IMG/VR virus record: IMGVR_UViG_3300031576_000030
Location: 1-64,000 of that record
Length of the DNA: 64,000 nucleotides
DNA from: a virus
Reading direction: 5' to 3' (one strand)
Below the pieces are notes generated by a model. The model did no database searches. It saw only the letters and a list, made by a program, of their open reading frames with translations, and was not told the origin of the DNA. The translations under genes and the position numbers were made by a program. Below are positions 1 to 64,000 of this stretch, in pieces. The stretch's first letter is position 1, and every line of letters starts with the position of its first letter.

Positions 1-19
1 GTGGCGACGGTGACGCCCA

Positions 20-319
20 CTAGATACCTAACTTCAAGCGAACCTGGGCGGGGGTGTCGTAGCCAGGGTAGCGGCCCTCGGCCAGGATGAAGATGGCGTG
101 GATTTTCTCGATGAACAATGCTTGTCCCACTTGTGCGCCTGGGGCGAGGGCAGCCAGCAGGTCGTACTCGACGATGTCGGCGGCGGTCATGCTGAACATA
201 TCGATCACCTGCTGGCGGGTGAGTTGCGCCGCGATGCGCTGTGCGTTGGCGGCGAAGAAATCATGCACCGGGATTTTGGGCTCGCCGAGATCGCCCATGA
301 GTCGCTCAACGAGTGGCAT
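20..319 (-). CDS. Small late-operon protein of unknown function
   Basis: A 99-residue protein, the last complete leftward gene before the left edge. I do not recognise a family. It is rich in Ala and in hydrophobic residues, with no membrane segment or Cys motif. Its place downstream of the tail tube gene would suit a tail-assembly chaperone, but the secreted protein gene 888-2267 and two homing endonucleases lie between, and I see no slippery heptamer. The start ATG is at 317-319, just left of the opposed HNH promoter. Coding is likely from codon use; the role is unknown. Confidence 0.6.
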   Translation of the reverse strand: MPLVERLMGDLGEPKIPVHDFFAANAQRIAAQLTRQQVIDMFSMTAADIVEYDLLAALAPGAQVGQALFIEKIHAIFILAEGRYPGYDTPAQVRLKLGI

Positions 320-322
320 CAG

Positions 323-351
323 TTGCTCCTAATCCAACCATGTGATATAGT
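323..351 (+). promoter_or_regulatory. Extended -10 promoter for the HNH gene
   Basis: TTGCTC (323-328), a 17-bp spacer and TATAGT (346-351), with TG at 343-344 forming an extended -10. It sits in the short gap between the minus gene starting at 319 and the plus-strand HNH start at 385, so the endonuclease can be expressed independently of the late arm. Confidence 0.6.
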
Positions 352-384
352 TATCCCATATCCAGCCACATCGGGAGAAATCAC

Positions 385-891
385 ATGGACTACAGAAAAT
401 TCAGCCGAACTAAGAATGTCGGTATGCCCATAGAAGAACGATTTTGGGAAAAGGTTGATAAGCGCGGCCCGGATGAATGTTGGGAATGGCAAGGAGCCAA
501 GAATCGCCCTGGCTATGGTGCAATTAGAAATGGAGACAGAACTATACCCGCCCATCGGATGTCCTATGAGATTCACAATGGCAAGTTTGATCCGATCATG
601 CTGATCTGTCATACCTGCGATAATCCGCCTTGTGTCAACCCCGCTCATTTATTTCTTGGCTCCTATCTGGACAATTACCTAGACGCATCACAAAAGGGAC
701 ATGTCTCTAAACCCCCGCGCAACTTGGGCGAGAAACATGGCATGTCTATACTTACAGTAGAAAAGATACGATCCATTCGACGGTTGCGTTCCGATGGCAT
801 ATCCCAATCAAAAGTAGCCAAGAGATTCAATGTACACAAAAGCACCATCAAGGATATAGACGCTAGACGTACTTGGGCACATCTGCCCTAA
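385..891 (+). CDS. HNH homing endonuclease
   Basis: A 168-residue free-standing HNH endonuclease. The N-terminus carries the FWEKVDKRG..CWEWQG signature shared by phage HNH homing enzymes. The nuclease core lies at about residues 56-90, with HRMSYE, CHTCDNPPCVNPAHLF and Cys pairs that bind zinc. A C-terminal helix-turn-helix (about 130-165, IRRLRSDGISQSKVAKRFNVH) is the DNA-recognition part. It lies opposite to the surrounding late genes, has its own promoter and a GGGAGA ribosome site at 373-378, and is AT-richer than its neighbours, all typical of recent insertion. It overlaps the end of the opposed gene by 4 bp. Confidence 0.9.
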   Translation: MDYRKFSRTKNVGMPIEERFWEKVDKRGPDECWEWQGAKNRPGYGAIRNGDRTIPAHRMSYEIHNGKFDPIMLICHTCDNPPCVNPAHLFLGSYLDNYLDASQKGHVSKPPRNLGEKHGMSILTVEKIRSIRRLRSDGISQSKVAKRFNVHKSTIKDIDARRTWAHLP

Positions 892-2267
892 TTCCCATCA
901 GAAATCCAGCCCGACGGAGACGCGCCGGGGTCGGTCTCGGCGCAGACGACACCACCACAGAAATAGATGTCTCTCTCCGGCGTGTTTGCCGGAGTCGGAT
1001 TGCTTACTTTGGCGGCTGACAACTCCGAACTGTACGTACCCACAAAGGCTTCTATTACTTTGATGGGTTGGCAATCCAGACCAATCGGCGCAGAACAGGC
1101 CGGATTAATTATTCCATAACGGGTCACGAAGCCCGTTGCCGTCACCCGGCCATTCATCTGACCATCCGTGTCCCACCCGGACAGTCCATCCCAGGCAACC
1201 GGAATGGTACCCTTGACCTCATGGATAGTGCCGCTACTATTGTTATAGCGACAGCCCTGCTGGGCATACGTCCCGCCCCCATCCATCGAACACATCCATA
1301 GCCAAGTAAAGGGCCAGGTCAAATCAGCGGTGTCGAAAATCTGATAGTTATCCCGTATGCGAAATAGCAAGTTGAACAAGGTCGATCCGGGCGGTCTCGG
1401 CCCGCTACCAGTAACTTTCGACGTGACGATACTGTTGACATTCTGGTTGATCGCCAGAACCGCCTCGCGGCTCGTTTGACAGTTCGCCACACCCGTGCCT
1501 GCACAGCCCACCGCCCAATACTGTCCGAAGGCACAATCGTAGAGCGGAAGGAAATTATCAGGATAGGGTGCGGTTTCCCCTTGATAGCCAATACATCGTT
1601 CTCCGAACTCTTGAAGTTGTCCCAGGTAGATATAACCCTTGTCAGCAGGGTTATCAGGCTTGCATTGGCGCAGCAGAGCTACGCTGCTGTGATTGCGGGC
1701 CTCCAGTTCCACCGACTGTGGGCCAAAGTCATGGTATTGAATCGCATAGGCGTCTACGGCGATTGTGCCGCTCTCGAATCCAACCTTACAACCCTGAGGG
1801 GCTGCCACACTCACTTGCCACTTGTAACCACCGTGCTTGTGCGTGTTCTCCATCGGGCTGGACGGGTTGGTGTGACCGATACCCACGTTGCCTAGGAGCG
1901 CGTACAAATCGAAGCCTGGAAAGGCATCGACCACAGCCTGGACGAAAGGATTCTCTCCGTGCTCGTGGTCGTAGTGGCAACCTATCGCGCTGTTCCATAG
2001 GGTGTGAAACAGGCTATTGTCATGGGCAACACATAGCGGCGCAGATGGGTAAGGAACGATGGTGCCCGCTGGAGTCTCCGTCAGGGGTGGAATGACGGTG
2101 ACGGTCGACGGCAGCGTCGCAGTTGGGGTATTGCCGACAGGGACGGTAACGGTCGGTGTCGGCGTAATCTTCGCCCCACCTGGTTTTTTTGCCGCTCGCC
2201 AAACGATCACGCCCGTCGCCACGACCGCGAGGGCGACGACGACGATGGCTATTCTATTTTTCTTCAT
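888..2267 (-). CDS. Membrane-anchored or secreted Cys- and His-rich protein
   Basis: A 459-residue protein with a positively charged N-terminus and one hydrophobic segment (about residues 5-24), followed by a Pro/Thr-rich linker (about 34-75) and an extracellular domain with many Cys residues and a CHYDHEHGENPF motif near residue 98. That motif could bind a metal, which is inference. Such linkers are common in Chloroflexota surface proteins. It sits in the tail part of the late arm with a GAGAGG ribosome site. It could be a cargo gene altering the host surface, or a virion-associated protein. No enzymatic family is recognised. Confidence 0.65.
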   Translation of the reverse strand: MKKNRIAIVVVALAVVATGVIVWRAAKKPGGAKITPTPTVTVPVGNTPTATLPSTVTVIPPLTETPAGTIVPYPSAPLCVAHDNSLFHTLWNSAIGCHYDHEHGENPFVQAVVDAFPGFDLYALLGNVGIGHTNPSSPMENTHKHGGYKWQVSVAAPQGCKVGFESGTIAVDAYAIQYHDFGPQSVELEARNHSSVALLRQCKPDNPADKGYIYLGQLQEFGERCIGYQGETAPYPDNFLPLYDCAFGQYWAVGCAGTGVANCQTSREAVLAINQNVNSIVTSKVTGSGPRPPGSTLFNLLFRIRDNYQIFDTADLTWPFTWLWMCSMDGGGTYAQQGCRYNNSSGTIHEVKGTIPVAWDGLSGWDTDGQMNGRVTATGFVTRYGIINPACSAPIGLDCQPIKVIEAFVGTYSSELSAAKVSNPTPANTPERDIYFCGGVVCAETDPGASPSGWISDGN

Positions 2268-2278
2268 GGGTCTGCCTC

Positions 2279-2566
2279 TCAGGAAACTTCCGCGAAACAG
2301 TCCGCGTGGGCATTGAGCAGGTCAACGGCCTCGGTCAAGCGCACCTGAACCACGTCGCCTAACACGTATACCCCGCCCCCCGGCAGGCGCAGGCCCTTCA
2401 CCACCTTCAGTTTGCGGGTGAGCGGCAGACCCTGGTTGGCCTGGGCGAAGAAAAACTCAGGAGGCAGACTTTCGCCCGCCTCCAGGATCGCCAGCACTTT
2501 TCGCTTCGCCACCTCCCCGATGTCCGAGCCGGAGACGGCGGCGATGAGTTCATCGCGGGTCATGGT
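2279..2566 (-). CDS. Small structural or assembly protein
   Basis: 95 residues when started at the ATG at 2566, which follows an AAGGAA ribosome site. The longer frame to 2614 has no such site. The C-terminal half (GGGVYVLGDVVQVR followed by an A..LL repeat) resembles small beta domains found in phage neck and tail proteins that end in an AE-type tail. Its place next to the tail region suggests an assembly role. The LAGLIDADG promoter lies directly upstream on the opposite strand. Confidence 0.6.
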   Translation of the reverse strand, partial: TMTRDELIAAVSGSDIGEVAKRKVLAILEAGESLPPEFFFAQANQGLPLTRKLKVVKGLRLPGGGVYVLGDVVQVRLTEAVDLLNAHADCFAEVS

Positions 2567-2607
2567 AGGATTCCTTGTATGTTCAAGTATAGGTACACCA
2601 ATGTTAG

Positions 2608-2636
2608 TTGACACATTCTAACAGTTGGTGTACTAT
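2608..2636 (+). promoter_or_regulatory. Consensus sigma-70 promoter, probably giving a leaderless mRNA
   Basis: TTGACA (2608-2613), exactly 17 bp, then TACTAT (2631-2636). The ATG of the LAGLIDADG gene is at 2643, six bases after the -10, where the transcription start is expected. No Shine-Dalgarno sequence can fit between them, so the transcript would be leaderless. Confidence 0.7.
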
Positions 2637-2642
2637 CTTCTT

Positions 2643-3221
2643 ATGGCGCAAGCACGTACCCAACCGGTAAAAAAGTTTTGCGTATCCTGCGGCGATCCAT
2701 TCCAGGTTTGCCCTCCTGGACGGGCGAGTCGTTACTATCCTGACTACACCAGTCAATATTGCTCAAGGAGGTGTAGAGATTTATCACGTTTCCGCCACGG
2801 CAATATCTGTGCGAAACTCTCACCCACTCAATCCGCCTACATCGCTGGATTCCTAGACGGGGAAGGTTCGATTATGCTATACCGCCGCCGCGATGCAGTC
2901 GCTCTCCGCGTAACTTTTTCCAACACAAAACTCGTTTGCCTAGAGTGGATTCGAGATACGGTTGGCATGGGATCAATTGTCACAACGCAACTAGCAAATA
3001 AAAATCACCACGCCTCGTCTTTTCTCCAACTCAATTCCGATTCGGCAGCATCACTCCTCAAACAAGTTTCTCCATACCTTATCCTCAAGCGCAAGCAGGC
3101 TGACATTGCCATTGATTTTCAGGACAAACTCCATATCCCCAAATGGAAAACCAAACGCCAATGGCAATATCGATCCCAATCACGCATGAAGAAATTAAAC
3201 GCGCGCGGCAAAGAAGTTTGA
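2643..3221 (+). CDS. LAGLIDADG homing endonuclease
   Basis: 192 residues from the ATG at 2643. A TTG start at 2625 is possible but lies inside the promoter. The N-terminus has a treble-clef-like zinc site (CVSCG..C near residue 13, YCSRRC near 42). The LAGLIDADG helix is YIAGFLDGEGS (about 66-76), whose acidic residues bind the catalytic metal. There is a single LAGLIDADG motif, so it probably acts as a dimer. It is opposite to the late genes, has its own promoter and is AT-richer than they are. The zinc domain joined to a single LAGLIDADG unit is a less usual arrangement. Confidence 0.85.
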   Translation: MAQARTQPVKKFCVSCGDPFQVCPPGRASRYYPDYTSQYCSRRCRDLSRFRHGNICAKLSPTQSAYIAGFLDGEGSIMLYRRRDAVALRVTFSNTKLVCLEWIRDTVGMGSIVTTQLANKNHHASSFLQLNSDSAASLLKQVSPYLILKRKQADIAIDFQDKLHIPKWKTKRQWQYRSQSRMKKLNARGKEV

Positions 3222-3228
3222 TCTACCT

Positions 3229-3948
3229 CTATCCGCCCGAGGTCAGAGAAGCCGTATAGGTGAACTGTATGGAATCACCGCTGACCACGTTTATCGCTGA
3301 GAACACGCTGCGGTCCCACAGCGAACCGCCGCCCGTCGCCGCCTGGTCGAAGATGCCGTGTTCGGTGACAGCAGCCGTGGCGTCGAAGGTCAGCGTGCCC
3401 ACGGTGCGCAGTTGGTTGGCCGCCGGTTGGCTTTCGGTGCCCGTGGCGCGCGTGTTGTCCGGGTTGAGGGCCGTCGTGCTCTCGGTGCCCAGGGCTGTGT
3501 CGGTCGCCGCTTCAGCGGCAACGCCCGTGCCGCAACCGTGGAAGTGCAGGTTGGTGATGTCCTTGGCGTCGTTGTCCCAGTCGTCGACCACGAAGGCCAC
3601 GCCCGCCTCGGTGATGACTCGGTAGGCCACCGTGCCGTAATCCTGCCACACGCCCACACTGCGCGCGTAGGCCAGGGCCGCTTCGCGCTGGCCGCTGTCC
3701 CGCAGCGACTCGTAATAGGCGCGCTGCTCGTCGCTCAACCGCCGCACGCGCACCTCCAACTTCGGGGTGATCGTCAGCACTCCGAAGGCTTTGGAAAACG
3801 CCGGGGCGATGGAGTGGCCGAGCCAGCCACGCCAATAGACCGGACGAATTGCATTGCGCACGCGCCAACGCCAATCCGCTCGACGGTAGGCATGAAATAC
3901 TTGGGCCTCCAACTGGCCGCGCGCGGTCATGACTCCTTGGGTCTGCAT
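3229..3948 (-). CDS. Phage structural protein, tail or head-tail region
   Basis: 239 residues. The C-terminal half contains the pattern NLHFHGCGTGVAAEAATDTALGTE-like (about residues 130-155), which recurs in many phage virion proteins as a beta-sheet domain. The middle (DWDNDAKDITNLHF) leads into it. It follows the tail tube gene with a 9-base gap in the late operon. I infer a virion component without assigning a place. It ends with a Ser/Gly-rich tail. Confidence 0.6.
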   Translation of the reverse strand: MQTQGVMTARGQLEAQVFHAYRRADWRWRVRNAIRPVYWRGWLGHSIAPAFSKAFGVLTITPKLEVRVRRLSDEQRAYYESLRDSGQREAALAYARSVGVWQDYGTVAYRVITEAGVAFVVDDWDNDAKDITNLHFHGCGTGVAAEAATDTALGTESTTALNPDNTRATGTESQPAANQLRTVGTLTFDATAAVTEHGIFDQAATGGGSLWDRSVFSAINVVSGDSIQFTYTASLTSGG

Positions 3949-3957
3949 GGCTGCCTC

Positions 3958-4956
3958 CTACAAATCGTTGCGGTTGGAGACCACCAGGCCGCCCGAATCC
4001 AGCGTGGTCTCTTTGGCGACCGTCAGCCCCCAGCGCATGGTCGCCAGCCCGCGCACCTGGGCGCGCGTCGGCGTGCCGGATTGAACGCGGCAGTTCTCCA
4101 AACGGAACATCTTGAGCGTGTTCAAAGCCTCGGCCTGTTCTGGGTCGAACACCCGGATATAGGCATTGAACAGCGCCGAGGGCAGGCCCAAATCCCAACC
4201 GGAACCCGAGGTCTGGAATAACTTGTCCAGCGGTTGGTCGTCGGTCGTCAACAGATCGAAATCGCAGGTCACGTCTGGGCTGTCGGACAATGTGCCCACC
4301 AGCGCCCGCCGACCGAGTTCGCGTATCGATTCAATTGGGTACACGCCTCGGACGTTGAAGGCTTGCAACCGGAACGCGCGGGTGGAGGCCAGAGAACCGG
4401 AGGTGAACCAGATGCGGGCTTCCTTGCCGTGGATGCCTCCCGGCGACACATCGTCCAGCGTGCCCCAGACGCTGTGCGGGAAGCCCGAGGTGTACCAGCG
4501 GCCCGTCGTGCCTTCCAGCGTCCAGGTCGCCATGATCGCGTCGCGTACGGTGAAGCGGAACTGCACCTCGGCGATGCGGCAGCCGGTGACTTCCAACTCT
4601 TTGTCGATGGTGCCCGCGTCGTTGCGTCCGATGAGATAGGAGGTGATGCTCTTGCCCAGCAGGTCGCCCAGGTGATAACTCTGCGCGCCAGCCGGGTTGG
4701 GGTTCTTGCCCGCCAGAAGGAAGTCGGCCTCGGTGTTGTGCAGGTTCTCGTCGAACACCACCCGGTACTCCGCCGGGTCCTGGGTGACGCCGATCTTGCC
4801 CACCCGCCCCAACTCGTAGTAGGGGTTGGTGCGGTACTGCACCGTCGGCTCGGCCCGCTGCACGCGGTCGACCCAGATCTCCGAACCGGAGGTGGTGTTG
4901 CGCAGATATAGACCAAAACGGTGGCCGTAGAAGGCTACGGCGGATGGATCGGCCAT
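3958..4956 (-). CDS. Probable major tail tube protein
   Basis: 332 residues, beta-rich, without membrane segments. The call rests on gene order (after the neck and tail-completion genes and before small tail genes) and on the pattern of a repeated tube-like half: GCRIAEVQFRFTVRDAIMATWTLEGTTG resembles the strand-loop-strand core of tube proteins. It is longer than the usual 150-250 residues, so it may carry an extra surface domain. A tail fibre or sheath-like role is less likely. It starts 13 bases after the stop of the preceding gene. Confidence 0.55.
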   Translation of the reverse strand: MADPSAVAFYGHRFGLYLRNTTSGSEIWVDRVQRAEPTVQYRTNPYYELGRVGKIGVTQDPAEYRVVFDENLHNTEADFLLAGKNPNPAGAQSYHLGDLLGKSITSYLIGRNDAGTIDKELEVTGCRIAEVQFRFTVRDAIMATWTLEGTTGRWYTSGFPHSVWGTLDDVSPGGIHGKEARIWFTSGSLASTRAFRLQAFNVRGVYPIESIRELGRRALVGTLSDSPDVTCDFDLLTTDDQPLDKLFQTSGSGWDLGLPSALFNAYIRVFDPEQAEALNTLKMFRLENCRVQSGTPTRAQVRGLATMRWGLTVAKETTLDSGGLVVSNRNDL

Positions 4957-4969
4957 CGGCTAATCTCCT

Positions 4970-5506
4970 TTACACGTCCCGCGTCCAGCCACGGGCACGA
5001 ACGATGAACCAGTTGTCGAACGCGCCTTGCTTCCGCAGGGCGTCGTCGACGATAGGCCCTTGATCGACGTCGACGGCGTCGGCCAACAGCGCGCGTTCTT
5101 TTTCGATGAGGTGATCCGGCGTCGTGAAATCATAGATAATGACAGGTCGCAAATTTTCTTGCAGATAACCGGCCAGGAAAGTCGCCTCGCTCTTTTGCCG
5201 ACCGAAACAGTGCAGTTGGGCCAGGAACATCCGGCCCTTGGTGTTGCCCAACTCGTAGGACTGGGCGCGCACCGTCGTCTCCAAGGCCACCAGCGGCAGG
5301 CTGGTCATCACGGGCCGCACCGGGCGGCTGACCAGGAAGACGCACGGACGCGAGGGCGTGAGCGTTCCCTTCTGCACTCTCAGCAGATCCTCCTCGCCAT
5401 AGACCGTGTAAGGCGACACGCCCGTAGCCGGTTCGGGGTTGGAGAGCAGTAGTTCCACCCGCCGGTGCAGGCTATTGCGGATGTCCCGAATGCGGTCAGT
5501 TGGCAA
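4970..5506 (-). CDS. Tail terminator or neck protein
   Basis: 178 residues. The N-terminal MPTDRIRDIRNSLHRRVELLL helix and the later mixed sheet fit the size and position of the tail terminator (gpU-like) family, which closes the tail tube and joins it to the head. It overlaps the HK97 gp10-like gene by 11 bases, showing translational coupling. No motif is decisive. Confidence 0.5.
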   Translation of the reverse strand: MPTDRIRDIRNSLHRRVELLLSNPEPATGVSPYTVYGEEDLLRVQKGTLTPSRPCVFLVSRPVRPVMTSLPLVALETTVRAQSYELGNTKGRMFLAQLHCFGRQKSEATFLAGYLQENLRPVIIYDFTTPDHLIEKERALLADAVDVDQGPIVDDALRKQGAFDNWFIVRARGWTRDV

Positions 5507-6098
5507 CGAGTGCCTCCCTCACCATCTGCGGCAATCGGTCGCGCCAGGCCGCCAGCGTGCGCGTCGTGAAATGTGGAGAATCGCCTTCCTCCAACCCGGC
5601 GCTGTAGGCCGATTCCTGCCACGCCGGAAAATCCGCCGACTGCACGTAGAAGTAGCGGGCCGCCTCCCCCCGCGCGTAGGCCGGGCCGCCGTACAGACCG
5701 GCGCGCCGCTCCAACTGCAACACGTCCCGCCCTGCCTGGGGCAGGAACCACCAGGCCAGCCGTGCCTCCCAAGCCCGCCCGTGCGCGTCGGTGTGGTTGC
5801 CGATGCTCCGCGTGCGAAACTCAGGGTGATCTTCCAGGAACTCCGCGATCAACCCCTCGGGCGCGTCCACCTCCGGCCTGCCCAACCTCTGCTGATCCCC
5901 CACGCCGATGCTCCAGCCGTACTCCTGGCGGGCCAGGCCTCCCACCTCTCCCACCGCCTCGGCTAACGTCCCCGTGTCGCGTGGAGACGCCGCGCTCAAC
6001 TCGTCGGCGAGCCGGCCCGCGAGGCGCTCGACAGCGGCTGGACTTCGTAGGGATTCGAGCCGTTGTCGGAGGTATTCGCGGGTGGCGTCAAGGGCCAT
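5496..6098 (-). CDS. HK97 gp10-like neck or tail-completion protein
   Basis: 200 residues. The stretch ASPRDTGTLAEAVGEVGG (about 37-54) matches the P.DTG.L..S motif of the gp10-like neck family, followed by a beta core and a C-terminal amphipathic helix. It lies between connector genes and the probable tail terminator, the usual place. Its start overlaps the end of the upstream gene by 103 bases in another frame, longer than normal for this phage, so either this start or the upstream stop is uncertain. Confidence 0.6.
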   Translation of the reverse strand: MALDATREYLRQRLESLRSPAAVERLAGRLADELSAASPRDTGTLAEAVGEVGGLARQEYGWSIGVGDQQRLGRPEVDAPEGLIAEFLEDHPEFRTRSIGNHTDAHGRAWEARLAWWFLPQAGRDVLQLERRAGLYGGPAYARGEAARYFYVQSADFPAWQESAYSAGLEEGDSPHFTTRTLAAWRDRLPQMVREALVAN

Positions 6099-6328
6099 AG
6101 GCGTTTCGCCAGATTCACCAGCGTCAGCATTTCCTCGGCCACGGTCACGCGCAAGATGGCGTTGGCGTGGGAGGCGCGCATGGCGCGTATCGCGCCGTTG
6201 AACACGTCCATGATCGCCGCCCGGCTGACTGCATCGCCGTAGATGTCGTTCACGTCCAGCGCCCGCCGCATGGCGGCGTTGGATTCGACTTCAAATTTCG
6301 CCATCTGCACCGCCAGGTAGGTGTCCAT
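5996..6328 (-). CDS. Small connector-region protein
   Basis: 110 residues. The first 75 residues are helical (MDTYLAVQMAKFEVESNAAMRRALD), while the last 35 read like an out-of-frame shadow of the following gp10-like gene, with which it overlaps by 103 bases. The N-terminal part is credible because it fills an otherwise empty operon interval and starts two bases after the previous stop. The long tail may reflect a lost stop codon or an assembly error. Confidence 0.5.
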   Translation of the reverse strand: MDTYLAVQMAKFEVESNAAMRRALDVNDIYGDAVSRAAIMDVFNGAIRAMRASHANAILRVTVAEEMLTLVNLAKRLWPLTPPANTSDNGSNPYEVQPLSSASRAGSPTS

Positions 6329-6329
6329 G

Positions 6330-6818
6330 TCAGTATCCCGCCGCCCGCCACAGGGGTTGGTAACTCTGCACGACGACCACGTATTCCTCGATCTGCCCCA
6401 ACCCGGCTACCTGGATGGCGGTCGGGCGGAAGGCATGGCCGTCGATGAAGAAATAAGCGTCCTGATTGTTCAGGCAGGCTTGCATCGTCAGCAGGTCGCG
6501 CGGATTGACGGTCAGGAAGGTATCGCCCACCTGCGCACCGGGCGGCACCTGGCCGAAGGTCAACAGCGCCTGGTCGACGTGGCGCACGTTGGCGTATAGG
6601 CGGCTGATGGCAAACGTCGCCGTGCGGCCCAAGCCGTCGCAGAACTCGCAGGCGGGATCGATGCCGCTGTTGTTCAACTCGTCGAAACCGCAACCGGGCG
6701 AGGTACATTCGACCAGCATCGGCACGACCGCCGCGATGTGCCGACTCGACAGGCGCGTGCTGGCGAGGTCGCCGATCATATCCACCCGGTCGCGTGAAGT
6801 CACCGCCATGGGTCTCAT
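6330..6818 (-). CDS. Head-tail connector protein with zinc-type Cys motif
   Basis: 162 residues. A CTSPGCGF..CEFCDGLG cluster (about 37-62) looks like a zinc knuckle. The later part (DLLTMQACLNNQDAYFFIDGHAFRP) resembles small beta-barrel stopper proteins of siphovirus necks. Gene order between the adaptor and the gp10-like protein supports a head-closure role. Two Met codons near the start (residues 1 and 4) are both possible. Confidence 0.5.
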   Translation of the reverse strand: MRPMAVTSRDRVDMIGDLASTRLSSRHIAAVVPMLVECTSPGCGFDELNNSGIDPACEFCDGLGRTATFAISRLYANVRHVDQALLTFGQVPPGAQVGDTFLTVNPRDLLTMQACLNNQDAYFFIDGHAFRPTAIQVAGLGQIEEYVVVVQSYQPLWRAAGY

Positions 6819-6821
6819 CGT

Positions 6822-7619
6822 TTAGCCAAAGGGCAAGAGCGCGTGACTGCTGCGCAGGCCGCGATAGTCGCCCAACTCCGAGGCCGTCTGCCACTCCAAG
6901 GTCTCCACGTATTCCAGAGTCATCGGCTCTCCGATGAACGCCCCCAAATTCTCGCCATCCACGTAGTACACGTCCTGCGCGACTTCCAACGCGGCCAGCA
7001 GGTCGCGCTCGGCGGCCTGCAGCGCTAATTCCAGGTTCTGCGGTCGCCGACTCTTGCTGACCGACATGCCGCGTATCGTCTCGCGCCAATCGAAGTCGGT
7101 GTTGGCGCTGCCGGTCAATAGCATCAGCAGGTAGGCCAAGCGGCAACAGGCCATGTAGAAGGCGATCTGCGTCTCCTTGCCGGAGAGCGGATCGCCTCCG
7201 CCCGCGTCCACCACCAGGATCTGCGCCGACTGCTCGGTGGCCTCTGCCCCTCCCCCGTCCACCAGTTTCCAGCCGCGCGACCAACGACCCTCCATCTCGG
7301 TGAAGCCGCCCATCAGCACGCTCATCTGCTGCCCCAAGGTGTAGGGGGTGAAGGTGTAGGTGGCGATGGGCTGCGTCGTCGGCCCGGAGCCGGTCGTCAC
7401 CTCGCCCGTCTCCGTATCGACCACGCCCGACAGCGGGCTGGCTCCCAGGTAGACAGAAAAAGATCCGCTGGTGAGTATCGGGGCATAGTTGGTGAAGAAC
7501 ACCCGGTTCTGCCCATCGACGACTCCCGACAGCGGATCTCTGGCGATCTTGCGCTGCGCGAATGCCCAATCGAGTCGGGAAAAACGCCTCAGCCCGGTGG
7601 TGACGAGATCGAACGCCAC
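6822..7619 (-). CDS. Head-tail adaptor-like protein
   Basis: 265 residues. The C-terminal half is helical (about 150-220). The N-terminal half holds a repeated motif: DPLSGVVDGQNRVFFTNYAP (28-47) and SPLSGVVDTETGEVTT (61-76), suggesting a duplicated beta hairpin of the kind seen in phage wedge-like domains. It abuts the next gene with one base between stop and start. Position after the capsid genes supports an adaptor role. Confidence 0.5.
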   Translation of the reverse strand: MAFDLVTTGLRRFSRLDWAFAQRKIARDPLSGVVDGQNRVFFTNYAPILTSGSFSVYLGASPLSGVVDTETGEVTTGSGPTTQPIATYTFTPYTLGQQMSVLMGGFTEMEGRWSRGWKLVDGGGAEATEQSAQILVVDAGGGDPLSGKETQIAFYMACCRLAYLLMLLTGSANTDFDWRETIRGMSVSKSRRPQNLELALQAAERDLLAALEVAQDVYYVDGENLGAFIGEPMTLEYVETLEWQTASELGDYRGLRSSHALLPFG

Positions 7620-7620
7620 A

Positions 7621-8142
7621 TTACAACGCCTCGATCTCCCCGATCACCCCACGCAGATATTTCAGCATCTTGGGCCGGTTACGGTAGCGCGTCTCCAGAT
7701 CGATGATGGCCCTCAGGAACGGAACGTGCGTATCTTTGCAGTAGCGCTTGTTGACGCGCACGCCGTTGGGCGTCATGCCGCCGGGTCCCAGGAGTGTATG
7801 CACCTCCAGCGCCTGCTTGACCTGTGCGTCCAATTCGTTCTCGTAGCACACCCGACGAGCGATATGAGCCAGCGTGTCCGACAGGTTATAGACCTCATCC
7901 ACATCCGGGCGCACCGGCAGCGGAATTACCGCGCTGCGGCGGATGGTGAGCACGGCATCCTCGGCCTCGGCATGCTGCATGTCGCGGGCGAAGGTCGGCT
8001 CGTGCAGCCAGCCTTCGTGTACCGCTACCTCGACTCCAGGGGGGATAACGACTTCCTGCCGGACGCCGTCGATCACCCCCTGGTAAGCGCGGTAGCCATC
8101 CTCGGCGTGCGAGGCCAAGAGGAAGATGATTTCTTCATCCAT
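7621..8142 (-). CDS. Uncharacterised virion morphogenesis protein
   Basis: 173 residues, no recognised family. It begins with MDEEIIFLLASH and is mixed alpha/beta, with a basic C-terminus (KRYCKDTHVPFLRAIIDLETRYRNRPK). It is the first gene after the major capsid protein, where connector proteins or a capsid accessory protein are usual. Expression is by operon continuity. Confidence 0.5.
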   Translation of the reverse strand: MDEEIIFLLASHAEDGYRAYQGVIDGVRQEVVIPPGVEVAVHEGWLHEPTFARDMQHAEAEDAVLTIRRSAVIPLPVRPDVDEVYNLSDTLAHIARRVCYENELDAQVKQALEVHTLLGPGGMTPNGVRVNKRYCKDTHVPFLRAIIDLETRYRNRPKMLKYLRGVIGEIEAL

Positions 8143-8193
8143 GTCCTTTTCTCCTGCTAGACCGAACCTTAGGAACCTAGCCGTTCCTCCAGC

Positions 8194-9150
8194 CTAGGCC
8201 GTGATGCGGATTTCCCACAACGTCGCGTCGTTGCCCACAAACCAGGCGTGCTCCTGATCCTCGATCAGGTACAGGTCGCGCTTGTTGAGCATGTCCACGT
8301 CGCTGGAGTTTCGTACCCCGCCGCGCGTCTGATGCCAACCCACCTGCGACGGGTCGCCGGAGAACTTCACCCGGTCGGTCGGGGTGAAGGGGTTGGTATA
8401 CCATGCGATTCCGGCGTAGTCCGCGATATACAGCGTGCGCAAGAGTTGCTCCACCCGGCTGTCGGGCAGGTTCACGCCCACCGGCCAGGTGAAGTCGGCG
8501 AAGTCCTTGAGGGTACCGGGATTGACCAGCGCCCGCTGCACCGGGAAGCCGATGTCGGCGGCGTTCTTGACCACGGTGTTCAACCCGGCTTTCGTCAAGA
8601 GTCCGCCGGAGACCGTCACCACGTGCGACGGCAACAGCGCCGCCACGAAGATGTCGCGCGCTTTCTGGTCGCGCTTCTTCGCCAGTTCCTCCGCCGCCCG
8701 CCGCATCTGCCGCTCCAAGAAGTTCCAGCCTGCCTTGCGCGTCATGGCCCACGGCACTTCGATGGCCGTGTCGTAGGTCAGGAAACCGGGCCGGGTGAAC
8801 GAATAGCCCGAGCGCACCGGGCGGGCCGCCCCGTCCTGATGCGTCTCCCAGGCAATCGCCACCGTGTCCTCGACGGCGATGGAGTTATCGTCCAACTCGC
8901 CGTAGGCTTGCGGCATGAAGAAGATCGGGTATTGCTCCACGTAGGGCACGACCTTCTCGATAGGCGGCAGGATGGTCTGGGCCAGGGCGATGTGGTCGTC
9001 GCGGCTCCACTGGTACATTTCGGCCAGCATCGAGTCGACGTCCCGCTGGCCGAAGGTCGATCCCTGGACGGTGTTGCCGTTCAGGTCGTGCGTGCCGATG
9101 ACGAAGCGATCTGTTTTCTTGTCGAAACCGATCAGGTCAGAAAGTTTCAT
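8194..9150 (-). CDS. Major capsid protein (HK97-like)
   Basis: 318 residues, forming the icosahedral shell. It has an N-terminal arm (1-70), then a core in which TYDTAIEVPWAMTRKAGWNFLERQMRRAAEELAKKRDQKARDIF (about 128-171, quoted in part) is the long spine-type helix. VKFSGDPSQVGWHQTRGG and the final beta strands complete the fold. It follows protease/scaffold and decoration genes in the canonical order protease, decoration, capsid. Length is typical. The start has a CCTCCC-complement ribosome site about 8 bases upstream. Confidence 0.75.
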   Translation of the reverse strand: MKLSDLIGFDKKTDRFVIGTHDLNGNTVQGSTFGQRDVDSMLAEMYQWSRDDHIALAQTILPPIEKVVPYVEQYPIFFMPQAYGELDDNSIAVEDTVAIAWETHQDGAARPVRSGYSFTRPGFLTYDTAIEVPWAMTRKAGWNFLERQMRRAAEELAKKRDQKARDIFVAALLPSHVVTVSGGLLTKAGLNTVVKNAADIGFPVQRALVNPGTLKDFADFTWPVGVNLPDSRVEQLLRTLYIADYAGIAWYTNPFTPTDRVKFSGDPSQVGWHQTRGGVRNSSDVDMLNKRDLYLIEDQEHAWFVGNDATLWEIRITA

Positions 9151-9162
9151 GGGAGGCCTCCG

Positions 9163-9612
9163 TTACGGCACGATGTGGAACTGTACATGCGCCAGGTTTT
9201 GGTTCGCGCCGGTGCCGCCAGTAAACTCGGTGCGCGTGCGGATGCCGATGCACTTGCCGACCTTGGTGGCACCCTGCATGCCCCACAAGCCGGTGGACTG
9301 GACGAACAGGTTGTCGCCGGTCGCGGGCAGCGATCCGCCGGTGAAGAAGTCCGAGGACAGCAGGAACTCGCCCTCGCCCCAAACCACCGTCAGCGGCTCG
9401 TCGTCGGCGAACACCTTGGTCGTCGGGCGGTAGACGCCGTAGCGGTGGCCGTAGGCGATGCCGAAGACCGTGGTCGAGTTCGCCAGGGATACGGTCGAAC
9501 CCGAGGTGTCCAACTTGATCAGCACCCCCGGTTCGATGGTGGTGCCGTCCGTCTTGAGTTCTTTGCCCAGCCGCTCGCCGCCAGCGATGAGATTCGCAAC
9601 TTTATCAGGCAT
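9163..9612 (-). CDS. Capsid decoration or stabilisation protein
   Basis: 149 residues, beta-rich and Gly/Thr-rich, directly before the major capsid gene. Size, position and composition match head decoration proteins (lambda gpD-type function), which bind the expanded shell. The opening MPDKVANLIAGGERLGKELK and the AYGHRYGVYRP loop are not diagnostic. The gap to the capsid gene is 12 bases. Confidence 0.6.
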   Translation of the reverse strand: MPDKVANLIAGGERLGKELKTDGTTIEPGVLIKLDTSGSTVSLANSTTVFGIAYGHRYGVYRPTTKVFADDEPLTVVWGEGEFLLSSDFFTGGSLPATGDNLFVQSTGLWGMQGATKVGKCIGIRTRTEFTGGTGANQNLAHVQFHIVP

Positions 9613-9622
9613 GTCGTCCTCC

Positions 9623-10954
9623 CTAGCGCAGCGTCAGCCGCTGAGATGTTTCTTGCGGCACGGTGAAGGCGGTGAGTTTGCCCGCCTGGGCCGTGCGCTC
9701 GGCCATGCCCGCGACCAACTCGAAGGCGTCGTCGGCCATCGCCATGAGTACGTTCTTCTGCTTGGCCCATTCGTCGTCGCTGATGATGGCCGCCAGTCGT
9801 TGGCGGCGCAGCGAGGCCAATAGAGTCAGGTTGCGAGCGTCCGCCGCTTGCAGCCCTTCGGTCAGCGACTTCACCTCGCCCTCTTTGGCCGCCAAGCGGG
9901 TTTGCAGGTCGCCCTTCTCGGCTTCGAGTTGGGTAGCGCGGCTCAAGGCTGCGGCCAGATCGTCCTTGAGTTTCTGCAAGGCGTTTTCGTCCATAGTTTC
10001 CTCGATGTCGATTCCTTGTGGTTTGTCACGACGCAGACGAGCGATGGCGCTCTCGTCTTTCGTCCCGGTATGCCCCCCGTTGGCTGCGCTCCACGCGGCC
10101 AGCCAGCCGCGCTCGATCACCTTGCCGTGGATCTTGTAAGGAAATCGCTTCCCGTCCGGATCAGCGAAGTCTGAGGCGGGCAGGTCATTGATCGTCTCCC
10201 CCTCTTTGAGATAGGAGTCGTACCATGAGGCCTGGGCCGTCTGAGAGCCGGAGGTGGAATAGTCACCGCCCTCTTCGTGCTTGGCGACGACGAATAACTG
10301 CTGCGGATCGAAAGCCGTGCGGCTGCCTGCAGGCGATTTGGTGATCGCGCCGCCCAAGGCCTTGAGGCCGCTCAACTTGCGCACGGCGTTGTGCGTTCGG
10401 CGATCTTGCAAGTGAGCGCAGTATTGGCTGGCCGCGCCGAACTCGCTGCCGCACACCGAGCAGGCGGCTTTGTCGGCCTTGGCCTTGATCGATAGGTGCA
10501 TCCCCCCATCCAGGATGGACTGAGCCTCCTGCGGGTAGTGGTCGGCGAAGATGGCTCCGTCTACCAGGCAGCGTTCCGCCACCGCCCGCCCACCGGAGAA
10601 CACGCCGCAAATTCTCTGGCGGATATGCTCGACGTCGATGGGCCGACCGGCGATGGATTCGGCCAATTCCTGGATGCCCTGCGCCGTGATCTCGTCACGG
10701 TTGCGGTTCACCTCGGCTGAGGCCAGGACTGCGTTCTTGAACACCAGCATCGTCGCACCGTCTGCGCCGCGCACCAAGTTGAACGACGGCTCGTCGGCGG
10801 CGATGAAGATGTTGGCGTCCAGATCGACCGAGGCGTTGAGTTGCTTGTTGGCGATGGCATACGCCCGCGACTTCCGCTCGTCGGGCGGCAGGTCGGGATA
10901 GAAGTCTTTGTCGGCCAGAAGTGTTTCGACGAGGTTCTCTACGGATGCTGGCAT
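9623..10954 (-). CDS. Prohead protease fused to scaffold
   Basis: 443 residues. Residues about 60-165 look like a capsid maturation protease domain, with a conserved His in PIDVEHIRQR and a Ser in GGMHLSIKAKA. A CSVCG..YCAHL zinc-type motif follows (about 163-180). Residues about 255-305 resemble the small domain with FP..IHGKVIERGWLAAW seen in phage protease/scaffold proteins. Residues 320-375 form a coiled coil typical of scaffold. Self-cleavage after shell assembly is expected from the family. The start codon follows a perfect hairpin, see the hairpin entry at 10960-10982. Confidence 0.65.
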   Translation of the reverse strand: MPASVENLVETLLADKDFYPDLPPDERKSRAYAIANKQLNASVDLDANIFIAADEPSFNLVRGADGATMLVFKNAVLASAEVNRNRDEITAQGIQELAESIAGRPIDVEHIRQRICGVFSGGRAVAERCLVDGAIFADHYPQEAQSILDGGMHLSIKAKADKAACSVCGSEFGAASQYCAHLQDRRTHNAVRKLSGLKALGGAITKSPAGSRTAFDPQQLFVVAKHEEGGDYSTSGSQTAQASWYDSYLKEGETINDLPASDFADPDGKRFPYKIHGKVIERGWLAAWSAANGGHTGTKDESAIARLRRDKPQGIDIEETMDENALQKLKDDLAAALSRATQLEAEKGDLQTRLAAKEGEVKSLTEGLQAADARNLTLLASLRRQRLAAIISDDEWAKQKNVLMAMADDAFELVAGMAERTAQAGKLTAFTVPQETSQRLTLR

Positions 10955-10959
10955 AACGC

Positions 10960-10982
10960 AAAAAGGCGCATCCCTGCGCCTT
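10960..10982 (-). terminator. Intrinsic terminator or hairpin before the protease start
   Basis: Perfect 8-bp stem AAGGCGCA/TGCGCCTT (10963-10970 with 10975-10982) and a TCCC loop. On the minus strand it is followed by a run of five T, so it fits an intrinsic terminator for leftward transcripts leaving the glycan island. It ends only a few bases before the protease ATG at 10954, so it would also expose or hide the start region. Confidence 0.65.
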
Positions 10983-11045
10983 AAACACAGAAAGCCCGTG
11001 CCTAGGCTTCTCCTGTAGCCGCCGTTCGCGTCCCGGCTACGTAGA
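10983..11045 (-). promoter_or_regulatory. Structured leader upstream of protease gene
   Basis: On the minus strand a 7-bp stem GTAGCCG/CGGCTAC (11034-11040 with 11015-11021) with a 12-base loop is followed by a second stem AAGCC/GGCTT (11005-11009 with 10992-10996) and then by the terminator hairpin. Three hairpins in a row between two operon segments suggest a cis-acting attenuator, but I match it to no known riboswitch. Confidence 0.4.
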
Positions 11046-11060
11046 CATAATAATGGAGTT

Positions 11061-12044
11061 TTACAGGGTTGTCAAGTAGGCCGCCAAACGGCCCACCGGC
11101 TCACTCCAATCCAGGTACTTCTGGGCAGTTTGCACGCCCGACTTGCCCAGGGCCACCGCCCTCTTGCGGTCGGTCAGCACCTGCTCGACTTTTTCGGCCA
11201 TGTCGTAGGGCGAGGTCGCCAGCAGGCAGTTGTCTCCGTCGCGGGCGTACTCCATGTTGCCCTGTGCGTCGAACATGATCACCGGCGCGCCGCAGGCCAT
11301 CGCTTCCAGCGCGGTCATCGACAGCCCCTCGTGCAGCGAGGTGCTGATGAACACGCCGCAGGCGCTATAGGCTTTGCGCAAGTCTTTGTCGCGGATGTCC
11401 TTGAAGTGGCGGTGCGAGCCGACCAGCCGCAGGCCGGGGTGGATGCCGAAGGTCACGAGATGGATGGCCTTGTCCGCCAGGTAGCGGGCGACCTCGGCCA
11501 GTTCGCGGAAACCCTTGAGGGCTTGGGGCCGCAACACCGCCAACACCTCGCGGCTGCGCGCGCCGACCTCCTCCAACCGCCATTTGCCGATGGCGATGCC
11601 GGTGTAGTGGCATTGGGACAATTGGCGCTCCACCCAGTGGCTGGTGGTGAACAGGTTGAGGCCCAGGTGATAGGTCTGCATCACCATGCCGCAGGTCAGC
11701 GGATCGATGTAGTAGGCCGTCTCCACGTCCTGCACCAAGTACGCGCCGCGGGCGGCGGGCAATACGTCCAGGATGTCACGGGCGACGTAGGCCGTCTTCC
11801 ACCAGGTGGCGATCACGATGTCCGGCTTGAGTGACTTGGTGGCTTCGATCACCGCCTCGTAACTGCCGTAGCGCAGCCACTTGACCTTGTGCCAGCGCTG
11901 GAACCAATCCGACTGATTGTCCAGCGAGAGAATGGTCGTCGGCCATCCCAGCAGACTGAGGCGGCTGGCGTACTCGTAGATCACCTTGACGCCTCCGGCC
12001 AAGCCACCGCTCTCCACCAGCCAGGCGACGTGGGGCAGGCTCAT
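11061..12044 (-). CDS. Family 4-type glycosyltransferase
   Basis: 327 residues from the ATG at 12044, which overlaps the previous stop as ATGA. It is a GT-B fold transferase: an N-terminal acceptor half with GGLAGGVKVIYEYA (about 14-27), and a C-terminal nucleotide-sugar half with EGLSMTALEAMACGAPVIMFD (E..7..E motif, about 238-258, quoted as family hallmark in part). It probably adds a sugar to a virion or host glycan. It is the last gene of the island; the terminator at 10960 follows. Confidence 0.8.
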   Translation of the reverse strand: MSLPHVAWLVESGGLAGGVKVIYEYASRLSLLGWPTTILSLDNQSDWFQRWHKVKWLRYGSYEAVIEATKSLKPDIVIATWWKTAYVARDILDVLPAARGAYLVQDVETAYYIDPLTCGMVMQTYHLGLNLFTTSHWVERQLSQCHYTGIAIGKWRLEEVGARSREVLAVLRPQALKGFRELAEVARYLADKAIHLVTFGIHPGLRLVGSHRHFKDIRDKDLRKAYSACGVFISTSLHEGLSMTALEAMACGAPVIMFDAQGNMEYARDGDNCLLATSPYDMAEKVEQVLTDRKRAVALGKSGVQTAQKYLDWSEPVGRLAAYLTTL

Positions 12045-12844
12045 GGCGACGATTGCCAAATTTCTTCGGCGGCGCGCATCTCCGACAACCAGTCGGATAC
12101 GAACTGCGGGTGCTGGCCGCGATAGGCGCGAAATTCGCCTTGGGACTTCGATACATCGAATACCCGCTCGTAATCCATATAGCCGTCATTTTTCCACAGC
12201 GCTTCGACTTTCGGATCCGGGAAGCCTAATTCCACGTACAACTTCTGGAACTCGTGTTCTTTCACCAGCGCCTCCCGGCGTCGGCCCATGTGCATCTTGC
12301 CGTAGTGGAAGACCTCCAGGTGCGTCTGGAACTCCGGGCTGCCGCCCAGGGCACAGGCATCGCCGCCCGGACCCGCCGAGAATCGCAGACCGGCGGCGGT
12401 GTCCGACAACACCGCCTTGCTGGAATAGATGAAGGGGAAGGTTGTCTTGTCGTCGGGGCAGAAGTGGGTGTAATGCGGCCGGCCCAGTTTATAGTCCGCC
12501 GACTTCATGTAGATCAACTCGTTGTAGAAGCCCAAGAAACTCCACTCGCATAGCACTTCGTCGGTGTCGAGTTTGAGGGCGTAATCGTAGGTCGTGCCGA
12601 TGTGATCCAGTAGGAAGTTGGCGATGTGCGCCTGGATCGTGTAGTGGTCGCCCCAGGCGTGCGGATGGATCGATAGCCGCGCTTCGTGCATGTCCCGCGC
12701 CGCCGCCTCGGTCTCGTCGTCGCACGGCGCAAAGTACACCCGCTCGGCCAACTCCAGGGCCGAGTCGATGGACGCACGCCACGGGTAGGCGATGGCGTCC
12801 AACTTGTAGCCGAACAGGTAAACCGCCAGGCTCGGTCGTTTCAT
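12041..12844 (-). CDS. Family 2-like glycosyltransferase
   Basis: 267 residues. The YDYALKLDTDEVLCEW stretch (about 85-100) carries the DxD-type metal and nucleotide-sugar site of GT-A enzymes. The first strand is SLAVYLFGYKLDAIAYPW rather than the common VVIPTYN, so the acceptor or donor may be unusual. Starts and stops overlap by 4 bases on both sides, showing tight coupling with the neighbouring transferases. Confidence 0.7.
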   Translation of the reverse strand: MKRPSLAVYLFGYKLDAIAYPWRASIDSALELAERVYFAPCDDETEAAARDMHEARLSIHPHAWGDHYTIQAHIANFLLDHIGTTYDYALKLDTDEVLCEWSFLGFYNELIYMKSADYKLGRPHYTHFCPDDKTTFPFIYSSKAVLSDTAAGLRFSAGPGGDACALGGSPEFQTHLEVFHYGKMHMGRRREALVKEHEFQKLYVELGFPDPKVEALWKNDGYMDYERVFDVSKSQGEFRAYRGQHPQFVSDWLSEMRAAEEIWQSSP

Positions 12845-13170
12845 TCATATTCCCTTCTCAGGGCTAACAACCTCTTGCCCACCTCCACCTTGTCCACAAT
12901 CTTCTCCCAAGTCTCTGGATGGACATAGGCATAATCTGCCGCACTCGAGTGCGGGCCAAAATCACCCTGTCCCGCCTTCGGGACAAAGTGAATCGCCGGG
13001 TCGGGCATCTCCATCCAAGTGGATCCTTGTTGCTCGAACGTCCTGCTTTGTGCCCAGGTGTAAATAGGAACGCCGCCATAATAACCCCGAAAGTGATTGC
13101 TTAGGATCGATCCATGAATCATGATCCCCACAGGCGACCCGGATGTCTCGACGCGAACGATGATTAACAT
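12841..13170 (-). CDS. Uncharacterised protein in the glycan island
   Basis: 109 residues, no recognised family. It has aromatic-rich strands (RGYYGGVPIYTWAQS) and ends with a charged helix. Overlap with both neighbours suggests it belongs to the same pathway, perhaps as a partner of the transferases. Nothing in it indicates catalysis. Confidence 0.5.
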   Translation of the reverse strand: MLIIVRVETSGSPVGIMIHGSILSNHFRGYYGGVPIYTWAQSRTFEQQGSTWMEMPDPAIHFVPKAGQGDFGPHSSAADYAYVHPETWEKIVDKVEVGKRLLALRREYE

Positions 13171-13862
13171 GGCCCGGCAAATATCCTTTCTCGGATCGAA
13201 GGTTCGAACTCGCGCACCAAGCCCAGGCGGTGGGCGTTGTCCACCCGCCCGATGTACTCATGCCACGGGCCGATGCCCACCGTCCCCTGGTGTACCTGGT
13301 AGCGCCAGCCTTTGGCGACGAGCGCCTCGCGCGATTTGCAGGCGGTGTGGTCAAAGAGCAAGGGGCCGTCGGCAATCTGCTTCTGGGAAAGGCCCAGCGC
13401 GGTCGGCTCGGTATGCACATTCTGCGGGAAATGCACCCCCGCCAGGTTGCGAAACATTCGCTGGCTCGGCCCATTGCCGCCCTCCACGTAATGATCGCGG
13501 TCGAGGATGGTGGTGTACTTGAAAAACTCCCAGATGTCGGAACGATCCAGGTCGGTGGACAGCAGCCAGTGCCGCAGGTCGCTGCTGAATGTCTCGTCGG
13601 CGTCCAAGTAGAATATCCACGACAGGCGGCAGGCGGCCAGGGCCAGCGTGCGCAGGTCGCCGTGATGGGAATGGCGCTGCTCGCTCTGTAGGGCGATGGG
13701 CAGGCGCTGCATATAGGATTGAATGATCGGCAGCGTGTCGTCGGTCGAGCCATTGTCCACGATAGACAGGACGCCCAACAGGTCGGCGACAGACACGAAC
13801 GAATCCAGGCAATGGCCGATCATCTCCTCTTCGTTTTGGCAGATGAGAAAGGCGTCGATCAT
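13164..13862 (-). CDS. Family 2 glycosyltransferase
   Basis: 232 residues with a GT-A fold: MIDAFLICQNEEEMIGHCLDS at the N-terminus (NE motif), SIVDNGSTDDT (about 34-44), and FYLDADETF (about 84-92), the DxD equivalent. This type transfers a sugar from a nucleotide donor with inversion. ATGA coupling with the Zn-ribbon gene upstream. Confidence 0.8.
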   Translation of the reverse strand: MIDAFLICQNEEEMIGHCLDSFVSVADLLGVLSIVDNGSTDDTLPIIQSYMQRLPIALQSEQRHSHHGDLRTLALAACRLSWIFYLDADETFSSDLRHWLLSTDLDRSDIWEFFKYTTILDRDHYVEGGNGPSQRMFRNLAGVHFPQNVHTEPTALGLSQKQIADGPLLFDHTACKSREALVAKGWRYQVHQGTVGIGPWHEYIGRVDNAHRLGLVREFEPSIRERIFAGPC

Positions 13863-14074
13863 CGGGAGTCAGGGCTGACCTCGAGATGCGACCACCATTC
13901 TCCTTGGTAGCGTATGGCGTCAGCCGGGATGGAATCGCCGGTCGCCTCGTCCACGCCCCACACAACCGACGCGCCACAATAGCGGCAACTCTTGGTCATC
14001 GTACCCACCTTCACGATTACCTTATCGTTGCGCCGTCGAGGGCCATTTGGTAGACGCGGCTGGCTAGTATTCAT
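13859..14074 (-). CDS. Small zinc-ribbon protein
   Basis: 71 residues from the ATG at 14074, whose start overlaps the stop of a short upstream frame (ATGA). A start at an internal Met would leave only the 46-residue core SCRYCGASVVWGVDEATGDSIP. Only one C-x2-C pair is present, so zinc binding may need a partner. Function unknown. Confidence 0.5.
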   Translation of the reverse strand: MNTSQPRLPNGPRRRNDKVIVKVGTMTKSCRYCGASVVWGVDEATGDSIPADAIRYQGEWWSHLEVSPDSR

Positions 14075-14196
14075 GCGGCCTCGGGAGGCGAGACGTATCC
14101 CGGCCAATGCCATGTGCCGGGAAGTTTATGAGTTTCATCGAGCAGAACCCTCTCGGCAAAGAATATGCCTTTGGGGTTGAGGATGCAGAGGCCCAC
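14071..14196 (-). pseudogene. Possible Nudix-type remnant
   Basis: A 41-codon frame from a GTG at 14196 preceded by AGGAG at 10 bases. The stretch ILNPKGIFFAERV...LPGTWHWPGYVSPPEA resembles the beginning of a Nudix hydrolase up to the point where the Nudix box should start, and then ends in TGA. The box itself is absent. It lies immediately behind an inserted HNH gene, so it may be a gene fragment. The family assignment is weak and it could be a small intact gene. Confidence 0.3.
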
Positions 14197-14198
14197 TT

Positions 14199-14702
14199 CT
14201 AGTAGGCTCCTACGTCGGACAACCACCCCCATCGTTTGCCGTTTTCGATGGCATGGATGGTGGCCCAGCCAACGTTATAGATATTGGCAATTTCGTGTTT
14301 AGACTTCCCGGCCCGTAGAAGATGTCATACATTGAGGACTTCATCTTCTTTCAACTTTGAACTGGGATTTTGGCTACCCGGAGAGGAGCCACCCCTAGAA
14401 CGCTCTTTTGTGACTCGGTCAGCGATATTATCGGCTTGGCTCCCTGAGAATAGATGGAACGGGTTGCAACAAGAAGGATTGTCGCAACGATGAAGGATCG
14501 ACTCTCCGGGTGCTATGTCTCCAAAAGTCAGTCTCCAGACAACCCGATGTGCCCTCCAAGATTTTCCTTCCCAGTTGAATATGCCATATCCGTCTCGACT
14601 TGTATAACCTTGCCAAAGCCAACAATCGTTAACGCCTCTCCTATCAACCTTTTCCCAGAACCTCAGGTCAACCGGATTGATTTTGTATTGGTTGCCTCTC
14701 AT
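14199..14702 (-). pseudogene. HNH homing endonuclease interrupted by one in-frame TGA
   Basis: From the ATG at 14702 (GGGGA ribosome site) the frame encodes FWEKVDRRGVNDCWLWQG, HRVVWRL and CDNPSCCNPFHLF, the same HNH family as 385-891. A TGA at 14325-14327 stops it after 125 residues. The same frame then continues for 41 codons to a TAG at 14199 with HLLRAGKSKHEIANIYNVG.. and RWGWL, aligning with the helix-turn-helix of 385-891. One nonsense change (for example CGA to TGA) explains it. The HNH core remains intact, so a truncated nuclease may still be made. Confidence 0.75.
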
Positions 14703-14704
14703 CG

Positions 14705-15085
14705 CTATTCCCCTAACTCCCCGGTGAGATACTCGCCCTTCCAATCAGCGATACCTTCGCGTACACCATAGTCCATGATGTCCACGTCGGCCATCCCAAT
14801 CTTCCGTTCACGGTGTACCTGGCGCTCATAGCGGAGCGAGGCCCAGCGCAACAGCCATTCGATCACTTTCTTTTCCAGAGCAAACGCCGTAAACCATCGC
14901 CGACGCCATCGGAACGAGGCCAGCGCCTCGAACGGCCAGATGCGCACCTGGTACTCCTCGTCTGACTTACCCCGCGCCCTGGCCTCGGAGAGCGCTCGGC
15001 CCACATGCAGGATAGACAGAGGAGGCGACTTCTGCGGGCTGCTGACGCTGGGCACCGGGTAGATCAAGAGAACCCGTGTCGTCAT
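14705..15085 (-). CDS. Uncharacterised protein, N-terminus like a B12-binding fold
   Basis: 126 residues. The beginning, VLLIYPVPSVSSPQKSPPLS followed by ILHVGRALSEA, resembles the first strand and helix of cobalamin-binding domains that precede radical SAM enzymes, but no radical SAM motif follows. The rest is Arg/Trp-rich helix. An inserted HNH gene lies directly downstream, so this may be what is left of a longer gene. It is coupled to the upstream gene through ATGA. Confidence 0.4.
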   Translation of the reverse strand: MTTRVLLIYPVPSVSSPQKSPPLSILHVGRALSEARARGKSDEEYQVRIWPFEALASFRWRRRWFTAFALEKKVIEWLLRWASLRYERQVHRERKIGMADVDIMDYGVREGIADWKGEYLTGELGE

Positions 15086-15327
15086 TCTTTGTCCTCGCCC
15101 GGCGTGATAGGCAAGTAGGCGAACTCTGTCACCAACGACAATTCATCCCACGCATCGTGGAACTGTTCCTGGAAACAGTAGGCGGTCAGGGCCTCATGCT
15201 CGCGCCGTCGCAATTGGATGGCGCTTATGATAATGCCCTGTGTCTTGGCGTCGCGGATAGCATCCAGGATCGCCGTCGCCACTTGCTGGCCGACTCTCTC
15301 CTGGTCTAGTTCGTCAATTGTCTGCAT
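15082..15327 (-). CDS. Small helical protein in the glycan island
   Basis: 81 residues from the ATG at 15327, which lies inside the end of the upstream glycosyltransferase gene (22-base overlap). It is predicted helical and charged, with no motif I recognise. The longer frame to 15408 overlaps the transferase coding region and is less likely. Confidence 0.45.
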   Translation of the reverse strand: MQTIDELDQERVGQQVATAILDAIRDAKTQGIIISAIQLRRREHEALTAYCFQEQFHDAWDELSLVTEFAYLPITPGEDKE

Positions 15328-16226
15328 AGCGCCCCCCACTGGTCGACCACGACGCTCGGCGAGAAGTTCTGCTTGGCCCACTCCCAGCCCTGATCGGCGA
15401 CCTCCCAATACGGCTGCGGGTTATCCAGGAAGGTTTCGATGCCTCGGGCAAATTGATCGTCGGTGGAGGCAAACTGGGCATGGCCGCCAGTCGTCTCGCG
15501 CAAGGGCGGAATATCTTGGCACAGGACGGGTACCTGAGCCATTTGCGCCATCGCCACCGAGATGCAGCAGCACTCGTCGCGCGTCGGAAAGACAAACAGT
15601 TTCAGCCCCGAATAGAAACTGGCGAAGTCACGTACCTGGCCTAGAAGGGTGAGGTTGCCACTCGCCATCACCGAGATCTGATGATACAAAGGCCCGTGTC
15701 CGGCCAAGACGAAATTCTCGGACGGAAAACGATTGGCTAAGGCCAGGAAATCCTGCGGTCGCTTTTCGTCGACCAATCGGGACAGTCGCCCAATACTCCC
15801 CTGGGCATTGCGGCGAGCAGCGCCCACGTCGGCGATGCCGTAGATCACCTGCCGCCGCGCCATGTGTGGGTTGAGATGCAAAGCGATGTGGTTCAAGGCC
15901 ACAAATGCGTCGACCAGGTCGGGCGGCGTGGGCGAACGAGCATTCGAGTGCATGCACTCGACCGTCTTCATGCCCCGCTCTTTGGCCCACAGGAAGGTGT
16001 CGCGGTACGACCAGCCACCAACCGTGTGACCCACGCAGATGTCGTATTGCGCCTCGCGTGGCGGGCCGCCGTTCCAAATGACCATGCCCGCCCGCCGCAA
16101 TTCTGGACTGAAGGAACCGTCCGCCGCCCACCATGCATGGTGATCGAGAGAATGTAGGAACAGGCGGTAGACCATCTCCTGGATACCGCCCAAATTCAAG
16201 TTGTCCAGGCAGTGCAAGATGTTCAT
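15306..16226 (-). CDS. Family 4-type glycosyltransferase
   Basis: 306 residues from the ATG at 16226 (ATGA overlap with the preceding stop). MNILHCLDNLNLGGIQEMVYRL is the N-terminal GG(I/V)xxxV motif of GT-B enzymes, and the C-terminal half has GRLSRLVDEKRPQDFL and FVFPTRDECCCISVAMAQMA, the degenerate E..7..E region (here E..7..A, so the second Glu is missing). A phosphate-binding site is kept but the altered motif could change donor use. Confidence 0.75.
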   Translation of the reverse strand: MNILHCLDNLNLGGIQEMVYRLFLHSLDHHAWWAADGSFSPELRRAGMVIWNGGPPREAQYDICVGHTVGGWSYRDTFLWAKERGMKTVECMHSNARSPTPPDLVDAFVALNHIALHLNPHMARRQVIYGIADVGAARRNAQGSIGRLSRLVDEKRPQDFLALANRFPSENFVLAGHGPLYHQISVMASGNLTLLGQVRDFASFYSGLKLFVFPTRDECCCISVAMAQMAQVPVLCQDIPPLRETTGGHAQFASTDDQFARGIETFLDNPQPYWEVADQGWEWAKQNFSPSVVVDQWGALCRQLTN

Positions 16227-16450
16227 TTTATCGAGACCATGTAAGGGAGGGGCCAAGCACGCCAGGGCGTTATTGGCACTTCCCAATCACCCGGTGAGCC
16301 GCTGCTAAAGGAACGGAAATAATCCTCACTTCCGAAAACGAGAGCACGCGAGTCGCTGATTTTCTCAAGCCGCCTTGCGCCGCAAGTCTCGCAGCCGCGC
16401 CACGGAAACACCTCGTACAGATTGCCGCAATATTCACATCGGAACATCAT
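16223..16450 (-). CDS. Zinc-ribbon small protein
   Basis: 75 residues from the ATG at 16450 (ATGA overlap). It starts MMFRCEYCGNLYEVFPW.GCETCGARRLEKI, a compact zinc ribbon of four Cys residues, followed by an acidic aromatic tail. Such ribbons often help glycan or methylation enzymes bind partners, but the role here is unknown. Confidence 0.6.
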   Translation of the reverse strand: MMFRCEYCGNLYEVFPWRGCETCGARRLEKISDSRALVFGSEDYFRSFSSGSPGDWEVPITPWRAWPLPYMVSIK

Positions 16451-17031
16451 CGCCTCCTGAACAGCGTAGAATGCCACTGCAGCCAATGGCAGTGGTCGTA
16501 GGCCGAATCGACGTCGATCACCCGGTGGGCCGCCGCCGTCGTCTCGTGGTCAAGGTCATAGCCAACCTGGGAGAATAATCCCTGCCAATATTCCTGGGGC
16601 TGCTCGTTCCAATGGCCCTCGCCCCCCTGTCCCGGCGTGGCTGCCGACCAGAACACGACTGGCGCGCAACGCGACAGCGTACCCACCAGCGTGCGGGCAT
16701 GTTCGGGCCGCAGATGCTCACCAACCTCGATGCACAGGGCCAGGTCGAAGGCCTGGGCCGGCGTCCAGGGATTGCGCAGATCGACCAACTCGAAACAGCC
16801 GGGGATCCACTTGCCGCCTTCGGACGCGCCGTCCACGCCATATACCTGGAGGCCGCGCTGCGCGAAGGGCAGGAGGTAGATGCCGCTGGCGCAGCCTACA
16901 TCGATCACCGAGGTCGGATGCAACAGGTTGTCCAACAGACCGCCCAGGGCCATCGCCTGCGGAGTCTCGTGCAGATCGACTTCTTCCATCAGCCAAGAAT
17001 ATTCATCCGCATCTTGGTATTTATAGGGCAT
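16447..17031 (-). CDS. Class I SAM-dependent methyltransferase
   Basis: 194 residues. Motif I is VIDVGCASGIYLLPF (about 42-56), the acidic ribose-binding Asp lies in VYGVDGAS, and motif IV-like FDLALCIEVGEHL follows. Small-molecule or sugar O-methyltransferases have this form. Sitting among glycosyltransferases, it may methylate a sugar. No DNA-binding element is seen. Confidence 0.75.
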   Translation of the reverse strand: MPYKYQDADEYSWLMEEVDLHETPQAMALGGLLDNLLHPTSVIDVGCASGIYLLPFAQRGLQVYGVDGASEGGKWIPGCFELVDLRNPWTPAQAFDLALCIEVGEHLRPEHARTLVGTLSRCAPVVFWSAATPGQGGEGHWNEQPQEYWQGLFSQVGYDLDHETTAAAHRVIDVDSAYDHCHWLQWHSTLFRRR

Positions 17032-17521
17032 AGGATTGCTCTGGGAAATTCAAGTATGCAAAATCTCCATAGTGTTCTTTGGCAACCTCACCATAGATTC
17101 TAGCAGCCATCTCTCGATTTTGAAAGGTACCTAAATGATGAACTCTACCGCCATAATGAATATGGGCAACCCATCCCTTATTTTGTTTTGAGAAGGAGAC
17201 ACCTTTGTAACCCGATTTGTTGTTATTGTTTGGCCCACGATTTCTTTGATTCTGAAATCGATTGGCGAGCCTGATATTCACCCTCTGATTGTTTAGGCCG
17301 TTGCGATCAATGTGATCCACCCATACACCATCAGGGGCTTTCAAAATCTCTCTATGCATAAGGATAATTCTACTTTTTCCTGCGGAGTCCACAGACGAAT
17401 TTCTTACGGCGTAGAATGTCTTTCTGTGCTGGAATGAACACCACTTAAACTGACTTAAGAATTCAAAATCTTCGTCGTCTACTATAGTAACTTGCCCTTG
17501 TGTTAAAGATATTTGTTTCAT
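17021..17521 (-). CDS. HNH endonuclease with AP2-type DNA-binding domain
   Basis: 166 residues from the ATG at 17521. The nuclease core is VDHIDRNGLNNQRVNIRLA (about 75-93, HNH of the N-terminal-type used by phage homing enzymes), followed by an AP2 domain GYKGVSFSKQNKGWVAHIHY..(about 109-160). The gene is markedly AT-richer than its neighbours and is inserted between two methyltransferase genes, with an 11-base overlap with the downstream one. It is likely a recent homing insertion. Confidence 0.85.
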   Translation of the reverse strand: MKQISLTQGQVTIVDDEDFEFLSQFKWCSFQHRKTFYAVRNSSVDSAGKSRIILMHREILKAPDGVWVDHIDRNGLNNQRVNIRLANRFQNQRNRGPNNNNKSGYKGVSFSKQNKGWVAHIHYGGRVHHLGTFQNREMAARIYGEVAKEHYGDFAYLNFPEQSYAL

Positions 17522-17580
17522 CACTTCACGCCTCATTCACAAAACAAGATAGTTTAACGCCGGGTCGCTGTAGCGGTAGG

Positions 17581-18237
17581 TCATGTCTTACGGGCTACCA
17601 GCCAGATGACGATGGGATGGTCGGTGCGTCCGTTCACCCCGCTCAGGCCATCCCCCAAGAGGCGGCGCGCTTCGGCCACGCTCATGTAATCCCCTTCCAA
17701 GGCGTCGTTATGCAGATATTCAAACTCGATCATCTGCCGACCGCCCCATCCGCCGTGGGAGATGTAATCCCATTGATTATGGGGAAATAGAACCTGGTAG
17801 CCATCATAGCCGATGCGCCAGCAGTCCACCGGAGCGGGATGGATACGGTGCAGGAAGGGTGTGGTGACGACCAACAGGCCGCCCGTTTTTAGGATGCGGC
17901 CCAACTCGACTGCTGCCTGCCAGGGCCGCTCGACATGCTCCAACACTTGATCGGCCACGACCACATCCATACTATCACTCCCAATGCCTGGGCAAGCCTG
18001 TATATCGTAAATGGGGTATTCTCCGACATAACAATCAATGCGCTCGCCCATCAGATGCTTGAACATGCGGATGACCGAGGTGGTCGGCTCCCTGGCTCCA
18101 AATTCAAACAGGGAGTAGAGCCGTGATACGTCCCACGTGATACCCACCAAGGCCTCATAGATCGCCTCATACATGAAGTGCCGGACGTGATCGTGGTGCG
18201 ACCACGATCCATCGATGGGTTGCCAGATGTCTGTCAT
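17581..18237 (-). CDS. Class I SAM-dependent methyltransferase
   Basis: 218 residues. SMDVVVADQVLEHVERPWQA and LKTGGLLVVTTPF mark motifs IV and V of the Methyltransf_11 type. Motif I (LFEFGAREPTT) is degenerate. In this family the substrates are small molecules or sugars. It is coupled by ATGA to the next methyltransferase-like gene and probably works in the same glycan pathway. Confidence 0.7.
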   Translation of the reverse strand: MTDIWQPIDGSWSHHDHVRHFMYEAIYEALVGITWDVSRLYSLFEFGAREPTTSVIRMFKHLMGERIDCYVGEYPIYDIQACPGIGSDSMDVVVADQVLEHVERPWQAAVELGRILKTGGLLVVTTPFLHRIHPAPVDCWRIGYDGYQVLFPHNQWDYISHGGWGGRQMIEFEYLHNDALEGDYMSVAEARRLLGDGLSGVNGRTDHPIVIWLVARKT

Positions 18238-18890
18238 AATCCCTCCGCCAGTTCGTCTTGGTACATCCTCAAGATGCCGTTACATCCCTCGTGGGCCAGC
18301 CCGGCGAAGTCGCCCCGGATATATTCATAGGAAAAATCAGTCTGCCAAATGAAACCGAGTTCACCTTTCTTGACCAGCGACGGATCATGCCAGGTGAGAA
18401 ATTGAGGCCCCGGCGTCTCGCCCGGCCCCAGTTGAGCCGCCGCTGGAAACTTCGCCACCATTCTGAGTACATCGTTCCGCAGATTGAAGATCCAACGGTG
18501 GTGACAATAGCCCACATGATCGTAATGGCTGCTGTCGAACTTTCCCAGTTCGGTGTGTTTGTGCGGTGTGGAGATGAAGCCCATCTTGGAGTAGGCTTGA
18601 AGTTGGCCGATGACGAACGCAGGATCCCGCAGGTCTTCCAAGGTATTGGTGCAGATGGAGAAATCATAAATGCGCCCGTTCAATTGATCCCAGGTCTGCC
18701 TCAGGCAAGCATCCCCGGCAAACGTGGCGTTCGGTTGAATGTCGAGGTAGTCCGGATCGAACTCGCTGGCCCAAGGCATGGCGACGCCACCCACGTCCAG
18801 GACAGAGTATTTCGGGTCGCGCTCGCGCTGCTCCTGCAGGTAGACCGAGGCCCAGGGGTGCAGCAGTTCGTATTGAGCCTTGAGGATCAT
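18234..18890 (-). CDS. Methyltransferase-like protein
   Basis: 218 residues. VLDVGGVAMPWASEFDPDYLDIQ (about 30-52) resembles motif I and the acidic ribose-binding residue, and YDFSICTNTLEDLRDPAF resembles motif IV. Later HxH and His-rich stretches (HYDHVGYCHHRW) are unusual and could bind a metal. An inactive paralogue is possible. It overlaps both neighbours by 4 bases. Confidence 0.6.
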   Translation of the reverse strand: MILKAQYELLHPWASVYLQEQRERDPKYSVLDVGGVAMPWASEFDPDYLDIQPNATFAGDACLRQTWDQLNGRIYDFSICTNTLEDLRDPAFVIGQLQAYSKMGFISTPHKHTELGKFDSSHYDHVGYCHHRWIFNLRNDVLRMVAKFPAAAQLGPGETPGPQFLTWHDPSLVKKGELGFIWQTDFSYEYIRGDFAGLAHEGCNGILRMYQDELAEGL

Positions 18891-19774
18891 GGGGGGAAGA
18901 CGGCGCTAAGTTCAGCCCGCGTCGCCTCGGCGGTGTAGCGTTGCGACCAAGCATACGCCTGCTGCCACATCTTGCTGCGCAGGTCGGCGTCGCCGCGCAA
19001 GAGAACCATCTGCTCCAGGATGGCCGAAAGATACTCCTGCACAGGATAGCGGCCCGTCTCCGGATCCTGGACGACCAGCGCCGTCTCGCGGTGAAACATG
19101 AACTCGTTTCCACCCTGGCCGGTCGTGCCGACCACAATCGTGCCCATGCGCATGGCCTCCAGGCAGGCCATTGGGAATCCCTCGGGGTGATTGAGATGTA
19201 TGTAAAACTCGCAATCGGCCAACTTCGCCGCCATCTGCCGCTGCGTCAGCGCTTCGGTCACGTATTCCACTGGGAAGCCACTCGCCTCCAGTAGATCTCG
19301 CATCTGGGCATGGTAAGGATTGCGGCGGGCGATGACCAAGGTGCGATTCGACTGCTTGGGCGTCGGATTCCACACGTCGTCGTCCAGGAAGGGCGTGATC
19401 TTGCCGAGGGGCTTGACTCGATAGGTGCGCTCCACCCAATTCGCCAGGTAACGACTACACACCAAGACCTCACTGTCCTGATAATCGAGTTCCTTCACCA
19501 GCCATTGGCGGTTCTGGATAAAGAGAATCTGCCGGGCGTAGACGGCGGGCAACGGCCACATGACTTCGGGGACGATCACCGTGTCCGAAGATCGGGGCGG
19601 CTCGCTGGCGATGGCCTGCGACGGCACGGGATGCGCGTCCCACCACACGTCGAACGGCTCAACCTGGTGAACGAACGAGGCCACACCCAAATCGTTGAGC
19701 ATGTGGGCCAGGCGATGGATAAACCAACACCCTCCCGAAGGCGCATCCGGTTTCGGACATAGCCAGCAGATCAT
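18887..19774 (-). CDS. Family 4-type glycosyltransferase
   Basis: 295 residues, GT-B type. NHPEGFPMACLEAMRMGTIVVGTTGQGG (about 213-240, hallmark EGFPMACLEAM) is the nucleotide-sugar site with both Glu residues. The N-terminal half is short (acceptor half about 130 residues). MICWLCPKPDAPSGGCWF opens the protein. It lies in the run of ATGA-coupled island genes. Confidence 0.8.
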   Translation of the reverse strand: MICWLCPKPDAPSGGCWFIHRLAHMLNDLGVASFVHQVEPFDVWWDAHPVPSQAIASEPPRSSDTVIVPEVMWPLPAVYARQILFIQNRQWLVKELDYQDSEVLVCSRYLANWVERTYRVKPLGKITPFLDDDVWNPTPKQSNRTLVIARRNPYHAQMRDLLEASGFPVEYVTEALTQRQMAAKLADCEFYIHLNHPEGFPMACLEAMRMGTIVVGTTGQGGNEFMFHRETALVVQDPETGRYPVQEYLSAILEQMVLLRGDADLRSKMWQQAYAWSQRYTAEATRAELSAVFPP

Positions 19775-20601
19775 GTCAGCCTCACCGCGAAGTCAGTCCA
19801 ATCGGTCGTGACCCACTTTTTGAAAAATATCTTGAGCCCTTCTTGCTCGGTCTCCCATTTTTCCGGTGCCATCTGCATCTTCTCCTCCAAAGTCCGCCCG
19901 CGCGTCCTGCCCTCCAGATGATAGGCCCAGGCATAGCCGTTGTAAAAAATCGGCAGCCCGGCCACCATGCAGTCCAGCCCATAGTCGATGTCCTCCACCG
20001 CCATGCCGAAGCGCTCGTCCAAGAGACCCACGATCAGCATCGCTGCCCGGCTGATGGCGTACAGCGCGCCGCTGACCAGCATAGGCCGGATGCTGACGGC
20101 CATCGGGTGGTCGCGCGGATAGCCGCGCAGCGCATGATCCCAATAGCCAGGGATCGGTTGCCCCTGGGCGGGCACGAAGACCACCCCACCATGCTGCACC
20201 GTGTCGTCGGGATAGAGCAGGCGGGTGCCAACCACGCCCGCACCCAGGATGTTGAGACTGTCGCACAGGATCTGCAAGGTCGGGCATCCCTGGAACACGA
20301 TGTCGTTGTTGACCAGGACACAGGACAGGCCGGTGGCCTGGCGCAAACCGGCGTTGCAGGCCTTGGCGAAACCGCCGTTCTGACTCTGGTGAATCAAACG
20401 CGCCTGGTGCGACTCGCACACCTGATTGAGTTCGGCCACCGTCGCCTCGTCCGAGCCGTCGTCGACCACGATCACCTCGGGCGACACCTGCGAGTGAGTC
20501 TGGCGCAGCGAGCGCAGGCACTCAGCGGTCAGCGCCACCCCGCCTTTGCCCCAGGTGGGGATGACGACAGAGAACCAGGGCTGGATAAGTTTCAGGGCCA
20601 C
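19771..20601 (-). CDS. Family 2 glycosyltransferase
   Basis: 276 residues, GT-A type: FSVVIPTWGKGGVALTAECL (about 10-29), EVIVVDDGSDEATV (about 42-55), CVLVNNDIVF (about 93-102, DxD equivalent as NND), and EDIDYGLDCMVAG (about 196-208, the ED..L motif that supplies the catalytic base). This matches rhamnosyl-type transferases by eye. It overlaps the next gene by 10 bases. Confidence 0.85.
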   Translation of the reverse strand: MALKLIQPWFSVVIPTWGKGGVALTAECLRSLRQTHSQVSPEVIVVDDGSDEATVAELNQVCESHQARLIHQSQNGGFAKACNAGLRQATGLSCVLVNNDIVFQGCPTLQILCDSLNILGAGVVGTRLLYPDDTVQHGGVVFVPAQGQPIPGYWDHALRGYPRDHPMAVSIRPMLVSGALYAISRAAMLIVGLLDERFGMAVEDIDYGLDCMVAGLPIFYNGYAWAYHLEGRTRGRTLEEKMQMAPEKWETEQEGLKIFFKKWVTTDWTDFAVRLT

Positions 20602-21563
20602 AGCATCTCCTCATACAGCCGCACTGCCTCGTCGTTCATCAAGCAATCCCGCTGCGCCGCCCGCCTTCCTTCCCAGCCGATCTCCTGCCGCAACGCCTCA
20701 TCTTCCACCAGGCGCGCCAGGGCTTCCACCCAGGCCGAGACCGTATTGGGTACGAGGCTGCCGCCGCCGTTCTTCCACAAGCGATATTCTCCCTCGGCGC
20801 TTGCCACGAAGGGCACCGCCGCCGCGCCGTACTCACGCAGTTTCAAGTCGCTGCGCGCCTGGTCGTACACGCCCGACAGGGGCGCGAGTCCGATGTCGAA
20901 ACTCCTCACCATGTCCGGCCACTCCTCGAACGGCTTCCAGGAACGGTCAGTGAACTGCACCCCAAATCGATGGAGCGGATCGGAGGCCACCGCCCCACAC
21001 ACGCGCACCTTCACCTGGGGGTATCGCCGCTGGATGTCGGCCAGGGCCTGGGCGAAGACCGGGTTCTGCCAGGTGACGAGGTGTCCCAGGCTGCCTCCCC
21101 AGCCGATCACGACCGAACCGCTCATCTCTTTTTCTTTGGGGATGGGCCACAACTCCGGATCCAAGTAATTGCGTAACAGTTCCGCATGATACAGGCGAGT
21201 CAACTCCACAGACGGCACCACAGTCTTTTCCACATGACCGATCACCTCCAATAACTTTTTGACGGAACCGGACTTCTTCCAATAGTTCCAGGGTCCCGTC
21301 ATGTTGCGTGGGATGTGCAGGTAATCGTCGTCGAAGGTCAGCACCACCCGCTGAGCCCCCAGGCTGCGCAGCGGTTGCAGTAATTCGTCGGCGAACACCC
21401 GCTCGACCAATACCGTGGACGACATTTTGTCCAGTGTCAACATGAGGTGGCGACACAGGACGATCTCGTGTCCCGCCTTCTGCAAATACTTGGCCGGGAT
21501 GAAGATTCGGTAATGACTGGTATTGTAGGGCTGATCGTCGGCGAAGATGAACGTCGCCTTCAT
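20592..21563 (-). CDS. Glycosyltransferase-like protein (GT-B)
   Basis: 323 residues. DDQPYNTSHYRIFIPAKYLQ (about 9-28) is an acceptor-side motif, and IGLAPLSGVYDQARSDLKLREYGAAAVPFVAS (about 225-256, hallmark SDLKLREYGA) is the sugar-nucleotide site seen in Spore-coat-type and GT4-like enzymes. It starts 4 bases inside the end of the portal gene, so the island is translationally tied to the portal. Confidence 0.7.
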   Translation of the reverse strand: MKATFIFADDQPYNTSHYRIFIPAKYLQKAGHEIVLCRHLMLTLDKMSSTVLVERVFADELLQPLRSLGAQRVVLTFDDDYLHIPRNMTGPWNYWKKSGSVKKLLEVIGHVEKTVVPSVELTRLYHAELLRNYLDPELWPIPKEKEMSGSVVIGWGGSLGHLVTWQNPVFAQALADIQRRYPQVKVRVCGAVASDPLHRFGVQFTDRSWKPFEEWPDMVRSFDIGLAPLSGVYDQARSDLKLREYGAAAVPFVASAEGEYRLWKNGGGSLVPNTVSAWVEALARLVEDEALRQEIGWEGRRAAQRDCLMNDEAVRLYEEMLWP

Positions 21564-23785
21564 CGCCTCGTGCGTCTCACATTCGTCTCCGCTTCGATTC
21601 CTGCCTGCCTCAAAATCTCGCTCATCTCGTTTTCGGTCACGCCCCGGATGCCGAAGTCCAGGTCATTGCCCGCGCCGCTGAAGCGCAGGCGGATGGGGGC
21701 CATGCTGCACATCTCATTGGGGTGCAACGACAGGAACGGTTCGTCGATGGAGTGCAGGATCTGCGCGTCGGCCAAGCACAGAGGGCAAGGACCCGACCGC
21801 GACAGTTCGGGGTGCAATGCCCGCCGCCAGTGGGTCGCGCCGCGTTCCTCCATCGCCGCCTGCACCCCCTGCAGATAGGCCATTCGATGGCCTTCCTCGC
21901 CATACATCAGCGTGCGGCGCTGCACGTCCATCTGCGTTGTATTATTTTCTAAGTCCCCCAGGAAATGGTCGGCGAACTTGTTGATGAACGGCGCGGCAAA
22001 ACCCCGCCAGGGTTCTGGCACCTGAGGCAGCATCCCGCCCGCGTCCCGGTAGCCCATCAAGCCGAAGTCGTCGAGTTGGGCAACGTTGACGCGCTTCAAC
22101 TCCGCGATGAACGCGGCAGGGTTCTCCGGCAGGAATTCGTGGTAGGCCGCCAAGAGCAAGGCCAGATAAGCGCGGCGCTTGCGCTCCACCTCATCGTTGC
22201 GGGCAGCGTTGACCTGGATCGGCTTGCCTTGGGGAGCGCTGGCCGCATTCTGTGTCGCGCCGTTCGGCCCCACGGTCGTCTGACTGTAGGTCGGCGGCGC
22301 GAACCATAACTCGGCCTCGTTCGCCTTGCGGATGCCCTCTTTCGCCTGACGCTCAGCCTCGTAGTTCTGGCCGGACTGGGCCAGGGTCGTTTGCGGCGAC
22401 AACAGGCCCGCTTGGAACAACGGCAGCAGGCGGTCGCGGATGGACGTGCGCAGTTCCAGGGCGTTGGATGAAAATACCACCTCCGTCTCGCGCGCCGCTC
22501 GCAGCCAGGCCTCGCCTTTCTTGCTAGTTTTCCCATAGTTCAATCGGAAGCGGCGTTCCCACCACAAGAGTTGGCGGCGCATGTATTCAAATTTCTCGAT
22601 CATCAGGTCGGCGTCCACCTCGAAGTCCGCGCCGCGCTCGGTGGGCAAGGTGTTGCCGGTGGAGCCGCGCATGCTGATGCCGAGACGCCGGAAGATGTCC
22701 AGGCTCAACGTCCACCAGGTCTCGGAGGCGATGATCTCTCCCGTCACGCCCGGCGTGATGACCTTAACATCCAGACCACCCCACCAGGCCATCTTGCCCG
22801 TGCGCTCGCCGGACAGACCGTCGACGTCGTCCCGTAGTTTCTTCATCATCTCCGGCGAAGGCTTGTGTTCCATATCACCCAGCAGAAACAGCCATAGGAT
22901 GTGGCGGTATCCTTCAAAGATCGCCCGCCGCATCTCCTCGTAGATGATGCGTGTGCTCAGGGCGCGGAACGCGCCTTGCATGTGCGGCTTGGGGTAGGCC
23001 TCCCAGCGCTGGTCGAGTCCGCGCACCGAATCGACCATGCCATCCTTGATCAAGAACTCGCCGGTCGGCGCGATCTCGCCGATCTGAAAGAACGCCTGGT
23101 AGTAGTCCACCGGCAATAGCGTTTTGAGCGCTGTTTCCGTCCATTCACCCGAGGCCGGATTTACGAACGAGATGTGCGACAGGTGGCTGCCGACCGACAC
23201 GTAGGGCGGCGGCAGCAGGAGAATGCCGCGCAATTTTCCATTTTCGTAGACGGTCAAGGGGTGGGCGACGCCGAAGACGGCCACCGATAGCCACATGCTG
23301 GCTAACATGCTTTGCAAATCCAGGCCGTCTACGTCATACAGCATCTCGAGTTCTTGTTTGACTTCCAGGCTGGGGCCGCGGATCTCCAGGTCGCGCATGG
23401 AGACCTGGATGGGCGTCTCGAAGGCCGAGGCCACGTCGCCCTCCGAACGGTAGTAGAACCGAGCCAGCCGGTAGCCGCTCAAGATGTTGCCGGGGATAGG
23501 GAACGGCTTAGTGGCTGGCCCTGCCTCCTGTGGGGTGAAGGGGGAGAACTCACCGGCGATGAAGTTCTCCAGGCGCTCGGCGGCAGACGACTTGACATCC
23601 ACGCCCTGCCGCAGCACCGCGCCGAAGGCCGACAGGTCGTCGGTCAGGTTCGCCAGGGCCTGCGCCCGGGTGGTAAACTTTCCGCCGGCGCTGCGCCATT
23701 TTCCCGCCACCGTGTCGTAGCCCGATTGGATGCCCGACAGCCACAACGGGTCGTCGGCCTGCTTGACATTTTTGGGTTTCGCCAT
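21560..23785 (-). CDS. Portal protein with minor-head-type C-terminus
   Basis: 741 residues from the ATG at 23785. Residues up to about 480 read as a portal (dodecameric ring at the packaging vertex): IPGNILSGYRLARFYY, then PTERGADFEVDADLMIEKFEYMRRQLL. The last 150 residues carry CPLCLADAQILHSIDE...HPNEMCSMAP, resembling the CPVC..HPnCRC ending of MuF-type minor head proteins. Fusion of portal and minor head parts would explain the length, compared with 400-550 for portals. The 34-bp repeat 23787-23830 touches its start. Confidence 0.7.
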   Translation of the reverse strand: MAKPKNVKQADDPLWLSGIQSGYDTVAGKWRSAGGKFTTRAQALANLTDDLSAFGAVLRQGVDVKSSAAERLENFIAGEFSPFTPQEAGPATKPFPIPGNILSGYRLARFYYRSEGDVASAFETPIQVSMRDLEIRGPSLEVKQELEMLYDVDGLDLQSMLASMWLSVAVFGVAHPLTVYENGKLRGILLLPPPYVSVGSHLSHISFVNPASGEWTETALKTLLPVDYYQAFFQIGEIAPTGEFLIKDGMVDSVRGLDQRWEAYPKPHMQGAFRALSTRIIYEEMRRAIFEGYRHILWLFLLGDMEHKPSPEMMKKLRDDVDGLSGERTGKMAWWGGLDVKVITPGVTGEIIASETWWTLSLDIFRRLGISMRGSTGNTLPTERGADFEVDADLMIEKFEYMRRQLLWWERRFRLNYGKTSKKGEAWLRAARETEVVFSSNALELRTSIRDRLLPLFQAGLLSPQTTLAQSGQNYEAERQAKEGIRKANEAELWFAPPTYSQTTVGPNGATQNAASAPQGKPIQVNAARNDEVERKRRAYLALLLAAYHEFLPENPAAFIAELKRVNVAQLDDFGLMGYRDAGGMLPQVPEPWRGFAAPFINKFADHFLGDLENNTTQMDVQRRTLMYGEEGHRMAYLQGVQAAMEERGATHWRRALHPELSRSGPCPLCLADAQILHSIDEPFLSLHPNEMCSMAPIRLRFSGAGNDLDFGIRGVTENEMSEILRQAGIEAETNVRRTRR

Positions 23786-23786
23786 G

Positions 23787-23830
23787 AAAATCGCCTGTAC
23801 AGGGTTTGGGGAGCCTGTACAGGCGATTTT
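23787..23830. repeat. 17-bp perfect inverted repeat with two CCTGTACAGG palindromes
   Basis: AAAATCGCCTGTACAGG (23787-23803) and its exact complement CCTGTACAGGCGATTTT (23814-23830) are separated by 10 bases. Each arm contains the 10-bp palindrome CCTGTACAGG, centres 20 bp apart. On either strand a T4 run follows the stem, so it can act as a bidirectional terminator. On the minus strand AGGCGA inside the stem is the only ribosome site for the portal ATG at 23785. Confidence 0.75.
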
Positions 23831-23866
23831 ACTCCAATTTCGTCGGCGAGTCAATCAACAAAATAG

Positions 23867-24250
23867 ATGAAGGCAAACTCATTCCACCTGACCGCTGGAT
23901 CGCGTGCCCACCTGTTGTTGTTGATCGCCTATCGCCTGGGGTTGTCCGAGAACTTGACCTCGGCCCGCACCGACGCCCAACTGGTGGCCCTGCTGCGCGA
24001 CCTGCCCCACTGTCAATACCACCTGCATGCCCTGGACGGCCTGCGCCCCCTGCACGACATTCACCACACCCTGGGCCGCCTGCCCTCCCAGGACTGGCCG
24101 CAATACTGCATCGGCCTGTGCGCCGAGTGCCATCGCCGAGTGGAGAATGGCCTGGGATGCCCCGACCGCCAGGAACTGATCGAACTGGCCGAGCGCCTCA
24201 CCAGGGCGCAACCCAATCGACTGCTTTTCCAACCCAGCCCATCACACTGA
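23867..24250 (+). CDS. HNH-like protein between terminase and portal
   Basis: 127 residues. HALDGLRPLHDIHHTLGR (about 53-70) and IGLCAECHRRVENG (about 82-95) resemble the His and Cys residues of HNH nucleases (DIHH..C..CH). Phage HNH proteins beside the terminase assist packaging cleavage in HK97-like phages. Unlike those, this gene lies on the opposite strand, overlapping the terminase end by 53 bp. The opposite frame over the same bases is a Val/Gln-rich shadow. No ribosome site is clear. Confidence 0.5.
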   Translation: MKANSFHLTAGSRAHLLLLIAYRLGLSENLTSARTDAQLVALLRDLPHCQYHLHALDGLRPLHDIHHTLGRLPSQDWPQYCIGLCAECHRRVENGLGCPDRQELIELAERLTRAQPNRLLFQPSPSH

Positions 24251-25796
24251 TCAGACCCGTCTCGTCCTCGTCGACGGGTTTCTCCAGAGAATGCTGGATG
24301 GCATCCGCTAGGTGGCGCAGCGCATCGGTATTGTGATCCATCATCACGCCGGTGTGGTCGGGATCGGGCGGGCCGTAATAAATGATGCGGCCATGCTCCC
24401 CTTTGCGCTCGGTGGTGCCGGTCAACTCCTCGACCATCTCCATGTCGTTTCCCAGGATAAACTGCCGCCCGGCCAGCGACAGGTTGGCGTTGATCATCCA
24501 CTGCCGGATGTTTTCGGTCAGGTACTGTTTCACCCAGGTCATGGCGGGCATTATCTTCCCGGTCTTGGGGTCGGACTCCAACAGGAGTTTGCCCGACTCG
24601 TCCAACAGCGGCGTGACACCACCCGGTATGGTGCGGTGAAACCGATCCGCCAGATGCGGGTCTTTGTCTTGCAGAGATTGGATGGCCTCGCCCTTGTCGC
24701 AACACACCGCCCCCAATGTGCCGAGCAACGTGCGATGATACAGATGGCGCAATACCCGGATCTGTAACGGCAGCGGCACCTGGCGCATGACGATGCGCGC
24801 GTAGCATTCCCAGCGGTCTATCGGGCCGCGGCGATAGGCGATGAGCAACACGGAGGGGTCGGGGCTGTAGCCGTAGTCCCAGCCGATGCAGAATATATCC
24901 GCCCGAACCGCGGGCAATCCCAGGGCCAGGGCCACCGCCGAATCGTCGTTGCGCAGCGCCGAGGTCAATAATTTGGTAAAGTAAGGCTGACTGCTCACAC
25001 TGATGGCGTCGGGTGGGAAGGACGACAAGAGTTCCTCGCCCCACTCTCCCAACACCTGAGTCTGGTAGCCCTGGGTGTTCTCACCTCCGTAGGCGTCGAT
25101 CAATTCCCTCTTCTTCTCCTCATCGTCGTAAATGGGGTTGACATAAGTATTGTACTTATGACGAGACCAATCCTTGCCCAGTTCTGTCTTATCGATGGCA
25201 TAGAAGGGCGTGTTGCGCACGCCATTGGGCACCCCCGAATACCACCAGGTGGCGTCGGGCAACGCCGTCTGTATGCGTGAATTGTGGCATATCCAGTTGC
25301 CAAAGGCCATCTCGTCGCCCAGGATGTACTCGGCGCGCAGCCCCACCATGTTCTGGTCGGTGCCCGAAGTTCCCTCGATGCGAAAGTACCAGGCCAATCC
25401 ACCCGCGAACAACAGGCGCGGGGCCTCGCCGCGGCGCTTCTCTTTGAGGAAGGCATTGAAGAACGGGTTGCGGCTCAGGCGGGCCAGGATGCGGTCGAAG
25501 ATCGGCGCGAGATGGCTGTCGCGCGGGGCGAACATCAGCGCCTCGGTCAGCCCCTCGCGGTTGAAGTGGATGAGGCCCAGGCGGATGACCTTCGATTCGA
25601 TGCACAGTGTCTTGGCGATCTTGCGGCCCGTGCATACCGAGACCTTGCGCGAGCGATCCAACACCATGTATTTCTGCGCGACCGACATCTCCCGACTCAA
25701 ATCTTCCCGCCAAAAGAGCAATAGGAACAGCAGTTCGTCTTCCAGGCATAGGTAGAGGTATAGATCGTCGGGGTGGAGTTGGGTGCGCTTCCGCAT
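24198..25796 (-). CDS. terL: Terminase large subunit
   Basis: 532 residues from the ATG at 25796 (TGATG overlap with the small subunit). ATPase: VCTGRKIAKT (about 53-62) is a deviant Walker A, EYILGDEMAF (about 150-159) the Walker B with catalytic Glu. Nuclease: IGWDYGYSPDPS (about 315-326), CCDKGEAIQSL and HNTDALRHLADAI (near 495) give the three Asp residues. It drives DNA packaging into the prohead and cuts concatemers. Length is typical. Confidence 0.85.
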   Translation of the reverse strand: MRKRTQLHPDDLYLYLCLEDELLFLLLFWREDLSREMSVAQKYMVLDRSRKVSVCTGRKIAKTLCIESKVIRLGLIHFNREGLTEALMFAPRDSHLAPIFDRILARLSRNPFFNAFLKEKRRGEAPRLLFAGGLAWYFRIEGTSGTDQNMVGLRAEYILGDEMAFGNWICHNSRIQTALPDATWWYSGVPNGVRNTPFYAIDKTELGKDWSRHKYNTYVNPIYDDEEKKRELIDAYGGENTQGYQTQVLGEWGEELLSSFPPDAISVSSQPYFTKLLTSALRNDDSAVALALGLPAVRADIFCIGWDYGYSPDPSVLLIAYRRGPIDRWECYARIVMRQVPLPLQIRVLRHLYHRTLLGTLGAVCCDKGEAIQSLQDKDPHLADRFHRTIPGGVTPLLDESGKLLLESDPKTGKIMPAMTWVKQYLTENIRQWMINANLSLAGRQFILGNDMEMVEELTGTTERKGEHGRIIYYGPPDPDHTGVMMDHNTDALRHLADAIQHSLEKPVDEDETGLISVMGWVGKAVDWVAPW

Positions 25797-26533
25797 CAGA
25801 AGTTGGGCTGGCCGGTGCCCAAGGTGGCAAAGTTGTTGCAACGCGGGCAGGTGAACTCGAATCTCCAGGATACGCCGTTGGCGTCCAGGTGGAATAGGAT
25901 GATGCCCAGGTTGAATATGAATCCGTCCTCTTTGCAGTGGCGGCAGACGATCTGCCGCCCGCGCTGGTTGATGAGTTCGCGGGCCTCAGCCCGGATGCCC
26001 TGCACGATAGATACCACATCGCTCTCGCTGCCCCGCGACTCGCGGTCGATGCCCAGACCCTTTTCCAGCGACTGGAAGGCGGTCAGGGCGTTCTTGCGCA
26101 CGTCGGAGATGGTCTTGATGTCGCCGGCGCTGGGGTTACGGGCGTAGGCCAGGACTTTCAAGCGCTCGTCGAGCAATTCCAGGGTGAGTTGGATGCGGGC
26201 CATCTCGGTCAGCGCCACCATGTCGTTGGGGGTGGGGTCGGCGAAGTTCTTGAGATAGGACTCAACGATAGACTTGACCTGGGCTTCGTGGGCCTCGTGG
26301 CTGACACGATCCACCTGTATATTCGCCAGTGCCCGGCCAATCTTCTCCTGGCGGCCCTTGATGATGTAGCGCCGTAGGTCGTCGTCGTTCCAGCCATCGG
26401 GGTATTGGCTGTCTAAATCCTCGACCACGCCCTTGAGGTTGCGGTACTGGATCATCTCGGCGTTCGTGACCTTTTCGGGCCGGTCGATCCACGGGGGCAA
26501 ATTACTGGGGTCGATATTGCGCACGCGGGGCAT
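25796..26533 (-). CDS. Probable terminase small subunit with zinc ribbon
   Basis: 245 residues, first gene of the late arm. The middle is helical (about 55-180), suited to DNA-recognition and ring formation. The C-terminus holds a four-Cys ribbon, CRHC (about 198) and CPRC (about 230). The position directly upstream of terL with stop-start overlap supports the call. A C-terminal ribbon is not usual for small terminases, so it may instead be an accessory packaging protein. It is expressed from a near-leaderless promoter. Confidence 0.5.
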   Translation of the reverse strand: MPRVRNIDPSNLPPWIDRPEKVTNAEMIQYRNLKGVVEDLDSQYPDGWNDDDLRRYIIKGRQEKIGRALANIQVDRVSHEAHEAQVKSIVESYLKNFADPTPNDMVALTEMARIQLTLELLDERLKVLAYARNPSAGDIKTISDVRKNALTAFQSLEKGLGIDRESRGSESDVVSIVQGIRAEARELINQRGRQIVCRHCKEDGFIFNLGIILFHLDANGVSWRFEFTCPRCNNFATLGTGQPNF

Positions 26534-26541
26534 GGAGGCGC

Positions 26542-26570
26542 ATTATGACTCACTAGACAGATCTTGTCAA
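26542..26570 (-). promoter_or_regulatory. Late-operon promoter
   Basis: On the minus strand TTGACA (26570-26565), 17 bp, CATAAT (26547-26542). The ATG of the small terminase gene lies only 8 bases beyond the -10, so the transcript begins on or next to the start codon. No ribosome site can be present. This is the best promoter for the whole leftward arm. Confidence 0.75.
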
Positions 26571-26582
26571 AAGTGTTATGCT
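26554..26582 (+). promoter_or_regulatory. Plus-strand extended -10 promoter
   Basis: TAGACA (26554-26559), 17 bp, TATGCT (26577-26582), with TG at 26574-26575 forming an extended -10. It overlaps the late promoter on the opposite strand, so the two should compete for polymerase. Confidence 0.45.
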
Positions 26583-26588
26583 GTCCGT

Positions 26589-26665
26589 GTGTGGGGCGTC
26601 TTGCTAGTTGCGTGACGTTCCTCCTCCTCGCGGCCCGACCGAATCGCCTCCGGTCGGGCCGTTTT
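26589..26665 (+). ncRNA. Candidate 77-nt small RNA
   Basis: The span from the predicted start of the promoter 26554-26582 to a strong intrinsic terminator. No open frame longer than a few codons fits. If transcribed, it would begin beside the late promoter and end before the early promoter. Function is unknown; existence is inference from promoter plus terminator. Confidence 0.4.
26631..26665 (+). terminator. Intrinsic terminator
   Basis: Perfect 11-bp stem CGGCCCGACCG (26631-26641) and CGGTCGGGCCG (26651-26661), 9-base loop, followed by TTTT. It acts on plus-strand transcription just ahead of the early promoter. Confidence 0.7.
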
Positions 26666-26670
26666 GCCTC

Positions 26671-26698
26671 TTGACAGAACAAAATTCGGGTGTAGAAT
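26671..26698 (+). promoter_or_regulatory. Early-arm promoter
   Basis: TTGACA (26671-26676), 16 bp, TAGAAT (26693-26698). The expected transcript would start near 26705 and reach the first early gene at 26831. With the late promoter at 26542-26570 it forms a divergent hub. Confidence 0.6.
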
Positions 26699-26830
26699 TT
26701 CATCGGGCTGGAAAAAAACAGGGAGCGGCGTCGCAAACCGCCTATCGGTCAGGGGGCGGGATTTTCGTTGTGACGCCGCGAATCAGCCCCCCTCCCCCTG
26801 ACCCATGGGCGGTTTTGATTCTGAGGCGAA

Positions 26831-26953
26831 ATGTTCGACCGGAATCTCTCCAACCACATCGACCGCACCCTCGTCAAGTTAGAGGCCAGCCACGGCATCC
26901 GCCGCTGGTGGTGGCGCATGGTCAAACGCTGGCTGGAACAACGAATCCCATGA
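26831..26953 (+). CDS. Small basic protein, first early gene
   Basis: 40 residues, too short for routine gene calling. GAGG stands 5 bases before the ATG, and the stop overlaps the primase ATG as ATGA, which argues that it is translated and coupled. The C-terminal half is basic and aromatic (RRWWWRMVKRWL). It could bind nucleic acid or membrane; no family is known to me. Confidence 0.55.
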   Translation: MFDRNLSNHIDRTLVKLEASHGIRRWWWRMVKRWLEQRIP

Positions 26954-27867
26954 GGACCGATCCGCGTGTCCCGCTGGATGTGTTTCGTTCCGCCGGGTTG
27001 GACGCCAGCCGTTTCTTCCGCTCGGACTCCATCAGCGTCCGCGGCCCATGCTGGTGCGGCGGCCATCGACGTCTGGCCGTATGGTTGGCGAAGTGTAACT
27101 ATCAATGCGACGTATGCGGCAGGAAAGGCTTTTTGATAAACCGTAGACCGGACGCCAATACCCTGGCCCAGATGAAAGCCCAGGCGGCGCTGGCCGCCGA
27201 ACGACGCGACCGAGAACGCCTCGCCCGACTGACAGAGTACACTTCGCACGAACTATGGAATGAGTTGCACGACCGCCTGACCGACGACCACCGCATCTGG
27301 TGGGAGAACCAGGGGGTGCCACGAGATTGGCAGGATTATCTGAAGTTAGGCTACGACGCGCACCGCAAGTATCGCGGCCAAGATGGGCAGATCCACGTCT
27401 CACCTGCCTACACCATCCCCTTCTTCCACCGTGATTGGACATTCAAGACCATTCAGTTTCGCCTCAATTCAGTCCAGTATCCCCAGGAGCGCTATCGTTT
27501 CATCCAGGGCCTGGGCACTTGTTTCTACATGAGCACGCCCAACCAGCCGCTGGGCGACGAGGTATTGGTGGTCGAGGGAGCCAAAAAGGCGATGGTCGCC
27601 CACATTCACGGCTGGGGCGGCTGCGTCCTGGCCGTACCCTCCCGCTCAGACTTCGGCGGCATCCAACAGGCCGTCGCCGACTGCGGACGCTGTTATATCC
27701 TGCTCGATCCGGATGCCACGCCACAGGCATACAAGTTGGGCCGATCTATCGGGAAGTCGGCGCGCGTGGTAGAATTACCCGTCAAGGTGGACGATGGCCT
27801 GATGCAATATGGCCTGACACGTGATGGCCTGGCCAGCGCCCTGCGCTACGCCAAGCCAGTCCAGTAA
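26950..27867 (+). CDS. DnaG-like primase with Toprim domain
   Basis: 305 residues from the ATG at 26950. A zinc site CWCGG..CDVCGRKG (about 34-57) precedes a helical linker, and a Toprim domain follows: EVLVVEGAKKAM (about 201-212, catalytic Glu) and CYILLDPDAT (about 242-251, DxD). It would lay RNA primers for replication, working with the helicase at 28633-29571. It is shorter than bacterial DnaG (about 600) and lacks a helicase-binding domain. Longer upstream starts are not supported. Confidence 0.75.
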   Translation: MRTDPRVPLDVFRSAGLDASRFFRSDSISVRGPCWCGGHRRLAVWLAKCNYQCDVCGRKGFLINRRPDANTLAQMKAQAALAAERRDRERLARLTEYTSHELWNELHDRLTDDHRIWWENQGVPRDWQDYLKLGYDAHRKYRGQDGQIHVSPAYTIPFFHRDWTFKTIQFRLNSVQYPQERYRFIQGLGTCFYMSTPNQPLGDEVLVVEGAKKAMVAHIHGWGGCVLAVPSRSDFGGIQQAVADCGRCYILLDPDATPQAYKLGRSIGKSARVVELPVKVDDGLMQYGLTRDGLASALRYAKPVQ

Positions 27868-28234
27868 TCACAACGGGCCGACCGAGACGGAGTGACGGTC
27901 GCGCCCCACATCGCACACGACGCCGAACATCACTCCAACTGTTACTGAGATCACGACGGGTTGCACCCCTAGCGAGACATTTCGTCTCCGGCCCGGACAA
28001 AACCGAGAACAGCGGGCTGCGGATAGACCGCATAGGTGGGTGGAAGGAAACTTCCTTTAGCGACCGGCCTCTACGCCGACTCCGCCGAACCTGCGGATTG
28101 TTCCCTCACACGGAAACGGAGCGGCGCACGCTGTCAGGGCGGCCCTGGGATGACTCCGTCTTTTCCCTGATCGGGAAGCGGATCGTTCCCCAACGCCTTT
28201 TCGTCGTGAAAGAAAAAAGACAAGGAGATGATCA
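27868..28234 (+). ncRNA. 367-base gap with strong RNA-like structure
   Basis: No gene fits here. Right after the primase stop is a hairpin (27875-27906): GGGC/GCCC and GACCG/CGGTC arms. Further stems: GAGAC/GTCTC (27974-27988), TGCGG/CCGCA (28018-28032), and GGAAG with a GAAA tetraloop (28042-28055). Near the end GGGAA (28173-28177) can pair with TTCCC on either side (28163-28167 or 28186-28190), a mutually exclusive pair like an attenuator. The segment 27955-27990 weakly resembles the RNA elements at 33677 and 48670. The RBS AAGGAG for the next gene is at the end. Confidence 0.5.
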
Positions 28235-28636
28235 ATGAGAACCAGATCGAGATTGGAAAATCAATTGAGAACCTGTTTACAACGACATCAGGTCAGCGAT
28301 GAGCAATTGATCGACGACCTGCTCAATATCCTGATGCCGGAACGGGTGCTGACCGACCAGCAGCAGATGATCGGGGCGCTGTGCCAGGTGATGCACTGGG
28401 CCAGCGAACTCAACGGCGGGCGAGTCGCGCCGTTGGCGAGTAAGTTGCTGCAGATGGGCGTGCGGCCCGAAACCATCCTGTCCGAGTACGGGCCGAGTGG
28501 CGGCTACTGGGAGCACGACTGGCGCGGCAGGCAGGGCGAAGTCCCCAACGAGCGCGCCATCTCCGAAACCATCTTGTTTGCCATCAACGGTTGGACAAAC
28601 GATAAACGCGGCGAACGGATGCCGGACGGCGTATGA
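28235..28636 (+). CDS. Uncharacterised helical protein before the helicase
   Basis: 133 residues, helical, with an AAGGAG ribosome site. It overlaps the DnaB-like gene through ATGA. This position between primase and helicase is often held by a helicase loader, which fits only as a suggestion. No P-loop is present. Confidence 0.6.
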   Translation: MRTRSRLENQLRTCLQRHQVSDEQLIDDLLNILMPERVLTDQQQMIGALCQVMHWASELNGGRVAPLASKLLQMGVRPETILSEYGPSGGYWEHDWRGRQGEVPNERAISETILFAINGWTNDKRGERMPDGV

Positions 28637-29571
28637 CCACCTCGCCCGCCGACATCCTGTTCACCCCTGGCGAAGCGGCCTCGGCTACGCGCAGTATCCT
28701 GGAGCAGCGCCGGGCTAACCCCGCCTCGGGTGTCTATCTACCTATCGATTCGCTCTTGCCGCACCTCCTGCCCCTGGCCCAGGACAACTTGGTGACGATC
28801 CTGGGACGGCCCGGCAACGGCAAGACCTCGCTGATGATGTGGTGGGCGCGACAGGAAGCGCTGCGCATCGCCCAGAACGGAAATCACAAGCAGGCGGTGG
28901 TCTACATCACCTACGAGCAGTCGGTCGAAGACCTGACGGCCTTTGCTCTCGCCGCCCAGAGTGGCGTTCCCATCGACGCCATGGCGCGCGGCACCATCCG
29001 CGACGATCAATGGCAGGAACTGATGGGCCAGTTCGTTCAGCAGGTGGCCCTGCCCATCGTCGTCATCGGCCACAGCATCGCCCGCCGCCAACGGCGACCT
29101 CGCCTGACGCTGACGGCGGTGATCCACGCCCTGGAATACCTGGTGGACAAACTTCAATTCGAGGTGCGCCTGGTGTTCCTGGACTACCTGCAGCGTATCC
29201 CCGGCGAGAAGTACGTCGGCGACCGGCGTATGGAGGTGTCCGAATCGCTCGACCGCTGCAAGGACAGCGCCCTGTCCTTCGGCGCGCCGTGGGTGGTGGC
29301 CGTCCAGGCGCGGCGCGATGTGGACAGCCGACCACTGCCAGTGCCTCTGATGGCCGACGGCCAGGAGACTGCGGGTATCGAGCAGGCCTCGGACGTTGTG
29401 CTGTCGGTGGTGCGCCCCTCTCACTACCGCAAAGAGGGCGAATCGTTCGGAAAGGTGATCGTCTCCGGTCACAGCCAGATGCTGATCACCATCCTCAAGC
29501 AGCACTTGGGACCCGATAACCTAGCCGTCTGGATCAACTTCGATATCCCGGTCAACACGGTGCGGCAGTGA
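28633..29571 (+). CDS. DnaB-like replicative helicase
   Basis: 312 residues, RecA-fold. Walker A is LGRPGNGKTSLMM (about 57-69); VVYITYEQSVEDL and LVFLDYLQRIPG (about 191-202, Walker B) follow; VVAVQARRDVDSR is motif H3-like and AGIEQASDVVLSV the next. It unwinds DNA at the fork. The N-terminal domain of DnaB is missing (family 450 residues), as in many phage helicases. Coupled to a methyltransferase gene downstream. Confidence 0.8.
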   Translation: MTTSPADILFTPGEAASATRSILEQRRANPASGVYLPIDSLLPHLLPLAQDNLVTILGRPGNGKTSLMMWWARQEALRIAQNGNHKQAVVYITYEQSVEDLTAFALAAQSGVPIDAMARGTIRDDQWQELMGQFVQQVALPIVVIGHSIARRQRRPRLTLTAVIHALEYLVDKLQFEVRLVFLDYLQRIPGEKYVGDRRMEVSESLDRCKDSALSFGAPWVVAVQARRDVDSRPLPVPLMADGQETAGIEQASDVVLSVVRPSHYRKEGESFGKVIVSGHSQMLITILKQHLGPDNLAVWINFDIPVNTVRQ

Positions 29572-31172
29572 TCAACCTGGCAAGCGTGCTCAACCTGCCG
29601 TATGCCTCGGCCTCGGTGCACTGCTGCATCGTCTCGCCGCCCTACCTGCAGGCGCGCAAATACCACGCCCAGGGCCACCACTACTGGCCGGGGGGGGAAT
29701 ATCTCCCAGTGGCGGGGCGGGACTTCGCCATCGCCATCCCCGAATGGATCGGCGACCTGGGACGTGAGACGACTCAGGAGATGTATATCTTTCACGTGCT
29801 GGAAATGGTCAAAGAGATCATGCGCGTGCTGCGACCGGACGGGACGCTGTGGCTCAACCTGGGCGACGGCCTGGCGCGCGACGAGGCCAAAGGCGTCAAG
29901 TTTGCCGGTTATCCCGACGAGACTCAGGCGCTGGAGGAGAACCGCGGGCTGGACATCCCCCAGGGCTTACAGGGCGGAGATCTGCTGATGACGCCGCACC
30001 GCGTCGCCCAGGCTGTCCAGGCGCTGGGTTTCATCGTGCGCGACGACACGGTGTGGGCCAAACGCAACTGCAAGCCGGAGAGCAACGACGGCTGGGCCTA
30101 CCGCCAGAACACATGCGCCTGCGTCCACGAGACGCAGCGCGCCGCACTGAAAGAGGAGATGGCTCGCCTGGGCGCAGATCGACATACCGCCGGGGCCAAC
30201 GTGCGGCGGCGCATCGCCCGCGCGCCTCAGCCCGATTGCCCGGACTGCCGGGGAACGGGGAAACTTCCGCAGGTAAAGTTTCATCGGGGCAGTTGGCGCT
30301 TCACCCGCTCCCACGAATATCTGTTCCAGGTGGTACACCAGATGGGCTACTACGCCGACCGCGAGGCGGTCAAGGAACCGGCCCAGACCGTATCTATCCA
30401 GCGCGCCAAGCGAGGCGTGTCGGGAAACCACAAGTACACTCTTGGCGCGGCGGGCCAGGCGGTCGAGGGATTGTTCTCGCAGCGCGACGGCGACCCCGCG
30501 AGAATCGTGTCGCATACCCGCAACCCGCGTAGCGTCCAGTGGAGCGACGACCAGTCGGAAATCATCGACTACCTGGCCGAGGAACACCCTCAGGTGTTGG
30601 CGGATTTTATTTCCCGACAGAACGGCAACAGCGTTCTCTTGCTCAAGACGCAGGGGTTTCGCGGCAACCACTTTGCCACGTTCCCGCCCTCGCTCGTCGA
30701 GCGCCTGCTGCTGGCCTCCTGCCCGCAGAAGGTGTGCGACCAGTGCGGAATGCCCTGGGCGCGCGTGTTGGAGTACCACACGCCGGTGGCGGGCGTCGAC
30801 TTCCCCATCGCCCACCATCGAGACGACACCGGCCCGTCCACCGCCGCCGCCCTGCGCAGCCGTACCTCGGCCCTGCGCGCTTCGGGCGGCGAGAAGTACA
30901 TGGCGGCCAAGGCCGAGAATCCGCGCCGCACCGTGGGCTGGCAGAAGACTTGCCACGGCCACGAGTCGCGGGCCGTGCCCGGCATCGTTCTGGATCCGTG
31001 CGCCGGCTCCGGGACGGTCGGCTTCGTGGCGAGGCGAGCGGGACGGCGATTCATCCTGTCGGACATATCGCCGGTGTACATGGACGAGATCGCCCTGGCC
31101 CGCGCAGCGCGCAAGACCAGCCGCAGACTCCTGGCGCAATTGCCGATGTTTCAGGGAAGTGAGGAGGCGTAG
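29568..31172 (+). CDS. N4/N6 DNA methyltransferase
   Basis: 534 residues. Motif IV is CIVSPPYLQ (about 20-28), the catalytic S/DPPY; motif I is VLDPCAGSGTVGFVARRAGRR (about 475-495) near the C-terminus, so the order is permuted (beta class-like). A CPDCRGTG element and CPQKVCDQCGMPW (about 385-397) form zinc-type inserts. It methylates an exocyclic amino group on DNA, probably against host restriction. It is a paralogue of 34520-36226. Confidence 0.8.
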   Translation: MINLASVLNLPYASASVHCCIVSPPYLQARKYHAQGHHYWPGGEYLPVAGRDFAIAIPEWIGDLGRETTQEMYIFHVLEMVKEIMRVLRPDGTLWLNLGDGLARDEAKGVKFAGYPDETQALEENRGLDIPQGLQGGDLLMTPHRVAQAVQALGFIVRDDTVWAKRNCKPESNDGWAYRQNTCACVHETQRAALKEEMARLGADRHTAGANVRRRIARAPQPDCPDCRGTGKLPQVKFHRGSWRFTRSHEYLFQVVHQMGYYADREAVKEPAQTVSIQRAKRGVSGNHKYTLGAAGQAVEGLFSQRDGDPARIVSHTRNPRSVQWSDDQSEIIDYLAEEHPQVLADFISRQNGNSVLLLKTQGFRGNHFATFPPSLVERLLLASCPQKVCDQCGMPWARVLEYHTPVAGVDFPIAHHRDDTGPSTAAALRSRTSALRASGGEKYMAAKAENPRRTVGWQKTCHGHESRAVPGIVLDPCAGSGTVGFVARRAGRRFILSDISPVYMDEIALARAARKTSRRLLAQLPMFQGSEEA

Positions 31173-31361
31173 ATGAGTATCGTGTATCAACTAGAAGTAG
31201 GAATCCAGAGATGGGTGGCCGAGGTCTACGACGGCCCGATTGTCATCCCCGCCGATTCTACCGCGACGCTGGAGTTGCGCCGCCGCGACGGCTCGGTGAT
31301 CGTCCGCATGGAACTTCTCCCGATGGAGATCTACAGCATCGAAGTACGTGGGAACGCCTGA
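31173..31361 (+). CDS. Small uncharacterised protein
   Basis: 62 residues, beta-rich, starting next to the methyltransferase stop with a GAGGCG ribosome site. Its stop overlaps the following ATG (TGATG). No motif recognised. Confidence 0.6.
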   Translation: MSIVYQLEVGIQRWVAEVYDGPIVIPADSTATLELRRRDGSVIVRMELLPMEIYSIEVRGNA

Positions 31362-32866
31362 TGCACCAGGTCGTGTGCGGAGATGTGACCGACTGGGCCG
31401 CGGCCTACGACGGGCCGCCGTTCCACGCACTGCTCATCGATCCGCCGTACCACCTGGAGAGCATCGCTCGACGTTTCGGCAAGCCCTCGGCCAAGCCCGC
31501 GCGCGGCGCGCTGTATGCCCGCGTCGGGCGCGGTTTCATGGGCCAGGCCTGGGACGGCGGAGATTGGGCCTTCCGCCCCTCCACCTGGAAACTTCTGACA
31601 CGCCATCTCTACCCCGGCGGATTCGTCCTGGCCTTCGCCTCGCCGCGCAACGACTGGCTGATGGCGCATGCCATGCACCGCGCTGGATTGGTGCTTCATC
31701 CCAAGGTCTTCCTGTGGGCCTATGCCCAGGGAGTTCCCAAGGCCACCCGCCTGGACAAGCGACTGCAGGCGATGAACGAAGGTCCCCTGGCGCAGTCGGT
31801 CAGGGACAATCACTTCTACGGCCTGCAGGTGCTGAAGCCCCAGGCCGAGACCATCCTGGTGGCGCAGAAGCCATATCGGGGCCGACCGCTGTTGAATATC
31901 CTGCACACGGGCGCAGGCACGTTCAATATCGGCGCGACTCGCCTGGGCGAGCGCGGCAAGAAATGGTCGCAGGCGCGTGGCGGATTCTGGCAGACTGATG
32001 CCGAGGCCCAGGCGGAACTCGAGACCAATCCCCTCGGTCGCTGGCCGGGCAACCTTCTGCTGTGCCACCTGCCCGATTGCCTGAGCCTGGGCTGGGCATC
32101 GGTCGCGGGGCGGACTCTCAACCGATGGACGGACGGGGCCAAGCCCTTTGGCAACGGCGCGGGACATCCTTACGAGAGTCTGGATACGCCCGACGACTGG
32201 ATCGAAGTGTGGCGCTGCGCAGCGGGCTGCCCGGTGGCGGCGCTCGACGAGCAGGCGGGACCCTTGGCCTCGGGCAAGATGTCCGCAGGCACGAAACGGT
32301 CGACGGACGGCGGCTACAACGGCGCGCAACCGGAGGTCGCCAACGAGCGCGACACCTACGGCGATGCGAGCAGCGCCTCCCGTTTCTTCAAGACCTGCGA
32401 CTGGTCTTACGAGACCTTCGAGAGGTTGAACGAATCCCCCGCCGTCCACTACTCGGCCAAGGCCTCGGTCGCCGAGCGCGAACACGGACTATCGCACTTT
32501 CCAGCCCAATGGTTATCCGACGGACGCCCGACGCCTATCGACAACCAGTTCCAGCGCGGCCAGACCCACAAGCGCAACCCGCACCCATCCGTCAAGCCCA
32601 TCGGCCTGACGCGCTGGCTGGCGGCCCTGCTGCTGCCCCCACCGCTGTACGAGCGGCGTCTGCTCGTGCCGTGCTGCGGTGTGGGTAGCGAGATGATCGG
32701 CGGTCTGTTGGCCGGCTGGGATGAGATCGTCGGCATCGATCTCTCCCCGGAGTACGTCAAGGTGGCCCATGCCCGCCTGGACTGGTGGTCGGCCCAACCG
32801 CGCAGCCAATGGGACGCGCCGGCGGCCTCCGATGCCCCAACGCAACTGGAGATGTTCGGTGCGTGA
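31361..32866 (+). CDS. Adenine-specific-type DNA methyltransferase
   Basis: 501 residues from the ATG at 31361. Motif IV is ALLIDPPYHLE (about 24-34), and motif I lies near the C-terminus in LLVPCCGVGSEMIGGLLAGW followed by IVGIDLSPEY. The middle has a target-recognition stretch with KASVAEREHGL and HPSVKPIGLTRWL, typical of phage DNA methylases of the D..PPY class. Substrate specificity is unknown. It is probably protective modification; no restriction partner is nearby. Confidence 0.8.
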   Translation: MHQVVCGDVTDWAAAYDGPPFHALLIDPPYHLESIARRFGKPSAKPARGALYARVGRGFMGQAWDGGDWAFRPSTWKLLTRHLYPGGFVLAFASPRNDWLMAHAMHRAGLVLHPKVFLWAYAQGVPKATRLDKRLQAMNEGPLAQSVRDNHFYGLQVLKPQAETILVAQKPYRGRPLLNILHTGAGTFNIGATRLGERGKKWSQARGGFWQTDAEAQAELETNPLGRWPGNLLLCHLPDCLSLGWASVAGRTLNRWTDGAKPFGNGAGHPYESLDTPDDWIEVWRCAAGCPVAALDEQAGPLASGKMSAGTKRSTDGGYNGAQPEVANERDTYGDASSASRFFKTCDWSYETFERLNESPAVHYSAKASVAEREHGLSHFPAQWLSDGRPTPIDNQFQRGQTHKRNPHPSVKPIGLTRWLAALLLPPPLYERRLLVPCCGVGSEMIGGLLAGWDEIVGIDLSPEYVKVAHARLDWWSAQPRSQWDAPAASDAPTQLEMFGA

Positions 32867-33083
32867 GTGGCTGATTCTGCGGCACGATCCGCACCCGCTG
32901 AGCCTGGAAGGAAAGAAATTCATGCGCTCACAGATCGAGCGTGGCCTACAGCGTGACATCTTTCGTCCTGGCAGCCTGTTCGTCACTTTGAGAAATCCCA
33001 AGCGCTATTTCCTGTTGACCGCCACGGGGCTATTGCAAGTGGAGAAGAACTATGGAAGGCAACCTGCGACCTATACCGCGTAA
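32859..33083 (+). CDS. Small uncharacterised protein
   Basis: 74 residues from the GTG at 32859, inside the end of the methyltransferase gene (8-base overlap). The longer frame upstream is a shadow. It is basic (RSQIERGLQRDIFRPG) with a beta-like C-terminus. No family known to me. Confidence 0.55.
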   Translation: MREWLILRHDPHPLSLEGKKFMRSQIERGLQRDIFRPGSLFVTLRNPKRYFLLTATGLLQVEKNYGRQPATYTA

Positions 33084-33201
33084 GGGACTGTTCCGCCGAC
33101 CGCCCTCGGCCCTGGCGACTTTCCTGGCCTACATCGTGATCGTCGCCTTGATCTTCCTGGGCTGCAACTTCCTGTCGATAGCCTATTTGGGGGTTCCATG
33201 A
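33052..33201 (+). CDS. Small single-span membrane protein
   Basis: 49 residues, below normal calling size. GGAG precedes the ATG at 33052, the start overlaps the preceding gene, and the stop overlaps the next ATG as ATGA. Residues about 18-40 (ALATFLAYIVIVALIFLG) form one membrane helix behind a basic N-terminus. Confidence 0.6.
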   Translation: MEGNLRPIPRKGLFRRPPSALATFLAYIVIVALIFLGCNFLSIAYLGVP

Positions 33202-33449
33202 ACGGCCAGCCGCTCTTGGGCGACCAGGCCCTGCTGCGACAGATGATGCGCGATCTGCAGCGGGCTTGGGCTATTGTCTACGACGACACGGTGCTGCAAA
33301 GCCTGCCGCCGCAGGAGGTGCAGGCGTTAGGGGTATCACTCCGTCATTGTATCGTGTGCGCGACCAATCTGCTGATGCGCTGCGGCGACTACGGACCCTA
33401 CCTGATGGAGGCAAAAGATGATCACGCAAAAATGCCACGTGTGTGGTGA
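33198..33449 (+). CDS. Small uncharacterised protein
   Basis: 83 residues, helical, coupled on both sides. A C..C pair (HCIVCATNLLMRC, about 50-62) could bind a metal. Unknown function. Confidence 0.55.
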   Translation: MNGQPLLGDQALLRQMMRDLQRAWAIVYDDTVLQSLPPQEVQALGVSLRHCIVCATNLLMRCGDYGPYLMEAKDDHAKMPRVW

Positions 33450-33621
33450 GGCACGGCCCGGCGACCAGATCGGCGTGCGCATAATCGAAGTGAGCCTGGA
33501 GTACGGTCTGCCGCCGGACACGATGCAGATGAACGTGCGCTACTGCCGCGACAAGCCAGAGTGCACCGCCATGTCCAAGGACTATCGCTTCGGCTTGCGG
33601 CCTCGGCAACCCATCTTTTGA
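33418..33621 (+). CDS. Small zinc-binding protein
   Basis: 67 residues, overlapping the previous gene by 32 bases. KCHVCGE (about 5-11) and YCRDKPEC (about 42-49) form a four-Cys ribbon. Unknown partner. Confidence 0.6.
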   Translation: MITQKCHVCGEARPGDQIGVRIIEVSLEYGLPPDTMQMNVRYCRDKPECTAMSKDYRFGLRPRQPIF

Positions 33622-33659
33622 TGGGTATTCATTGACCATTAATCCTGTGCGGGGAAAGA

Positions 33660-33675
33660 AAGTATATAATCATCT
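33660..33675 (+). promoter_or_regulatory. Strong -10 element before a structured RNA
   Basis: TATAAT at 33665-33670 with no good -35 at 15-18 bp. A TTGACC at 33632-33637 is 27 bp away, too far. A start near 33677 would place the RNA element at 33677-33814 at the very 5' end of the transcript. Activator-dependent use is possible. Confidence 0.45.
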
Positions 33676-33676
33676 G

Positions 33677-33860
33677 GGTGGGTAGCGGCGTGGCGAGTTG
33701 ACACGCTAGGCGGTTGCAACCGCCTGTAGTTAGCGGAAGTCGTGCGACTAAAGCCTCCCCTGCCAAGCGTGGACGACGCACGTAAGGCAGAACAAGGGTA
33801 TGCCCAAAGGGAGGACAGCCAGGACGGAATATGTAGAAACGGACACTGGCCTATCCATCA
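33677..33860 (+). ncRNA. Structured RNA element, copy A
   Basis: Stems: TAGC/GCTA (33683-33686 with 33705-33708), the 16-bp palindrome GGCGGTTGCAACCGCC (33709-33724), AGTC/GACT (33738-33749), and a three-way junction with outer CCTCCC/GGGAGG (33754-33759 with 33809-33814) enclosing CTGCC/GGCAG (33760-33790) and GGG/CCC (33796-33805). GCTA may alternatively pair with TAGC at 33731-33734, giving a switch. The first 40 bases align with copy B at 48676-48712. Confidence 0.55.
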
Positions 33861-33909
33861 GAATTTCGATGTACAGCATCGGCGGAGAATTCGCTCTGAT
33901 TGGAGAACA

Positions 33910-34149
33910 ATGAACATCAACATTAAGGACTCGCCTTGGCTCACCGAGGCCAATTGGTCAGACGAGCAGGCACGCTATATGCTCATCGCCCTGCTGCATG
34001 AAGGCGTCCTGTCCGCAAGACGTGGCGAGGACGGTGCCTTATTTTTCTCTTACGCTTGGGCATACTATCCAGATGGCGTGTCCCAGTCCGAGGCCATCGC
34101 CGAGTTGGGCGCGATGGAGTTCGATGAGGCGGGGCAAAGAATCGAATGA
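33910..34149 (+). CDS. Uncharacterised small protein
   Basis: 79 residues from the ATG at 33910, with a GGAGAA ribosome site and ATGA coupling to the HNH gene. The longer upstream frame is not supported. Acidic, aromatic in the middle (FFSYAWAYYPDG). No family recognised. Confidence 0.6.
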   Translation: MNINIKDSPWLTEANWSDEQARYMLIALLHEGVLSARRGEDGALFFSYAWAYYPDGVSQSEAIAELGAMEFDEAGQRIE

Positions 34150-34526
34150 GTCCGCGTAAGTCTATCGGCGACTACCCATCCGACTGGAAGGACATCGCGC
34201 GAACCGTCAAGCAGGCGGCGGGCTGGCAATGTGTGCGCTGCGGTGCTCCCCATGACAGGGAGACGGGCCATGTCCTGACTTGCCATCATCTCGATCTCAA
34301 TCCCGAAAATAATTCGTGGTACAACCTGGCGGCCCTATGTCAGCGTTGTCACCTACACATTCAGGGCAAAGTGATCATGGAGCGCATCTGGATGTTCGAA
34401 CACAGCCCGTGGTTCCGACCCTACGTAGCCGGATTCTATGCTGACCAATTTGGTCTGCCGACCGACCGCGAATACGTCATGGCCCACCTGGACGAGTTGA
34501 TCGCCTTGGGGCAGGGAAGATGCTAG
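34146..34526 (+). CDS. HNH endonuclease
   Basis: 126 residues. WQCVRCGAPHD (about 26-36) and CHHLDLNPENN..NLAALCQRCH (about 47-70) give the zinc-binding Cys residues and the HH..N..C..CH core of McrA-like HNH nucleases. It lies in the early operon, on the same strand and coupled to its neighbours, so it looks like a functional early nuclease rather than a homing insertion. It sits directly upstream of the DNA methyltransferase 34520-36226, so a nuclease-methylase pairing is possible. Confidence 0.8.
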   Translation: MSPRKSIGDYPSDWKDIARTVKQAAGWQCVRCGAPHDRETGHVLTCHHLDLNPENNSWYNLAALCQRCHLHIQGKVIMERIWMFEHSPWFRPYVAGFYADQFGLPTDREYVMAHLDELIALGQGRC

Positions 34527-36226
34527 CCCAGGCCAACGCAATCCGCATTCCGCTGGCGGCGGAATCTGTCCACTGCGTCACGACCTCGCCGCCGTTCTGG
34601 GGCTTGCGCGCCTATCAGGGCCAGCAATCGTTTGCTTGGCCGGGCGGCTCATTCGCCCCCTGGCCGGGCCTGCCCAAATGCGTCGAGATACCGGGGCCGG
34701 ACGAGAATGAATTGACGCAATGCCAACACAACTTTCAGATTATGGGTAAGAGTACAACCCGTATACGCCACGGCGCAATAGGCGGCCTACATGCAGGGCG
34801 ATCAGTCAATAAACTCTCTCGCAACATTCTGCTCAACCCTAATACCGGCGCATGTTGTCTGAAATGCGGCGCTTGGCGCGGCGGCCTGGGGCAGGAGCCG
34901 CAACCCGAAATGTTTATTTTCCATATCCTGCTGGTCATGCGCGAAGTCCGCCGCGTGCTACGGCCCGATAGCGTGTGCTACTTCGACATTGGGGATTGCT
35001 ATGCCAGCAATGGCAAGGGAAGTAACGTGGGACAAAGAAGTAGCACATTACGAGGCAGAGGAATCAATCAAGGTTCAATGCCACTCAAGATGGACAAGTT
35101 TAGTCTAATACTACCCAAGGGCAATCTCGTCGGCATCCCGGCGATGCTGCTCAAGGCGTTACAGGCCGACGGCTGGATTGTTCGCAACGACCTTGTGTGG
35201 CACAAAGTCGCGCCGATGCCGGAGAGCCTGAACGGGACTCGTTATGAGGCTGCGCCGTGCGGGTGTCTTCAATATGAGGGTAAGCGTAATGAGACATTGA
35301 CAGTAGGTAAGCAAAGGCTGAACAACGGTGACCTTACTTCTGGCAAAACCGTTAGCGACCATGCCGACCCCGACTGCCCCGATTGCGGCGGGACGGGGCG
35401 GGTGGGCGAGCCGGAGTTGCGGCGCGGCAGTTGGAGGCACACGCGCGCGCACGAATTTGTGTTCATGCTCACGAAGCAGATGGGCTACTGGAGCGACAAA
35501 GAGGCGGTGAAGGAGAAAGTCAAGGAGTCTAGTCTAATACGATCTCAAAGCGGCTGGCATGGGCAAAAGGATAATGGCAGATCTGAGCCGGATAATACAG
35601 ATAAAATGGGAACTCGATGGGCGTCCCCATCGGGTCGCAACCCGCGCAGCGTCCTCTCCGCCGAGAATGATTTTGTTCTGGGGGCATGGCTGGCCGAGAA
35701 TGCGCCTGTGCTACTGGCTGAATACCTCGAACAGGCGCGCAATTCTCCTTCGGTAATGTCACCTGCGCCGTCGGCTTATTCGGGCAACCATTACGCCACT
35801 TACCCTCCCGGCCTCATCCAGCCCTTCATCCTGGCCTCCTGCCCGGCGCGCTGCTGCCCGGTGTGCGGCGCGGGCTGGGCCCCGGTGGTGGAGATTCCAG
35901 AGGGCAGGCCGAGAGGCTCCTATCACGATCATAGTCAAGATGGGATTGAATACGGACGAAGGCAAGGCGGCAAAGGGCCAGCCAATCTATCGGGAGATCA
36001 GCAATTGTATGTCACCGGCTACCGTCCAACGTGCGCCCACCCGCATACGGAGCAAGAGGCGCTTCCGGGAATTGTTTTGGATCCATTCTGCGGGAGCGGA
36101 ACCACCGGTTTAGTCGCCCGCGAACTGGGTCGCCGCTTCGTCGGGCTGGACGTATCTCTGCCCTACCTACGCGACCAGGCGATGGGCCGAGCCGAAGTCT
36201 ACACGTTGCCGCTGATGGCGGTGTGA
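34520..36226 (+). CDS. N4/N6 DNA methyltransferase, paralogue of 29568-31172
   Basis: 568 residues. Motif IV CVTTSPPFWGL (about 20-30) and motif I VLDPFCGSGTTGLVARELGRRFVGLD near the C-terminus. Shared blocks with 29568-31172 include the MQMGYWSDKEAVKE-type stretch, RNPRSV, and the GNHYATYPPGL..LASCPARCCPVCG zinc region. Its AT content is higher than that of the first copy. It ends in EVYTLPLMAV, exactly as the next gene does. Probably modifies phage DNA. Confidence 0.8.
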   Translation: MLAQANAIRIPLAAESVHCVTTSPPFWGLRAYQGQQSFAWPGGSFAPWPGLPKCVEIPGPDENELTQCQHNFQIMGKSTTRIRHGAIGGLHAGRSVNKLSRNILLNPNTGACCLKCGAWRGGLGQEPQPEMFIFHILLVMREVRRVLRPDSVCYFDIGDCYASNGKGSNVGQRSSTLRGRGINQGSMPLKMDKFSLILPKGNLVGIPAMLLKALQADGWIVRNDLVWHKVAPMPESLNGTRYEAAPCGCLQYEGKRNETLTVGKQRLNNGDLTSGKTVSDHADPDCPDCGGTGRVGEPELRRGSWRHTRAHEFVFMLTKQMGYWSDKEAVKEKVKESSLIRSQSGWHGQKDNGRSEPDNTDKMGTRWASPSGRNPRSVLSAENDFVLGAWLAENAPVLLAEYLEQARNSPSVMSPAPSAYSGNHYATYPPGLIQPFILASCPARCCPVCGAGWAPVVEIPEGRPRGSYHDHSQDGIEYGRRQGGKGPANLSGDQQLYVTGYRPTCAHPHTEQEALPGIVLDPFCGSGTTGLVARELGRRFVGLDVSLPYLRDQAMGRAEVYTLPLMAV

Positions 36227-36228
36227 GA

Positions 36229-36915
36229 ATGGAAAACATTCTTGGCCCATACGTATTGGGCACGACGGACGATGAACATCAGGGGATATACACGGGCGAC
36301 GCATTGGAGTTAGCAGAGGCCATTCCTGATGAGAGCGTGGATTTTATTTTCACTGACCCAGTGTACTGGCATATAGATGATTACCTTTGGTTAGCGGAGG
36401 TTGCTAGCAGAGTTCTCAAGCCCACAGGTACGGTGTTGGCACAGGTGGGGGCACTATTTTGGATCGAGGCACAAAACGCCTTTCGGGAAGTAGGGGAAAT
36501 GGTACATCTGCCGCCCATAATAGAGGTATACCATTTTTCGACCACGGCATTTCAGGTCGGGTCGGTCAGAATCTTATCTGGTTATCAGCCGTACATTTGG
36601 GCTATCAAAACAATGCGGACTCTTTCGATCATGAACAGGAGTTTCGGCAAACGCGACAAAGTTCATCATGAGTGGGGGGATGGGGCAAACTTCTTTTCCC
36701 GATACATTCAGGTATTGACCGAATCAGACCAAGTGATATTCGACCCTTTTACGGGTGGCGGGACAGTCCCCGCTGTGTGTAAGATGTTGGGTCGGAAGTG
36801 GCTGGCATTCGAGATAAATCCAGCGGTAGCGGAACGGGCGCAGGAGCGTGTGCGTAACACCCCGTCGCCACTTTTTACGGCGGAAGTCTACACGCTGCCG
36901 CTGATGGCCGTGTGA
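36229..36915 (+). CDS. Small beta-class DNA methyltransferase
   Basis: 228 residues from the ATG at 36229, three bases after the previous stop. FIFTDPVYWHIDD (about 39-51) is motif IV with DPVY instead of DPPY, and VIFDPFTGGGTVPAVCKMLGRKW (about 168-190) is motif I. Pattern and size match the M.MboII-like beta class. The C-terminal ten residues are identical to the previous gene. The altered motif IV may lower or shift its activity. Confidence 0.7.
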   Translation: MENILGPYVLGTTDDEHQGIYTGDALELAEAIPDESVDFIFTDPVYWHIDDYLWLAEVASRVLKPTGTVLAQVGALFWIEAQNAFREVGEMVHLPPIIEVYHFSTTAFQVGSVRILSGYQPYIWAIKTMRTLSIMNRSFGKRDKVHHEWGDGANFFSRYIQVLTESDQVIFDPFTGGGTVPAVCKMLGRKWLAFEINPAVAERAQERVRNTPSPLFTAEVYTLPLMAV

Positions 36916-38078
36916 TGAGATTCGGCAGCCTGTTTTCGGGGATCGGCGGGTTCGATAGAGGCTTTGAACGCATCGGCATGTCGTGTGCCTGGCAGGTGGA
37001 GAATGACCGCTCATGCCAAAAGGTGTTGGCGCACCATTGGCCCAACGTGAAGCGATACGGGGACATCCGGGAGGTAGTAGACCTTGAACCAGTTGACCTT
37101 ATTTGCGGGGGGTTCCCCTGTCAAGACCTGTCAGTGGCCGGAGGCCGCGCGGGCCTGGCTGGAGAACGCAGCGGACTTTGGCACGAGTTCCATCGCATTC
37201 TTACAGAGTGTCGCCCGCGATGGGCTGTCGTCGAGAATGTCCCCGGCCTGCTTTCCAGCAACGGAGGGCGAGATTTTGCCGTCATCCTTCGCGGGCTGGT
37301 CGAATGCGGGTATGGCGTCGCCTATCGGATACTCGACGCTCAGTATTTCGGAGTGGCCCAGCGCCGCCGCCGTGTGTTCATTGTCGGAAGTCTTGGAGAC
37401 GGACGCGTTGCCCAAGCACTTTTTGAGTCCGAAGGCTTGCCGGGGCATACTCCGCCGCGCCGCCAAGAGGGGACGGCCAATACCGGACTTTCTGGAACGC
37501 TGTCTGCGAATGGTGGCGGGATAGACCGACCCGCCGGAAATGCCAACGAGTTAGACTTCTGCGTTGCCGCCCCGCTCCGAGCAGGGCGGGCCAGAGCGGA
37601 TACATTTGGGGACGCTGGCAACGTAGTGGCCTTCCAGCAGAACACGCGCGATGAAGTCAGGCTCATCGGCGGCAATGGAAGCCACGTTGGGGCGTTGTCG
37701 GCAGAGCCGGGAATGAAGCAGCAAAACTACATCGCTGGTGCGATCACTACGCATCAAAGGCGTGGTAATCCTGATAACCAGACGTTTGTGGTTGCTCCGT
37801 CCTTGGTCAGCCATCACAACAACCTAGATAAACAGGCGTATATAGCCTTCGACCCGTTGCGGGCCGGGATCGAGAGGACATTCATTCACCGCACAGGTTC
37901 GTTCGGCGTCCGCCGCCTCACCCCGGTGGAATGCGAGAGACTCCAGGGATTTCCCGATGGATTCACTGACTTGCCGCAATCCGACAGCATGCGCTACCGC
38001 CAATTGGGGAATGCGGTATGCGTTCCGGTAGTGGAGTGGATTGGGCGGCGACTGTGGGTCGCCGAATACAACGAGTGA
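36912..38078 (+). CDS. dcm-like: C5-cytosine DNA methyltransferase (Dcm type)
   Basis: 388 residues. Motifs are in order: RFGSLFSGIGGFDRGFE (I), GGFPCQDLSVAGGR (IV, catalytic Cys), VVENVPGLL (VI), QRRRRVFIVG (VIII) and the C-terminal RQLGNAVCVPV (X). The target-recognition region lies between about 170 and 310. It transfers a methyl group to cytosine C5, acting with the others against host restriction. It overlaps the preceding stop through ATGA. Confidence 0.9.
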   Translation: MMRFGSLFSGIGGFDRGFERIGMSCAWQVENDRSCQKVLAHHWPNVKRYGDIREVVDLEPVDLICGGFPCQDLSVAGGRAGLAGERSGLWHEFHRILTECRPRWAVVENVPGLLSSNGGRDFAVILRGLVECGYGVAYRILDAQYFGVAQRRRRVFIVGSLGDGRVAQALFESEGLPGHTPPRRQEGTANTGLSGTLSANGGGIDRPAGNANELDFCVAAPLRAGRARADTFGDAGNVVAFQQNTRDEVRLIGGNGSHVGALSAEPGMKQQNYIAGAITTHQRRGNPDNQTFVVAPSLVSHHNNLDKQAYIAFDPLRAGIERTFIHRTGSFGVRRLTPVECERLQGFPDGFTDLPQSDSMRYRQLGNAVCVPVVEWIGRRLWVAEYNE

Positions 38079-38110
38079 ACCTCCTCTAAAATTGAAAGGA
38101 TCACCAAAAA

Positions 38111-38431
38111 ATGCCTGACTCACAACCGTTCGACCAGTGGGCCGTCCTGGAAATCATGGGCCACGTCCGCCTGGCCGGTCGCGTCCGCGAACAGTCCGTC
38201 GCCGGCACCGGCTTCCTGCGCATCGACGTGCCCGAAACCGTTGGCCTGCCCGCCTTCACCCGCCTGTATGGGACCAACACCATCTACAGCATCACCCCAG
38301 TCTCCGAAGAGTTCGCCCGCCAAGCCGCTGCCGCCCTGCGCGAAACGCCCGTGAATGTCTACGTGCCTGCCCTACATCCCCCGCAACCCTCCCTGTTCCA
38401 CGGTGAACAATACGACGATGACGACGAATAA
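38111..38431 (+). CDS. Small conserved phage/plasmid protein
   Basis: 106 residues. QWAVLEIMGHVRLAGRV (about 9-25) and FTRLYGTNTIYSITPVSEE follow a pattern I know from plasmid and phage proteins of unknown role. The end is acidic. It overlaps the next gene by 14 bases. Confidence 0.65.
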   Translation: MPDSQPFDQWAVLEIMGHVRLAGRVREQSVAGTGFLRIDVPETVGLPAFTRLYGTNTIYSITPVSEEFARQAAAALRETPVNVYVPALHPPQPSLFHGEQYDDDDE

Positions 38432-38741
38432 GTACCGCGCCGTCCCCACCACCCTCGACGGCGTCCGCTTTGCCTCTAAACGCGAAGCCGCTCGCTATGC
38501 CGACCTGCGCCTCCTGCAAAAAGCAGGCCAACTCACCGACCTGCGCTGCCAGGTCGCCTTCGACCTCCGCGTTAACAATATCGCCGTCGCCATCTACGTC
38601 GCCGACTTCACCTACCATACCCCCGATGGCGCACGGGTCGTCGAAGATGTCAAATGCCCCCCCACCCGTACCCCCCTCTATCGCCTTAAAAAGAAACTGA
38701 TGAAGGCCGTCCATAATATCGACATCACCGAAGTCGAGTGA
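38418..38741 (+). CDS. DUF1064-type endonuclease-like protein
   Basis: 107 residues from the ATG at 38418. KYRAVPTTLDGVRFASKREAARYADL (quoted in part; core FASKREAARY) then VADFTYHT.DGARVVEDVK and YRLKKKL match the phage DUF1064 family, whose acidic and Lys residues resemble a PD-(D/E)XK nuclease core. It may process recombination or packaging intermediates. The last gene before the convergent non-coding region. Confidence 0.7.
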   Translation: MTTNKYRAVPTTLDGVRFASKREAARYADLRLLQKAGQLTDLRCQVAFDLRVNNIAVAIYVADFTYHTPDGARVVEDVKCPPTRTPLYRLKKKLMKAVHNIDITEVE

Positions 38742-38745
38742 CCCT

Positions 38746-39030
38746 CCCCCCCCCCTTTTCCTTATGTCAATACAATAATTCGGTCAACCTACTCCAATAA
38801 TTCGGTCAAGTTGCCTAACAATCGCCTAACAACACTGTTCGCCTGAATTGCAGTCAGATTGCCCAACGATGTGAGTTCCCCCAATGTCGTTGGAATAATG
38901 CCTGAAATGCGCGGGGACACCTACCGACGCTTGGCCGATGGCCGCACTTTCCCAGTGCGGCCAATGTGGGGGGGTCCGCCGCCTGCAGTGACCGGCGGAC
39001 CCCGTAGGTGAGCGGTGGTGATCGGCCTTG
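38746..39030. other. Iteron-like repeats and three-way-junction structure, possible origin
   Basis: Non-coding. CAATAATTCGGTCAA occurs at 38773-38787 and 38795-38809 (22 bp apart), then GCCTAACAA at 38813-38821 and 38824-38832 (11 bp apart), in an AT-rich stretch. CCAACGA/TCGTTGG (38863-38893) follows. Then CACCTAC/GTAGGTG (38918-38924 with 39004-39010) encloses stems of 10 bp (38939-38963) and 11 bp (38971-39003), a perfect three-way junction. It sits between convergent genes, and no T runs make classic terminators. An origin is the best reading. Confidence 0.45.
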
Positions 39031-39279
39031 CTAACCGCCCCCGTAGGTGTGTCGGTGAGCCACTTGCGCGGCGAGCCGTTGCAGCACATGGTCGAGAATG
39101 TCAGGCTGGTCGGTGTCGCCGTTGTCAGCAGCAGTGGGCATGGCCGGCGCGTTTTCGCGGTGCTTGGCCTCACGCCGAGCGATTTTGGCTTGCATCGCCG
39201 CCAGTTTAGCAGCAGCCGCTTGACGTGCTTCTGCCGTTTCAACAACGGCCAAAGTGAGCACGTGCTTGCTAATTTTCAT
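39031..39279 (-). CDS. Small Ala-rich helical protein
   Basis: 82 residues with a strong GGGGAGAGAG ribosome region upstream of the ATG at 39277-39279. Helical and charged (AEARQAAAAKLAAMQAKIARREAKH). It opposes the early operon. Unknown role; possibly DNA-binding. Confidence 0.55.
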   Translation of the reverse strand: MKISKHVLTLAVVETAEARQAAAAKLAAMQAKIARREAKHRENAPAMPTAADNGDTDQPDILDHVLQRLAAQVAHRHTYGGG

Positions 39280-39351
39280 TGTCGTCTCTCTCTCCCCAAA
39301 AGGTAGTGGCGGCCCGTCACCTCGACGGGCCGCCGAACTGGTGTCGCTGTG

Positions 39352-39858
39352 CTACTTGCTTCTAGGTTTTCGGTTAGTGCTGGTAGACACCGCAGGCTCA
39401 GGCAGTTTTCCGGGCACCGCGTCGCCTGGGATAAAATTAGCGCGTGACTTGTCGCTCGCGCCGAACTTGGCTTGACTGCCAGCAGCAGCGACGCGCGCAG
39501 CGACGCGAGTGTTCAACGCGGCCAAAACTTTGGCGATGGTGTCCTCGTCGATGTTAGCAGCAGTCAATTGCTTCTCGACACCGACATTGCGCGAGGCTAA
39601 CTTCGCGGCATCGGCCTCGTCTTTCTCCGCCCTCCACTTCAAGACTGCCGTTTTGAACTCGGCCAACACTGTGGGTGTGTTGCGAGTCGCAATCAATGTC
39701 AAAGACGCCGAATAGTTGAACGACAATCCGGCGACGTTGATTTTTCCGCCAAGACTCAGGCCGCCGTTTTTATTCGGCGCGATCCACAAGCCCTGCGGTA
39801 AGATCGACTTGCCAAACAGAAACAACACAATCGCTCCAACAACATCGTTAATGTTCAT
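39352..39858 (-). CDS. Uncharacterised protein with hydrophobic N-terminus
   Basis: 168 residues from the ATG at 39858, after a GGAGGG ribosome site. The opening MNINDVVGAIVLFLFGKSI is hydrophobic enough for a membrane anchor. The middle is helical, and the C-terminus is basic, Ala/Pro-rich and ends KPRSK. It is transcribed away from the structured region 39859-40368. Confidence 0.55.
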   Translation of the reverse strand: MNINDVVGAIVLFLFGKSILPQGLWIAPNKNGGLSLGGKINVAGLSFNYSASLTLIATRNTPTVLAEFKTAVLKWRAEKDEADAAKLASRNVGVEKQLTAANIDEDTIAKVLAALNTRVAARVAAAGSQAKFGASDKSRANFIPGDAVPGKLPEPAVSTSTNRKPRSK

Positions 39859-40368
39859 TGTCCTAACCCTCCTGGCCGTGAGAGGCCGATAAAGCGGCAT
39901 CCGCCGCGCGTGCAAGAACGGCCATAGTCTAACCGAGTTCGGCTCAGCCTCCGCTAAACTTTCGCTAAACATTTCAACGAAATTCCTAAACATTCTGCTC
40001 ATTTTTCTAAGCAAACGTTAAGGAATTTCCGAGCCGAATTTAGCGATAATTTAGGCGAACGCAGGCCGATTCGTGGTAGATTCGCGCGTGCTGGACGACA
40101 AGCCGCGCTGCGCGAATTAGCCGTAGTACGAATCACTGGTGGTAGTCGTCCAGCGTACTATCCTATAGCGGTAACGGGCAACGGGGGGCTATTGGGCGGT
40201 GGTAGGCAGATGAGGTCTATCAACATTATGTCTACCAGAGTAGGGTAACAGAATGAGTGAGGAAGGCAGGGAGGTAAGATATAGGGGCGGGGGAATTGAG
40301 GCATTGCATTGCTCCGGATCATACTCCTCAAATGACATGTTGACACTTCCTATTGACAGGGAACGCGC
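39859..40368. promoter_or_regulatory. Divergent control region with arrayed CTAAA motifs
   Basis: 510 bases with no gene. CGCTAAAC stands at 39952-39959 and 39963-39970 (11 bp apart), CCTAAAC at 39985-39991, and the inverse TTTAGCG and TTTAGG at 40039-40045 and 40050-40055 (again 11 bp). TTCGGCTC (39938) and GAGCCGAA (40031) form a longer symmetry. Then inverted repeats ATTCGCGC/GCGCGAAT (40080, 40110) and GCTGGACGAC/GTCGTCCAGC (40090, 40145). Two TTGACA hexamers (40340, 40353) precede the next gene. Looks like operators or replication elements. Confidence 0.5.
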
Positions 40369-40686
40369 GTGAGTAAGGGCATTACCACGCCACTGTATGC
40401 CATCCTGCCAGCGCTACCGGGGCGCTGGACGATAGTATACCAGCCGATCAAGGATGAGAATAGTCAGACAACCGGATCGGTTACTGGCTACGGGGGTGAG
40501 GTAGAACTACGTGAGAGACTATCGGGCCTCGGCGTGACTATCCCCATTGTAGACTTCACCGATTGCAACATGTTGAAAGTCTGGAAATATCCCATATCAG
40601 CCATGCCAAATTACAGTTTCGATCCAGACGCATTGAGTCGTTTCCTGGACTATGCCGCACAGTGCGGGGCGCGTGTAACACTATGA
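40369..40686 (+). CDS. Uncharacterised protein
   Basis: 105 residues from a GTG start at 40369 with AGGG upstream. First early gene after the control region. Mixed alpha/beta, no motif known. The start is chosen because it follows the ribosome site and the two TTGACA hexamers. Confidence 0.5.
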   Translation: MSKGITTPLYAILPALPGRWTIVYQPIKDENSQTTGSVTGYGGEVELRERLSGLGVTIPIVDFTDCNMLKVWKYPISAMPNYSFDPDALSRFLDYAAQCGARVTL

Positions 40687-40750
40687 TGACCCCATGCCGC
40701 GCCGTCAATATCCCAGAAATTATCTTCGTGAGGACACTAGGAGGCCACCA

Positions 40751-41098
40751 ATGAATAAGAAAGCGGAGGTAGAACAATTCCTGCACGTACTGCACACCAT
40801 ATTCGACGGCGTATTCACGCATGGGAGTCACTCCTATTTCTGGCACGGGGGTTGCGTGAACGAGGTACTCAACTACTCTCTTGGTATGGGGATGTCTGAC
40901 CAGACGGATAGAGTCCCCGATCTCAGGCTATTCAACGATAGTCCGTGGACGAATGACCAGGCGCGTACGGATGCTATATTGCCGCTGATTATTTCCCTAT
41001 GGGACTGGGCAGAGTGGGGCGACGAGCGGCGTATGTGGTGGACTCGCCGCGTATGCTATATCGAACGCGGCGCGCGCTGTACTCGACGTCACTGGTAA
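40751..41098 (+). CDS. Uncharacterised protein
   Basis: 115 residues from the ATG at 40751, following GGAGG. Trp/Asp-rich (DWAEWGDERRMWW). Unknown function. Confidence 0.55.
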   Translation: MNKKAEVEQFLHVLHTIFDGVFTHGSHSYFWHGGCVNEVLNYSLGMGMSDQTDRVPDLRLFNDSPWTNDQARTDAILPLIISLWDWAEWGDERRMWWTRRVCYIERGARCTRRHW

Positions 41099-41155
41099 GG
41101 GTGACGGTGGGATCGTATATCTAGCGTGCACTGCTTGGACAGAGGAGGCGTGCAA

Positions 41156-41569
41156 GTGCCCACTCCCGATGACATTGACAACGAGTTAGTCGCAAGGCTG
41201 GTGTCCAGCCTACGGCAGTGCGAAGCCGATGGCTGGCAGGCCGACATGGGGAATTACGGCTTCATCGTGGGATACAACCGCGCCATTACTCCCACAGGCG
41301 GCAAGTGTTGTTTCTTGGGAGCCGAGATGTTGAAGTCTCACAGAGGCTACCAGTCGCCCACCTGGGACAAATCTGACGCTATCTGTAGCGCACTGGGGCT
41401 GAGTAACAATTTTGTGATCGGATTCAATCGCGCTGTGGTGACACTACAATTGTCTCTCTACGAGGAACATTTATTCCCCCACCCGGATACAGAGATTCAG
41501 CGCGGCCAAGCACACGGCATCGCGGCCTATTGGATGTGGAAGGGAGGCTCGGATGAGCAAACTGTTTGA
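41156..41569 (+). CDS. Uncharacterised protein
   Basis: 137 residues from the GTG at 41156, which is seven bases after GGAGG; the longer ATG at 41126 has no ribosome site. No motif recognised. It overlaps the next gene by 17 bases. Confidence 0.55.
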   Translation: MPTPDDIDNELVARLVSSLRQCEADGWQADMGNYGFIVGYNRAITPTGGKCCFLGAEMLKSHRGYQSPTWDKSDAICSALGLSNNFVIGFNRAVVTLQLSLYEEHLFPHPDTEIQRGQAHGIAAYWMWKGGSDEQTV

Positions 41570-42041
41570 GTTCAAGTGGACAACCTCACGGGCGAAGGAT
41601 ACCTACGGCTATAACGTCTGCAGCCTATGGGTGGATGGGCGGAAGGTCTCCTCATGCAGTGGGGGCGGCTATGACATGCAGGGTACCTGCCTGGCCGATT
41701 ACATTGCCGCCCAATACGCCAACCGCCTTCTGGATAATAATGAAGAATTCTATGGACTGTCCTACGAGGATCCGACTTTCGATCCGGGGAAGGCCGTGCT
41801 ACCCGATGGGCGCACCCTCGAGGAGCAGGAGGCATCAGGCATGAGCCTGTGGCTTTTGCGCTGCCAAGCATGGGACCAAGCCACCAGCCGGAAACCGACA
41901 GAGCGGCACACTGTCCCGATCATCGACGGCGGATGTGGATTCAGCGCAGTCGAGCGTATCATAGGTGCTATTGGGTTGCGGCTACAGCACATCAAGCGTG
42001 GCCTCTACCTTCTGGAGGATACTCAACAGGAGGCGAAATGA
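41553..42041 (+). CDS. Conserved-type phage protein of unknown function
   Basis: 162 residues. GYNVCSLWVDGRKVSSCSGGGYDMQGTCLADYI (about 19-51, hallmark CSGGGYDM.G..LA) is a pattern I associate with a family of small phage proteins with no known function. It is coupled to the CPVALA-type gene downstream. Confidence 0.6.
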   Translation: MSKLFEFKWTTSRAKDTYGYNVCSLWVDGRKVSSCSGGGYDMQGTCLADYIAAQYANRLLDNNEEFYGLSYEDPTFDPGKAVLPDGRTLEEQEASGMSLWLLRCQAWDQATSRKPTERHTVPIIDGGCGFSAVERIIGAIGLRLQHIKRGLYLLEDTQQEAK

Positions 42042-42421
42042 AGATTCCCAAGACGATAGAGATCACATTGAAGCACGTTGAGCGTGGTGTTCGCGGAAGT
42101 TCTTTATCCTGCCCCGTGGCGCTGGCCCTGGCCGACGCCTTTCCGGGATGCCGAACCGTTGAAGCCTTCCAGGGCTGGGGATACGTCCAAGTGGAAGGAA
42201 TTGAGATCCGATTAGGCTGGTCGAGGCGTCTCACTGATTTCATCCTTCGTTATGATGATCTTGGGACTCCCATCACTATCGGGAAGAAGCATCGCCTAAC
42301 GCTATTAGACGTTTCCCGCGCGGGGAGGATCTCTCTCCGCAGGGGATGGATGAGGCCGGCGCGCACCTCGTTGCTTATCGAGTCACACAATTGCCGTAGA
42401 AGGGAGAAGGAGTCATGCTAA
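42038..42421 (+). CDS. CPVALA-family small phage protein, copy 1
   Basis: 127 residues from the ATG at 42038 after GGAGG. It has beta strands, then HVERGVRGSSLSCPVALALADA (about 14-35). This is the family hallmark: a short strand, (R)G.R, CPVALAL. The C-terminal third is basic and longer than in the others. Three similar proteins lie at 44787, 46975 and 47245. Function unknown. Confidence 0.6.
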   Translation: MKIPKTIEITLKHVERGVRGSSLSCPVALALADAFPGCRTVEAFQGWGYVQVEGIEIRLGWSRRLTDFILRYDDLGTPITIGKKHRLTLLDVSRAGRISLRRGWMRPARTSLLIESHNCRRREKESC

Positions 42422-42936
42422 CCATTTACACGCCGCATACTATCAGGCTGGAAAACGGCAAGTATATATTCAGGGACATTACCCCTGGCGAGTTTCGCCG
42501 TTGGGAGGGCATGGCAATTTTCGACGTGGCGGAGTCTGGACACAACGTCCGTGCCAGCCGATGTGTGGACATATCAGCGGTGAGTTTTCCAACGCTCGGT
42601 CGGCGCATCCGGCACAGTGCGCATCTGAACTTCAACGCATTCAGCGATACCTCCATCACCTTCGATGAGTCTCTTGCAGGCGGACTGAGTTATCTCGGCT
42701 ATGAACAGATAAGCCGCGTTCCATCCAACCTAGCACCCTATGTCCGTCTGGCACGCGATAATCCTGAGATCGAACTGTCCGTGACGACCTCCCAGGACTA
42801 CGAGCCTGCCATGCACACGACGTATAACATCTACAAACGTATCGATCATGTTGTCATACATAAGTACGACCGGGGCCGAGAGAGAACCTGGATCACCCAG
42901 GATTACCGGACCCGGCATCTGGTCGATGTTGACTGA
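42415..42936 (+). CDS. Uncharacterised protein
   Basis: 173 residues, beta-rich, overlapping the previous gene by 7 bases. No Cys motif, P-loop or membrane segment. No family known. Confidence 0.5.
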   Translation: MLTIYTPHTIRLENGKYIFRDITPGEFRRWEGMAIFDVAESGHNVRASRCVDISAVSFPTLGRRIRHSAHLNFNAFSDTSITFDESLAGGLSYLGYEQISRVPSNLAPYVRLARDNPEIELSVTTSQDYEPAMHTTYNIYKRIDHVVIHKYDRGRERTWITQDYRTRHLVDVD

Positions 42937-42971
42937 CACGAAAGATTAGCCATGAGGGAAAGGAGAGAGAC

Positions 42972-43673
42972 ATGGACAATCCCTACGATGAGAAGCAAGT
43001 GAAACGCTATGGACTCGACTTCACCGTATCTTGGTGCTACGACGAACTGTCCAGCATCGACGACACGTTGGGCCAGTACAGCCAGGTGGCGCGATTCGGG
43101 GCCATTGACTGCGAGACTGGTTACGTACTGGGCAAGGTTGAGGATGCGCCGGAACAGGGGGAAGATGACTCGGACGAGTCGTTTGAGAAGGCCAAGTCGG
43201 AGTACAAAAGCAATCACGATGATGACACTGGACGGTTTATCTTGGGACTGTCACCAATCTACCGGAGGGAGAGGGACTCGTTGCGTTACTTCCACCCCAT
43301 CAATCCGGTACAGCCAGGCAGTCTATCCGAACTGACCTATGCCATTCAGGATCATCGGAGGGCCGAGAATTGGGGGACGGAGTGGCAGTACGTGGGGTGT
43401 GGTGTGTCTATCCAGGGCCTCGAAGAACACACTGAGAGCCTTTGGGGAATCGAGAGCGACATGGGCGACAAGTACAAGAATGAAGTGGAAGAGGAGTTGA
43501 TCGAAGGACTGTATAAGTCTATCCCCACCATCATCGCGGACGTTCGCCGCAAGGCGCGCCAACAGGTGAAGTTGCTTCAATCTGCTACTGACGTGAAGGG
43601 AGGTGAACAGAAAAAACTCTCACCGCGCGTTAATCGCCGCGCGCGCAAAAATCGCGTAGAATCAGCGGCGTAA
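42972..43673 (+). CDS. Uncharacterised acidic protein
   Basis: 233 residues with an acidic central stretch (EQGEDDSDESFEKAKSEYK, about 60-78) and a basic C-terminal tail, the latter perhaps for DNA binding. Clean AAAGGAG ribosome site. Unknown function. Confidence 0.55.
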   Translation: MDNPYDEKQVKRYGLDFTVSWCYDELSSIDDTLGQYSQVARFGAIDCETGYVLGKVEDAPEQGEDDSDESFEKAKSEYKSNHDDDTGRFILGLSPIYRRERDSLRYFHPINPVQPGSLSELTYAIQDHRRAENWGTEWQYVGCGVSIQGLEEHTESLWGIESDMGDKYKNEVEEELIEGLYKSIPTIIADVRRKARQQVKLLQSATDVKGGEQKKLSPRVNRRARKNRVESAA

Positions 43674-43697
43674 AACTTTTTTCCCCAGGAGGCGAAT

Positions 43698-44738
43698 ATG
43701 ACCACTCAACTGTACGATCTGCTGGATCGAAGCCAGCAGCACGACATTCAGAAACACGACTGGAAGGCGCTGCCGCAAGAGTTGGCCCTCGACGCGGACG
43801 CACGACTCAACGTCCCCTCGCCCTATGGCCTGGGGCCCGCACCGATGGCCCTGTCCGACCTGGCCCTGTCTCACCTGTGCGCCAAGTTGGGGCCGGCAGT
43901 ATTCGGCAAGGGCTCGGATAAGACCCTGCCGAGAAATTACTTGGCGGCAGTAGATCCAGCGCTGCGCGCCACCAACCTCAATACCGCCCTGCGCCGCGCC
44001 TCCAACGGAAATTGGACGGTGCGCGGCTATGGCGACACCTGCCGCGCGGTGCTGGCCGGGGACTATCCCGACATCCGCAACACCGAGTTGATCCAGGCCC
44101 TGGCCGATGTGGTGGATCGGGAGAGCCTGCCGGAGTTCCAGGTGTGTTATCGGTCGACGGTCGACGCCGACCATCTCAACCTACGGGCTGTGTTCAAGAA
44201 TGTGGATCCCGAACGCGGCTATGGAGCGGGAATCTACCTGGGCAACTCCGAGGTGGGCCAGGGCAAGGTCAAGGTGTTCGGCATGATCTGGCGTGACGGC
44301 TGCACCAACGCCGCGATCATCGACGATGAGAACGGCCTGGCGATGATTCACATGGGTAGCCGCGCGGCGATGATGGTGCAGGTATTGGGGGCCATCGGGC
44401 GCATCCTGCCAGTGGCGGCGGAGTACGTGGACAAACTCATCCTGGCCGAGGGCCAGGCCATGCCCAGCATCTCGGATGTGATCGGCGGGTTGGCCGTCAA
44501 GCACAAATGGACGGATGACTTCAAGATGCATGTTCTCCTGGGCACCGAGGGCCAGGAAACACTGGCAGGACTGGTGAACGGCGTCACCTTTGCCGCCCAC
44601 ACTGCTATCCAGGGCGATGAGAGTGCTACTACCGAGTGGGAGATATTCGGCGGTCGTCTGCTGGTTGCCCCGGACAGCCTCTTTGCCGAGGCCGCTCGTC
44701 TGTCGCGGCGTATTCGGGCAGGCTTGGAAGCGGAGTAG
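43698..44738 (+). CDS. DUF932-family protein
   Basis: 346 residues. TNLNTALRRASNGNWTVRGYGDTCRAVLAGDY (about 93-124) and WRDGCTNAAIIDDENGLAMIHMG match the pattern of DUF932 proteins found on phages and plasmids, which are linked with DNA metabolism but lack a defined activity. Strong GGAGG site. Confidence 0.65.
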   Translation: MTTQLYDLLDRSQQHDIQKHDWKALPQELALDADARLNVPSPYGLGPAPMALSDLALSHLCAKLGPAVFGKGSDKTLPRNYLAAVDPALRATNLNTALRRASNGNWTVRGYGDTCRAVLAGDYPDIRNTELIQALADVVDRESLPEFQVCYRSTVDADHLNLRAVFKNVDPERGYGAGIYLGNSEVGQGKVKVFGMIWRDGCTNAAIIDDENGLAMIHMGSRAAMMVQVLGAIGRILPVAAEYVDKLILAEGQAMPSISDVIGGLAVKHKWTDDFKMHVLLGTEGQETLAGLVNGVTFAAHTAIQGDESATTEWEIFGGRLLVAPDSLFAEAARLSRRIRAGLEAE

Positions 44739-44786
44739 TCTGTGAGTTATAGGCCCGGCAGGGGGGCCGGGCCAGGAGACTATCCT

Positions 44787-45071
44787 ATGAAGAAATTACC
44801 CAAGACTATCACGATCTACATTACGACCTCTCGAGTCCGGCGCGGCATCCGCAAAATCAGTGCGGAGTGTCCGGTCGCCGTGGCCGTTCGGGATGCTCTG
44901 AGTCGACCTGGCCTGGGTGTTTATGTAGTCCCTGGTGGCACTAGGATACACCCAGGCCCTCGGGAGTGGCCCGTAGACTTCACCCACAGCCGTGTTCTCT
45001 GTAGACGCATCAACCATTACGACGCTACCGGGATCTTCCACAGCGGACGATTCATCCTGCGCAGGATATAG
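44787..45071 (+). CDS. CPVALA-family small phage protein, copy 2
   Basis: 94 residues from the ATG at 44787 after GGAGA. ITIYITTSRVRRGIRKISAE is followed by CPVAVAVRDAL (about 30-40). Related to copies at 42038, 46975 and 47245. The ending HSGRFILRRI matches the GR(F/Y)xL close of the family. Confidence 0.6.
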   Translation: MKKLPKTITIYITTSRVRRGIRKISAECPVAVAVRDALSRPGLGVYVVPGGTRIHPGPREWPVDFTHSRVLCRRINHYDATGIFHSGRFILRRI

Positions 45072-45073
45072 AC

Positions 45074-45319
45074 ATGATCATAATCACTCCCATGAATATA
45101 TGGCAACAGGCACAGGCCGAGGCATTTGAGATCCTGGACGAGACGACGATCCGTGACTTCGCCCGGCGGTGGGATGAGCCGTGGGCCGAGTTCCACGGTT
45201 TGCTATTCTGGCGCGCCGTCCACCTCAGCCGAGTCAATTGCAGGGCCATCTCGGTTGAGAAGCAAACTCAGAGTTTCATGTGGCTGCGCGAACACGGCTA
45301 CGATGTGAGGGTAGAGTAA
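45074..45319 (+). CDS. Small uncharacterised protein
   Basis: 81 residues. Ends with TAATG overlapping the clamp-like gene start. Aromatic and helical (FARRWDEPWAEFHGLLFW). No family known. Confidence 0.5.
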   Translation: MIIITPMNIWQQAQAEAFEILDETTIRDFARRWDEPWAEFHGLLFWRAVHLSRVNCRAISVEKQTQSFMWLREHGYDVRVE

Positions 45320-45879
45320 TGTACCTCGATGAATCCTACCTGATCTGGAAGTGTGCCAACGAAAGCGGCGCGCGTCCCCTATTGGGACATGTCCTCATCA
45401 AACGCACCAACGTAGACTCTGGCATGGCTGTCGCCTCGGACGGATTCATCTTGGCAGTAGTCCCGGTCACACTTGACGAGAGCGACCGGGTAGGTCTCGT
45501 GTCGGCCAAGTATCTCCGGGAGTCCCTCAAAGCGGCTAAGGGGACTCCGATCAGCCTAAACGACACAAATGTAGGCAACTCCAAGGGACTGTTCCCTCGC
45601 TACGAGTGGGACATAGACGGCAACTCGGAGTACCCGGAATATCAAAATATTATCCCCAAGCCGCCCATGGGGTCGACGGTGAATGTGTTAGGCATCAATC
45701 TGAAACTACTGACAAGGGTTACACAGGCTATCGGGTCGCCAAAACCCATCATCCTGACACTCTGCGGTGGCAACGTCTCACTGCTCTTGGTTGAGCACCA
45801 TCTTCGCGAGAATGGGGTGCCGGTGCCGCCCTTTGGACTGGTAATGCCCATGCACATCGACCCAGGATGGCAACCGTGA
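45319..45879 (+). CDS. Half-size sliding-clamp-like protein
   Basis: 186 residues from the ATG at 45319. SDGFILAVVPV (about 39-49), VSAKYLRESLKAAKGTPISL (about 60-79), YPEYQNIIPK, and the final PFGLVMPMHID resemble strand patterns and the MPM ending of DNA polymerase III beta. A full clamp subunit is about 370 residues with three domains; this has room for one and a half, so the ring would need a different number of subunits. It is also possible that it is a different fold with similar strands. Would tether a polymerase or nuclease to DNA. Confidence 0.5.
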   Translation: MYLDESYLIWKCANESGARPLLGHVLIKRTNVDSGMAVASDGFILAVVPVTLDESDRVGLVSAKYLRESLKAAKGTPISLNDTNVGNSKGLFPRYEWDIDGNSEYPEYQNIIPKPPMGSTVNVLGINLKLLTRVTQAIGSPKPIILTLCGGNVSLLLVEHHLRENGVPVPPFGLVMPMHIDPGWQP

Positions 45880-46307
45880 TTTGTCCTCAGTGCCGTCAAG
45901 AACTAAACCGCTGGCGAGACTGCCCGCGTTGCGGCTCGATGCGGGAATTGGCCGACTATTACCGGCGGGAACTGATCCGGTTGTGGGTCCTCGCCCTCTA
46001 TCGGCCTCCAGAGAAGTGGGAGTGGCTGATACGCGCTGTGGAATCGATCCTCGCCCATCGAGTCGTCATGGGCATCGATGCCGTTTTCGGCCAGATCGTG
46101 AGCGAGTTGGAGGCATTGGATTGGAGAGATGATCAAACTGACCCCCACACAATACGAGGACGTGTCGCGCCGAGTCCAGATCTGGACTCAGCGACGCAGC
46201 CGGGCCTGGTGGCTGGCGAGGCCGACCGGCTGGGGCAAGAGTTACACGGCGCTGACGGCGATAGAGGCGATGCGGCAGGGGAAGGGGCGGGTGCTGATCG
46301 TGGCTGA
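45867..46307 (+). CDS. Zinc-ribbon protein with out-of-frame overlap
   Basis: 146 residues. CPQCRQELNRWRDCPRCGS (about 6-24) is a clear zinc ribbon. After about residue 88 the frame runs 179 bases into the helicase gene at 46129, and the last 58 residues are low-complexity (Gly/Asp/Ala). A natural stop may have been lost. The ribbon part is convincing, the tail is not. Confidence 0.5.
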   Translation: MATVICPQCRQELNRWRDCPRCGSMRELADYYRRELIRLWVLALYRPPEKWEWLIRAVESILAHRVVMGIDAVFGQIVSELEALDWRDDQTDPHTIRGRVAPSPDLDSATQPGLVAGEADRLGQELHGADGDRGDAAGEGAGADRG

Positions 46308-46656
46308 GAAGTCGGCCATCCGCCAATGGGTGGGCTACTGCCGCGATCTGGGGCTGTCGCCGGTCGGGGTGGTGTCGGGTCACTCGGCCATCGTCGAGCA
46401 GCGGGTGGACGACCTGGCCCGCGTGCCCTCGGCCTACGTGATCACCAACTACGCCCGCCTCACCTTACCCTGGCCGCCACTGTTCGCGGTCGTGTTCGAC
46501 GAGATAGAGCGCTACCTGACCAACTGGCGCGCCGCCAAGCGCTACAAGGCGGCCCAGCGCTTGCAGGCGACTTACCGTGTGGGCCTGGGGGCAACGCCGC
46601 TGTTGAGGCATCCCGACCGCTTGTGGCCCATCCTGAGATTGCTAGAACCGGAGTAG
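46129..46656 (+). CDS. SNF2-like helicase, N-terminal half
   Basis: 175 residues holding only the first RecA-like domain: Q-like MIKLTPTQYEDV, Walker A PTGWGKSYTALTA (about 31-43), motif II VVFDEIERYLTNW (about 119-131) and motif III GLGATPLL (about 152-159). The frame stops with PE at 46656. The second domain is encoded 833 bp further on (47490-48434). Together they form one SF2 ATPase. Loss of either half would kill activity, so they must associate. Confidence 0.7.
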   Translation: MIKLTPTQYEDVSRRVQIWTQRRSRAWWLARPTGWGKSYTALTAIEAMRQGKGRVLIVAEKSAIRQWVGYCRDLGLSPVGVVSGHSAIVEQRVDDLARVPSAYVITNYARLTLPWPPLFAVVFDEIERYLTNWRAAKRYKAAQRLQATYRVGLGATPLLRHPDRLWPILRLLEPE

Positions 46657-46667
46657 AGGAGGCAGAT

Positions 46668-46982
46668 ATGGACCCATTTGCGAACTTATATCTGGGAAAT
46701 TACCACGGTAGCGTGAATGATCCGGAATACTTCCCGCCCGAGGTGTTTGAACACGGCGTATGGAGACCAGTGGCCCACTTCTCCGCAGGGGAGGATGGTA
46801 GTGATGTGGAGATTCTTGAGATGCGGATGCCCTCACCCTTCTTCCGAGTGAGGATATGGGGCGACCACCCCTTGAGTCCGGCCTGGCAACTGGACACAGG
46901 CTCCAGCATGGGGGCGCTGGCCTTCGCCATCGCACGAGCGATAGCGAGTGGCACCCTCACCCTGGAGGTGAACAATGGATAA
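46668..46982 (+). CDS. Small uncharacterised protein within the split helicase
   Basis: 104 residues from the ATG at 46668 (GGAGG site). Beta-rich. It overlaps the next gene by 8 bases. It begins 12 bases after the stop of the N-terminal helicase half. No family. Confidence 0.55.
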   Translation: MDPFANLYLGNYHGSVNDPEYFPPEVFEHGVWRPVAHFSAGEDGSDVEILEMRMPSPFFRVRIWGDHPLSPAWQLDTGSSMGALAFAIARAIASGTLTLEVNNG

Positions 46983-47235
46983 GGTCATCTATGTGTCCAT
47001 TCTTGACCGGCACATCCAGGCTGGGGTGAGGAAGTCCGAAACCCTATGCCCTGTGGCCCTGTGCCTGCGCGAGAAATACCCTGGGCACTCTATAGTCGTC
47101 GAACAGACTGTTACCACGATAGAAGACGATGTGTTTCTGATGAGTGACAGGCTGATCGATCAAGTGTCTTTATTCGACGAGGGCGGGGTGTTCCGCCCCG
47201 GTCGGTATCGGCTGACGATAGAGCCAAGAGAATAG
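46975..47235 (+). CDS. CPVALA-family small phage protein, copy 3
   Basis: 86 residues. VIYVSILDRHIQAGVRKSET then LCPVALCLREKYPG (about 24-37). The C-terminal half has DQVSLFDEGGVFRPGRYRLTI, a strand-rich ending shared with copy 4. Function unknown. Confidence 0.6.
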   Translation: MDKVIYVSILDRHIQAGVRKSETLCPVALCLREKYPGHSIVVEQTVTTIEDDVFLMSDRLIDQVSLFDEGGVFRPGRYRLTIEPRE

Positions 47236-47244
47236 GAGGAATCT

Positions 47245-47493
47245 ATGGATTTCATTTACATAGAGATCAACCGCTCCCATGAAAGGCGAGGGATGAGAAG
47301 TGATCCACACCGCTGCGCAGTAAACCTGGCAATCCGCGACAGGTTTCCGGGTTCCATGGTGATCGTGGGCAGGAGGCGTTGCACCGTGGATGGCAAGATA
47401 TGGATCTTTAGACAGAGTCTATGTGATCAAGTGTACTCGTTCGACAAGACAGGAACAGTCCAACTTGGTCGTTACGAGATGGTGAGCGGATGA
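47245..47493 (+). CDS. CPVALA-family small phage protein, copy 4
   Basis: 82 residues with a GGAGGA site. HERRGMRSDPHRCAVNLAIRDRFPG (about 13-37, quoted in part) is a diverged hallmark: Cys retained, Pro replaced (CAVNLA). The ending CDQVYSFDKTGTVQLGRYEM aligns with copy 3, so these two arose by tandem duplication. ATGA coupling to the helicase C-half. Confidence 0.6.
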   Translation: MDFIYIEINRSHERRGMRSDPHRCAVNLAIRDRFPGSMVIVGRRRCTVDGKIWIFRQSLCDQVYSFDKTGTVQLGRYEMVSG

Positions 47494-48434
47494 CCTGGGG
47501 TACCTTCGCCGAGTTCACCGGACAACCGCGAATGGTGGACGGGAAGTGGTATCTGACCTCGCGCGGCTACTGCGACTGGAAGCGAGGCAAAGGCGGCTGG
47601 TACGTGGACGGCGGGCGGAACCTTGCCGAACTCGGCAAAAGGCTGGAAACCCTGGTTTCCTATGGCGACTCCACCCTGCCCGCCCCCAGAACCTACTGGC
47701 TGGCTCAAAAAATAGGGGGTAGGCAGGCCGAGGTGTACAAAGATGCCCTGGAAGACCTGATGCTGAAGATTCACGCAGCCACGGGCCGCTGGACGCGACA
47801 GGCGGTGCAAAATGCGATGGTCTCGGTCGGCCTGGCGCGCGCATCCCTGGCGATGTCGCCCAAAGCCTTTCTCAAGGGAAAAATGCCGTACGGCTGGATC
47901 GATGAACTCGGCGCGAAGCAAAGGTGGTTTTTCGACGAGTTCTGGCCGAGGATCGGCCTCCAGGATCGAGTCGTCGTGTTCTCGGAGTGGACGCGCGCCA
48001 CCGGCGAGATGACCGCCCGCTGCAAGGCCAGAGGAATATCGGTCGCCCACTTTCACGGCGGCCTGTCGCTGAAGCGGCGGGAGCAGGTCTTGGAAAACTG
48101 GGATCATGGGGAATACCGCGTGATGGTGTGCTCACCGTCTGGCTTCAATAGTGTAAATCTTCACAAGCCAGCGGGGGTATCCCAGAAAATTTTCTCCGTC
48201 ATGCTGGACATTCCGCAGTGGTACAAACTGGTGCAGCGCGTGGGCCGGACGGCGCGGCACGGAATGCAGGGGACGCCGGTGGTGCTCATCCCCTACATTC
48301 CCAACAGCATCGAGACCGAGTGGGCCGCCTTCGCCTCACGCCGTATCCTGCCGGACTTCGAGGCGATATTTGGTCCGAACACACCGGCCAGGAACCTATA
48401 CCATGACAATCTCGATCAAGTTCGGCAACTGTAA
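47490..48434 (+). CDS. SNF2-like helicase, C-terminal half
   Basis: 314 residues: DRVVVFSEWTRATGEM (about 156-171, motif IV), HFHGGLSLKRREQVLENW (V-region), RVMVCSPSGFNSVNL (with GG.G weakened to SGFNS) and QRVGRTARHGMQGTPVVLIP (motif VI, about 248-267). It starts MTWGTFAEFTGQP, which continues the sense of the other half's ending. The protein has no Walker A of its own. Confidence 0.7.
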   Translation: MTWGTFAEFTGQPRMVDGKWYLTSRGYCDWKRGKGGWYVDGGRNLAELGKRLETLVSYGDSTLPAPRTYWLAQKIGGRQAEVYKDALEDLMLKIHAATGRWTRQAVQNAMVSVGLARASLAMSPKAFLKGKMPYGWIDELGAKQRWFFDEFWPRIGLQDRVVVFSEWTRATGEMTARCKARGISVAHFHGGLSLKRREQVLENWDHGEYRVMVCSPSGFNSVNLHKPAGVSQKIFSVMLDIPQWYKLVQRVGRTARHGMQGTPVVLIPYIPNSIETEWAAFASRRILPDFEAIFGPNTPARNLYHDNLDQVRQL

Positions 48435-48654
48435 AATCCACCGGAGCGCGGTGGGCAGCACTTTAGTCATGCATGTGCAGATCGGGCCACACATGGGCAA
48501 TCTTATCGGGCGTCTCGGCATAAATTTTCTCGACTTTTCCGAGTACCATCCCGATGCCATCTATCCTTGGCCCATCAGCGGCTCGATGATCACCACACTC
48601 GTCAATCAGTTAAACGAAGTAAGGGGGATAGACCGCTCGCCAGGCGCGGGATAG
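48403..48654 (+). CDS. Small uncharacterised protein
   Basis: 83 residues from the ATG at 48403, overlapping the helicase C-half by 32 bases. Beta-rich (GSTLVMHVQIG). The final part reads into a structured RNA region. No family. Confidence 0.5.
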   Translation: MTISIKFGNCKIHRSAVGSTLVMHVQIGPHMGNLIGRLGINFLDFSEYHPDAIYPWPISGSMITTLVNQLNEVRGIDRSPGAG

Positions 48655-48669
48655 AAAAGTCCGGGGGGC

Positions 48670-48790
48670 CGAAAACTGGCGGGGCGCGTTACACAGCCAG
48701 GCGTTGCAACCCACCGACCGCAGCGAGGCACGCCGGGAACCATCACAGGCAATGGCCGACGCGCAGGGGGATCTCATAGAAAAGGAGAGA
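48670..48790 (+). ncRNA. Structured RNA element, copy B
   Basis: CTGGC/GCCAG (48676-48680 with 48696-48700) encloses GGCGCGTTACACA, then GCGTTGCAACCC (48701-48712). Copy A has TAGC/GCTA in the same position around GGCGAGTTGACAC, then GGCGGTTGCAACC. The stem is kept while its bases change. AGCGAGGC (48722-48729) follows. It ends 4 bases before the next ATG, with GGAG in between. Confidence 0.5.
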
Positions 48791-48793
48791 CGC

Positions 48794-49000
48794 ATGAATG
48801 ATACAGAACTGGTCACGAAGTTGGAAGCCCTGTGGCAATCACTCAAGAAGGATGCTGCCAGGAGCCGCGATAAGAGCCACTGGTACCGGGCGAGGGGAGA
48901 CGAACCCTATGCGGAGTTTCACTTTGGGCAGTGTATCGCCTACGAATTTACTGCCCAGGAACTATACCACATCCTCCACCCCTGGAAGCCTGGGGAATGA
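48794..49000 (+). CDS. Small uncharacterised helical protein
   Basis: 68 residues from the ATG at 48794, AAGGAG site. Charged, Tyr/Trp-rich helix pattern. Stop overlaps the next ATG through ATGA. Confidence 0.6.
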   Translation: MNDTELVTKLEALWQSLKKDAARSRDKSHWYRARGDEPYAEFHFGQCIAYEFTAQELYHILHPWKPGE

Positions 49001-49209
49001 AGACCGGGATGCTGTGGTTCGACAGCGGAGAACGCAGCCTTCAGGAGAAGATCATGCGGGCCGCCGCCCACTATCGGCAGAAGTACGGTCACTCGGCCAC
49101 GGTGTGCTATGTCAACCCCTCCGAGACTCTCACGCCCAACCTGCCGCTACGTGTGGAGTATTCAGCCACCGTTCTCAAGAACCACTACTGGCTGGGGGTG
49201 GACATATAA
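48997..49209 (+). CDS. MLWFD-type small protein
   Basis: 70 residues. MLWFDSGERSLQEKIMRAAAHY (about 5-26) then KYGHSATVCYVNPSE and NHYWLGVD: I have seen this pattern in small proteins from Anaerolineae and other Chloroflexota and in cyanobacteria, of unknown function. It is one of the host hints. Confidence 0.65.
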   Translation: MKTGMLWFDSGERSLQEKIMRAAAHYRQKYGHSATVCYVNPSETLTPNLPLRVEYSATVLKNHYWLGVDI

Positions 49210-49227
49210 TGATCGATGGAGGTATCG

Positions 49228-49536
49228 ATGATATTCAATCGTTGGGAGACTTACCGTGGACACCTATTGAGCGCCCTGCCGCAGCATTTCGTGTGCGCGG
49301 AGTGCGGTGGGCGTTTCGTCCTGCGCGCCGTGGGCAACCATACCACCGCCGTCGAGTGCGCCGCCGACAATGACCACTCCGGCTTTGCCGCGCAACAGGA
49401 GTACGACGAGGCCCAGCCTCCCCTCGGCCAAGAGACTGTGCGGCAGGACGTACTTCAGGGGGCAATGGACTTCATCCCTGGCCTGAGGCGGGCGCTGAAC
49501 GAACGCGCCCGCAAGGCCCTATTTGGAGAGGACTGA
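49228..49536 (+). CDS. Zinc-type small protein
   Basis: 102 residues from the ATG at 49228, five bases after GGAGG. FVCAECGGRFVLRAV.. near residues 20-33 holds one C-x2-C pair, with Cys 45 further on. Unknown function. Confidence 0.55.
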   Translation: MIFNRWETYRGHLLSALPQHFVCAECGGRFVLRAVGNHTTAVECAADNDHSGFAAQQEYDEAQPPLGQETVRQDVLQGAMDFIPGLRRALNERARKALFGED

Positions 49537-49537
49537 C

Positions 49538-50575
49538 ATGGCGACCGACAAGCAATTCAACGAACTGATGCCGATGATGCAGGCGCAGAGCGCATCGCTC
49601 TTTCACTCCATCACCCGCGTCGAGGTGACGATCTCCCCCAACACGGACGATAAGGAGGTGTACGCCCAATCGGGACGGCTGGCGCTGACCGGTCTCGCCA
49701 TCGCAAAACTGGCGACGGCGGCGGGCATCCGCAGCGTACCCAACGAGAACTACCCCACCGACGACGGCAAGCACCCGCACTACCGATCCTGGCATTGGGC
49801 CGGTCAGTGGACGCAGCCGGACGGCATGGAACTGCAACTGGCCGGGGACTACACCCTCGATCTGCGCGAGACGGTCGAGGTGGACGGCCAGAAGATCTAC
49901 GGCCCGCGCTTCGAGAAGGCGTTGTACGACAACCGACTCAAACTGTCCTTCAGCCAGGCCAAGACCGAAAAGATGAACGAGGCGATCCGCTACCTGGACA
50001 ATCTGGTCGGCGAGGCGAAAGACACGCTCGAGGCCAAGTCCCTGGACATGACGCGGCGTGAGATGGCCGCGCGCCGCATCCACATCACTTCCCTGGCCCA
50101 GACCGGCGCGATGGATCGGGCGGTGCGCAAGTTGCTGCAACTCAAGGCCACCTACACCGCCCAGGAACTCCAGCGTCCCTTCGTCGTCTACCGCAGCCGT
50201 TTCGATTTCGATTTGATGGCCGAGCGATTGGGACCGGAGCAGACACGAATCTTGGCAATCGCGGCGGCCTCCAAGACGCTGGGCGTCGACGTCGACACCC
50301 TGAGGCAGATCGCCGCACCGCCCACCAATGGCGGCGAGTCCCCCGACACGTCGATCCCCCTGCCCTGGCGCGAAGGCAAGGCGGAAGCGGCAGACCATCT
50401 CGACGCCAAGTTGGACATCGCTCTGGTGGAGCGGGCGAAAGCCGTCATCAAGCCCTCCGCCCACCTGCGCAACCACCTCAAGAAACACTATCAGGCGGCC
50501 AAGTGGGGCGACCTGACCTACGAACAGGCGGTCGGCCTGTGGCAACACCTGGAGATGATCGATGGCGAAGTCTGA
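49538..50575 (+). CDS. Putative ssDNA annealing or recombination protein
   Basis: 345 residues. The N-terminal 80 residues (SGRLALTGLAIAKLATAAGI, then WHWAGQWTQPDGMELQL) recall annealing proteins such as RecT-like families, where a (K/L)..LA.AAGI block is common. The middle is helical with charged stretches. Position ahead of a HerA-like ATPase fits recombination. Family membership is uncertain. Confidence 0.4.
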   Translation: MATDKQFNELMPMMQAQSASLFHSITRVEVTISPNTDDKEVYAQSGRLALTGLAIAKLATAAGIRSVPNENYPTDDGKHPHYRSWHWAGQWTQPDGMELQLAGDYTLDLRETVEVDGQKIYGPRFEKALYDNRLKLSFSQAKTEKMNEAIRYLDNLVGEAKDTLEAKSLDMTRREMAARRIHITSLAQTGAMDRAVRKLLQLKATYTAQELQRPFVVYRSRFDFDLMAERLGPEQTRILAIAAASKTLGVDVDTLRQIAAPPTNGGESPDTSIPLPWREGKAEAADHLDAKLDIALVERAKAVIKPSAHLRNHLKKHYQAAKWGDLTYEQAVGLWQHLEMIDGEV

Positions 50576-51227
50576 GGTCGTTTCGCTCGATCAAGCCGTG
50601 CGTTCTCACCGATTCTCTGCCCTGAGCCGCATCATCCAGGAGGCGCGGGAGCGATCTATGAAATATACCCGCCTCTACTGGGGCGCGGTGTATGAGATCT
50701 ACCGCGACCGGCTATGGGATGCTGAGTACGAGTCTCAGGCCGACTGGATCGGCTCATTCAGCGTGGAGCCGTTCGGCCCCTCGCGGTCGATGCTGATGCA
50801 AGTCATGCAGACCTTCGACGCATTGACGCAGAACGGCCTGACGCTGCCCCAGGCCCGCGATGCCGTGGGCAGCGGCAAGACGGCCATCCTTCACGACCTG
50901 AGCAGACTCTTCAACCGCGTCGGTCGCCGCACCTTCAGCCTTAAAGCCTCGGTGCGGCGGCAGATGAAAGGCCGTAGCCTGGCGCAGGTGGTCGACGATC
51001 TGTCTCAGATGGGCGACGGCGCAGCCCGCGCGGAAGTCGGATCGTTTCTCGGACAGCACCAGGTCTTCTGCATCGACCGGGTGTGGTCGGGACGGAGTCT
51101 CCTGATACGGTTGGCGGAGAAGAACGCCAACGGCAGGAACTACTATTATGACGTAGTGATACGCCTGAGCCGCCATAGCCCGGCGGTCGAGTCGTATCTG
51201 GAAAAGAAGTTCAATCCGGTCGAATAG
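50562..51227 (+). CDS. Uncharacterised protein
   Basis: 221 residues, overlapping the gene before by 14 bases. Helical and basic (RRTFSLKASVRRQMKG), perhaps DNA-binding. No family known. It lies directly before the HerA-like ATPase with 10 bases in between. Confidence 0.55.
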   Translation: MAKSEVVSLDQAVRSHRFSALSRIIQEARERSMKYTRLYWGAVYEIYRDRLWDAEYESQADWIGSFSVEPFGPSRSMLMQVMQTFDALTQNGLTLPQARDAVGSGKTAILHDLSRLFNRVGRRTFSLKASVRRQMKGRSLAQVVDDLSQMGDGAARAEVGSFLGQHQVFCIDRVWSGRSLLIRLAEKNANGRNYYYDVVIRLSRHSPAVESYLEKKFNPVE

Positions 51228-51237
51228 AGGCGAGAGA

Positions 51238-52863
51238 ATGAATATAGGATTCAATCTACCCCAGGACATGATCACCCAGACCTTTGCCATCCTCGCCAAG
51301 CGGCGGACGGGCAAGACCTACACCGCCTCGGTCATGGCCGAGGAGATGGTCAAAGCCGAATTGCCCTTCGTCGTGCTAGACCCGACCGGGGCCTGGTGGG
51401 GGCTACGGGCCTCCGCCGATGGCAAGCGCGAGGGCCTGCCGGTGATCGTCATCGGCGGCGCGCACGGCGACCTGCCGCTGGAGGCGCATTCGGGCAGGCT
51501 GATCGCGGAGATTGTGGTCGAGCATCCAGGCTGGTACGTGATCGATCTATCGCTGAGCCAATCCAACGCGGAGCAAGACCGCTTCGCCCTGGACTTCGCC
51601 GAACGGATATATCGCCTGAAAGAAAAGCACCGTGAGCCGCTGCACCTGTTCGTCGACGAGGCCGACTCCTTTGCCCCGCAGCGGCCTATCCGAGGCCAGG
51701 AACGCATGTTGGGAGCCTACGAGTCCCTGGTGCGTCGCGGCGGCATCCGGGGGGTGGGCGTGACGCTGATCACCCAACGGCCCGCCGTGCTCAACAAGAA
51801 CGTACTCACCCAGACCGAGGTGCTGATCGTCTTGCAGATCACCGCGCCGCAAGACCAAAAGGCCATCGACGACTGGGTGCGTCAGAACGGCACAAAAGAG
51901 GAACGAGATACTCTGATGGCCTCGCTTGCCTCGCTCAAGCAGGGCGAGGCCTGGGTCTGGTCGCCGTCCTGGTTGGAGAAGTTCGAGCGGGTGAGGATCC
52001 GCCAGCGCGAGACGTTCAACTCCTCGGCCACCCCCAAGGCCGGGGAGCGGGCGGTCGTGCCGCAGCGCTTCGCCGCAGTCGACTTGGAGAAATTGCGCGC
52101 GCGAATCTTGGGTACCACGCAGCGCGTCCAGCAGGAAGACCCTCAGACGCTGCGCGAGGAGATCGCCGCCTTACGCCGACAATTGAACGCCCGCCCGACC
52201 GAGGTGCGCGAGGTGATTAAAGAGGTCTTCCCCGACGCGCTGCGCTCCAGCCTATCCGCCGCCCTGGAAGATGTCCATACCTCGCTGGAGGGTGTTGGCA
52301 CGTCTCTGTCCCATGTGGAGGCGCTGCTCCAGCCGGTAGAGGCCATCCAGCCTGCCGATCACAAGACGGTCAAGGGGCTGCGGCGCGGGGGATGGCAGAT
52401 ACTCGCCACGCTGTCGGCTTACAACAGCCTGACCCCCGCCCAACTTGCCACGCTGTCGTACATGGCGAAGTCAGGCACGTTCCAGACCTACCTCAGCCAA
52501 TTGCGCCAGTTCGGGTTCATCGAGTCAAATGGCAGGGGCCTGGCGATCACCGAACGTGGACTATTCCATTACACGGAGAATCGCGAGCCGCTGCTGCCGC
52601 CACCGGCCACCACACAGGAGATCGTCGCGGCCTGGTCGGTCAAACTCCGCAGCGGTGCGCGGCGCATGCTGGCGGCCTTGATACCCCATTATCCGCGCGG
52701 TATCAGCCGGGGTACCCTGGCGAGCGAGGCGGGCTTGCAGAAGTCGGGTACGTTCCAGACGTACCTGTCCACCTTGAAGCGCCTGGGTCTGGCCGAGACC
52801 GGAATCAACACCGTCAAGGCTAGTCCCACCTTGTTCTTGAATCGAGGAGGCAACCATGAGTGA
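51238..52863 (+). CDS. HerA-like ATPase with two winged-helix repeats
   Basis: 541 residues. Walker A is AKRRTGKTYTA (about 19-29), Walker B LHLFVDEADSF (about 136-146), and the ring-type GVTLITQRPAVLNKNVLTQTE (about 175-195) is a HerA/FtsK-type trait. A coiled coil (about 295-345) and two C-terminal winged-helix units follow, both containing KSGTFQTYLS (near 413 and 502). HerA-type enzymes translocate DNA and usually pair with NurA nuclease, which I do not see. Here it may act in recombination or packaging. Confidence 0.75.
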   Translation: MNIGFNLPQDMITQTFAILAKRRTGKTYTASVMAEEMVKAELPFVVLDPTGAWWGLRASADGKREGLPVIVIGGAHGDLPLEAHSGRLIAEIVVEHPGWYVIDLSLSQSNAEQDRFALDFAERIYRLKEKHREPLHLFVDEADSFAPQRPIRGQERMLGAYESLVRRGGIRGVGVTLITQRPAVLNKNVLTQTEVLIVLQITAPQDQKAIDDWVRQNGTKEERDTLMASLASLKQGEAWVWSPSWLEKFERVRIRQRETFNSSATPKAGERAVVPQRFAAVDLEKLRARILGTTQRVQQEDPQTLREEIAALRRQLNARPTEVREVIKEVFPDALRSSLSAALEDVHTSLEGVGTSLSHVEALLQPVEAIQPADHKTVKGLRRGGWQILATLSAYNSLTPAQLATLSYMAKSGTFQTYLSQLRQFGFIESNGRGLAITERGLFHYTENREPLLPPPATTQEIVAAWSVKLRSGARRMLAALIPHYPRGISRGTLASEAGLQKSGTFQTYLSTLKRLGLAETGINTVKASPTLFLNRGGNHE

Positions 52864-53263
52864 AAAAATTTACCTCGGCCATCGGGGGGAGGATGGCTCT
52901 CTTGAAGTAGAAGTCTTCGACCGAGACCGGAAAATTATCCAGCCCCTGCGCCACGTGGGCATCCACAGCCCGGATGGTTTCGAGTGGGGGTATGGCGGAT
53001 CGGGCCCGGCAGACCTGGCCCTGTCCATCCTGGCCGACTTGTTCGACGAGGCGCTGCCGCTGTATGTGAACGCCAGCCGTGCCTGGGAGAAGACCGAGTG
53101 GCGCGACCAGGTGACAGACTGGAAGGCATGGCGTTACCACCAGGAGTTCAAATGGAAGTTCGTCGGCAGGCTCGGCCACTTCGATTGGCGACTGTCTTCG
53201 CTGTCCATCCTGGATTGGTTGGGCATCCGCAGTCTGTGGCCCGGCCCGTCGCGCATGGATTGA
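52856..53263 (+). CDS. DUF6166-type protein
   Basis: 135 residues. HSPDGFEWGYGGSGPADLALSIL (about 38-60, quoted in part as core) followed by W..HQEFKWKFV is the DUF6166 pattern, common in phage and bacterial proteins of unknown function. It ends in TGA at 53261-53263, behind which the same frame is open as a zinc ribbon for 55 codons. Confidence 0.65.
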   Translation: MSEKIYLGHRGEDGSLEVEVFDRDRKIIQPLRHVGIHSPDGFEWGYGGSGPADLALSILADLFDEALPLYVNASRAWEKTEWRDQVTDWKAWRYHQEFKWKFVGRLGHFDWRLSSLSILDWLGIRSLWPGPSRMD

Positions 53264-53431
53264 CCCAAAAAATTCCCGCCCTGCCCGAAATGCGGTCGCA
53301 AGGGCTTGCACTATCCCGACCATCCCCATGCCCGTGGCTTCAAGGACTACGACCGCCTGGTCTGCCGCTTCTGCAAGACCCGGTTCAAGATCACGATAAA
53401 GGAAAAGAAAGGCAGGGACAAGACACAATGA
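53264..53431 (+). CDS. Zinc-ribbon frame without a start codon
   Basis: 55 codons, directly after the TGA of the preceding gene. It begins PKKFPPCPKCGRKGLHYP and contains CPKCG and VCRFCKTRFK, a textbook zinc ribbon, and its TGA overlaps the next ATG (ATGA). No ATG, GTG or TTG lies in frame before the first Cys. A TTG at 53260 is in another frame; deleting one C of the CCC would join it. Either the UGA is read through or one base is miscalled or inserted. Confidence 0.6.
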   Translation, partial: PKKFPPCPKCGRKGLHYPDHPHARGFKDYDRLVCRFCKTRFKITIKEKKGRDKTQ

Positions 53432-53868
53432 AACTCACCCGGAACCTGATTCATTCGATTTTGCGCCACGCGGGTTTCCCCAGAGCGACGGCAAAGACTC
53501 TGCCATCGGGCTGGCAGAGATGGTCGAAGGGATACATCACCTTGAAGATTGTTCCCGACCCCATCAACGATCACGTTGCGTTACAGTATTCCACCGATCC
53601 GAGCGACAAAGCCATGCTGGAGCGCTACCGGGAGGCGCTCGCCCGACGCAATGTTGAGTCGTTCATCCAGACCTATTATCCGAAAACGCCTTGGGAGTAC
53701 CATACGCTTTACATCAAGATGGAATCGGATGTTGAAGGCGGTAGACACGAGTGCCCGACGTGCAAGCAGGTGTTCTCCACACGCCGAGGCCTATCCGCCC
53801 ACCACACTTGGAAGCACCTCCCACCCTTTCAGGAATCTAATCAGGATAGGCCAGGGCACGACAAATGA
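53428..53868 (+). CDS. Protein with one classical C2H2 zinc finger
   Basis: 146 residues from the ATG at 53428. Residues about 108-130 read ECPTCKQVFSTRRGLSAHHT followed by WKH: C-x2-C-x3-F-x5-L-x2-H-x4-H, the classic C2H2 spacing. The rest has a helical core with no known family. Probable DNA or RNA binder. Confidence 0.65.
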   Translation: MKLTRNLIHSILRHAGFPRATAKTLPSGWQRWSKGYITLKIVPDPINDHVALQYSTDPSDKAMLERYREALARRNVESFIQTYYPKTPWEYHTLYIKMESDVEGGRHECPTCKQVFSTRRGLSAHHTWKHLPPFQESNQDRPGHDK

Positions 53869-53963
53869 CACCCTACCTCACCGGTCTATACTGGCTCACC
53901 ATCCGGCCCGAATACGAGCCGACTCGTCCGGTTCGCGCTCACAAGAAAGGCATCACCCCATGA
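53865..53963 (+). CDS. Short coupled ORF
   Basis: 32 residues, basic and Tyr-rich. Its ATG overlaps the previous stop (ATGA) and its own TGA overlaps the next ATG (ATGATG). Such double coupling makes it likely to be translated though it may serve only to bring ribosomes onward. Confidence 0.4.
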   Translation: MTPYLTGLYWLTIRPEYEPTRPVRAHKKGITP

Positions 53964-54088
53964 TGGATGCCTATGCCCTGGGGTTTTTCCACGGGGTGTT
54001 GGGTTGCCTGGCATCCTACGTGATCGCCACCGTCGTGACGGGCTTGGCCTGGTTCGAGTGGATGAAACACAAAGCGTCGGTGAGATGA
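53960..54088 (+). CDS. Small membrane protein
   Basis: 42 residues. HGVLGCLASYVIATVVTGLAW is one membrane helix, ended by a charged tail. Coupled to neighbours through overlapping ATGA at both ends. Confidence 0.5.
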   Translation: MMDAYALGFFHGVLGCLASYVIATVVTGLAWFEWMKHKASVR

Positions 54089-54501
54089 AGTTCCCTCCCG
54101 ATGCGCGGTTATCCGCCTGGCGCATCCGCGTCCCACCGCTGGCGAGCGATGACAGTTATGGCAACAACGGCGCATTCCTGGTGCCGGGGCCGCATCGGGT
54201 GGCGCTGCAGGTGATCGCTTCCGATGGAATGGGGTGGGATCACGTCAGCGTCAGCCCTCAAGCGCCGCGAACCCCTTTATGGGACGAGATGGACTTCGTG
54301 AAGTCCATCTTTTGGGACGACAAAGAGGCCGTCATGCAACTGCACCCGCCCCGATCTACTTGGGTAAATAACCATCCGTATGTGTTGCACCTATGGCGAC
54401 CTCTGGGCGGGATAGAGATTCCGCTGCCGCCTGAGAACCTGGTGGGGATCAAAGCGGCGGGTACATTCGACGTCAAGTTCAGTGCAACACGATCATCTTA
54501 A
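54085..54501 (+). CDS. DUF7694-type protein
   Basis: 138 residues from the ATG at 54085. WDHVSVSPQ, TPLWDEMDFVKSIFWDD, MQLHPPRSTWVNNHPYVLHLW follow a conserved phage pattern (WDHVSVS..P.W.EM..VK..FWD..E.V.Q.HPP.S..VN.HP..LHLW) of unknown function. The His and Asp residues could bind a metal. Confidence 0.65.
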   Translation: MKFPPDARLSAWRIRVPPLASDDSYGNNGAFLVPGPHRVALQVIASDGMGWDHVSVSPQAPRTPLWDEMDFVKSIFWDDKEAVMQLHPPRSTWVNNHPYVLHLWRPLGGIEIPLPPENLVGIKAAGTFDVKFSATRSS

Positions 54502-54511
54502 GGAGGTGGAC

Positions 54512-55144
54512 ATGAACAATATCACCACGACCCAGTACGACCTGCACATCACCCTGACCGCGCCGCTGCTGGGGACACAGCCGCCCAAAGACGTGGCGAC
54601 CAAGTACCTAACCAGCCAGGTTCTCGACGCAGCCCGCTTGCCATCGAATGTAGTAGAGGTAGGCGACGACACCGTGGCCGCCGCAGACGAGTTGGAGACT
54701 CTGCCCGAACTGCTGGAGCGCGGCACGACCGCCTTCCACACCCTGGACGGTCGGCCCATCCTGTACAACTACCACGTCAAGGGCTTTCTCAAGGAGGCGG
54801 GTTCGGTCTTCAACGGCCTGCGCGGAGTCAAGAACCTGCGCTCCAAGATCGACTCGTTGGTGTTCGTGACGCCCCGACGCATCGAGTTGTACCACGACCA
54901 GCCGATGGGGATTCTGGAACGGCCTTTGCGGGCCATGACCGCCCAAGGCCCGCGCACAGCGCTCGCCCGTTCCGAGATGTTGCCGGAGGGGACACGCTTT
55001 GACTGCCTCTTGGAAGTCTACGACGGCCCGATCAGCCATCTACTGCTGACCGACCTCCTCAGTTATGGAGAAAAAAAGGGGCTGGGTCAGTGGCGGAACT
55101 CTTCCGTCTACGGCACGTTTTCCTTCGTCCTCGTCAAGCGATAG
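54512..55144 (+). CDS. Conserved phage protein of unknown function
   Basis: 210 residues from the ATG at 54512 after AAGGAGG. The blocks YNYHVKGFLKEAG, SKIDSLVFVTPRRI, ILERPLRAMTAQGPRTALA and GLGQWRNSSVYGTFSF recall a phage family whose ending G.GQW..(S)..G.F is Gly-rich as in RAMP-fold RNA-binding proteins. That likeness is weak and I do not assign a role. Last large early gene. Confidence 0.6.
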   Translation: MNNITTTQYDLHITLTAPLLGTQPPKDVATKYLTSQVLDAARLPSNVVEVGDDTVAAADELETLPELLERGTTAFHTLDGRPILYNYHVKGFLKEAGSVFNGLRGVKNLRSKIDSLVFVTPRRIELYHDQPMGILERPLRAMTAQGPRTALARSEMLPEGTRFDCLLEVYDGPISHLLLTDLLSYGEKKGLGQWRNSSVYGTFSFVLVKR

Positions 55145-55428
55145 CGAGGTATCGTATCGTGAGTGCCCGGTGTTGCATTGCGTTGCATGGGCATGGTGAG
55201 GTGGAGTGAAGCGTTGCTCTGGCAGGGTGAAGCAGGGTGTAGTCCGGCATAGCAACCGCAGAGTATGGACGAGTGTTGCGAACGCGATGTGGAGTAAGGC
55301 GCCGTTTAGCGCAGGTATAGTTCGGTGTTTCGCAGCACCAGCGAGGTTGTGCCAAGTGGAGCGAAGGCGCAGTACGGTTTGGCAGCGCGAGGGCAAAGCC
55401 AGGTGATGTACCGCTCAGGTATAGCGGG
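55145..55428. repeat. Low-complexity region with degenerate repeats
   Basis: 284 bases without a convincing gene. GTGGAGTGAAGCG-like words recur (55201, 55224, 55288, 55359) with variants such as TGTGGAGTAAGGCG and AGTGGAGCGAAGGCG. GTTGC words and AGGTATAG (55306, 55417) recur too. Spacing is irregular. Frames on both strands are open but low in complexity (plus 55206-55406, minus 55134-55604), so I do not call them genes. Confidence 0.4.
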
Positions 55429-55599
55429 GTGGGAATCACCGGCATACTGACCATAACCTTTGTGGTCTTGAAGTTAGCCCACGTGATTGATTGGTCGTGG
55501 GTGTGGGTACTTGCCCCCGCGTGGGGGACGTGCTTGCTGATACCCTTGTTCGTGGCGACTTTCATCGCCTTGACCTTCCTGTTGGAACTGCGGAAGTGA
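55429..55599 (+). CDS. Small two-span membrane protein
   Basis: 56 residues from a GTG at 55429. Residues about 1-19 and 33-52 are hydrophobic helices, with IDWSWVWVLAPAW in between. This pattern, ILKL..VI.WSW.WVLAPLW, is a widespread prophage and phage membrane peptide of unknown function. The GTG start has only a weak AGG upstream. Confidence 0.6.
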   Translation: MGITGILTITFVVLKLAHVIDWSWVWVLAPAWGTCLLIPLFVATFIALTFLLELRK

Positions 55600-55608
55600 A
55601 ACACAGTC

Positions 55609-55635
55609 GGGCCGGGAGTAAGTCATTCCCGGCCC
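55609..55635. terminator. Hairpin between convergent arms
   Basis: GGGCCGGGA (55609-55617) and TCCCGGCCC (55627-55635), loop 9 bases, located between the last early gene and the minus gene ending at 55645. Without a T run it is a weak intrinsic terminator but may stop both arms. Confidence 0.5.
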
Positions 55636-55644
55636 GCGTGGTGA

Positions 55645-56046
55645 TCAGGGCTTGCGCGATGCGGTCAGCGCATCCACCACGCCCTTGCCCAAAATCGCCA
55701 TGACCAGGAACTCACTGAGCAGGGTCACGGCGTCCTCGGGGATGCTGATGCCCACGGCGGTGAGGCCGGAAACGCCCAACTGGGCCAACACTGCGATGAG
55801 GGCCATCCTCATCTTCTGCCCCTTGAGTACCGCGATGCCACTGGAGTAGTTGGGCTTGTAAGCCCCCTCGAAGATAGCCCCCACCACCACTGCCCAGGCA
55901 GCGGTGATGGCGGTCGTCACCGCCTCCACCGGCAGGGCGATCCCGGCCCTCGGTGCCAACAGCCCCAGGGCCGTCACCACCAGAGCGACTACGACGGTCG
56001 TGACCTCGTTGCGCTTCAGGAAATTGCCAATCGCGCTTGTGCTCAT
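55645..56046 (-). CDS. Holin-like membrane protein
   Basis: 133 residues with two or three hydrophobic stretches (about 17-32, 43-60, 80-118) and a basic C-terminus. It lies downstream of the endolysin genes in a lysis block, and would form membrane lesions that release endolysin. No family-specific motif, so a phage membrane protein of other role is possible. Confidence 0.5.
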   Translation of the reverse strand: MSTSAIGNFLKRNEVTTVVVALVVTALGLLAPRAGIALPVEAVTTAITAAWAVVVGAIFEGAYKPNYSSGIAVLKGQKMRMALIAVLAQLGVSGLTAVGISIPEDAVTLLSEFLVMAILGKGVVDALTASRKP

Positions 56047-56058
56047 GTTTGCCTCCGT

Positions 56059-56586
56059 TTACTGATAGGGCAGCGCCGCACACTGTTGCGGCCTCTGCTG
56101 CCTCGGGTACTGCCTCCAGATCGGATGCCGCTCCCCACTCCAATCAAACACCAGTGGAGGCCGGTAGATACGCGGTGTTTCCCAATCCTCGGTCGGCGGC
56201 GGACACGCGCCGAACCACACCTGCCCCTGTACTCCTGTCTCAAAACCCAATCGGCGAGCCAGCCAGCGCGGCACCTCGGCCACCTCGCCGTTCACGTAGA
56301 CGTTTCGCCAGAAGTGATGCCTGGCGCTGGTGTCCAGCACCAAGCAGGGTCCAAACCAAGGCCGGTCGCTCACCCTTACCCAGGCGATGCGCCCCAAGTG
56401 CGCCGGGGACATGGCCGAGATGCCGCAACGTTGGCGATAGGGCCGCAGGTCGTACCCCCGAAACCATGCCTGATCTTCCACCGTCTGCTGCGCCCCATAA
56501 TTCACCAGAAGCCCCATCGACCACTGCGGCTGCGGCGTGAGCCAGGTCGTGACGGCAACGAGGGTCGCCAAGGTACTTGCAATCAC
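56059..56586 (-). CDS. Secreted protein, possible double-psi barrel
   Basis: 175 residues with a signal-like N-terminus (MIASTLATLVAVTTWL). Core LGRIAWVRVSDRPWFGPCLVLDTSA (quoted in part) then EVPRWLARRLGF and VWFGACPPP resembles barrel domains of RlpA-type cell-wall proteins. It is coupled to the M23 gene through a 4-base overlap. The family call is tentative. Confidence 0.45.
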   Translation of the reverse strand: MIASTLATLVAVTTWLTPQPQWSMGLLVNYGAQQTVEDQAWFRGYDLRPYRQRCGISAMSPAHLGRIAWVRVSDRPWFGPCLVLDTSARHHFWRNVYVNGEVAEVPRWLARRLGFETGVQGQVWFGACPPPTEDWETPRIYRPPLVFDWSGERHPIWRQYPRQQRPQQCAALPYQ

Positions 56587-57503
56587 TCCATCAACCAGGG
56601 CAACGGGTCCACAATTTCGGCGGGCCAGCCGGGGAGTTGCTCACCCACCACCTTTAACGTGAGGTGAAGATGATCGCCAAAGGAATTTCCGGTGTCGTCA
56701 GCCATGCCGATCTTCTGGCCGCGTACTACTATGTCCCCAACAGATACTAAGACTTGTTGAAGATGTGCCGATATAGTTTTGACTTCCTTCCCCCCGATCA
56801 CATGCCGGATGCGGATGTGGATACCGTAAGCACCCACGTCGCTATCCTGAATCCGATACACCACCCCATCCGCGCAAGCGTAGACAGGCGAACCAGCCGG
56901 CGCACGGATGTCTATTCCCTCATGCCCCGGAAAACCAAATGGCGCGTACATGGCCGGGTTCGCCCCAAAGCGTTGCGTCACGACAGGGAAATCTGTCGGC
57001 CAGGCCAGCCGCCCTTCTCCGCCACCGCCGGTGGTCAGGCGCTCCAGCACGTTGCGCCACACGTTACGGCCCGAGGTCAGGTCGAGAAAAGCGCGGTCGG
57101 GCCATATACCGGCATTCGCCTCGCGCCATACCTCGATCTCCGTGCCCGCCGTGAGCGTCTCGCCCAGGTATTGGCCGGTGGCGTCCCGAACCTTTGCCGC
57201 GCCGGTCAGCCGAGCACGGTACAACGGTTGTGGGGGTAGGGGCAATTGCCCGTCCAGTCGTCGCTTCAACTCGTCTCGCTCGGCGGTCAAGGCCACCACC
57301 TGTGCCTGTAACGCCTGATTCTCCCCTGTCTCCGGGATCTCAAACTCTGCCGGGTTCACGCCCTTGAACGTCAGGCCCACATGCAAATTTCCTACGCCGC
57401 GTGCGGCCATCGTCATCAGCCGCTCGGCCACGGCCTTGAATTCGGCCAAGACCTCGGGCGGTTCGTCCTCGATGGAACTGAGTAATGTCCAACTTCCGCT
57501 CAT
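56583..57503 (-). CDS. M23 metalloendopeptidase (endolysin)
   Basis: 306 residues. GHEGIDIRAPAGSPVYA (about 193-209) carries the first His and Asp, and SFGDHLHLTLKV (about 276-287) the HxH zinc motif of M23 lysins; TQRFG and ADGVVYRIQD lie between. An SH3-like domain (about 95-150) precedes. It cleaves peptidoglycan cross-bridges during lysis. The N-terminal 90 residues are a coiled coil, possibly for oligomer formation. Confidence 0.8.
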   Translation of the reverse strand: MSGSWTLLSSIEDEPPEVLAEFKAVAERLMTMAARGVGNLHVGLTFKGVNPAEFEIPETGENQALQAQVVALTAERDELKRRLDGQLPLPPQPLYRARLTGAAKVRDATGQYLGETLTAGTEIEVWREANAGIWPDRAFLDLTSGRNVWRNVLERLTTGGGGEGRLAWPTDFPVVTQRFGANPAMYAPFGFPGHEGIDIRAPAGSPVYACADGVVYRIQDSDVGAYGIHIRIRHVIGGKEVKTISAHLQQVLVSVGDIVVRGQKIGMADDTGNSFGDHLHLTLKVVGEQLPGWPAEIVDPLPWLME

Positions 57504-59725
57504 GGCAGTAATCTGTCAATGGCCGCTACGTTGGCATCGATCATCGCCGCATTGTCCTGGATCGCCTGTCGTCCCGCCTGGATGGAAGCCAAAAGTACAC
57601 GGATAGCCGCCACGTCGATCTCCCCCGGTGGCGGGGGCGGCGCGTCCACGTAGCGCGCCGTGACCAGATCGACAAAGAAATCGGTCTGCCCCGACCAATT
57701 TTTCTGGACGGCGATCTGCAACAGCAGTTCGCCATTGGCCGGGATGACCTGCCGTGCCACGAATAGGTTCCAGGGTCGGCTGGAGGTGGACACATCATGT
57801 GTCTGCACCATCTCGGCGTAGCGTCGCGAGTCTCTTATACCGCCTAACGATAACTCGGCCCGGAAGTGATCATCTTCCAGCGAGTCATTGGGCGGCGTGG
57901 GGCGGTCGGGTGACTCGCCGCAAATATAGGCCAGCGCTTCGACCGTGCGCCCGGGCGTACCGCGTATGACCTGCCTGAGTTCGGCGGAGAAGGCGATGGC
58001 CGCGAACATCTTGTAGACCAACTGGCCGTCCAGGATCAGGGCGCGCGAACCGTTGAGTTGCTCGCCCAGCCCCAATTGAGCGGCAAACTTATGCACGGCC
58101 TCGGCTGGCCCTCCGGCAATGGCTGGGACGATGTTGCCCTCCTGCATCTTCGTCGGGAAGTACATCGCCGCGCCCGAGGGGGTCAGCACGAGCGTCCACG
58201 AGACAGGCTCTTGGTTGCCATCGGATCGTGTGACCCAGTTGGTATTCTCAAAACCACCGTTAGCGACCAGACCGTAGTTACCGGGCGAGGGCGGCGCGGG
58301 AGGCGGGGGGATCACATCCACCGGCGCTAGAAAATCGGCGCTGACCCAACCCCTCACGCCCACGTCAAACAAGACCTCGTACCACAGTCCAGTCGATACA
58401 TCGGGTTGGTAGCGCGGGTACTCGCGCAGACAAATGCCGCGCTCGTTGAGGTTCAACGTGGTGAGGATGTTGCCCATCACATCCGAGCGAACATTGACCA
58501 TCTGCGCATTGGCCGTCTGCACCCGGTCGTCCAGGCCAAACGGTATCTGGCCGGGCGCGATGGCACAGGGCGGGACGCCGACGTGGATGTTCGGGGCCAC
58601 CACACGGTTGTCCACCAGCACCAGGTTCGGCGCGTCGCAGCGCGCCCAACCCGCCGCTTGAAACACGTTGCCCTGCACCGAGGTATCGCCGATGCGGTAG
58701 TGCCAACGCATCCCGTCCCACCAGGCGGCCAGGATGTTGAAGAAGTTTTGCCATTCGCCCAGGATGTTGTACTTCTGACTGCCATTGGGCTGGTCGTAGA
58801 TGTTTACTGCTAGGTGCCGCTCAGCATACAACCAACCAAATTCCTTGCCCGCTGGCGGGTAGACGGTGCCATTGGGATCAGCCATGTTGCCCTCCGCATT
58901 GAAGTAGTCAATCAAATACTGCATCACCCGCGTCCCGGCGATATCAAACGGTGCCCAGGCCACGCTGTTATTCGTACCCTCTGTGAACACAGTAAAGAGC
59001 AGCAGATAGGGATCGGCCTGCACTTCGACATCATACTCGCGCATAATGTCGAAATAAGCCAGGTCGGGGTCGGCATATTGTTCGCGCCAGCGGCTGTCGC
59101 GGAAGCGGCCCAACGCCCCGTCCAATCCCCATTCAGTGATGACCAATCGGGGCTGCGCGTCTATCGGAAGCCAGGCGTACACCGCCCGGTGGCGTAGCAT
59201 ATTGTAGATGTCGTGCGGATTGTATTCGTAGGCATGCATCCCCAGGAGATGCCCGTTCGTTCGGGCGTAGCGTAGCATGGGCAAAAGCGCCGTCCAGATT
59301 GCTGTGCCGCCCACATCCGATACTGGGCGCGAGGGACGACCTGTGCCGAAGCAGCCGATGACGCATCGGTAGCCACGCGCCTCCATGAGCCGCATACGTT
59401 CGATCTCAAAACGCGAGAACCAGGCGGCTTGCTCTGGATTCTCGCAGTTGTTCTCGTTCGGCCCCTCGATGAAAGCCGTCTGGGGGACGAATTGGATATG
59501 CGGCCACTGGAGCGCCACCCAGGCCCGCGCGCTGCCCTCGGGATCGCCATTGCCCATCTGATCATTCACATTGTCGGGGAGTTCGACCCAACGCCAGATG
59601 GCAAGGAAGCCTGTCGGCAGGTTGGTGGGGGGATCGCTATTCACCCACTTTCCGCCACGCATGCCCGCATCGATCAGAAATTGCGACGGCCCGCGTCCCA
59701 GGCCGTGCGTGCCGAGTTTAATCAT
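57500..59725 (-). CDS. Clan-A glycoside hydrolase, SH3-like and binding domains
   Basis: 741 residues from the ATG at 59725. The N-terminal TIM barrel (1-300) has FIEGPNENNCEN (NE, the acid/base) and RLVITEWGLDG (nucleophile Glu), the two-Glu pattern of retaining clan-A enzymes. Residues about 410-470 read as an SH3-like domain (MVNVRSDVMGNILTTL.LNERG), then about 480-640 a jelly-roll (GLVANGGFENTN..) suggests carbohydrate binding. It may digest the cell envelope at entry or lysis. Pro-rich linkers lie between domains. Confidence 0.7.
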   Translation of the reverse strand: MIKLGTHGLGRGPSQFLIDAGMRGGKWVNSDPPTNLPTGFLAIWRWVELPDNVNDQMGNGDPEGSARAWVALQWPHIQFVPQTAFIEGPNENNCENPEQAAWFSRFEIERMRLMEARGYRCVIGCFGTGRPSRPVSDVGGTAIWTALLPMLRYARTNGHLLGMHAYEYNPHDIYNMLRHRAVYAWLPIDAQPRLVITEWGLDGALGRFRDSRWREQYADPDLAYFDIMREYDVEVQADPYLLLFTVFTEGTNNSVAWAPFDIAGTRVMQYLIDYFNAEGNMADPNGTVYPPAGKEFGWLYAERHLAVNIYDQPNGSQKYNILGEWQNFFNILAAWWDGMRWHYRIGDTSVQGNVFQAAGWARCDAPNLVLVDNRVVAPNIHVGVPPCAIAPGQIPFGLDDRVQTANAQMVNVRSDVMGNILTTLNLNERGICLREYPRYQPDVSTGLWYEVLFDVGVRGWVSADFLAPVDVIPPPPAPPSPGNYGLVANGGFENTNWVTRSDGNQEPVSWTLVLTPSGAAMYFPTKMQEGNIVPAIAGGPAEAVHKFAAQLGLGEQLNGSRALILDGQLVYKMFAAIAFSAELRQVIRGTPGRTVEALAYICGESPDRPTPPNDSLEDDHFRAELSLGGIRDSRRYAEMVQTHDVSTSSRPWNLFVARQVIPANGELLLQIAVQKNWSGQTDFFVDLVTARYVDAPPPPPGEIDVAAIRVLLASIQAGRQAIQDNAAMIDANVAAIDRLLP

Positions 59726-60095
59726 CCTGTTTCCCCAATCTCTGATACAAGCGCGCCAATTGATCGTCATACTCTTTCTGACGACGTTGAATCTCGTCGT
59801 AGCATTCTTGTAACCGATTCTCGGCTGCCCTGACCTGTTGACGCACTGTTTCTATATCCTGCTGATGATGGATTTTCTCGGCCTCGCCCTGATCACGTAC
59901 CTTTTTGATCTCAGCCTCCAATTCTGCTTGCCGCTCCCGCAGGCGCTCGTTTTCATCCGAGACTCCCTGGACGATGCGTTCCAAAGCCAGGAGTGGCGAC
60001 GGCGTGGCTTTCTTGCGCGCCGCGTAGATGATGGCGATGAAAGACAACACCCCGCTGGCAAACAAAAGCAATTGTCCCCACAAGGCTTCGCTCAT
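59718..60095 (-). CDS. Membrane protein with coiled coil (spanin or holin partner)
   Basis: 125 residues: an N-terminal membrane helix (LLLFASGVLSFIAIIYA, about 9-25) then a long coiled coil (about 45-115). The layout matches i-spanins or Rz-like proteins, though no outer-membrane partner is seen. Overlap with the upstream gene of 4 bases. Confidence 0.5.
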   Translation of the reverse strand: MSEALWGQLLLFASGVLSFIAIIYAARKKATPSPLLALERIVQGVSDENERLRERQAELEAEIKKVRDQGEAEKIHHQQDIETVRQQVRAAENRLQECYDEIQRRQKEYDDQLARLYQRLGKQDD

Positions 60096-60355
60096 ACGAC
60101 CCGCCTCCAGGAGATAACGGTCGACGCGCCAATCGAGATGACCAACAGAGCGATGGCCGGTCGGATGAGGATCACCCGCACATCCGGATCGTCAAAATTC
60201 AATAGGCTGAACTGCGTGGTGAAATACATCGTGGTCATCAAGATCAGCGGCGGCAGGGACGGCAGAAAACGGGTTGCGCCCGTCTTACGCCAATAAGCAA
60301 CAATCAGTCCAGCGACGGCGGCGCAGAGCACTGAAACCACCCAGGCCGGTATCAT
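60092..60355 (-). CDS. Small membrane protein, holin-like
   Basis: 87 residues from the ATG at 60355. Three hydrophobic segments (about 5-21, 30-48, 63-80). Size and place before the lysis enzymes suggest a holin. The ORF to 60409 lacks support. Confidence 0.5.
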   Translation of the reverse strand: MIPAWVVSVLCAAVAGLIVAYWRKTGATRFLPSLPPLILMTTMYFTTQFSLLNFDDPDVRVILIRPAIALLVISIGASTVISWRRVV

Positions 60356-60368
60356 CTCCCACCTCCTC

Positions 60369-61163
60369 TTACCACAACTCCGCCCCGCGATACGCCTCGG
60401 CCACTTCATGGCCTAGATACTTGGGCCACTGCGGCGCGACGGGTCGCACGCCAGGCCGGATGACATGCAGCCCTTCGATGCCGTAGACTCGGTCGTCCTC
60501 AATCGTCGGATTGATCACGCTCTCAAAGTCATGCTCAAAGGGTGTCTCACCCAAGAAACTGTAGATGCCACATAACGTCTGCGCCGCGTCCGCCGTCAGG
60601 CGCTCGAAGGGCACGAAGTGAATCTGCCGCCCCCAGCCTCGGGCCAGGGCATCTTTGATGCGATTGTAGGCGATGCCCAAGGGCTGGTCAGCGGCCACCC
60701 AGACCTTGCAGCGCTGCTCTACCGTCTGGAAATTCGCGTAGTTGTCCCGCTCCTGCGGCGTCTGCCGCAATCCGTTCTCGCGCCACAACCTCTCGAAGGA
60801 AGCCAGCACGTCGCGGATGTCGCGCACGGTGACGATCACCTTGGGCGGCCCGATCAGGGCGTCGATCATCTCCAGGTGGGCCAGCCATGCCCGCGACTTG
60901 TCCACCAGGATCGGCTTGGGCTGGTCGTCGTGGTAGTGTTCCAGGATGGCGCGCAGGGTGTTCTGGCGACGTTGATTGGAGAGTTCACCGCTGATGGCCC
61001 GGTGCTGCTCCAGGCCATCCCATTGATTGCGCAGTAGAAACATGACTTCGACCAAGCCCGAGGTCTCTGTCGCGTGAATGGCCGGGTTCTGGCTGAGGAG
61101 GGCGGCCAACAGGGTCGAGCCGGATCTAGGCAACCCTGATAGAAAGTATATTTTTCTACTCAT
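60369..61163 (-). CDS. Sulfotransferase
   Basis: 264 residues. IYFLSGLPRSGSTLLAALLS (about 5-24) is the PAPS 5'-phosphosulfate loop, and VTVRDIRDVLASFERLWR (about 111-128) the 3'-phosphate-binding region. It transfers sulfate from PAPS to a hydroxyl, probably of a sugar or a small molecule. It lies between a fibre-like gene and holin-like genes, and may modify a virion glycan or host surface. Confidence 0.75.
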   Translation of the reverse strand: MSRKIYFLSGLPRSGSTLLAALLSQNPAIHATETSGLVEVMFLLRNQWDGLEQHRAISGELSNQRRQNTLRAILEHYHDDQPKPILVDKSRAWLAHLEMIDALIGPPKVIVTVRDIRDVLASFERLWRENGLRQTPQERDNYANFQTVEQRCKVWVAADQPLGIAYNRIKDALARGWGRQIHFVPFERLTADAAQTLCGIYSFLGETPFEHDFESVINPTIEDDRVYGIEGLHVIRPGVRPVAPQWPKYLGHEVAEAYRGAELW

Positions 61164-62526
61164 CTTCGACCAGTATACCTCGGAAGTAGTACCGCCCCAG
61201 CATCGTCGTCGCCACCGCCGCCACCGTCACCCCGCCCAAGAGCGAGGTCTCGCCGTCCTCAGGCACCAGCGGCGTGTACTTTTGCCGCTTGGCCGCCGCC
61301 GTCAGCAGAGTCGTCGTCACCGCCGCCAGGTGCTTGGCGGGCGTGCCGGTGATGCCGAAGCGTACGGTGGGCTGTGTCGTCAGGGTTGTGACCACCGTGG
61401 CTATTATACCCATTTCGTCCCACCAGAACTTGCAGCCCACCGGCAGGGTCAAGGTCGTATCCGCCACTACCTTCAGATCGATCTCTTTGGACATCAAGAC
61501 CACGTTGACGCCGCAATAGTTCTGCAAGGCATTGGCCGCCGCCTCACCGTCGTCCTTGCGGTTGATGATCATGGCCGCGATATTGGCGGCTTGTTTGATT
61601 CGGCCTTTCGCGCTTTTGCCGATGGCTATGGCGTTCTGGGCACTGACGCTGGCAAAATTCCCCACGGCGACGCCTTGACTACCCGTCGAGGAGACGCTGG
61701 CATACGACCCAAGTACTGTACCCTCAATCGCATTCACCACCGCGCCCGCCCCTATCGCTACTGCATAACCCGCCAAGGCTGTCACGGCAGCGGTGTAGCC
61801 AGACGCCACCGAGCGCGGGCCGCTGACTTCCACCGTAGCGCCGAGGCCAACGGAATACACCCCCGCCGCGATGATGTTGGACCCGACGGCAACCGCCCTG
61901 GCTCCTGAGGCCACCCGTGTCACGCCCGCTGAACGGGTGGTCTGGATGTCCACCGCGTTTAGGCCGCGCGTGTTGCCGGTGAAGTCCTTGCCAATCAGCG
62001 CCGAGCCGCTGGTGGCCGGCACCCAGCGATGCAGCATGCCCGCAGGCGTCGTGGCCTTGGTCGAGATGACGCCCTCGTGCGTCTCCGGCACCGAGGCCAG
62101 GTCGGGTCCGCCCGCGCCACCGCCCGTGCCCGTCACCGGAAAGCCCCACAGCAGGGCTTCGGGCGCAGATCCGGAGGTCAGCACCTGGCCGAAGTCGCCC
62201 ACCCCGCGCGGTGGCGCGTGACTGACGGCGCGCTTGGCCGTTCCCGTCGCGGTGCGGAATAGATCGCGCACGGCTGCCGTGCCGGTGAGCAGAATCTTGG
62301 GGACGTATCCGGCGACGGCCACCAGGCCGCGCGCGTCGAGGGCGATGCCGTTCGGATCCATCACCACGCCCAGGCTATCGTCGGTGTAGGAGCCGCTGGT
62401 GGTGGTGTCGAAGGCCGTGGCGACGGTCGGGTCCCAGATCACCACGTCGCCCTGGGCCACGGCTGCGCTGGACTTGTTCTGCATCAGCAGGACAATCGTG
62501 CGATTGAGAGCGGTATTGTCAGGCAT
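61156..62526 (-). CDS. Tail fibre or adhesin with YadA-like head repeats
   Basis: 456 residues. The repeats SVASGYTAAVTALAGYAVAIGAGAVV (in part), GVAVGNFASVSAQNAIAIGKSAK and AVAVGSNIIAAG (about 220-310) fit the SVAIG..A....AIAIG pattern of trimeric autotransporter heads. The N-terminal domain (1-140) is a beta-rich structural part. Likely a trimeric receptor-binding fibre. It overlaps the sulfotransferase start by 8 bases. Confidence 0.6.
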   Translation of the reverse strand: MPDNTALNRTIVLLMQNKSSAAVAQGDVVIWDPTVATAFDTTTSGSYTDDSLGVVMDPNGIALDARGLVAVAGYVPKILLTGTAAVRDLFRTATGTAKRAVSHAPPRGVGDFGQVLTSGSAPEALLWGFPVTGTGGGAGGPDLASVPETHEGVISTKATTPAGMLHRWVPATSGSALIGKDFTGNTRGLNAVDIQTTRSAGVTRVASGARAVAVGSNIIAAGVYSVGLGATVEVSGPRSVASGYTAAVTALAGYAVAIGAGAVVNAIEGTVLGSYASVSSTGSQGVAVGNFASVSAQNAIAIGKSAKGRIKQAANIAAMIINRKDDGEAAANALQNYCGVNVVLMSKEIDLKVVADTTLTLPVGCKFWWDEMGIIATVVTTLTTQPTVRFGITGTPAKHLAAVTTTLLTAAAKRQKYTPLVPEDGETSLLGGVTVAAVATTMLGRYYFRGILVEDE

Positions 62527-62535
62527 GCTTCATCC

Positions 62536-63051
62536 CTATATCTGGGCCACCACGTATTGCGCCGTCAAGATGCTGCCCGCGCCCGGCGCGGCGTCGAATT
62601 CGATCTTGTCGCGGTCGACCGACAGGCCGACCGTGGCCGGATCCACCTCCAGGCCATCGTCGCTCACCCGATCCACGTACTCGGCAAAGTCGGGCAGGTC
62701 GTAGACCAGCGCCACGCCATCGGCGATCCAGCGCGTCAAGCCATGCAGGTGGCCCGCCGCGCCTCCGCCGGTCGCACCCGATTCCAAGTCCGCCAGCCGC
62801 GCGCGGATATGGTTCAGGTTGTCGACCAGACTGGGGCTGCCCGAGGTCGCCGAACTCGCCAACTCGGTCGTGTCGTATGTCACCCGCGACTGGATGAGTT
62901 GTCCGATGAATCCGCCCGGCGGTGTACCCGTGCCGCCGCTGGATCCCTGGCTGCCGCCCAGGTAGATGGGCGAGACCGACCAGCGCACGCGGTAGGCCTC
63001 CAATATCTCGATCAGCGTGTTGGGGAACTCTACGACGCGGTTGAGGGACAT
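62536..63051 (-). CDS. Structural protein of the fibre region
   Basis: 171 residues with a Gly/Ser-rich N-terminal loop (GGSQGSSGGTGTPPGG, about 32-47) and a coiled part around 80. The FEV-type ending YVVAQI has beta character. Position between a partial virion protein and the fibre suggests a baseplate or fibre-joining protein. Confidence 0.5.
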   Translation of the reverse strand: MSLNRVVEFPNTLIEILEAYRVRWSVSPIYLGGSQGSSGGTGTPPGGFIGQLIQSRVTYDTTELASSATSGSPSLVDNLNHIRARLADLESGATGGGAAGHLHGLTRWIADGVALVYDLPDFAEYVDRVSDDGLEVDPATVGLSVDRDKIEFDAAPGAGSILTAQYVVAQI

Positions 63052-63054
63052 GGC

Positions 63055-64000
63055 TCATAGGTTGACATAACATGGTTCTCGGAACCAACAGTCACCGAAG
63101 TTGAACGTACCGCCACATCGCGGCCCGATGTCAAACGCTCTCAGGTTCACCCCGGCGGAGGCGGTAGCCACGCTCTGCCAGGAGAGGCCTGCATCCCGGC
63201 TGCGGACGACGACCCGGCCTGATCCGCCGTATCCGGTGACGAGGGCATAGGTCTCATGCCCCACGCCCGCGTCCCCGGCCACATAAGTGTTGGCGACGAC
63301 CTCCAACCAAAAGACGTTGCCAGTGATGGGCGTGGGCATCGTGACATCGGAGAACGTTCCCCAGGCGTCCGTGGTGCGGTGCGCCTTTCCAGTACCCGGA
63401 TGGTTTCGCATCATGATGAGTTTGTCCGCGACGCTGACGGAGATTGCCCCATCACGCAGCCAGCGTTCGGTAGTTCCGGTGGGCGGGCAGGGCGTGCTCG
63501 TCTCGGAACGGATGTCGGGCAACCGCACGCCTTGATCGAGAGAAACGCCAAACGCCGCCAAGATGGACTTGTTCCAAACGCCGGTGCTATGGGTGTGGGC
63601 ATACAGCAGATCGTCATAGGATTCGGGATCGACGTTCCCGCCCAACCAAGCGACCATCGGGCCGAAAGAACTGGGGATGAACTTGTCCGATCCCGTGACG
63701 AAGCACAACGAATCTCCATGCGTCAGTGTCTGCCCCAACCAACAAGGGAAGATCTGACCCGTCACAAGATGAATGGCGTACACGGCTCCGCGGTGCTGGG
63801 TAGAATCCGCCTTTTCGTACTCGACGGCGATGAAGACGCAGGGATGCGCGCCAGGGTAACGCCCTAAGTCCGACGCCTGATTGCCGAATAAGTTTGTTTT
63901 GCAGATGCCCTGGATAAATGGCAGGCTACCGTCTGGGCCATCGGCGGGTGTGATCTCGGTCGATACGCCCGCATTGTAAAAATACCAGTGTGGCCTATCC
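63055..64000 (-). CDS. Virion protein, partial (continues past right edge)
   Basis: At least 315 residues; the frame remains open to 64000, so the apparent GTG start at 63783 is probably not the real one. The part VWNKSILAAFGVSLDQGVRLPD.. and SRDAGLSWQSV (BNR-type motif, SxDxGxxW, about residue 200 of the short frame) suggests a beta-propeller segment common in phage receptor-binding or glycan-binding proteins. Coupled to the next gene by a 3-base gap. Confidence 0.55.
   Translation of the reverse strand, partial: DRPHWYFYNAGVSTEITPADGPDGSLPFIQGICKTNLFGNQASDLGRYPGAHPCVFIAVEYEKADSTQHRGAVYAIHLVTGQIFPCWLGQTLTHGDSLCFVTGSDKFIPSSFGPMVAWLGGNVDPESYDDLLYAHTHSTGVWNKSILAAFGVSLDQGVRLPDIRSETSTPCPPTGTTERWLRDGAISVSVADKLIMMRNHPGTGKAHRTTDAWGTFSDVTMPTPITGNVFWLEVVANTYVAGDAGVGHETYALVTGYGGSGRVVVRSRDAGLSWQSVATASAGVNLRAFDIGPRCGGTFNFGDCWFREPCYVNL

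Follow-up and report, generated by a model that had tools for sequence, protein, structure and literature searches.

The question raised by the gap at positions 33622-33909 of this phage DNA is whether it encodes a functional RNA and, if so, what that RNA would do. The DNA belongs to IMGVR_UViG_3300031576_000030, a 74,968-base virus record, and its bases 1-64000 constitute the window, by which we mean the whole 64-kb stretch that was analysed. In the window the genes are mostly minus-strand up to ~26.5 kb and plus-strand between 26.6 and 55.6 kb, after which the minus strand is used again to the end. An earlier note had proposed that the gap holds one copy (A) of a functional RNA and that a second copy (B) lies near 48.7 kb, with covarying stems between the two as the evidence.

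It is noted that the stems proposed for the two copies do lie where they had been placed, with TAGC (33683-33686) facing GCTA (33705-33708) in A and CTGGC (48676-48680) facing GCCAG (48696-48700) in B. The alignment of A with B over about 36 bases is also recovered, being the best match in the window with a Smith-Waterman score of 36, where the next place in the window scores 26. In 60 Markov genomes of 64 kb the maximum score is 28.7 +/- 2.0 and 0/60 reach 36, while under a null taken over all gaps 7 of 200 sets reach 36 (p ~0.035), and the similarity is therefore marginally significant. Judged from the sequences, it is weak evidence for RNA.

The proposed covariation, by contrast, is not found. 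In the sequence alignment TAGC of A occupies columns 4-7 and CTGGC of B occupies columns 6-10, with the 3' strands coinciding, and therefore the two stems are three columns out of register. When pairs are counted between A and B, none has changed on both sides, whether in the A stem, in the B stem or in the P3 hairpin of A. An alignment forced by eye to fit the structure, which takes a 3-nt gap, yields a single change from A-U to G-C, for which significance is impossible from two sequences. Moreover, the ensemble of A favours hairpin P2 over the TAGC/GCTA stem. In B, 2 of the 6 pairs of P3 are mismatched and one is lost, so that the strongest hairpin of A is damaged there, and the fold of the gap containing B is no better than that of shuffles (z +0.78, or +0.89 when a wider stretch is taken). 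A third copy of the shared element is found nowhere in the 64-kb window. Of the functional RNA in two copies, what stands is thus the part concerning A, which is predicted to be structured, with a strand-specific fold; in B we see no second copy of A's RNA but a short similarity in sequence that stands apart from it. The claim of a covarying RNA family with two copies falls with this negative result.

Two other explanations of the A/B match are to be considered here. The first is that the match arose by chance between two GC-rich gaps and that the fold of A is ordinary mRNA structure having no function. The 7 of 200 null gap sets that equal the A/B score are consistent with it, as are the lack of a relative of A in any collection searched and the fact that B matches Pseudomonas phage capsid genes (43 nt at 86% identity) about as well as it matches A, the capsid match being itself taken as chance. 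The fold of A, however, is beyond that of shuffles and is strand-specific, as described below, and we regard this explanation as unlikely. The second is that the common part of A and B is a DNA element, a site for a phage DNA-binding protein, with the RNA fold of A being a separate matter. A has here a 16-bp palindrome GGCGGTTGCAACCGCC (33709-33724, a perfect DNA palindrome that is also hairpin P3), with GTTGCAAC in B (palindrome at 48702-48711), and the A/B identity runs unbroken through TTGCAACC (33714-33721 in A, 48704-48711 in B) despite the damage to the hairpin in B, which is unfolded; the marginal significance of the similarity can be read in the same direction. There are only two such sites in the window, however, the similarity lies mostly outside the palindrome, and the 5 occurrences of TTGCAACC counted over both strands of the window are equalled or exceeded in 9 of 100 shuffles. 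We give this explanation a little less credence than chance, and note that it concerns only the common part of A and B and is compatible with the reading of A as a leader that is set out below.

Now we consider the fold of A. The RNA 33672-33909 on the plus strand has z -3.23, with 0/200 shuffles folding as well, whereas the minus strand has z -0.84, so that the significance of the folding is confined to the plus strand. The predicted structure is given in Table 1. In it, the bases of P2 belong to the stretch that is similar between A and B, and P5 and P6 have probabilities of ~1.0 in transcripts that begin at 33677 and end at 33909 or 33950, while the probability of P1 falls to 0.01 when the 3' end is at 34000. 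The perfect three-way junction that had been claimed (P5) is indeed the minimum-free-energy structure of its segment and is the strongest part of A, ranking 5th by local fold among 1846 gap windows in a scan to which its exact frame was added by hand; those ahead of it are the hairpins at 23786 (both strands), 39971 and 39280. The two 180-nt windows of A come 3rd and 4th among the 71 that are non-coding, and 8th and 13th among all 831, and therefore A is well above background but not unique in this phage, where other gaps, e.g. at 39961 and 23761, are also strongly folded. Based on these predictions, the RNA of A very probably takes up a compact, multi-branched structure.

Table 1. Positions in the window of copy A, its predicted helices and neighbouring features, and of copy B
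Feature	Position	Strand	Basis
Hairpin ACCCATC-TTTT-GATGGGT	33607..33628	+	read from sequence; overlaps stop codon of ORF 33418-33621
TATAAT, probable -10 box	33665..33670	+	exact hexamer, 1 of 3 in 64 kb, both strands
A, multi-branched RNA closed by P1, with P2, P3, P4, P5 and P6	33677..33859	+	predicted fold
P1, closing stem	33677-33685 / 33851-33859	+	P 0.65-0.77, 3' end 33909 or 33950
P2, hairpin GGCGUG/CACGCU	33687..33707 (pairs 33687-33692/33702-33707)	+	P 0.69-0.74 (~0.75 for the pairs given), 3' end 33909 or 33950
P3, hairpin AGGCGGU-UGCA-ACCGCCU	33708..33725	+	P 0.78-0.99
P4, hairpin	33727-33750	+	predicted fold
P5, three-way junction	33754..33814	+	z -4.41, 0/200, ensemble frequency 0.78, MFE
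P6	33818-33850	+	predicted fold
Shine-Dalgarno GGAG of ORF 33910-34149	33902..33905	+	sequence; start choice backed by codon scores
ORF79 (79 aa), first gene past the leader	33910..34149	+	codon score +0.17 per codon
Stand-alone HNH endonuclease ORF, 126 aa	34146..34526	+	PHROG phage HNH matches
N6/N4 methyltransferase, next after HNH ORF	34520-36226	+	PHROG and Pfam matches
B, 36-base similarity to A	48672..48714	+	in 139-bp gap 48655-48793; no significant fold

Codon usage marks the sequence from the end of ORF 33418-33621 to the start of ORF 33910-34149 as non-coding. The early-gene codon table gives -0.09 per codon for 33742-33909, the in-frame extension back to a GTG, versus the positive score of ORF79, by which a coding start at GTG 33742 is ruled out; the extended ORF 33742-34146 has no tblastn match in phages, and ORF79 has no relative among 42 related phage records. 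At the upstream side, the hairpin 33607-33628 is, as read from its sequence, a possible weak terminator that would set the upstream operon apart; the terminator prediction made no call there. A transcript start at ~33677 is predicted from the probable -10 box at 33665, for which no good -35 is present at 16-18 nt and no sigma-70 pair was called. Taken together, the strand-specific fold, the non-coding sequence and the -10 box support A as a credible candidate structured RNA.

What would such an RNA do? Based on the model that we propose, transcription would start near 33677 and A would be transcribed together with ORF79, so forming the structured 5' leader of an mRNA for ORF79, the HNH protein and the downstream methyltransferases; to this reading we give about an even chance. 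The alternative in which A is a stand-alone phage non-coding RNA of ~185 nt made from its own promoter, acting in trans or as a scaffold or decoy, would agree with the discrete fold, with the closing stem starting at the predicted 5' end and with the -10 box; it is, however, improbable in our estimation, since no terminator is called after 33859, that is, between A and ORF79, and a Shine-Dalgarno sequence and an ORF follow within 50 nt downstream. Two side observations concern the methyltransferase genes. The interval 29568-38078 is a DNA methyltransferase gene cluster with several genes of the N6/N4 type and one of the C5 type, and in it the ORFs 34520-36226 and 36031-36915 have in their 3' ends a common 36-bp stretch of 92% identity, as if duplicated.

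In the leader reading, A may turn the ribosome-binding site on and off. The Shine-Dalgarno GGAG lies directly 3' of a hairpin, and the strand UCCAUCAGA (33854-33862) is predicted to pair either with the 5' end, forming P1, or with UCUGAUUGGA (33895-33904), the helix UCCAUCAGA/UCUGAUUGGA covering the GGA of the Shine-Dalgarno sequence. Thus the 3' strand of P1 (~33854-33859), the stem closing the multi-helix domain of A, would double as the strand that pairs over the Shine-Dalgarno GGAG. The ribosome-binding site would be more open when P1 is closed and buried when P1 is open, so that P1 closure would raise the translation of the operon. The closure could be triggered by a ligand, a protein, temperature or the order of folding, with both the switching and the trigger being our conjecture. 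In constrained folds of 33677-33912 the two states have energies of -90.4 versus -88.3 kcal/mol, ~2 kcal/mol apart, while with the 3' end at 34000 the buried state is favoured by ~4.5 kcal/mol. The pairing probability of the Shine-Dalgarno sequence moves with that of P1, and which state is preferred varies with the coding sequence that is included. The statistic for the shared strand is reached by 24 of 400 shuffles of the interior (p = 0.06), and therefore a switch is suggested only.

It is instructive to compare this predicted arrangement with known systems. The leader of lambda cIII has two structures, of -19.6 and -18.1 kcal/mol, which control the translation start (PMC6307299), and PMC11182007 cites Altuvia 1989 for this bistable leader. 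A would be similar in being the 5' region of a phage mRNA for which two folds of nearly equal energy are predicted, with different access to the start. By contrast, the cIII element is short (58 nt) whereas A is large and multi-branched and includes a three-way junction; the likeness is in the predicted arrangement, with no relation in sequence being claimed, and A is known from predicted folds. Phages are also reported to carry riboswitches, the glutamine riboswitch of phage Melnitz being one (PMC9004378). Like translational riboswitches, A has an aptamer-like junction and a P1 whose 3' strand is the one predicted to bury the Shine-Dalgarno sequence; unlike them, it matches no Rfam class, has no conserved core and has no homologues found. 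It is in our view a long shot that A is the first representative of a new regulatory RNA class, be it a multi-junction translational riboswitch or something else, placed before a nuclease/methyltransferase operon in an uncharacterised phage lineage. Only a few riboswitch- or thermometer-like leaders have been reported in phages, and A, should it prove a genuine switch, would join them as a case of structured translational control before nuclease and DNA methyltransferase genes; it would then also offer an entry point into a phage lineage without a close relative in the collections searched.

The earlier note knew of no family with this pattern. In Rfam, none of 4227 models matches at the gathering score over the window and, at E<=10, the intervals 33600-33950 and 48560-48860 give chance scores only. 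For known riboswitch classes, no Rfam model reaches the cut-off or a plausible score. The note had also raised HEARO (omega RNA) and solitary CRISPR-repeat RNAs as leads, from the HNH gene nearby and the TTGCAACC palindrome. A is like the HEARO/IscB omega RNA (RF02033) in being a structured RNA with an HNH gene downstream. However, the RF02033 model gives no match to A even at E<=10, no TnpB-type domain is found in the 75-kb record by a search whose control was positive in 6 genomes, and the neighbouring HNH protein is small and stand-alone, matching phage HNH families alone. The search for the IscB RRXRR domain was empty, but its control was equally silent. For the CRISPR lead, no direct-repeat family or array is found at A; the model CRISPR-DR64 scores 14.6 against a cut-off of 40, a chance match that lies outside A, at the hairpin 33607-33628 and on the opposite strand. 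Either identity for A, HEARO/omega RNA or solitary CRISPR-repeat RNA, is thus very improbable, and both leads are set aside.

The expectation of further copies or relatives in related phages was not borne out either. By blastn against 50,697 phages, plasmids and 42 related phage records, A has chance-sized matches only, and two matches to the same part of A (L067 and L070) are on inspection unlike it. In IMG/VR, a loose pattern of the A/B core occurs at 17 places, all without the fold of A, a tighter one at 0 places, and patterns made from the loops of the junction and of P6 at 0 places for both. In GTDB genomes the tighter core occurs at 5 places, no more than expected by chance, and the one place that was checked for ORFs, in an Anaerolineae genome, lies inside a 1237-aa ORF. 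A covariance model built from the single sequence of A recovers A alone when run over 1.58 Mb of related phage DNA, and gives no hit among the 42 related records. A model of this kind has little power to pick up diverged relatives, and close ones seem to be missing from the collections, so this absence is poor evidence of uniqueness. A is known from one sequence, with no homologue.

The phage itself is unclassified and, by sequence comparisons, an isolated lineage having no close relative in the collections searched. No IMG/VR relative was found via the methyltransferase protein of 31211-32863 or via the DnaB-like protein. The HerA-like ATPase led to one IMG/VR relative at 46% identity and, when used as a three-row alignment, to the 42 records above, at 36-68% identity, which have only a handful of genes in common with this phage.

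Finally, we note other structured or repeat elements in the window. On the plus strand at 26671-26825, a promoter-like TTGACA-16-TAGAAT (11/12) is followed by a long interrupted stem, AAACCGCC/GGCGGTTT plus GGTCAGGGGG/CCCCCTGACC, with an overlapping alternative GCGGCGTC stem; the segment 26720-26825 has z -4.0 with 0/200 shuffles, and the scan window at 26731 has z -5.6. As judged from these predicted folds, this element at the head of the early arm is a stronger candidate for a structured leader than A. At 23787-23830, just upstream of a minus-strand gene, lies a perfect 17-bp inverted repeat AAAATCGCCTGTACAGG with a 10-nt loop, the strongest local fold among all gaps on both strands. A replication origin is possible in the AT-rich interval 39930-40160, where CTAAAC/CGCTAAA motifs recur together with inverted repeats (z -4.5 at 39961) and are followed by GCTGGACGAC...GTCGTCCAGC and ATTCGCGC, inverted repeats that overlap one another. 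At 38760-38860, the repeats CAATAATTCGGTCAA and GCCTAACAA, which are possible iterons, adjoin a poly-C tract.
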